From a virus: a stretch of DNA of 24,260 nucleotides. The notes below the pieces were generated by a model, which worked only from the letters and a program-made list of their open reading frames with translations, had not been told where the DNA came from and made no database searches. Positions 1-24,260 of this stretch are shown here, in pieces. A program made the position numbers and the translations under genes. How positions within the stretch are numbered: the stretch's first letter is position 1; the number at the start of each line of letters is the position of its first letter. Location: positions 1-24,260 of IMG/VR virus record IMGVR_UViG_3300030060_001902; one strand, 5' to 3'.

Positions 1-11
1 CGAACTGATTT

Positions 12-53
12 AGATAAGATGGTATAATACCATTGATCTCTTGTATCTTATCT
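12..53 (-). terminator. Terminator-like hairpin after the leftward operon
   Basis: Bases 12-20 (AGATAAGAT) and 45-53 (ATCTTATCT) form a perfect 9-bp stem. The loop contains a smaller hairpin, GGTA (21-24) with TACC (28-31). On the minus strand this follows the stop codon of the zinc-ribbon gene directly. There is no good U-tract beyond it, so it may be a weak terminator, an RNA-end stabiliser or a DNA palindrome bound by protein. Confidence 0.4.
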
Positions 54-59
54 TCATTT

Positions 60-257
60 TTAATTATCATAAAATGACCATTCCTTTTTCTCTCTATCGG
101 TTAATCTATTAAATTGATCTTTCCAACAAGTACGACAGAGTAATGACTCATTGAAAAGTGTTTTACCAGAAAACCAAGCTAATTTATCTGCATCATCTTT
201 AAAACATCTTGCACATTGAAAGCTTAGTTTAATAATTTTTGCTGTAGGTTTTGTCAT
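60..257 (-). CDS. Small zinc-ribbon-like protein
   Basis: This 65-residue protein has two CxxC knuckles, C15-C18 and C41-C44, separated by 22 residues. The pattern is typical of a zinc ribbon or treble-clef fold. No catalytic motif is seen. It is the last gene of the minus-strand cluster and its start lies inside the upstream gene (29-nt overlap). No Shine-Dalgarno sequence is visible, so translation is probably coupled. Small zinc-ribbon proteins in phages are often transcription-interfering or nucleic-acid-binding, but nothing here identifies a partner. Function unknown. Confidence 0.65.
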   Translation of the reverse strand: MTKPTAKIIKLSFQCARCFKDDADKLAWFSGKTLFNESLLCRTCWKDQFNRLTDREKKEWSFYDN

Positions 258-516
258 AGTTATATTTTTTTTTAATTTTTTTTAACCATTTTATTAAATG
301 GTTAGTTCTTTCCTCACTTTTTTCATTTTCTTGATCTGCTTCTGTTCTATGTTCTAAACTTAACCCTGAACCCAAATTATCCCAATATTCTGTATGTAAA
401 TTTGAATATTGATCTTTAGTATTTCTATGATTAATTTTTTCTTTTAGATATAAATATTGATATTTTTTATTTTTTCTTACCCAATTTATAATTTTTTCTT
501 CTTTAGTTAATGACAT
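229..516 (-). CDS. Hypothetical charged protein
   Basis: This 95-residue protein is rich in Lys, Glu, Tyr and Asn and is predicted mostly helical, with a basic C-terminal stretch around residues 74-90. A Shine-Dalgarno sequence (GGGAGAAA on the minus strand) lies just before the ATG. It overlaps the lipoprotein gene upstream by 14 nt and the zinc-ribbon gene downstream by 29 nt, consistent with one leftward operon. I do not recognise a family. A role in host takeover is only a guess from the position among small unrelated genes. Confidence 0.6.
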   Translation of the reverse strand: MSLTKEEKIINWVRKNKKYQYLYLKEKINHRNTKDQYSNLHTEYWDNLGSGLSLEHRTEADQENEKSEERTNHLIKWLKKIKKKYNYDKTYSKNY

Positions 517-811
517 TGTGATTTCTCCCTTTTAAGCAATTTCTGTAAAGCATTGGATAATTATATTCAGCTTTAGGACTCAGCCATAAGGTAGCTGATC
601 TAAAGTAATAGTTCCAAACATATTTACCTGATTCTACAAACATATTGGTATTGTCTTTAGCTAAAGTTTTGCAAGTAATCAGATCATCAGTTATTTCATC
701 TGCTCTACTATTATCAAAAGTGCCTGATCTTCCTTTTGAATCGATCACAGGTTTGTAAGCACAAGCTTGTAATAGGGTCGCAAAAACCGCTAGTAAAAGT
801 ATCTTTTTCAT
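503..811 (-). CDS. Phage-encoded lipoprotein
   Basis: This 102-residue protein begins with a classic lipoprotein signal: KK at residues 2-3, a hydrophobic core, and the lipobox LQAC with the modified cysteine at residue 17. The mature part is about 85 residues and carries two further cysteines (in ITCK and RNCL) that could form a disulfide in the periplasm. Its Shine-Dalgarno sequence is AGAGAGAGGA (821-830 on the complementary strand), identical to that of the gene at 2367. Known roles of phage lipoproteins include superinfection exclusion and outer-membrane spanin subunits. No inner-membrane spanin or lysis gene sits next to it, so a surface or exclusion role fits better, but this is inference. 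Confidence 0.7.
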   Translation of the reverse strand: MKKILLLAVFATLLQACAYKPVIDSKGRSGTFDNSRADEITDDLITCKTLAKDNTNMFVESGKYVWNYYFRSATLWLSPKAEYNYPMLYRNCLKGRNHNVIN

Positions 812-850
812 ATCTATATATCCTCTCTCTATATTACAGATGGGTGATAT

Positions 851-1111
851 TTAATCATGTGTAGTTTGAAAGCCATCTGTTTTTTTTTCTCTTGAAGCTT
901 TTTCAGTTTTTCCAACAAATCCTTTTCTTGAACTATGGTCTTGTCGTACTTCGCTTGAAGCTTTGGGAGTGTCCTTAACATACGATCTCCTTTTTATTAA
1001 AGTTTCTACTGAACTAACAGTAGTGTTTGGGTGAAATATTACACCCAAATTCTTTTGCATATCTTGTAACAAATCAAAGTCTTTGTTTCTAGTTTTTATT
1101 TTAAGTATCAT
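851..1111 (-). CDS. Hypothetical protein with basic C-terminal tail
   Basis: This 86-residue protein has a compact N-terminal part (about residues 1-40, including the hydrophobic stretch LGVIFHP) and a low-complexity, Lys/Arg/Ser-rich tail from about residue 42 that looks disordered. A strong Shine-Dalgarno sequence (AAGGAGAGAG) precedes the ATG. Its start overlaps the stop of the upstream gene as ATGA, indicating coupled translation. I recognise no family. The basic tail could bind nucleic acid. Confidence 0.6.
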   Translation of the reverse strand: MILKIKTRNKDFDLLQDMQKNLGVIFHPNTTVSSVETLIKRRSYVKDTPKASSEVRQDHSSRKGFVGKTEKASREKKTDGFQTTHD

Positions 1112-1347
1112 GCTCTCTCCTTTTTTACTCTGTTGAAATCTATTTTAAGATGTGGCTGGTCATTAACCATTATCTTATTTATTTTAACTTCAAGTCTTTC
1201 ATCATCTTTACATTTACTTAGTTCAGATGCGATTCCTTGATCTATTACTTTATTTAAATATGCAAAGTAATCAGATTTTCCCATGTTCATTACTGCTAAT
1301 TGTTTTAAAGCATCATTGAACAATCTATCTTTTATATTTTCTGACAT
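1108..1347 (-). CDS. Hypothetical protein
   Basis: This 79-residue protein is probably helical at residues 1-45 with beta strands at about 50-72 (LEVKINKIMVNDQPHLKIDF). The Shine-Dalgarno sequence AGAGGAGAA lies a few bases before the ATG. Its stop overlaps the next start as ATGA, and its start overlaps the upstream stop by one base. No recognised family and no catalytic motif. Confidence 0.6.
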   Translation of the reverse strand: MSENIKDRLFNDALKQLAVMNMGKSDYFAYLNKVIDQGIASELSKCKDDERLEVKINKIMVNDQPHLKIDFNRVKKERA

Positions 1348-1727
1348 TAGTTTTCTCCTCTTAGGTTATTGTTTTTATCTACTATCTGACCTGTACTTCT
1401 GTCTTTAGGATAGTAGCCATCTTGATTTATATTGTTTTGCCATCTTGATAATCTCTCAAACAATACTTCATCAAAATTTTGCCAAGTAAAGTAATTGGTA
1501 GGTAGTAGTTCTCTATCTACATTTAGTTCAATAGGCTTTGCACTTAACCCTGAAACAATTACTCCATATTTTCTTTTTGGATTATTCAAATCTGTAACTT
1601 GATATTTTACTGTTACAAAATATTCTTTTGAATAATATTTGTTTGGTCTTTTATCTCCAATGCTTGTGACCTTTATTAAATAGTTACCTGATTTAAGTTC
1701 AGATAATCTTTCGTTTATATTATACAT
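1347..1727 (-). CDS. Hypothetical protein
   Basis: The start is placed at 1727 (MYNINERL, 126 residues) rather than at the ATG at 1742, because the Shine-Dalgarno sequence GAGGAGAGAG sits just before it and would lie inside the coding region otherwise. The middle of the protein alternates hydrophobic and polar residues (YLIKVTSIGD, YFVTVKYQVTD, YGVIVSGL), which suggests a small beta-barrel or OB-like domain, followed by a helical segment and a disordered C-terminus. A single-strand nucleic-acid-binding role would fit an OB-like fold, but the family is not recognised. Confidence 0.6.
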   Translation of the reverse strand: MYNINERLSELKSGNYLIKVTSIGDKRPNKYYSKEYFVTVKYQVTDLNNPKRKYGVIVSGLSAKPIELNVDRELLPTNYFTWQNFDEVLFERLSRWQNNINQDGYYPKDRSTGQIVDKNNNLRGEN

Positions 1728-2049
1728 TTGCTCTCTCCTCATATTGTTTTTTTACTGCTTTAGGTAATAGAAAAAAATTAAAATGCCAATCTTCATCTTC
1801 TATTTTATTAATAGAAAAAACATTACAAAGTTTTAAATTTTCTTTAGCCCAATTCAAAACTTCTTTTTTATTTTTAAAATTAATATCATCATTGAAACCT
1901 ATAAGTCTTGATTGCAAAGGTTTTAAATAAGAAATAGTTTTACCATTATTTAAATCAGCATTTAATTTTACAAAAGGTAAATTATTTTTATCGTACTGAA
2001 ACGATTTAGGGAAATTTAAAGAATATCCCATTATTGAGTATATGTTCAT
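1720..2049 (-). CDS. Hypothetical protein, first gene of the leftward cluster
   Basis: The start is set at 2049 (MNIYSIMG, 109 residues) because the Shine-Dalgarno sequence AAAAGGAGAGAAA directly precedes it. The upstream in-frame ATG at 2109 has no ribosome-binding site. The protein looks like a mixed alpha/beta domain with a helix around KKEVLNWAKENLKL. Its stop overlaps the next gene's start by 8 nt. As the first gene after the divergent control region it is probably expressed early. Function unknown. Confidence 0.6.
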   Translation of the reverse strand: MNIYSIMGYSLNFPKSFQYDKNNLPFVKLNADLNNGKTISYLKPLQSRLIGFNDDINFKNKKEVLNWAKENLKLCNVFSINKIEDEDWHFNFFLLPKAVKKQYEERANV

Positions 2050-2138
2050 TTTCTCTCCTTTTAGGTTAATTGTTTTTTTTATATTCAAAATATATCGAAT
2101 AATGCTCATAAATTGGTTGTAATTGCAATAGTAAATAA

Positions 2139-2234
2139 ATGGCTATTTTACTAGCTTTTTTAACATTATATACAACTCTAGCTATTAATTTGCATCATAA
2201 AGGCAAATCAGTTACAAATCAAAATAAGATATGA
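2139..2234 (+). CDS. Possible tiny membrane peptide (doubtful)
   Basis: A 31-codon frame starts with a hydrophobic stretch (MAILLAFLTLYTTLAINL) and continues with a short polar tail, as in small single-pass membrane peptides. Its stop overlaps as ATGA a second, 17-codon frame at 2231-2284. There is no Shine-Dalgarno sequence, and the frame lies where a leftward promoter is also suggested, so it may be chance in AT-rich DNA. Confidence 0.2.
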   Translation: MAILLAFLTLYTTLAINLHHKGKSVTNQNKI

Positions 2235-2352
2235 AAAAATTTATTATTTATGTTAAGAGAGATTATTGCTCCCAAGCAATATAAGTATTAAATTCATATC
2301 TTACTTAGGTTAATTAAGGTAGCCGACTCCTCTCTCTGTCGGCTATCTTTTT
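2225..2352 (+). ncRNA. Structured leader or small RNA ending in an intrinsic terminator
   Basis: Three helices can form in about 130 nt on the plus strand. The first is an 11-bp long-range stem, TAAGATATGAA (2225-2235) with TTCATATCTTA (2293-2303). The second is a 7-bp hairpin, TATTGCT/AGCAATA (2264-2281), with loop CCCA. The third is the terminator hairpin at 2316-2349 followed by U residues. The terminator lies before any convincing plus-strand gene, so a transcript starting upstream would end here as a short RNA or be attenuated before the 2367 operon. The 5' end and promoter are not defined. The outer repeat could instead be a pair of operator sites. Confidence 0.45.
2316..2352 (+). terminator. 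Intrinsic terminator with a loop complementary to the next ribosome-binding site
   Basis: TAGCCGAC (2320-2327) pairs perfectly with GTCGGCTA (2338-2345) and can extend outward to 2316/2349 with one G-U pair. It is followed by UCUUUUU (2346-2352). The stem is GC-rich against an AT-rich background, which is strong evidence for a real terminator. The 10-nt loop TCCTCTCTCT (2328-2337) is the exact reverse complement of AGAGAGAGGA at 2353-2362. Confidence 0.8.
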
Positions 2353-2362
2353 AGAGAGAGGA
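2353..2362 (+). promoter_or_regulatory. Ribosome-binding site of the 2367 gene, complementary to the terminator loop
   Basis: AGAGAGAGGA ends 4 bases before the ATG at 2367 and is a good Shine-Dalgarno sequence. It can pair over all 10 bases with the terminator loop at 2328-2337, closing a 15-nt loop. That pairing would hide the ribosome-binding site and is sterically incompatible with the full terminator stem. Confidence 0.75.
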
Positions 2363-2366
2363 AAAT

Positions 2367-2651
2367 ATGAAACAATTAGAGTTGGAGTACCCAGCACATA
2401 ATTATACTGAAACAAGTAAGTCAGCATACAACAAACAAAAGCCAAAATTAAAAACTAAAAGAGAAAAGGTTTTGGAATTTGTAAAATCGCAATCATCAAC
2501 TAATTATGAAATCGCAGATGAATTAGAGATGCCATTATCTAGTGTATGTGCTAGAGTTCGAGAGTTACAGCTTTTAGAACTAATTGAAGATAGTGGACAT
2601 AGAAGAGAAACACCTTATGGAAAAACAGCGATAGTATGGCAAAAGAAGTAA
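2367..2651 (+). CDS. Winged-helix DNA-binding protein
   Basis: This 94-residue protein has a disordered basic N-terminus (1-30) followed by a winged-helix domain (about 32-93): helix REKVLEFVKS, helix TNYEIADEL, recognition-like helix SSVCARVRELQLLELI, then a hairpin wing with RRETPYGKTAIVW. This resembles phage MarR/GntR-type winged helices. It is the first gene of the rightward operon, behind the terminator/anti-SD leader, and overlaps the Mom-like gene by 16 nt. It could be a transcription regulator or a replication-associated DNA-binding protein. The start is supported by the AGAGAGAGGA ribosome-binding site. Confidence 0.75.
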   Translation: MKQLELEYPAHNYTETSKSAYNKQKPKLKTKREKVLEFVKSQSSTNYEIADELEMPLSSVCARVRELQLLELIEDSGHRRETPYGKTAIVWQKK

Positions 2652-3304
2652 GAAAAATAAAAAGAGAAGATACTTTAGAATTTATTTTAAATATTCATTA
2701 TGCAAAAAGAGTACCACAAATTATTCATTCATATGGTTTGTTTGAAGATAATAATTTAAAAGGTGTTGTAACTTTTGGTAATCCACCATCTCAAAATGTA
2801 TGTAAATGTATTTGTGGGGATATTTATAAATCTGAAGTTTTAGAGTTAAATCGTTTAGTTTTAAAGGATAATAAAAAAAATTATGCAAGTTTTTTAGTTT
2901 CAAACTCTATAAAAAATTTACCAAAACCATCTATCATAGTTTCATATGCAGATTTAAATTACAATCATAATGGATATATTTACCAAGCATCTAATTTTAT
3001 TTACACAGGTAAAGCAAAAGCTAGAGAAAAATTTGTTGATAAAAATGGTAAAGACATAAATGAGAGAACTTTGGCTCATAAATACCAAAAATTAAAAATA
3101 TCAAGATCAGAATATTTAAAATTAAACAACATTGAACTTACAACTCAATTAGGAAAACACAGATATGTTTATATTCATGCAAGTAAAAAAGACAGAAAAC
3201 AAAGATTTAGAGATTTTAAATTACCAATTAAAACATATCCAAAGGGTGATAATATAAATTATTTTTGGAATTATAATATTAAAGAACAAGGTTTATTATT
3301 TTGA
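2636..3304 (+). CDS. Mom-like DNA adenine modification protein (GNAT-related)
   Basis: This 222-residue protein matches my recollection of the phage Mom-like family: IHYAKRVP (20-27), a glycine/proline loop FGNPPSQ (47-53), a Cys cluster at 56, 58 and 60, ELNRLVL (70-76), SFLVSNSI (85-92), IIVSYAD (100-106) and YQASNFIYTG (116-125). Mom of phage Mu is an acyltransferase-fold enzyme that adds a methylcarbamoyl group to adenine in DNA and so blocks many host restriction enzymes. Relatives are scattered in phages. Whether this protein makes the same modification cannot be told from sequence. Its start lies inside the winged-helix gene and has no nearby Shine-Dalgarno sequence, so translation is probably coupled. 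An HNH nuclease gene follows immediately. Confidence 0.7.
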   Translation: MAKEVRKIKREDTLEFILNIHYAKRVPQIIHSYGLFEDNNLKGVVTFGNPPSQNVCKCICGDIYKSEVLELNRLVLKDNKKNYASFLVSNSIKNLPKPSIIVSYADLNYNHNGYIYQASNFIYTGKAKAREKFVDKNGKDINERTLAHKYQKLKISRSEYLKLNNIELTTQLGKHRYVYIHASKKDRKQRFRDFKLPIKTYPKGDNINYFWNYNIKEQGLLF

Positions 3305-3579
3305 AAAAACAAGCAACAAAAAAAGAAAAAGAGCATCTAGCAAAAGTCGCTAGTTTAGGTTGTTTTGTTTGTGAAAGACCAGCAGAAGTTCATCATGTGA
3401 GAAATCATACAGGAATGAGTTTAAGACCTTCACACTATGAAACTATTCCATTATGTTTTGTGCATCATAGGACAGGTAAAGATTCAATACATCTTGGAAA
3501 AAAATTATTTATAGAGAAGTATGGTACTGAACAAGAAATATTAAAAATTACAAAAGAGAGGATAAAAAATGAGTCGTAA
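3301..3579 (+). CDS. HNH nuclease-like protein (DUF968/Ref-like)
   Basis: This 92-residue protein has a zinc/HNH layout: C21-x2-C24, then EVHHV (29-33), and IPLCFVHHRTG (49-59) with C52 and HH at 55-56. The GMSLRPSHYETIPLC segment is characteristic of phage DUF968/Ref-like HNH proteins. In phage P1, Ref is a RecA-dependent nuclease. Small versions in phages are thought to act in recombination or DNA processing. The start is TTG at 3301, overlapping the previous stop as TTGA, and no usable ATG lies upstream of the zinc motif. Confidence 0.75.
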   Translation: MKKQATKKEKEHLAKVASLGCFVCERPAEVHHVRNHTGMSLRPSHYETIPLCFVHHRTGKDSIHLGKKLFIEKYGTEQEILKITKERIKNES

Positions 3580-4141
3580 ATCAGGTTATTTTATTTGTTA
3601 CAGGAATATATGGCAACACCCTGTATTCAAAAATTTATTACAAGCTAGTTGTTGGATATATATGATTAGTTCTGCAAGTCATCAGGATAAAGATTTAACA
3701 TTTTTAGATAATAAAATTTTTGTTCGTAGAGGAGAAATGATTATGCCATTAAGAGTTACAGCTAAAAGATTTAAAATGACATATTCTGAAATGAGAACTT
3801 TTATACTAAGGCTAGTACGCAGAAAAATGATAACCACAAGGGTCGCCCACTTGCAACCCACAGCCGATCACAAGAATAGAAAAGTTACTCTTATTAACAT
3901 TATAAATTACGACAAATTTCAATATGTTGATAAACAGAAATCACATACAGATCACACTTCGCAAGATATACTAAATAACAATCTAATTGAACATACTAAA
4001 TTAGGGTCTAGCAAAGATAAGGTTATTAATAATGGGTATAAAGAAATATCAGATTGGGGTGAATATAAGATACTTATGAAAGATGGCAAAAAATACAAAA
4101 AGCACAAATGGAAGAATGAGCCAATAACAGAATACTTATAA
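3569..4141 (+). CDS. Replication-initiation-like protein with N-terminal winged helix
   Basis: This 190-residue protein starts with GYFICYRNIWQHPVFKN, followed by ASCWIYMISSASHQD, a basic strand VRRGEMIMPLR, a helix-turn-helix (AKRFKMTYSEMRTFILRLVRR) and the strand INIINYDKFQ. This is the N-terminal domain of phage replisome organiser or DnaD-like replication proteins, which bind the origin. The rest (about 125-190) is polar and lacks a helicase-loader ATPase. No helicase or polymerase is in the window. The ribosome-binding site AGAGAGGA (3555-3562) is strong and is also an 8-base match to the anti-SD loop at 2328-2337. Confidence 0.7.
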   Translation: MSRKSGYFICYRNIWQHPVFKNLLQASCWIYMISSASHQDKDLTFLDNKIFVRRGEMIMPLRVTAKRFKMTYSEMRTFILRLVRRKMITTRVAHLQPTADHKNRKVTLINIINYDKFQYVDKQKSHTDHTSQDILNNNLIEHTKLGSSKDKVINNGYKEISDWGEYKILMKDGKKYKKHKWKNEPITEYL

Positions 4142-4272
4142 TGAAAATACTTAGATTATTTAAATATGTAAGAAAAAGATTGATTAAACTGTCACTTGAA
4201 AATAAAATGCTAAAAGTTCAGCTTGAATACTATAGGGCTGTTGTAGAATCTATAGAAAAACGAAAGCATTAA
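4141..4272 (+). CDS. Small basic coiled-coil protein
   Basis: This is a 43-residue frame with a basic N-terminus (MKILRLFKYVRKRLIKL) and a helix with heptad-like leucines and valines (LENKMLKVQLEYYRAVVESIEK). Its ATG overlaps the preceding stop as TAATG, and its own stop abuts the next ATG at 4273, so it fills the gap exactly, which supports it as a real gene. It could be a DNA-binding or dimerising accessory peptide. Confidence 0.6.
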   Translation: MKILRLFKYVRKRLIKLSLENKMLKVQLEYYRAVVESIEKRKH

Positions 4273-4551
4273 ATGGTCAGAAAAAAGTCAAAATACAGAC
4301 ATATTTCAATAGGTAAGAAAAAGTATTTTTTTTATCACATCATTTGGGAAGATATTTTAGGTGATAGTTCACATTTTTCATTTAGTGAATTCGAGAAGAT
4401 GAAACCAGCAGTAATGAATACTTATGCTTATGTATTTAAAAAAGATAAAAAGTATTTATGGACATTTGCTAGTTATGATGAAGAAACCTTTAGTGATCGT
4501 AATGTTTTTCCTATTGGTTGCATTAAAGAGTTAAAAAAGATAGAGATATAG
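4273..4551 (+). CDS. Conserved phage hypothetical protein
   Basis: This 92-residue alpha/beta protein contains KYRHISIGKKKYFFYHIIW, FSFSEFEKMKPA, YVFKKDKKYLWTFASYD and SDRNVFPIGCIKEL. These blocks resemble a small protein often found in marine phage genomes near replication and packaging genes. No catalytic signature is seen. The start ATG immediately follows the stop of the 43-residue gene. Function unknown. Confidence 0.65.
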   Translation: MVRKKSKYRHISIGKKKYFFYHIIWEDILGDSSHFSFSEFEKMKPAVMNTYAYVFKKDKKYLWTFASYDEETFSDRNVFPIGCIKELKKIEI

Positions 4552-4555
4552 CAAT

Positions 4556-4942
4556 ATGAAATCCGACATAAACAAGGCAGAAAAGAAGAAACAATTAGGC
4601 AGACCACATAAAACTATTGATGAAAAAATATTAGCAAATCTAAGCCAGATTGGCTGTACTCAAGAAGAAATAGGTAGCATTGTAGGAATATCTGCAAGAA
4701 CATTACAAAGAAGATTTGCCGATTTATTAGAAGTTAATAAAAACAAAGGTAAAGCTAGTTTAAGAAAAAGAATGTACGAAAAAGCTATGAAAGGTAACGA
4801 TAAGCTTTTGATCTGGCTTTCAAAACAATACCTACAAATGTCAGATAGAATACACAACACCAACACTACAGAACCTTTACCATTAATTATTGAAGCTAAA
4901 GCTGAAGAAGTAAAAGATTTGAATGGCAAAAAAAAAGGGTAA
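4556..4942 (+). CDS. terS: Terminase small subunit
   Basis: This 128-residue protein has a basic start, GRPHKT (15-20), then a helix-turn-helix at about 21-55 (CTQEEIGSIVGISARTLQRR). An oligomerisation helix region with the family-typical RKRMYEKAMKGNDKLLIWLSKQ and YLQMSD blocks follows. This is the layout of small terminases in marine siphoviruses, where the HTH recognises the packaging site and the ring regulates the large subunit. The acidic/basic C-terminus probably contacts TerL. TerL itself lies about 1.7 kb downstream, separated by seven small genes, which is unusual but seen in this phage group. Confidence 0.75.
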   Translation: MKSDINKAEKKKQLGRPHKTIDEKILANLSQIGCTQEEIGSIVGISARTLQRRFADLLEVNKNKGKASLRKRMYEKAMKGNDKLLIWLSKQYLQMSDRIHNTNTTEPLPLIIEAKAEEVKDLNGKKKG

Positions 4943-5072
4943 TCTTTATGGTAAAGTCATAGAATATACTCGTACAGAGAATGGCACATCTATTGGTAGA
5001 CGACCTAAGTTTAGTTCAATGAATAAAAACAAGAAAAGATCATACAAGAAATATCGAGGACAAGGTAAATGA
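4923..5072 (+). CDS. Small basic protein
   Basis: This 49-residue frame overlaps the end of the small terminase by 20 nt and shares an ATGA overlap with the next gene at 5069. It carries YGKVIEYTRTENGTSIGR, a PKFSSMNK block and a very basic end (KKRSYKKYRGQGK). The good overlaps on both sides and the motif-like composition support it as real. The charge suggests DNA or RNA binding, or packaging into the head. Function unknown. Confidence 0.6.
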   Translation: MAKKKGNLYGKVIEYTRTENGTSIGRRPKFSSMNKNKKRSYKKYRGQGK

Positions 5073-5272
5073 AAAGATCAAACTTCTATCCTAATGGTGA
5101 GTTTATACCCTACCAAATGCCTCAGGATTTTAGACCATCACAAGGTAGAGGGTCATGCGGTAACTGCGGAATGTTTTCTGAAAGAAGAATGTTTTGCGGT
5201 GTATTCAGGACTCAGGGAGTCAAAGATACTTATGTCTGCAACAAATGGCGACCAAGACATTTTAAAAGATAA
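5069..5272 (+). CDS. Small four-cysteine protein
   Basis: This 67-residue protein has cysteines in the order CGNC (30-33), FCGVF (43) and YVCNKW (57). The spacing suggests a zinc site or an Fe-S cluster of the high-potential iron-sulfur kind. A second frame at 5094-5294 on the same strand lacks this pattern and is taken as a shadow. The start overlaps the previous stop as ATGA, and the stop overlaps the next ATG as TAATG. The metal and role cannot be decided from sequence. Confidence 0.6.
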   Translation: MKRSNFYPNGEFIPYQMPQDFRPSQGRGSCGNCGMFSERRMFCGVFRTQGVKDTYVCNKWRPRHFKR

Positions 5273-5481
5273 TGGAACTAATTATTATGAATGATGGTGT
5301 ATATACTCTTGTTCAGGTAACAAAAGAAATGTTGAGCCATATAAAGATTGTAGCAGATGTAGATTGTTTTTCTTTGTGCGATATTATTAGATTAGAATTT
5401 ACAAACTACTTAGACTATCCAATAAATCTACATCAGATGAAAGATGGTTCAGGTTATCTTTTTGGGTGTATTTGTAGATGA
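5272..5481 (+). CDS. Hypothetical protein
   Basis: This 69-residue protein has the sequence blocks YTLVQVTKEML and SLCDIIRLEFTNYL, and a C-terminal GYLFGCICR. The start at 5272 overlaps the upstream stop. An internal ATG at 5287 is an alternative. No Shine-Dalgarno sequence is visible, so coupled translation is likely. I do not recognise a family. Confidence 0.5.
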   Translation: MELIIMNDGVYTLVQVTKEMLSHIKIVADVDCFSLCDIIRLEFTNYLDYPINLHQMKDGSGYLFGCICR

Positions 5482-5500
5482 TTAGTGATATTAAAAAAGA

Positions 5501-5773
5501 ATGTCACTACATGGAAATAGAAAACTAAACAAACCTTTTAGAACACCATCAGCTTCAAAGAAGTTCGGAGTCTATGTAAGAAACAAACGATCAGGTAGAG
5601 TGCAGATTGTTCGATTTGGTGCAAAAGGTATGCCAATCAGAAAGAATAATCCTACAAGGCAAAGAATGTTTTTTGCTCGATTCCGACCTATCTTAGCAAA
5701 AGTAAAAGGACAGAAAACTTTAAGCCCAGCTTATTGGGCAATCCAATCATGGAAAAAAGGGTTTAGAATATGA
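5501..5773 (+). CDS. Conserved basic phage protein (DUF6321-like)
   Basis: This 90-residue, strongly basic protein contains LNKPFRTPSASKKFGVYV, VQIVRFGAKGMPIRKNNP, TRQRMFFARFR and AYWAIQSWKKG. From memory these blocks match a small domain that is very common in marine phages and is sometimes fused to other virion proteins. The family number is a recollection and should be checked. The Cys residues typical of many members are absent here. Its stop overlaps the next start as ATGA. Confidence 0.6.
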   Translation: MSLHGNRKLNKPFRTPSASKKFGVYVRNKRSGRVQIVRFGAKGMPIRKNNPTRQRMFFARFRPILAKVKGQKTLSPAYWAIQSWKKGFRI

Positions 5774-6114
5774 AAGTAAGTGAGAACACTTCTATATCAA
5801 TGCCAATAAGAAATATGCTAGCAATAGTTACAGCAGTTGCTATTGGTGTTTGGGCTTACTTTGGAGTTATAGAAAGATTAAACAAATTAGAAACAGCAGA
5901 TCATCTTTTTAGTGCAGACCTTTTGAAGAAAGCTGAGCAAGAACCTAAAAACTTAGAGATGTTTATGTTGATTGAACATTTAGCATCACAAATAGAATCT
6001 ATAGAAAAAGAAATAGAAGCTAGTAGATACAATAAAGTCAATATAGATCATTTAAAAGAACAAGTTGATATTATAAATAAACAAATAGAAAAATTAAGAA
6101 ATGGTAATCACTAA
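5770..6114 (+). CDS. Single-pass membrane protein with coiled coil
   Basis: This 114-residue protein has a short polar N-terminus, one transmembrane helix at about 14-33 (NMLAIVTAVAIGVWAYFGVI) and a long helical region (35-112) with heptad-like spacing that ends in KQIEKLRNG. The C-terminal part most likely sits on one face of the inner membrane as a coiled coil. This is the plan of inner-membrane spanins (Rz-like) and of some holin-antiholin partners, but no partner gene is recognisable beside it, so the role is unproven. A similar protein recurs in marine phages near TerL. Confidence 0.6.
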   Translation: MKVSENTSISMPIRNMLAIVTAVAIGVWAYFGVIERLNKLETADHLFSADLLKKAEQEPKNLEMFMLIEHLASQIESIEKEIEASRYNKVNIDHLKEQVDIINKQIEKLRNGNH

Positions 6115-6314
6115 TGGAAGTAATAGTAGCTTTATTGATGTTTGTTGGTGCAGATCAGAAACTTGTAGAGATGACTTGGACTCCATCTATTAGTAAATGT
6201 TTAGAAAAAAAAAGAATTGCAACAAGAAATAGTAATGCAACTTATATGTGTTCTCGTGTAAAAGCAGAACTTGATGCAGATAATAAAATTTTAAGAATAG
6301 AAAAGTTAAAATAA
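6114..6314 (+). CDS. Small possibly exported protein with paired cysteines
   Basis: This 66-residue protein begins with a hydrophobic stretch (EVIVALLMFVGA) and contains two cysteines, in SKCLEKKR and YMCSRVKAEL, likely able to form a disulfide in the periplasm. The start overlaps the previous stop as TAATG. It resembles in plan the protein at 6437, and the two may be distant paralogues. Function unknown. Confidence 0.55.
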   Translation: MEVIVALLMFVGADQKLVEMTWTPSISKCLEKKRIATRNSNATYMCSRVKAELDADNKILRIEKLK

Positions 6315-6317
6315 TTT

Positions 6318-6440
6318 ATGAGTATAACAATGATTGATTGGTTTATAGAAAGTATTGTAAAGGTAACTAGAAGCATATTTCATTGGTGTTGGAGAGTACA
6401 AACTCAAAGAAAATATAATGCAAAGAAGAAAAAAAAATGA
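6318..6440 (+). CDS. Small amphipathic protein with Lys-rich end
   Basis: This 40-residue frame (MSITMIDWFIESIVKVTRS, then HWCWRV, ending in KKKKK) fits exactly between two genes and overlaps the next start as ATGA. The N-terminal helix is amphipathic with Trp and Ile on one side, so it could lie along a membrane. It has no clear Shine-Dalgarno sequence. Reality is supported mainly by the gene packing. Confidence 0.5.
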   Translation: MSITMIDWFIESIVKVTRSIFHWCWRVQTQRKYNAKKKKK

Positions 6441-6694
6441 GTTTTATATTATCAATGATGTTGTGTTCAGTAATAGATGGTGAAACTAAATGTATTCCAC
6501 CACACACTTTTGAAGTGAAATATCCTGATGCTTATGAATGTATGCTTGATGGCTACAATGAGTCTTATAATAAAATTGTAGCACTAGGCAGAGAAGATGT
6601 TAATAAATACAACATCTATATTAAATTTGGTTGCTATGAAGATAACTCTAACAAAACCCCAACATCATATATCGTCATCAAAGAAAAGATTTAG
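6437..6694 (+). CDS. Small possibly exported cysteine-containing protein
   Basis: This 85-residue protein has a short hydrophobic start (SFILSMMLC) and cysteines in TKCIP, YECMLDG and FGCYED. The order resembles small secreted proteins seen beside packaging genes in marine phages. It overlaps the terminase gene by 59 nt in another frame, which is long for this genome and raises the question of which start TerL uses. Function unknown. Confidence 0.55.
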   Translation: MSFILSMMLCSVIDGETKCIPPHTFEVKYPDAYECMLDGYNESYNKIVALGREDVNKYNIYIKFGCYEDNSNKTPTSYIVIKEKI

Positions 6695-7871
6695 AGTTTT
6701 AATATCAGGTAGAAGATTTGGTAAAACATATCTTGCTATTACTGAAATGATGAAATATGCGGCACTACCAAATCAAAAAATCTGGTATGTTGCACCAACT
6801 CTTAAAATGGCAAAAGACATTTGCTGGTCAAACCTAAAAGAGATACTTAATAAATTTAATTGGATAGAAGATATAAACGAAACTACACTTACAATAACTA
6901 TACGAAAAACTAAAAGCACTATATCACTAAAGTCTGCTGATTTACCAGATACACTTAGAGGAACAGGATTAAATTTTTTAATATTAGATGAGTTTGCAGA
7001 TATAGACAAAAGAGCATGGTTCGAAGTTTTAAGGGCTAGTGTAAGTGACACATTAGGAAATGTTTTTATGTGTGGAACTCCTAAAGGATATGGTAATTGG
7101 TCTTATGAGATGTATCTCAAAGGCAAACAAGACTCTGAATGGGATAGCTTTCAATACACTACATTAGAGGGTGGAATGGTTACTCCAAAAGAAATAGATC
7201 AAGCTAGACAAGACTTAGATCAAAGAACTTTTAGGCAAGAGTTTGAGGGAACATTTGAAAATTATGCTGGTGCTATTTATTATAACTTTCACCCTGTTGA
7301 GTCTGTTGTGCATAAAAAATTAGATTGGACAAAACCTTTACATATTGGAATGGACTTCAACATAGACCCAATGTCAGCTTGTGTTGCACAAATAGAAAAA
7401 GAAAAAATATATTTAGTTGATGAGATAGTAATTTATTCAAGTAATACTGACGAAATGGTGCAAGAGATAAGAGATAGATATGGAACAAAGATACCAATAT
7501 TTATCTATCCTGACCCAGCTTCAAGACAAAGAAAAACTTCTGCTGGTGGTAGAACAGATTTATCTATTTTACAAAATGGTGGATTTACAGTTAAGGTAAA
7601 ACATAGACACCCAGCAGTTCGAGATAGAATAAATGCTGTTAATTCCAAACTAAAAGATTCAAAAGGAATAAGGCATATTTTTGTTTCCAATTCTTGCAAA
7701 TATCTTATAAAAGGATTACAAAGACAAACGTACAAGGAAGATACAAATATTCCTGACAAAGAAGATGGATTTGACCATATGAATGATGCTCTAGGCTATA
7801 TGATTGATTATATAAAACCTTTAGTAACTCAAATGCCAAGTTCAGTACCAACAAGATGGGTTCACAAATAA
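6636..7871 (+). CDS. terL: Terminase large subunit
   Basis: This 411-residue packaging motor carries all key motifs. They are the Walker A variant GRRFGKT (25-31), Walker B LILDEF (115-120) with catalytic Glu119, and the coupling motif CGTPKG (146-151). The nuclease domain has Asp240 in IGMDFN and Asp380/Asp384 in DGFDHMNDALGY as probable metal ligands. It hydrolyses ATP to translocate DNA into the prohead through the portal and cuts the concatemer. The start is taken at 6636 (MKITLTKPQ), which matches the usual family N-terminus. An in-frame ATG at 6597 would add 13 unrelated residues. Neither start has a clear Shine-Dalgarno sequence. Confidence 0.92.
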   Translation: MKITLTKPQHHISSSKKRFRVLISGRRFGKTYLAITEMMKYAALPNQKIWYVAPTLKMAKDICWSNLKEILNKFNWIEDINETTLTITIRKTKSTISLKSADLPDTLRGTGLNFLILDEFADIDKRAWFEVLRASVSDTLGNVFMCGTPKGYGNWSYEMYLKGKQDSEWDSFQYTTLEGGMVTPKEIDQARQDLDQRTFRQEFEGTFENYAGAIYYNFHPVESVVHKKLDWTKPLHIGMDFNIDPMSACVAQIEKEKIYLVDEIVIYSSNTDEMVQEIRDRYGTKIPIFIYPDPASRQRKTSAGGRTDLSILQNGGFTVKVKHRHPAVRDRINAVNSKLKDSKGIRHIFVSNSCKYLIKGLQRQTYKEDTNIPDKEDGFDHMNDALGYMIDYIKPLVTQMPSSVPTRWVHK

Positions 7872-7872
7872 T

Positions 7873-9288
7873 ATGGCTTATACAAGAGATGATGCTTACG
7901 AAACACACAAAGATTACAAAGAAAACGTAAATCTTTGGGAATATTTTATAAGATCATACAATGGTGGCTACGATTATACTATTGGTCAATATCTAAACAG
8001 GTACAATCTTGAACTAGATAACGAATACAATCAAAGACTTGGTAACACACCATGCGATAATCATTGTAAAAATATAATTCAAATTTATTCATCTTTTTTG
8101 TTTAGAGTAAAAGCTTCAAGAGATTTTGGTTCTATGGCTGATGAGCCTAGTTTAGATTCATTTTTAAAAGATGCAGACTTAGAGGGTAACAACTTTAACT
8201 CTGTAATGAAACAGGCTCAAAACTATGCGGCTATCTATGGTCATGTATTTATGATTTTAGATAAACCAGCCATACAAACCAGAACAAGAGCAGAAGAACT
8301 TAATCAAGAAATAAGACCATATATTTCAATCGTTACACCTGAGAATGTTTTAGATTGGAATTTCAAAAGAGAAGTAAATGGTAAATATTATTTAGACTAT
8401 CTGAAAGTTAGAGAAGAAGTAGATAAAGATGGCGGTACATATTTTAGGTTATGGTTTCCTGATCGAATAGAAACAATTTATTCAAAAGATGATAGATCAG
8501 ACCCAACCACAATAGATACTGTCGATAATCTGATTGGCAAAATACCAGCAGTTATTTTATACAATTCCAAATCGCATAAGAGGGGGATTGGTCAATCAGA
8601 CCTACAGGACATAGCTGATTTGCAAAAAAGTATATACAATGAATTATCTGAGATTGAACAATTAATCAGATTAACAAACCACCCATCATTAGTTAAAACT
8701 CCATCAGTAAATGCTAGTGCTGGTGCTGGTGCAGTAATCGAAATGCCAGATGAAATGGACTCAAATTTAAAACCATATCTACTACAACCATCAGGACAAA
8801 ATCTTAATGGTTTAATGGACTCAATAAATCACAAAGTAGATGCAATAAATAGGATTGCACATACAGGAGCAGTAAGAACAACTAAGCAACAAGTATCATC
8901 TGGAATAGCTTTACAAACAGAGTTTGAATTACTTAATGCAAGACTTTCAGAAAAAGCGGACAACTTAGAAATAGCAGAAGAACAATTATTTAGATGTTAT
9001 GCTATGTTCCAAAACACAACATTTGATGGTGAAATAAATTACCCAGATTCGTTTAATATAAGAGATTATGCTTCTGATTTAATTTACTTCCAACAAGCAA
9101 AAGCTATGTCTATTGGTTCACCTACATTTAACAAAGAAGTTGATAAAGAGATTGCAAGAGCAGTTGTAGATGATGATGAAAAACTAAATACTATCTTTGA
9201 CGAGATAGATCAAAAAGCAGAAGTTGGTGAATTTACACAAGACGAAACTACACAAGAAGATCAAGAAGTAGAGCAAGAGCAGATTTAA
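7873..9288 (+). CDS. Portal protein
   Basis: This 471-residue protein follows TerL directly and has portal-like features: a Trp/Tyr-rich start (NLWEYFIRSYNGGYDYTIGQY), CKNIIQIYSSFLFR, YAAIYGHVFMILDKP, the block PAVILYNSKSHKRGIGQSDLQDIADLQ split by short gaps, and the helical GIALQTEFELLNARLSEKA. It has a strongly acidic C-terminus. It forms the dodecameric ring at the capsid vertex through which DNA passes. The length and position between TerL and the MuF-like gene are normal. Confidence 0.85.
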   Translation: MAYTRDDAYETHKDYKENVNLWEYFIRSYNGGYDYTIGQYLNRYNLELDNEYNQRLGNTPCDNHCKNIIQIYSSFLFRVKASRDFGSMADEPSLDSFLKDADLEGNNFNSVMKQAQNYAAIYGHVFMILDKPAIQTRTRAEELNQEIRPYISIVTPENVLDWNFKREVNGKYYLDYLKVREEVDKDGGTYFRLWFPDRIETIYSKDDRSDPTTIDTVDNLIGKIPAVILYNSKSHKRGIGQSDLQDIADLQKSIYNELSEIEQLIRLTNHPSLVKTPSVNASAGAGAVIEMPDEMDSNLKPYLLQPSGQNLNGLMDSINHKVDAINRIAHTGAVRTTKQQVSSGIALQTEFELLNARLSEKADNLEIAEEQLFRCYAMFQNTTFDGEINYPDSFNIRDYASDLIYFQQAKAMSIGSPTFNKEVDKEIARAVVDDDEKLNTIFDEIDQKAEVGEFTQDETTQEDQEVEQEQI

Positions 9289-9291
9289 TGA

Positions 9292-10287
9292 ATGGCAGAT
9301 ATAGTAAAAGACGCAACCGATTATCGTATCAAACAAATTGAGATAGCAGAAGAAAAATATTATAAAACTCTCATAGCAACACTTGATAGAATAGAACGAG
9401 AAGTAGTTGAACTAGCAAACAGAGATTTAAAAAAAACAACAGATGGAAGATTAATAGAACTCCAAGCCGCAATAGCAATCAGACCAAAAATAAAAGCAAT
9501 ACTTGACAGAGAATATCTAGCATGGTCAGATACAGTTGTAAGAGAGGGTTTTACAAAACAAGCCAAGAGAGTAGAAAAAGCTTTTGAAAGAATTGGCAAT
9601 ATTCCTGTAGAGTTCCAAGAATTAACTAAAGGTGATCTTGCTTTAGTACAAAATCTAAAACAACAATACTTTACTCAATTCAAAGATGTATCAAATACAT
9701 TTACAAGAAGATTATCAGAAAAGGTTTATCAAAATACATTAGTAGGTAACAGCTTTGTAGAACTTGAAAAAGAACTTAAACAAACAATCAATGGCATTTA
9801 TGCTAGTTCAAATGATGCAGAAGCTAATAGACTAATAGATTTTATAAATAATAATAAATTTAATGCATCAAAGAAAACAGAAGTAGACACAGCTATACAA
9901 ACTTTACAATCTAAGTTTGCAAGAGATAGGGCTGGAGAAAACATGAAAAGATATGCGAGTCAGATATTAAACGACTCATTAAGAGAATTTGATGCAACCC
10001 TTAATTTCAATAAAGCTAATGATGCTGGTTTAACATTTGTCAAATACTTTGGAGATGTAATACCTACAACCAGAGAGATTTGCAGAGATTTAATAAATGG
10101 TGTATTAAATAGACGACCTAGTGGTTTATTTACTCTTGATGAAGTAAAAAGGTTATGGGCTAGTAGGTCATGGTCTGGTAAAAAATCAGGCGACCCATTA
10201 TTCGTAAGAGGTGGGTATAATTGCAGACATCAATGGAGTTATGTCAATCCTAATTGGTATAACAAAAAAGGTGATCTGATAATATAA
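9292..10287 (+). CDS. MuF-like minor head protein
   Basis: This 331-residue protein is helical in its first two thirds (coiled-coil-like around 5-60 and 120-230). It ends with the Mu-F-type C-terminal block: TFVKYFGDVIPTTREICRDL, then RGGYNCRHQW and a final NPNWY. MuF-family proteins sit at the portal inside the head and help head morphogenesis. Some are ejected with DNA. It follows the portal after a 3-base gap and precedes the scaffold, the usual order. No toxin domain is fused to it. Confidence 0.8.
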   Translation: MADIVKDATDYRIKQIEIAEEKYYKTLIATLDRIEREVVELANRDLKKTTDGRLIELQAAIAIRPKIKAILDREYLAWSDTVVREGFTKQAKRVEKAFERIGNIPVEFQELTKGDLALVQNLKQQYFTQFKDVSNTFTRRLSEKVYQNTLVGNSFVELEKELKQTINGIYASSNDAEANRLIDFINNNKFNASKKTEVDTAIQTLQSKFARDRAGENMKRYASQILNDSLREFDATLNFNKANDAGLTFVKYFGDVIPTTREICRDLINGVLNRRPSGLFTLDEVKRLWASRSWSGKKSGDPLFVRGGYNCRHQWSYVNPNWYNKKGDLII

Positions 10288-10301
10288 ACAAAGGAGAAAC
10301 A

Positions 10302-11006
10302 ATGTCAGAGGACAAACAGGTTAATCAACCGCAAAATGATGTTCAGGAAGCTGAAGTTAAACAAACTCAAACTGACGACAAACCAACAGCAAGTTTTAAT
10401 CAAGATGATGTTGATAGAATAGTCAAACAAAGACTAGAAGCTGAAAAAGCAAAACATCAAAGAATGTTAGATGAAACTAAGAAAAAAGAAGAAGAAATCT
10501 TAAAAGAAAAACAAATACAAGAAGCTAAAACAAAAGCTGATCTTGAAAATCTTATGAAAGCTAGAATAGCTGAAAAAGATAAAGAGTTAGCTGATTGGAA
10601 AAGCAAAGTAAAAACAATCAATGTAGATAATAGTATTTTATCATTAGCTTCAAAGAACAATGCTATTGCACCAGATCAAGTAGTTTCTTTATTAAAAAGT
10701 GAAGTAAATTATAATGATGATGGTAGAATAGAAGTACTTGATAATAATAAAAACATAAGATACAACCCAAAAGGAGAACTACTTTCTATTGAAGATCGAG
10801 TAAAAGAGTTTTTAGATGCTAACCCACATTTCCGTAAAGGGTCTTTGTCTGGAACAGGAAGCCAGAGTAGTGTCGAGGGGAAAACTGTAAAACCATTTAA
10901 CATTCAGGACTTAGACATGAGCAAGGCAGAAGATCGTCAAAAGTATGCTGAGTATCGCAAACAAAGAGATTCTAGACCTACTCAAATAAATTTAACAAAT
11001 AAATAA
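10302..11006 (+). CDS. Capsid scaffold protein
   Basis: This 234-residue, highly charged protein has a Gln/Asp-rich N-terminus (1-35), a long coiled coil (about 40-110, KHQRMLDETKKKEEEILKEK and onward) and a C-terminal part with FLDANPHFRKG and DMSKAEDRQKYAEYRKQR that probably contacts the coat protein. The composition, the helical character and the position just before the major capsid gene match phage scaffolds of the DUF4355/gp20 type. A good Shine-Dalgarno sequence (AAAGGAGAA) lies before the ATG. Confidence 0.8.
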   Translation: MSEDKQVNQPQNDVQEAEVKQTQTDDKPTASFNQDDVDRIVKQRLEAEKAKHQRMLDETKKKEEEILKEKQIQEAKTKADLENLMKARIAEKDKELADWKSKVKTINVDNSILSLASKNNAIAPDQVVSLLKSEVNYNDDGRIEVLDNNKNIRYNPKGELLSIEDRVKEFLDANPHFRKGSLSGTGSQSSVEGKTVKPFNIQDLDMSKAEDRQKYAEYRKQRDSRPTQINLTNK

Positions 11007-11022
11007 ATAAAGGAAAAATAAA

Positions 11023-11880
11023 ATGGCAAACGAAAGCACAAGTTCTACACTCTCGGAATTATATACTGAGATCGTAGCAGAAGCATTATTCGTAGCATCA
11101 GAGCAATCAATAATGAGGCCTCTAGTACGAAATTATGCAGTAACAGGTGGTGGAAAGTCAGTTGAAGTTCCAATCTATGCGGCAGTTTCTGCGGCGGCGG
11201 TATCGGAAGCATCTGATTTATCTAACACAGCAATCAATCCAACTTCAGTAACAATCACTTGTTCTGAAAATGGAATAATGACAACTTTAACTGATCTAGG
11301 AAGAAATGCGGCTCCAAGAAATGTAGCGGCAGACATAGGTCGATTATTTGGAGAAGCGATTGCAAAAAAAATAGACACAGACTTAACAGCTTTATTCGGT
11401 GGTTTCTCAACTACTGTTGGTTCAGCTTCTACAGCTATGTCTGCGGCATTGATATTCCAAGCAGTAGCTAAATTAAGAGCGGCTGGTGTGTCAGGAGATA
11501 ATCTTAATGCGGTAATCCACCCACAAGTAGCATTTGATCTAAAATCAGGTCTTACAAATACATTTGCTAACCCAAATCCGGGTGTTGGTAATGAAATTTT
11601 AAGATCATCTTTAGTAGGTCAAATCGCTGGAGTAAATATATTTGAAACTTCAAATATGGCGGACTCATCAGGTAATAATCCGGGAACAACTGGAGATTAC
11701 AAAGGTGCAGTATTTAATCCAGATGCTTTAGGACTAGCAATGATGCAAGACTTAAAAATCGAAACTCAAAGAGATGCGTCTCTTAGAGCCGATGAAATTG
11801 TTGCGACAGCCGTCTATGGTGTCGGTGAATTAAACGATGCTAATGGTGTTGAAGTCGAGTCAGACTCATCAATCCAATAA
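11023..11880 (+). CDS. Major capsid protein
   Basis: This 285-residue protein, rich in Ala, Ser and Gly, has SVEVPIYAAVSA, ITCSENGIMTTLTDLGR, RLFGEAIAKKIDTDL, LNAVIHPQVAFDL and a C-terminal ETQRDASLRADEIVATAVYG block. These are typical of HK97-fold coat proteins of marine siphoviruses. It has no long N-terminal delta domain. Together with the separate scaffold and the lack of a visible protease, this suggests assembly without a protease-cleaved coat. It is followed by a stable GAAA-capped hairpin. Its codon choice is richer in G/C than its neighbours, as expected for the most highly made protein. Confidence 0.88.
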   Translation: MANESTSSTLSELYTEIVAEALFVASEQSIMRPLVRNYAVTGGGKSVEVPIYAAVSAAAVSEASDLSNTAINPTSVTITCSENGIMTTLTDLGRNAAPRNVAADIGRLFGEAIAKKIDTDLTALFGGFSTTVGSASTAMSAALIFQAVAKLRAAGVSGDNLNAVIHPQVAFDLKSGLTNTFANPNPGVGNEILRSSLVGQIAGVNIFETSNMADSSGNNPGTTGDYKGAVFNPDALGLAMMQDLKIETQRDASLRADEIVATAVYGVGELNDANGVEVESDSSIQ

Positions 11881-11889
11881 TAGGATAAC

Positions 11890-11915
11890 TATAAGGGCGA
11901 GAAATCGCCCTTATA
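11890..11915 (+). terminator. GAAA-capped hairpin after the capsid gene
   Basis: TATAAGGGCGA (11890-11900) pairs perfectly with TCGCCCTTATA (11905-11915) around the loop GAAA, giving an 11-bp stem with a GNRA-type tetraloop. It begins 10 bases after the capsid stop. The following bases (TTAACTAGG) are not a real U-tract, so full termination is doubtful. Partial termination, or protection of the capsid mRNA 3' end so that capsid is made in excess over tail proteins, is more likely. Confidence 0.75.
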
Positions 11916-11932
11916 TTAACTAGGAGAAAATT

Positions 11933-12142
11933 ATGGAAGAAATGATTAAACTAACAAATGGAAAAAAAACTATAATTAGATCAAAAATTCAATACGAAGC
12001 AAATGTAGCACACTTTAAAATGAGAGGATTTACTCCCTTAGATGAAGTAAAAAAAGAAATTAAAAAGACGACTTTAAAAGATATTGCTGATAAAGTTGTG
12101 CAACTAAAACCAAAGAAAAAAAAAGCGAGGAAGAAAAAATGA
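11933..12142 (+). CDS. Small protein with Lys-rich tail
   Basis: This 69-residue protein has a short folded-looking part (MIKLTNGKKTIIRSKIQY, then HFKMRGFTPLDEV) and a C-terminus of mostly lysine and arginine (about 58-69). It is preceded by TAGGAGAA at good spacing. Located between the coat and connector genes, it may be a minor head protein that contacts packaged DNA with its basic tail. That role is inferred only from charge and position. Confidence 0.6.
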   Translation: MEEMIKLTNGKKTIIRSKIQYEANVAHFKMRGFTPLDEVKKEIKKTTLKDIADKVVQLKPKKKKARKKK

Positions 12143-12240
12143 AAGACTTAAAAAAATATTGGAAGATAGCAAAAGATAATAAAAAAGTAGTAATGGGTGT
12201 TATCATACTTCTTGCGATTATTATTTCATGGGTATCGTAA
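12139..12240 (+). CDS. Small single-pass membrane protein
   Basis: This 33-residue frame has a basic N-terminal helix (MKDLKKYWKIAKDNKKV) and one transmembrane segment (VVMGVIILLAIIISW, about 17-31). The ATG overlaps the end of the previous gene (ATGA), and the next gene begins one base after its stop. A membrane peptide in the middle of head genes is odd. It might recruit capsids to the membrane, join lysis, or be ejected at infection. None of these is proven. Confidence 0.6.
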   Translation: MKDLKKYWKIAKDNKKVVMGVIILLAIIISWVS

Positions 12241-12241
12241 T

Positions 12242-12727
12242 ATGGCAAACTTTACAGGTGCAAATGTAATAACAACATCAGATGTTTTAAAATATCAACC
12301 TGATGCTTTTGATTTTGGTATATCTACAACAGCAACAGAAACTACAAATTTCCTTTTACAAACAACAAATGATATTCTTAGACAATTAAGAATAGAATGG
12401 TTTCCAACTTATAAAACAAATGTCTATACAGATATTACAGTTTTAAATACTGTAGAGATGGAAAACACTAAAGTAAATTTAGATCAATTTGAAAGAGCTG
12501 GTGTATATTTATTTCTTGGTAGATTTTATTTACCAGCATTGACAAAATTTAGACCTGAAGCTGACAAAGATAGATTTGAAAGAATGGGTGAATATTATAT
12601 GGCTGAATATAACAAAGAGTTCAGAGCAATACTTGAAGATGGTGTTGAATATGACTCTACAGCAGATGGCTCAATAGTTTCAAATGAAAGAGAACCTTTA
12701 CATGGCTATAGACGATTGAATAGATAA
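12242..12727 (+). CDS. Head-tail connector protein
   Basis: This 161-residue protein starts at MANFTGANV (12242). The ATG at 12197 belongs to the overlapping membrane peptide region and would add residues read out of that gene's frame. Helical blocks (ETTNFLLQTTNDILRQLRIE, ERAGVYLFLGRFYLPALTKF, DRFERMGEYYMAEYNKEF) match the all-helical adaptor that docks beneath the portal (HK97 gp6/SPP1 gp15 role). Position just after the coat genes agrees. Confidence 0.65.
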   Translation: MANFTGANVITTSDVLKYQPDAFDFGISTTATETTNFLLQTTNDILRQLRIEWFPTYKTNVYTDITVLNTVEMENTKVNLDQFERAGVYLFLGRFYLPALTKFRPEADKDRFERMGEYYMAEYNKEFRAILEDGVEYDSTADGSIVSNEREPLHGYRRLNR

Positions 12728-13203
12728 TGGCTGTCAATCTAAATATCAAAACTAATTCAAAACAAGTATCTGCAAAATTTAAAAAGTTTGGTTCTGTATT
12801 ACCAAGAATAATTGATAAAGGTGTAAAACAAGCTGGTTTTCAATTAGTAGAAATAATAAGGACTAAAACATCAAAAGGACAAGATTTTAAAGACAGAAGA
12901 TTTGCACCATATTCTGAGGGATATTTAAAAAGATTACAAAGAGAGGGTAAGCCAACAGCAGTAGATTTATTTTATTCTGGTAGAATGTTAGGTGCTTTGA
13001 CTCCATCAATGGTCAAGAAAACAGGTAAGCACAAAGTAACATTAGCATTTTCAAGAAAAGAAGAAATAGATAAAGCTTTTTTTAATCAAGTAACTACAGA
13101 CCCACAAAGAGAATTTTTTGGCTTTAATACTAGAACAGAAAAGATTATAAACAAATCTTTTGAAAAATTTGTTAAAGACGAACTAAGAAAATTTAAGTTA
13201 TGA
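12727..13203 (+). CDS. HK97 gp10-like head-tail joining protein
   Basis: This 158-residue, strongly basic protein contains LPRIIDKGVKQAGFQLVEII, QDFKDRRFAPYSEGY, DLFYSGRMLGAL and REFFGFNTRTEKIINKSFEKF. The F-x-P-Y-S-x-x-Y and SG-x-M-L blocks are typical of gp10-like tail-completion proteins. It probably joins the connector and the tail terminator. Start and stop overlap the neighbours as TAATG and ATGA. Confidence 0.7.
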   Translation: MAVNLNIKTNSKQVSAKFKKFGSVLPRIIDKGVKQAGFQLVEIIRTKTSKGQDFKDRRFAPYSEGYLKRLQREGKPTAVDLFYSGRMLGALTPSMVKKTGKHKVTLAFSRKEEIDKAFFNQVTTDPQREFFGFNTRTEKIINKSFEKFVKDELRKFKL

Positions 13204-13637
13204 GTACAAGAGAAAATATTGCATCAAACATATTATCTACCATTTCTGGTATATCAAGCCCAAGTATTAAAAAAGCTACAAGACAACCATTTCAATTAGA
13301 TGAATTATCTGACAAACAATATCCAGCAGTTATAGTTCAAACATCAGAAGAAACTAGAGAAGATCAAGAAATAGGCTCAGGTGCAAAAACAAGAATTGGT
13401 ACAATAGACTTCTTAATTCTTGGATTTGTAAAAGGTGCAGAAGTTAATATTGATACAAAAAGGAATCAGTTAATAACAGCTATTGAAACAGAACTAGAAT
13501 CTGATATTACTCGATCTGGTAACGCACTTGATACAGAAGTTATTCAGGTTGAAACTGATGAGGGTACTTTGTTTCCTATAGGTGGAATAAGAATGACTAT
13601 TAGGTGTATTTACGAATTTGAAGCTGGTACACCATAG
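13200..13637 (+). CDS. Tail terminator protein
   Basis: This 145-residue alpha/beta protein has a first helix (STRENIASNILSTISGI), strands such as YPAVIVQTSEE and GTIDFLILGFVKG, a helix (KRNQLITAIETELES) and a last strand MTIRCIYEFEAG. This order is that of lambda gpU-like tail terminators, which stop tube growth and join the tail to the head. Its location between the gp10-like and tail tube genes fits. Confidence 0.65.
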   Translation: MSTRENIASNILSTISGISSPSIKKATRQPFQLDELSDKQYPAVIVQTSEETREDQEIGSGAKTRIGTIDFLILGFVKGAEVNIDTKRNQLITAIETELESDITRSGNALDTEVIQVETDEGTLFPIGGIRMTIRCIYEFEAGTP

Positions 13638-13645
13638 GAGATAAT

Positions 13646-13846
13646 ATGAACAAAGATAAAATAATAGACAAGATAGAAAAGAAAATAGATAGCATTGAAA
13701 AGTTACATGATAAAGAATCAATGATGTGCGAAGAAGTCAAAGATTTACTTGCAGAACTTAGAGATGAAGAAGATGACTCATTTGAAGATGATGAAGAATT
13801 TGAAGATGACGAAGAAGAAGAAATTGACGAACAACAAGAAAACTAA
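13646..13846 (+). CDS. Very acidic small protein
   Basis: This 66-residue protein has a helical N-terminal half (DKIIDKIEKKIDSIEKLHDK) with heptad spacing and a C-terminal half of almost only Glu and Asp (residues 40-66). It has a good ribosome-binding site (AGGAGA). The acidic tail could mimic DNA or act as a chaperone for the basic virion proteins encoded nearby (gp10-like, Lys-tail protein). This is a guess from charge. The family is not recognised. Confidence 0.6.
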   Translation: MNKDKIIDKIEKKIDSIEKLHDKESMMCEEVKDLLAELRDEEDDSFEDDEEFEDDEEEEIDEQQEN

Positions 13847-13875
13847 TATAACAATTAAATTATAGGAGAAAAAAA

Positions 13876-14262
13876 ATGGCAGTACATCATGGAAAAGAAG
13901 GTGAAGTAGTAGTTGGCGGTTCAGCAGTTGGTGAACTTGTTTCATTTACTATCGAAACAACAGGAGATGTTGTTGAAAGTACAAAAATGGCTGATGCCGC
14001 TAAAAGTTTTGTTGCTGGTAGAACATCATTCTCTGGAACTTTAGAAATGCACTTTGACGAAGCAGATAGTGTTCAAACACAATTAACTGCTGGTTCAAGT
14101 ATAACTTTTAAATTATTACCAGAGGGAAGTTCAACAGGTGACAGAAAATTTGAAGGTGCAAGTGTTATTACAGGAATGTCAGTATCACAACCTTTAGATG
14201 GAATAGTTGCTAGATCAGTTACTTTTCAAGGAACAGGTGCTTTAACAATAGGAACTGAATAA
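13876..14262 (+). CDS. Major tail tube protein
   Basis: This 128-residue, beta-rich protein contains GEVVVGGSAVGELVSFTIET, STKMADAAKSFVAG, TSFSGTLEMHFDEAD, ITFKLLP and GMSVSQPLDGIVARSVTFQG, the pattern of phage tail tube proteins (two beta sheets with one helix). It polymerises as hexamer rings around the tape measure. A strong ribosome-binding site (AGGAGAA) before the ATG fits high expression. The size is at the short end for the family. Confidence 0.82.
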   Translation: MAVHHGKEGEVVVGGSAVGELVSFTIETTGDVVESTKMADAAKSFVAGRTSFSGTLEMHFDEADSVQTQLTAGSSITFKLLPEGSSTGDRKFEGASVITGMSVSQPLDGIVARSVTFQGTGALTIGTE

Positions 14263-14271
14263 TAATAATTT

Positions 14272-14613
14272 ATGTCAATAATAGACAGAGCCAAATCTCA
14301 TTTTGAGAGTATAGGTGTCCAATCTATTGAAGTTCCAGAATGGAAAGACGAAGATGGCAAAGCAAGTGTCATCTATTGGAATCCTATAAATCTATTTGAA
14401 AAGAATAAACTATTTAAAAAATCAGAAAATTTATCTGATGTAAGTATCTTAGCTGACATAGTAGTTATGAAAGCTTTAGATAAAGATGGTAAAAAGATTT
14501 TTAAATTAGACGATAAAATGGATTTGATGACCAAAGTAGATTCAGATGTATTGTCGAGGATAGCCACAGCCATGATACAAGTTGCTACTCCTGAAGAAGT
14601 AAAAAAAAACTAA
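14272..14613 (+). CDS. Tail assembly chaperone, short form (gpG-like)
   Basis: This 113-residue protein contains HFESIGVQSIEVPEWKDED, VIYWNPINLFEKNKLFK, LADIVVMKALDKDGKKIF and DVLSRIATAMI, the usual order of the first tail-chaperone domain. It ends on KKN just after the slippery run of A. It binds the tape measure during tail assembly and is not part of the finished virion in well-studied phages. A minority of ribosomes should shift to make the longer product described separately. Confidence 0.82.
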   Translation: MSIIDRAKSHFESIGVQSIEVPEWKDEDGKASVIYWNPINLFEKNKLFKKSENLSDVSILADIVVMKALDKDGKKIFKLDDKMDLMTKVDSDVLSRIATAMIQVATPEEVKKN

Positions 14614-14777
14614 TATTCAATCCTGAATTAAAAAATTTACTTATAGTCGCTGATAGGTTAAACATAACTTTATCTGAACTTCTAAAAATGGAAGTTTGGG
14701 AATATAATCATTGGGTAGCTTATTTCATGCTTCAAAAAGACGAGCAAGAAAAATCTACATCAAAAGGTAAATACTAA
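14272..14777 (+). CDS. Tail assembly chaperone, long form by -1 frameshift (gpGT-like)
   Basis: At A AAA AAC (14604-14610) ribosomes can slip back by one base and read from 14610 into a frame with no start codon of its own. That frame encodes 55 residues, including VADRLNITLSELLKMEVWEY and HWVAYFMLQKDEQE. This segment is typical of the second chaperone domain (gpT-like), and its stop overlaps the tape-measure start (TAATG). The product is about 168 residues. The match in position, motif and slippery site is strong evidence for programmed frameshifting as in lambda G/GT. Confidence 0.82.
14604..14610 (+). promoter_or_regulatory. Slippery heptamer for -1 frameshift
   Basis: A AAA AAC is in the correct phase of the zero frame (AAA AAC then stop TAA) and lies inside a run of nine A. 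Only a weak 5-bp hairpin (14615-14628) follows, so the long A-run and the adjacent stop codon may be the main stimulators. Confidence 0.8.
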
Positions 14778-16813
14778 TGGCTCAAAATCTAAAGATAAAT
14801 ATTCTTGCACAAGATAAAACAAAACAAGCTTTAAATTCTGTAAAAGGTGGACTTGCAAGAGTAAAGTCTGCTGTATTTAGTTTGCAAACAGCTTTTGTCG
14901 GTTTGGGTGCTGGATTAGTAATTAAAAATTTAGTTGGCACAGGTAAAGAATTAGAAAATCTTAGAACTAGACTAAAGTTTTTACTTAAAAATACAAATGA
15001 GGGTGCAAAGGCATTTGAGAATATGACCAAGTTTGCATCTAAAGTTCCTTTTTCATTACAAGAAATTCAAGGTGGTGCTGGTATTCTTGCAACAGTTACA
15101 GATAATGCAGATGATCTACAGAAGATGTTGGAGATTACAGGAAATGTTGCGGCAACTACAGGATTAGATTTTAGAACTGCGGCTGAACAAATACAAAGAT
15201 CATTTAGTGCTGGTATTGGTGCGGCAGACCTTTTTAGAGAGAAAGGTGTAAGAAATATGCTTGGCTTCAAAGCTGGAGCAACAGTTTCCATAGAAGATAC
15301 AGTAGCGGCTTTTGAAAGAGTATTTGGTAAAGGTGGTAGATTTGGTAATTCAACAGATGAACTAGCAAAAACATTTGAGGGCACTCTCTCAATGATTGGC
15401 GATAAAATATTTAACTTTAAAAAAGTTTTACTTGAAGCTGGTTTCTTTGAAGAACTTAAAAAACAATTTGGAGATTTAGATAAGTTTTTAGCTGACAATG
15501 CAGAAAAATTAGACGAGATAGCAACAACTGTTGGAAAAAATTTAGCACAAGGTTTAGCTGGTGCAGTTGAAATAGGTAGAAGTTTAATTCCAACATTAAA
15601 AAAAATAGGAGAGGGATTGGTAAGTATTAAAGATGGGTTTATGTCTTTACCTGAATTTGTAAGAGAAGCTGGAATTATTGCGGCTTTTTTATTTGGAAAA
15701 AAAGGTATTGCGGCTGTAGCTGGTATAAGTTTTCTAATAGATAAAGTAAATGATTTTGTAAAAAATACAAAAATCCAAACAGGTCTTTTTGATCTTGAAA
15801 ATATGGAAGATGTAAAATTAAGATTAGAGGAGATAAATAAAATATTAGCTAGTCAAGATGAAATACAAAATGAAGTTGTTAATGCGGCTGGTGGTAAAGT
15901 TCAATTAACAAAAGAAGAATTAGGATTAACTAATGAATTATTCGAAAATCTTAAAAAGGAGAGAGATCAACTTGTACAAATTTTGATGAATCAAAAAGAA
16001 ATCACACAAGAAAAAAAATTCCAGATAACAGAAGTCAAAAATATACATGAAGCACACATAAGCACATTAAAAGTAGAGAAAGAAAAAACTAAAGAAATTA
16101 AAAAACAAAAACAAGAAATTAAAAATATACACGAAGCACATTTAAGACATAAAAAAAATGTTGAAGCAGAAAATTCTTTAAGAATGGAAATCCATGAAAG
16201 AATAAAACAACAAAATGAAGAATTTAGTTTAGGTCAAGAAATATTTAATGGTATTACTAATGCTACACAATCTTTTTCAAGAAGTCTTGCAGAGTCTTTA
16301 GTAACAGGAAAAAATATTGTAAAAAGTTTTAAAGAATTATCACAAAGAATTTTAATTGATATTCTAGCAAAAACTATTGAAAGAATGGCTTTACTTGCAA
16401 TAGAAGAATTACTTTTAAATAAATTATTCAAAAGAGAAAAAGATAAAAAACACGCAATAGATCAACAAAACTCTGCATTGAAACAACAAATTGCTTTACA
16501 AGCAATATTATTAGCTATGGGTGGTGGTGGAATACCATTTTTCAATAAAGGTGGTTCTGTTAGAAAAGGTCAACCTGTTGTAGTTGGTGATAGTGCTTCA
16601 GGAAAAGGTGGTGAATTATTTGTACCTAATTCATCTGGTCAGATTATTCCTAATTCAAGACTTGGTTCTATGGGTGGTGCAGTAAATGTTAATTTTAATA
16701 TTAATACAGTAGATGCTTCTGGTTTTGAAGAATTACTTGTAAGATCAAGAGGAACAATAACTCAACTAATAAACAACGCAGTAAATGAAAAAGGGAGAAG
16801 TAGTATAATCTAA
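14777..16813 (+). CDS. Tape measure protein
   Basis: This 678-residue protein starts after the chaperone genes with the usual N-terminal helices (KINILAQDKTKQALNSVKGG). It has a tape-measure core (about 55-230: FASKVPFSLQEIQGGAGILA, then RSFSAGIGAADLFREKGVR), a hydrophobic stretch at about 290-322, charged coiled coil (340-480) and the C-terminal family mark FFNKGGSVRKGQPVVVGDS with GELFVPN. It sets tail length and is ejected with DNA. At roughly 0.15 nm per residue the tail would be about 100 nm. The motif KNIHEAH occurs twice, 28 residues apart. Confidence 0.9.
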   Translation: MAQNLKINILAQDKTKQALNSVKGGLARVKSAVFSLQTAFVGLGAGLVIKNLVGTGKELENLRTRLKFLLKNTNEGAKAFENMTKFASKVPFSLQEIQGGAGILATVTDNADDLQKMLEITGNVAATTGLDFRTAAEQIQRSFSAGIGAADLFREKGVRNMLGFKAGATVSIEDTVAAFERVFGKGGRFGNSTDELAKTFEGTLSMIGDKIFNFKKVLLEAGFFEELKKQFGDLDKFLADNAEKLDEIATTVGKNLAQGLAGAVEIGRSLIPTLKKIGEGLVSIKDGFMSLPEFVREAGIIAAFLFGKKGIAAVAGISFLIDKVNDFVKNTKIQTGLFDLENMEDVKLRLEEINKILASQDEIQNEVVNAAGGKVQLTKEELGLTNELFENLKKERDQLVQILMNQKEITQEKKFQITEVKNIHEAHISTLKVEKEKTKEIKKQKQEIKNIHEAHLRHKKNVEAENSLRMEIHERIKQQNEEFSLGQEIFNGITNATQSFSRSLAESLVTGKNIVKSFKELSQRILIDILAKTIERMALLAIEELLLNKLFKREKDKKHAIDQQNSALKQQIALQAILLAMGGGGIPFFNKGGSVRKGQPVVVGDSASGKGGELFVPNSSGQIIPNSRLGSMGGAVNVNFNINTVDASGFEELLVRSRGTITQLINNAVNEKGRSSII

Positions 16814-17433
16814 TGGCTGGTGCATTTCCAATATCTTCTGCTGGTTTTTCAACTCTTGGTATTCGGAGCATACAGAACACAATTATATCTAAATCACAAT
16901 CAGGTAAAAAACTTGCAAGACAAATAGATGGTCAAAGATTTGCTTTTACTGCTCAAATAATTACAGGAAAAAGATCAGATATTTATGGTGAACTTATGGC
17001 TTTTATTATTAAACAAAGATCACAAAAAGAAAACTTTACAATCATACCACCAGAAATAGAAGATGCCAGAGGAGTTGAAACAGGAACACTTGCTGTTAAT
17101 GGTAGTCACACAGTTGGAGATACTACTATTGCTATTGATGGATTTGCGGCTGATACTGCAAACAGATTAAGGGCTGGTGATTTTATAAAATTTAATGGAC
17201 ACACAAAAGTTTATATGGTTGTTGCAGATGTAACAAGTTCTTCAGGTGCGGCTACTGTCACAATAGAGCCACCATTAACAACTGCATTATCAAATGACGA
17301 AACTATACTTTATGACAATATTCCTTTTACAGTTCATCTTACAAATGATGTTCAAGAGTTTGGTGCTGTAAGTGCTGACAAAGATGGGAATGTTCTCTAT
17401 CAATTTGAATTAGATGTAGAAGAAGCTTTGTAA
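16813..17433 (+). CDS. Distal tail protein (putative)
   Basis: This 206-residue, beta-rich protein starts with FPISSAGFSTLGIRSIQN and KSQSGKKLARQIDGQRFAFT. A central insert (about 92-165) looks like a small barrel with GDTTIAIDGF and RAGDFIKFNGHTKVY, and it ends in YQFELDVEEAL. The position after the tape measure and before the tail-tip genes is that of the distal tail (Dit/gpM-like) ring that joins tube and tip. The family is inferred from order and fold-like pattern. The insert could be a carbohydrate-contact or structural domain. Confidence 0.6.
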   Translation: MAGAFPISSAGFSTLGIRSIQNTIISKSQSGKKLARQIDGQRFAFTAQIITGKRSDIYGELMAFIIKQRSQKENFTIIPPEIEDARGVETGTLAVNGSHTVGDTTIAIDGFAADTANRLRAGDFIKFNGHTKVYMVVADVTSSSGAATVTIEPPLTTALSNDETILYDNIPFTVHLTNDVQEFGAVSADKDGNVLYQFELDVEEAL

Positions 17434-17657
17434 TGAAGTATAAAGTCACTTATTGGCTTAATGCTGATTTTACTGCTGAAGAAATCATTGACGAAGAAAA
17501 TATTAATTTTAAAACAAATGATCTTGGACAATATAATGAGCCTACCAAAAATGCTAAATATAAGGTATTAGATACTATTAAAATAATTAGAAGAAGTTAC
17601 GAAAAATATGACGAGAAGCCTAACATCATCAATAAAGACAGAACTAGCGACAAATGA
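17433..17657 (+). CDS. Small tail-region protein
   Basis: This 74-residue acidic/polar protein (KVTYWLNADFTAEEIIDEE, then YKVLDTIKIIRRSYEK) lies between the distal tail and DUF2163-like genes. It starts as TAATG and overlaps the next gene by 50 nt in another frame, which is long here. It may be a tail accessory or assembly protein. The overlap keeps its last 16 residues under double coding. Function unknown. Confidence 0.5.
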   Translation: MKYKVTYWLNADFTAEEIIDEENINFKTNDLGQYNEPTKNAKYKVLDTIKIIRRSYEKYDEKPNIINKDRTSDK

Positions 17658-18174
17658 TATTAGACCTGTCCACTTTATCACTATTGGGTTCGGTACTCCT
17701 GTTAATATTACTGATTGCTCTTTTTCATTAACATCATCAGTTTCAGGAAGTTCAGTTACATATAATGCAAGTGATTTTATTATGGGTGTTTCTGATTTTA
17801 CAGAGGAAACAGATGTAAATTTATCTCCAATATCAATTACACTTTCAGGTGCAGATCAAACATTTATTTCAACAGTTTTAAATGAAAATGTAATTACAGA
17901 TACAGTTACAATATTTAGAGGTTTTTTAGATGATAATAGTGCTTTAATTGCTGACCCTTTTTTACTTTACAAAGGCACGATTGATAATTTTGCAATAACA
18001 GAAACAGATACATCTAGCGGAGTCACTTTGGATATAGTTTCTCATTGGGCTGACTTTGAAAAAAAATCAGGTCGCAAAACAAACAATACATCACAACAAA
18101 GATTTTTTAGTACAGATAAAGGTATGGATTTTTCTAGTCAAACAGTACAAGATATTAAATGGGGTAGAGCATAA
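17608..18174 (+). CDS. DUF2163-like minor tail protein
   Basis: This 188-residue protein has the first strand PVHFITIGFG, SFSLTSSVSGSSVTYNASDF, LSPISITLSGAD, VTIFRGFLDD, and the clear family block VSHWADFEKKSGRKTNN, SQQRFFSTDKGMDF, TVQDIKWGR. These blocks are characteristic of phage tail proteins related to lambda gpL and the GTA baseplate DUF2163 proteins. It sits at the tail tip under the J-like hub. The start is chosen because this ATG begins the conserved N-terminal part, although it lies inside the previous gene. Confidence 0.75.
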   Translation: MTRSLTSSIKTELATNDIRPVHFITIGFGTPVNITDCSFSLTSSVSGSSVTYNASDFIMGVSDFTEETDVNLSPISITLSGADQTFISTVLNENVITDTVTIFRGFLDDNSALIADPFLLYKGTIDNFAITETDTSSGVTLDIVSHWADFEKKSGRKTNNTSQQRFFSTDKGMDFSSQTVQDIKWGRA

Positions 18175-21100
18175 TGTTTAATTGGTTTGATAAACTATTA
18201 ATAAAAATAGCAAAAAAAATATTAAATAAATATGCACCTAAAGGTGAGTTTATTGCTTACATAAATAAGGAAGAAGAAAAAATATTAAAAAAATTAGGTG
18301 GATATGGAAAACCTGTAAATAAAACAGGTATCAAATCTTTTCTAAAATTACCAAATCCTTTCAAACCTATTAAAAAAGGTTTAAAAAAACTTACAAAAGC
18401 TTTTACTAAAATATTTACAAAATTTATTTCATGGCTAATACCAACACCTGATATTCCTGATTTTGGTGTAGGTGAATTTGATGACTTTGAACGTGGGGTA
18501 TTACTCAACAAACAAAGTAATGATGCCGCTATTCCTGTTGTTTATGGGGAAAGACTTCTTGGTGGTATAAGAGTATTTTTAGAAACATCAGGAACAGATA
18601 ATGAGTTTCTTTATATGGCTCTTGTTATGTGTGAGGGTGAAATAAACTCTATACAAGAAATTAGAGTTGATGACAAAGTAGTAACATTTAGTGGTTCTCT
18701 TACAGATAATACACAAAGAACAGTAGCAAGTTCAGATAGTAATTTTTATAAAGATGGTGTTAGTTACATCACAATCGAGCCACATTTTGGTACAGATAGC
18801 CAAAGTGCATCTAGTCTATTATCAACATTATCTAGTTGGACAAGCAATCATAAATTATCAGGTATTGCTTATCTTGCTTTCAAGTTTAAATGGAATCAAG
18901 ATATTTTTGGCTCAATCCCAAAAGTACAAGCAAAGATACAAGGTAAAAAAATAGTAACATTAAATTCTAGTTTAACTGAGTCTAGTGCAACATATTCTAC
19001 AAACCCAGCATTTTGTATTTTAGATTATCTTAGAAATGAAAGATATGGTAAAGGAATACCAACTGCTGATATTGATCTACAAAGTTTTTATGATGCTTCA
19101 CAAGTTTGTGTTACTCAGGTTACTCCCTTTTCAGGTGGTTCTCAAATTAATCTTTTTGATACAAATGCAGTTTTAGATACATCAAAAAAAGTTATATCTA
19201 ACCTTAGAGAATTAATTACAGGGTGCAGAGGATTTTTACCTTATGCTGGTGGTAAATATAAATTAGTTATTGAAACAACAGGTTCAGCTTCAATTACACT
19301 TACTGAAGATGATATTATTGGTGGTTATAGTTTATCTTCTCCAAGCAAAAATGATAGATACAATAGGGTTATAGTTTCTTTTGTAAATCCAGATAGAAAC
19401 TTCCAAGCAGATGAAGTTCAGTTTCCACCTATTGATGATTCAGGATTAGATGTTGCAGATAGACACGCAACTCTAAAAGCGGCTGATGGTGGTTTTTTGT
19501 TAGAGGGAAGATTTTCTATGAAGTCACTTACATCACCCTATCAAGCAGAGGAGATGGCTGAGATTATATTGAGGCGGAGCAGAGAATCTTTACAAATTCA
19601 AATAAATGTAGGCTTTGATGCTTATGATCTGGTTATTGGAGATATAGTAAATATAACTCATGCTTCACTAGGTTTTTCTGCAAAACCATTTAGGGTTATG
19701 TCTTTGACTTTTAATGAAGATTTTACGATTGGATTAGCATTAGTTGAATATCAAGGAAGTCATTATACATTTGCACCTAAAACACAACAAACATCAACAC
19801 CATCTACAAATCTTCCAAATCCATTTGTAATACAGCCACCAGCAAGTGTAACTTTAGATGATGAATTAATCGAATATAATGACGGAACTGTCATAGTGGC
19901 ATTAAATGTAACTATCGGTGCTTCACCTGATAGCTTTGTTGATTTTTACCAAGTAGAATATAAATTAAGCACAGATTCTAATTTTATAATAGGTTCAAGA
20001 GGTTCATCACTAAATCATAGAATATTAAATGTAATTGATCAAAAAGTATATGATGTAAGAGTAAAAGCGGTAAATACACAAGGAGTTAGTTCATCATTTG
20101 TAACTGCACAAAGAACTATTGTAGGTGCGATTGCACCACCATCAGATGTTGAAAACTTTACTTGTAATGTTTCAGGGCAAGATGCACATTTATCTTATGA
20201 TGCTGTACCAGATTTAGATTTGGCTTTTTATCAAATCAGATTTTCTTCAAAAACTGATGGAACTGCTGAATGGTTAAACTCTGTTAATTTAGTTACAAAA
20301 GTTTCAAGACCAGCAACTTCAATTACTGTACCAGCAAGAGTAGGAACTTACCTGATAAAAGCTGTTGATAAGCTGGGCAATTTTAGTTCTAATGCAACTG
20401 CTGTAGTATCAACTGTTGCTGGATTACAAAATTTTAATGCAGTTACTACTATTAACGAACACCCTACATTTTCTGGAACTAAAAATGATGTCGTTATATC
20501 AGATGATGCAATAATATTAGATTCAAGCGAACTTTTTGATAGTGCTTCTGGAAATTTTGATGATGAAACTACAAGATTTTTTGACTCTGGTGTTTCAAAT
20601 GCAGACTTCAAATCTTCAGGAAACTATGAGTTTGCTAATGTAGTTGATATTGGTGCGAAACACACAGTAAGAGTTACAGCTTCATTAACACAAACCGCAA
20701 GAAACCCTGACGATTTATTTGACAATAGAAGTGGATTGTTTGATTCTGCAAAATCTAATTTTGATGGAGATACACCAGCAAATTGTGATGCTCATTTAGA
20801 AATTGCAACATCTGATGATAATGTTACTTTTACATCTTTTCAAACATTTGTTATAGGAAACTATACAGCTAGATTTTTAAAATTTAGGCTTGTATTAACA
20901 TCAAGTGATCTAGCTTCAACTGCTGTTGTTTCTGAAGCTACAGTTACAGTTGATATGCCTGACAGAATACAAAGTGAAAATGATATTGTTTCAGGCACTT
21001 CAACAAAAACTGTTACATTTTCTTCACCATTTAAAAGTACAAGTTACGCAGTTGGTATAACAATGGAAAATGCAGATACAGGAGATTTCTTTACAGTTTC

Positions 21101-21194
21101 AAATAAAACTGTTAATAGTTTTGACGTTTTGTTTAAAAATTCAAGTGGCACAAACATTTCAAGACAATTTGATATGATTGCAAAAGGATTTTAA
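18174..21194 (+). CDS. J-like tail tip / receptor-binding hub protein
   Basis: This 1006-residue protein has a basic helical N-terminus (1-95). A tip-hub core follows (about 115-540: VVYGERLLGGIRVFLETSG, FLYMALVMCEGEINSIQEIR, CILDYLRNERYGKGI, ISNLRELITGCRGFLPYAGG). Two fibronectin-III-like domains come next (about 552-650 and 653-747), then an Asp/Phe-rich linker and C-terminal beta domains (about 820-1006), perhaps lectin- or discoidin-like. This matches lambda gpJ architecture, in which the C-terminus binds the host receptor. Repeats of the LFDSxSGxFD kind occur at 20522-20590 and 20710-20775. Confidence 0.85.
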   Translation: MFNWFDKLLIKIAKKILNKYAPKGEFIAYINKEEEKILKKLGGYGKPVNKTGIKSFLKLPNPFKPIKKGLKKLTKAFTKIFTKFISWLIPTPDIPDFGVGEFDDFERGVLLNKQSNDAAIPVVYGERLLGGIRVFLETSGTDNEFLYMALVMCEGEINSIQEIRVDDKVVTFSGSLTDNTQRTVASSDSNFYKDGVSYITIEPHFGTDSQSASSLLSTLSSWTSNHKLSGIAYLAFKFKWNQDIFGSIPKVQAKIQGKKIVTLNSSLTESSATYSTNPAFCILDYLRNERYGKGIPTADIDLQSFYDASQVCVTQVTPFSGGSQINLFDTNAVLDTSKKVISNLRELITGCRGFLPYAGGKYKLVIETTGSASITLTEDDIIGGYSLSSPSKNDRYNRVIVSFVNPDRNFQADEVQFPPIDDSGLDVADRHATLKAADGGFLLEGRFSMKSLTSPYQAEEMAEIILRRSRESLQIQINVGFDAYDLVIGDIVNITHASLGFSAKPFRVMSLTFNEDFTIGLALVEYQGSHYTFAPKTQQTSTPSTNLPNPFVIQPPASVTLDDELIEYNDGTVIVALNVTIGASPDSFVDFYQVEYKLSTDSNFIIGSRGSSLNHRILNVIDQKVYDVRVKAVNTQGVSSSFVTAQRTIVGAIAPPSDVENFTCNVSGQDAHLSYDAVPDLDLAFYQIRFSSKTDGTAEWLNSVNLVTKVSRPATSITVPARVGTYLIKAVDKLGNFSSNATAVVSTVAGLQNFNAVTTINEHPTFSGTKNDVVISDDAIILDSSELFDSASGNFDDETTRFFDSGVSNADFKSSGNYEFANVVDIGAKHTVRVTASLTQTARNPDDLFDNRSGLFDSAKSNFDGDTPANCDAHLEIATSDDNVTFTSFQTFVIGNYTARFLKFRLVLTSSDLASTAVVSEATVTVDMPDRIQSENDIVSGTSTKTVTFSSPFKSTSYAVGITMENADTGDFFTVSNKTVNSFDVLFKNSSGTNISRQFDMIAKGF

Positions 21195-21211
21195 AAGGAG
21201 TATAAATTAAC

Positions 21212-22063
21212 ATGGCACAGGCAACAGATTTTACGATTTCAAATGCGAGTTTCCCCTCTGTAAGAACTGATTTAAACACAGTTTTTGCGGCAATAAATTC
21301 TTCTAACTCTGGTACATCAAGACCTAGTTCTGCAACAACAGGCACATTCTGGCTTGATACTTCTAGTTCAGGGTCAAATTTATTAATACTTAAATTCTTT
21401 GATGGTTCAGATGATATTACATTTGCTACATTCAATACATCATCAAATACAGTTGATGTTTCTGACTCAGCTTCAGACCTTGTAGGAGATACAACTCCAC
21501 AATTAGGCGGTAATTTAGACACAAATTCATCTAATATTCAATTTGATGATGCACATGGAATAACTGATGATTCAGATAATGAACAACTTATATTTCAAAA
21601 AACAGCAAGTGCAGTTAATTTTTTAGAAATTACAAATCAAGCAACAGGAAGCAATCCTAGTTTATCTGCAAATGGAAGTGATACAAATGTAGGTTTAGAA
21701 TTTTCAACAAAAGGAACAGGAGCAATAAAATTTAATGATCTAGCTTATGTTCCGCAACAAGCATTAACATCTTCATCAAATGCTGTTGCATGGGATTCAC
21801 AGGCAAAACCAAACGCATATCATCTAACAACAGAGAACACTACTTTTGCCGCTCCAACAAATTCTGTTGAGGGTTCATTTATTTGTCTTGAGATAAATTA
21901 TGATGGTTCACACACAATCGCTTTCAATACTGCATTTGAATTTGCGGCATCAACAGCACCAACATTCACATCAACAGATGGCAAAACTGATATTTTAGTT
22001 TTTAAATATAATGGTTCTGTATGGCAAGAGGTTGGAAGAACACTTAATTTAAGTGAAAGTTAA
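21212..22063 (+). CDS. Tail fibre protein
   Basis: This 283-residue protein is rich in Ser, Thr, Asn and Asp. It has an N-terminal block (FTISNASFPSVRTDLNTVF, then TGTFWLDTSSSGSNLLILKF) seen in marine phage fibres, a repetitive middle (DLVGDTTPQLGGNLDTNSSN, LSANGSDTNVGLEFSTKGTG) that resembles beta-helical shaft repeats, and a C-terminal beta domain ending in VFKYNGSVWQEVGRTL. It is preceded by a strong ribosome-binding site (AAAGGAG). It likely forms a side fibre or collar fibre at the tail tip. Confidence 0.72.
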   Translation: MAQATDFTISNASFPSVRTDLNTVFAAINSSNSGTSRPSSATTGTFWLDTSSSGSNLLILKFFDGSDDITFATFNTSSNTVDVSDSASDLVGDTTPQLGGNLDTNSSNIQFDDAHGITDDSDNEQLIFQKTASAVNFLEITNQATGSNPSLSANGSDTNVGLEFSTKGTGAIKFNDLAYVPQQALTSSSNAVAWDSQAKPNAYHLTTENTTFAAPTNSVEGSFICLEINYDGSHTIAFNTAFEFAASTAPTFTSTDGKTDILVFKYNGSVWQEVGRTLNLSES

Positions 22064-22066
22064 AAT

Positions 22067-22678
22067 ATGTACGCATTAGTCAAAGACGATAATATTGAAA
22101 AAATAATTAATAATCCAAAAGCTATGATTATTGATGAGGTTCAATATCCAGCAAAAATTTTTCAATTATGGTCATCTTCTGAATTAAATGCCATAGGTAT
22201 TTATGAAGTTATTACTGATACATCAAATTTTAAAGATGAATATTATTACATAAACACTAATGAACAATTTAATTATTTAGACAATCAAGTTACAAGATCA
22301 TGGGGAAATGCTACACCAAAAAGATTAGAAGATGAAGATGCTGTTGATGAAAATGGCGATCCTGTTTTAGACGAAGATGGCAACCAAATAATTAATTATG
22401 GTCTAAAAACTGAAAAGAAAAGAATAGTAAAACAACAAGCATCAGGATTACTTGCACCTACAGATTGGTATGTAGTTAAAGCAACAGAAGTAGCAGAATA
22501 TAATGTTCCTGAAAACATCACATCATTCAGAACAGAAGTAAGAGCAAAATCAAATGAGATGGAAACTCAAATAGATGCCTGTACTACTGTTGATGAACTT
22601 AAAACATTATACGAATATACTGAACAAGAAGATGGAACTCAAACAAGACCTTTAGCAGAATTTCCAAAGGAGATTTAA
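22067..22678 (+). CDS. Fibre-associated / fibre assembly-like protein
   Basis: This 203-residue protein has an N-terminal alpha/beta domain (YALVKDDNIEKIINNPKAMI and VQYPAKIFQLWSSSEL), an acidic Asp-rich turn region (DEDAVDENGDPVLDEDGNQI) and a C-terminal helical part (LAPTDWYVVKATEVAEY, then AKSNEMETQIDACTTVDEL). The C-terminal block is like DUF4376/fibre-assembly proteins found between fibre genes in marine phages. It may help fibre folding or be a minor fibre part. Confidence 0.62.
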   Translation: MYALVKDDNIEKIINNPKAMIIDEVQYPAKIFQLWSSSELNAIGIYEVITDTSNFKDEYYYINTNEQFNYLDNQVTRSWGNATPKRLEDEDAVDENGDPVLDEDGNQIINYGLKTEKKRIVKQQASGLLAPTDWYVVKATEVAEYNVPENITSFRTEVRAKSNEMETQIDACTTVDELKTLYEYTEQEDGTQTRPLAEFPKEI

Positions 22679-24129
22679 TGTTACCAACTATTTCAACAGG
22701 AAACGTAGCATCTGCATTAGTAGGAGAATATAAAGTTGCTAACTCGTGTAGGTTTAATGATGGTAGTAGCGATAGTTTATATAAAACTTTTTCAGGTAAT
22801 GGTAATAGAAAAACTTTTACTTTTTCAGCTTGGGTTAAAAGAGGAATTGTTAGTAGTGGTGATCATTGTTTGATTGCAACATCTGTAAGTGCCTCTGATG
22901 ATAATACAATGGAATTTTTTTTTCAAGGTGGAGATAAATTTGCTGTTGGCAGATATTACAACTATAATTTAATAACTAATGCTCTTTTCAGAGACCCATC
23001 AGCTTGGTATCATATTATTTTAGCTTGTGATACTACTCAATCAACTTCAGCGAATAGAATGAGATTGTATGTAAATGGTTCTGAAATAACAAGTTTTGCA
23101 ACAGCTAATTATCCAAGTCTAAATGAGGATTTACCTTTATTAACTGGGAGTCAAAGAATAAATATAGCGGCACAGTATTATACTCATTTAAGTCAAAATA
23201 CTAGATTTTTAGATGGTTACATGACAGAAGTAGTTATGGTTGATGGACAACAATTAACACCTACAGACTTGGGAGAGTTTGATTCTGATAGTTCAACAAT
23301 ATGGAAACCAATAGATGTATCTGGTTTAACATTTGGCACAAATGGATTCTATTTAGACTTTGAAAATGCTAGTAGTCTAGGTGCAGATGTATCAGGAAAC
23401 TCTAATAACTTTACTGTAAATAATTTAACAAGTGTAGATCAATCTACTGATACTTGCACAAATAATTTTGCAACATTTAATCCTTTAGATAATTATTATT
23501 CTGCTTCTACATTTAGTGAGGGTAATCTTAAAATAGCAACAGGAACTTCATCAAATACTGCAAATTTAAGCACTTTAGGTGTTTCCACAGGAAAATGGTA
23601 TGCAGAAATAAAAGTTGTTTCAAAAAGTTCTGGAACTGATGATTATTTAGTTGGTATAATTTCTGATCAATATACAGCTAATAATCAAAATTTAGGAAAC
23701 ACGACAGGTAGCTATTCGTACTATGCTTATAACGGAAAGATAAGAAGTAATAATTCTTATACAGTTGATCCTTATGGAAATACTTATACAGCTGGAGACA
23801 TAATTGGAATTGCATTAGATTTAGATAATAATAAATTATATTTTTCAAAAAATGGTACTTTTCAAAATAGTGGTGATCCTACATCTGGATCAACTGGAAC
23901 TGGTGCTGTTTCTATTACTGCTGCTTCAAGTCAACCTTTTGGAGCTTATTTTTTTGCCGCAACTTTATGGCAAAATTCAGCATCAGGAACATTTGATGCA
24001 AACTTTGGATCTCCACCATTTTCAATCTCATCAGGTAATGCAGATGCCAATGGTTTTGGAAATTTTGAATATGCTGTGCCATCAGGTTATTTTGCGTTAT
24101 GCACTAAAAATTTAGCGGAGTTTGGATAA
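22678..24129 (+). CDS. Large fibre/adhesin with LamG-like and SPRY-like domains
   Basis: This 483-residue protein begins with a beta-sandwich of the concanavalin/LamG kind (about 20-225: CRFNDGSSDSLYKTFSG, KTFTFSAWVKRG, SAWYHIILACD, MRLYVNGSEI, GYMTEVVMVDGQ). A SPRY/B30.2-like sandwich follows (about 265-483: GVSTGKWYAEIKV, DYLVGIISD, DIIGIALDLDNNKLYFSKNG, PFGAYFFAATLW). Both folds bind sugars or proteins, so this is a candidate host-recognition adhesin. Start is TAATG with AAAGGAGA upstream. It contains the single GCTGC found in the window (about 23930). Confidence 0.78.
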   Translation: MLPTISTGNVASALVGEYKVANSCRFNDGSSDSLYKTFSGNGNRKTFTFSAWVKRGIVSSGDHCLIATSVSASDDNTMEFFFQGGDKFAVGRYYNYNLITNALFRDPSAWYHIILACDTTQSTSANRMRLYVNGSEITSFATANYPSLNEDLPLLTGSQRINIAAQYYTHLSQNTRFLDGYMTEVVMVDGQQLTPTDLGEFDSDSSTIWKPIDVSGLTFGTNGFYLDFENASSLGADVSGNSNNFTVNNLTSVDQSTDTCTNNFATFNPLDNYYSASTFSEGNLKIATGTSSNTANLSTLGVSTGKWYAEIKVVSKSSGTDDYLVGIISDQYTANNQNLGNTTGSYSYYAYNGKIRSNNSYTVDPYGNTYTAGDIIGIALDLDNNKLYFSKNGTFQNSGDPTSGSTGTGAVSITAASSQPFGAYFFAATLWQNSASGTFDANFGSPPFSISSGNADANGFGNFEYAVPSGYFALCTKNLAEFG

Positions 24130-24260
24130 TGGCTTATACAACAATAGATAAACCAACAGATTATTTTAACATTGTTACTTACACAGGAACTGGCAGTTCT
24201 AATTCTATAACTGGGGTTGGATTTCAACCTGATTGGATATGGGGAAAACAACGAAGTGGC
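24129..24260 (+). CDS. Further tail fibre gene, 5' part only
   Basis: The frame starts at the TAATG overlap with the previous stop and stays open to the window end, giving 44 residues: MAYTTIDKPTDYFNIVTYTG, then SITGVGFQPDWIWGKQRSG. This N-terminal block is typical of LamG-like fibre proteins in marine phages (YTG-x-GxxxxITGVGFQPD), so a second adhesin of the same type as its neighbour is likely. The 3' end is outside the window. Confidence 0.75.
   Translation, partial: MAYTTIDKPTDYFNIVTYTGTGSSNSITGVGFQPDWIWGKQRSG

Follow-up and report, generated by a model that had tools for sequence, protein, structure and literature searches.

The preQ1-I and SAM-II riboswitches are H-type pseudoknots that hold the Shine–Dalgarno (SD) sequence within the pseudoknot, and in the IncI-type repZ leader translation is set when the loop of a hairpin pairs with a remote strand that lies close to the SD. 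In phage T4, the gene 32 leader pseudoknot is an autogenous translational operator bound by the gene's own product and, according to a review, this T4-type case is possibly the sole viral pseudoknot that autoregulates translation (PMC3014915). The put element of phage HK022, a two-hairpin RNA of ~70 nt in the early transcript, acts on RNA polymerase and is present in both early operons (PMC9378689). Here we describe an early leader RNA found in a 24,260-base virus record (the window, meaning the whole stretch of DNA that was analyzed) and in its relatives, which neither T4 gene 32 nor HK022 put fits fully. Like T4 gene 32, the locus has a phage mRNA leader with a predicted pseudoknot upstream of the ribosome-binding site (RBS) and a proposed control of translation initiation; unlike T4, where one gene is controlled by its own product, the leader stands before at least 12 unrelated first genes, which argues against binding by the product of the downstream gene. 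The likeness to HK022 put is one of layout only, a two-hairpin RNA near the early promoter and 5′ end that is independent of the first gene, whereas the last hairpin here abuts the SD and its loop is predicted to pair with a 5′ strand; furthermore, no equivalent leader was seen before the divergent operon of the window, while put serves both operons. With preQ1-I and SAM-II the leader shares a hairpin loop able to pair with the downstream SD region, but it has no Rfam covariance-model match, its stem of 12–15 bp is far longer and the conserved loop partner appears to lie upstream. A long-range loop–strand pseudoknot setting RBS access would be common to this leader and IncI-type repZ, although the latter belongs to plasmid replication control through antisense RNA.

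The window has ~77–80% DNA identity to the Pelagibacter phages HTVC026P, HTVC111P, HTVC202P and HTVC112P, and comes from a relative of the pelagiphages HTVC026P, HTVC111P and HTVC202P. Pelagiphages infect the most abundant ocean bacteria. The features of the rightward early operon and its leader are the following.

2190–2218, plus strand: putative early promoter (TTGCAT, 17 nt, TACAAA), from aligned upstream regions read by eye
2226–2235, plus strand: 5′ arm of P0, the leader's 5′ hairpin (AAGATATGAA), pairing with 2293–2302 in the fold
2255–2262, plus strand: 5′ strand X (AAGAGAGA), an upstream SD-like copy complementary to the loop segment UCUCUCU (2331–2337)
2264–2281, plus strand: small hairpin TATTGCT-CCCA-AGCAATA, for which relatives show at least 11 distinct paired stems
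2283–2306, plus strand: conserved core AAGTATTAAATTCATATCTTACTT, the most conserved primary sequence of the leader
2316–2327, plus strand: 5′ arm of the S1 hairpin
2328–2337, plus strand: S1 loop UCCUCUCUCU (= TCCTCTCTCT), with complementarity over 10 nt to the SD and over 7 nt to strand X
2338–2349, plus strand: 3′ arm of the S1 hairpin
2353–2362, plus strand: SD region of the first gene (AGAGAGAGGA), the exact loop complement, 4 nt before the ATG at 2367
2367–2651, plus strand: first gene in the rightward early operon, encoding a 94-aa protein (phrog_1123, PHROGs 1.7e-20)
2636–3304, plus strand: second gene, Mom-like DNA modification protein (Pfam PF25680 1.9e-37; phrog_1384 8.4e-58)

The S1 hairpin (2316–2349) is located between two divergent early operons. 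In the rightward operon, the phrog_1123 and Mom genes are followed by genes for an HNH/RecA-dependent-nuclease-like protein and a DnaD-like helicase loader. The promoter at 2190–2218 and its transcription start site are putative assignments; aligned upstream regions of relatives carry a promoter-like TTGnnn-15/17-TATAAA followed by AACGAATCA. Between the operons, positions 2100–2165 hold a conserved motif GCATAAAACCTAGCTTTTTTAAC with TTGCAA/TACATT-like boxes, which together are probably the leftward early promoter.

A preliminary description of this DNA had reported a terminator with an 8-bp stem (2320–2327 with 2338–2345), whose loop was the exact complement of the SD of the next gene. The hairpin is present, but its true extent is 12 pairs, one of them G-U (2316–2327 with 2338–2349). 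The match itself holds in sequence and coordinates: the loop is the exact reverse complement of 2353–2362, at a spacing of 15 nt. The tail after the 8-bp stem reads TCTTTTTAGA; after the full stem only TTT (2350–2352) is left before the SD, so that 'terminator' is a weak label. In a scan of both strands (stem of ≥8 bp with ≥4 GC pairs, loop of 6–14 nt, loop match within the next 26 nt), no hairpin of the window but S1 had a loop matching ≥6 nt of the sequence after it. Across 400 dinucleotide shuffles of the window, both strands included, a match of ≥8 nt arose once and a 10-nt match never, which bears out the earlier statement that a 10-base match is not likely by chance; composition alone is unlikely to be a sufficient cause. 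Shorter loop–RBS matches are partly to be expected from low complexity, and 22 of the 106 RBSs of four related genomes had ≥6 nt complementary to UCUCUCUCU. The fold of the window leader was more stable than that of all 200 shuffles (z = −4.25).

About 70 distinct leaders were collected from loci with the first gene and from contigs with the conserved motifs. The leader spans ~140–170 nt, lies directly 3′ of the early promoter and ends with S1, in the constant order promoter, AACGAATCA, P0 5′ arm, AGAGAG, small hairpin, core, S1, linker and SD. It is present in HTVC111P and HTVC202P, and in HTVC026P before the leftward gene gp03. The P0 arms change together (GATAATT/AATTATC and GATAAAT/ATTTATC in the L026/L062 group; GTTATG/CATAAC in HTVC026P), and the small hairpin varies in sequence with its pairing kept and a GNRA cap as the usual form. 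In relatives the core reads AAGTATTTA..TTTTCATATCA and its end pairs with P0; it contains the P0 3′ arm (2293–2302) and an alternative short stem, AAGTA/TACTT. Because MAFFT alignments misaligned the CU repeat of the window-family hairpin, S1 stems were counted pair by pair from the loop and the base; 531 of 536 pairs were kept over 42 distinct stems picked by best pairing, a choice that favors pairing, and the stem sequences differ in every clade. S1 is mostly 12–15 bp long and the linker to the SD is 2–7 nt in nearly all leaders. An optional extra hairpin, AACTTGGTAACAAGTT, occurs between core and S1 in L071, L079, L090, L099, L123, L166, L180 and L187, and other insertions occur there in L108, L169, L216 and L231.

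The first genes behind the leader belong to at least 12 unrelated families, which suggests a role at the level of the leader and not of the gene; the earlier reading, control of the Mom-like operon in particular, is not supported. At phrog_1123 genes in the interior of an operon (L029, L031, L035–L050 and L064–L070) or preceded by another hairpin (HTVC026P gp15 and L021), the leader is absent; it is therefore linked to the promoter rather than to the phrog_1123 gene. A different hairpin, CAGGGTC..GACCCTG, whose loop is not complementary to the SD, precedes intra-operon phrog_1123 genes (L001 3950–4014, which is HTVC026P gp15; L021–L024; L049). A conserved leader peptide around ATGTTAGAGAG was rejected, as its frame differs among variants and the ATG is missing in some. 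Rfam searches at the gathering score and at E ≤ 10 gave chance matches only, none of them at the leaders, and an exact-pattern scan of genome contigs for the promoter/P0 motif found five unrelated chromosomal matches without the leader and no host copy.

A second leader family, of the HTVC112P type, shows with which partner an S1 loop is able to covary.

L004 4255–4411 and L244–L310 upstream of the match: HTVC112P-type leader with 5′-strand/loop covariation

Its order is a 5′ strand AAATCGGT, a small hairpin, a conserved CTCCCTTTCTAGTTA (which we take to resemble the 3′ tail of 16S rRNA) and S1 with loop ACCGATTT near the SD. In a permutation among 38 distinct leaders, a test that ignores phylogeny, loops matched their own 5′ strand better than swapped ones (18.62 versus 17.37; 0/5,000), while loop and SD did not covary (9.86 versus 9.82; 2,265/5,000). 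Compensatory 5′-strand/loop pairs include AAATCGGT/ACCGATTT, AAATCGGA/TCCGATTT, AAATCGAT/ATCGATTT and AAATTGG/CCAATTT. Among 16 representatives, in a register partly chosen by best match, 98% of the cells of the 5′-strand/loop helix and S1 were paired (0/500 shuffles as high), nine pairs had two-sided changes, three of them in the loop/5′-strand helix, and the pairing collapsed when the partners were slid. This covariation indicates that the partner of the HTVC112P-type loop is the 5′ strand rather than the SD, and by analogy AGAGAGA at 2256–2262 would be the partner of the window loop. A scan of the relatives' loci for hairpins near the start whose loops match upstream sequence brought up no third family. 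At L297 353–418 (minus strand), a type II hammerhead ribozyme scored 45.2 bits, above the Rfam gathering score.

We consider that there is an even chance that, in the window family, the loop normally pairs with the 5′ strand in a leader pseudoknot and that the SD is a competing partner. Transcription from the early promoter would yield a structured 5′ leader RNA with S1 as its 3′ element, in which a 5′ hairpin arm (P0 plus the small, often GNRA-capped hairpin) would expose the GAGAG strand. The CUCUC of the S1 loop would pair with this strand to form a long-range pseudoknot. The SD resembles the 5′ strand in most members, and perfectly in the window phage, and would be a competing loop partner. 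While the 5′ strand occupies the loop, the SD would be free and the first early gene translated (the presumed ON state); once the 5′ contact is lost, perhaps in answer to some signal, the loop would take the SD and initiation would be blocked (the presumed OFF state). With an S1 of 12–15 bp and a linker of 2–7 nt, our A-form estimate is that S1 together with a full loop–SD helix would be sterically tight, which counts against this model.

The main rival to this pseudoknot with a competing SD, which we consider unlikely although clearly the best placed of the alternatives, is that the loop–SD match is incidental and the loop/5′-strand pseudoknot acts alone, as a put-like antitermination element or a 5′ message stabilizer, in phages whose early genes favor GAGAG SDs. 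Loop and SD covary in neither family: in the window family, own pairs scored 15.75 and swapped pairs 15.55 (555/5,000, not significant), again with phylogeny ignored, so that the covariation check proposed in the preliminary description did not favor its reading. The same permutation, with the same disregard of phylogeny, gave 16.61 versus 16.55 (1,795/5,000) for loop and 5′ strand, and since 5′ GAGAG and CUCUC are nearly invariant, covariation does not prove that pairing for the window family either. Early genes often have GAGAG SDs (22/100, versus 5/128 late genes; p = 4e-5; window early genes and L241–L243), with SD-like motifs overall equally frequent in both classes of the same set. The position of the leader right after the promoter, indifferent to the first gene, is also that of a polymerase-modifying RNA. 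Moreover, S1 is kept without a matching SD in L085/L132/L171, L216, L223/L235, L025 and HTVC026P, the last of which keeps an 8-nt loop/5′-strand match. Several relatives without an SD match, HTVC026P among them, retain an upstream GAGAG; non-complementary loops, the very case that the preliminary description had held to count against it, thus occur in several lineages and weigh against the SD as the loop's selected partner.

Against an incidental match stand the full 10-nt complementarity in the window, the GC extension shared by loop and SD in L019, and the closeness of S1 to the SD, at 2–7 nt in nearly all cases. In 62 of 68 leaders, the own RBS ranked within the top quarter of background RBSs in its match to the own loop (median p = 0.155). 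Among 77 leaders selected by promoter motif alone, 5′ GAGAG and loop CUCUC were both present in 72 and both absent in 5, in favor of the 5′-strand pseudoknot; by their SD the 72 divided into 65 and 7, the 7 including the cut-off L169 and L231, which have AGGGAGA. The five leaders without the GAGAG/CUCUC pair are L025–L027, L030 and L062. All of these but L025 combine a loop CUCCC with an SD GGGAG, where the main group has CUCUC with GAGAG; in this L026/L062 group the loop is without a 5′ partner, a pattern that supports loop–SD pairing as a real second option and also speaks against an incidental match, but the missing 5′ partner counts against the favored pseudoknot. In L025 the loop has neither partner, which counts against it too; in its favor, the 5′ strand (ACAAAAT), the loop (U7) and the SD (AUAAAGG) have all changed together in L061.

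The preliminary description had proposed that S1 is an intrinsic terminator and that loop–SD pairing both removes it and blocks translation. We consider this switch very improbable. In its favor, TTTTT follows the core stem and the two folds are almost isoenergetic in the window (S1 hairpin −18.2 versus nested loop–SD helix −17.0 kcal/mol); the ensemble gap is ~0.4–1.6 kcal/mol, and the favored side depends on the segment folded. The balance is not shared: in 54/54 distinct leaders S1 was better than the nested loop–SD helix (median difference 9 kcal/mol), with near parity in the window only, and bistability may accordingly characterize this phage but not the leader family. A U-tract (3–5 U) is confined to the window's own clade, and most relatives keep the hairpin without it; the stem is followed by UUU in the window, by CUAAC, AUAAC, CUAC or ACAAA in related leaders and, as read in relatives, by CTAACAGAG, ATAACAGAG or CTACAAGAG. 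An intrinsic terminator was hence rejected despite the stem, given 3 U after 12 bp and no U-tract in most relatives; a terminator scan of the window for loops of 3–8 nt did not list S1, whose loop is 10 nt. Loss of a terminator combined with a translation block would also have no obvious output. From the comparison of relatives, S1 is the last element of a conserved structured leader RNA and very probably not a transcription stop. Two points of the earlier proposal stand: the loop–SD match recurs in most relatives, and a regulatory RNA in the leader is the correct type of explanation.

Equally improbable is action of the loop in trans, in which a released leader would pair with GAGAG SDs of other early genes for later shut-off: the 22 RBSs with loop complementarity and the concentration of GAGAG SDs in early genes would suit it, but the loop of the second family differs and lacks SD complementarity, and there is no sign of a separate small RNA. 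Least probable of all is a 5′ domain that senses a ligand or protein (a riboswitch or phage protein operator) with S1 and the SD as expression platform, for although the highly conserved core beside covarying helices and the one leader before many first genes could suggest a common signal, there is no Rfam match, the downstream genes include no metabolic class and P0 pairing also explains the core.

The structure of the leader is well supported, and we infer a regulatory effect. In a literature search of incomplete coverage, we found neither a report of a leader of this kind in pelagiphages nor anything on post-transcriptional control of pelagiphage early genes; a pelagiphage transcriptome paper deals with two other phages, HTVC022P and HTVC027P, and leaders are not mentioned in it. 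We tentatively propose, at less than an even chance, that the leader belongs to a class of phage early-leader RNA, widespread but undescribed, whose loop chooses between a 5′ SD-like decoy and the real SD and thereby sets translation of the first gene. The comparison points to two covarying families of leader RNA at pelagiphage early promoters that are absent from Rfam, and these leaders occur in the cultured phages HTVC026P, HTVC111P, HTVC202P and HTVC112P. If the proposal is true, they would add a naturally occurring SD decoy that competes for an anti-SD loop.
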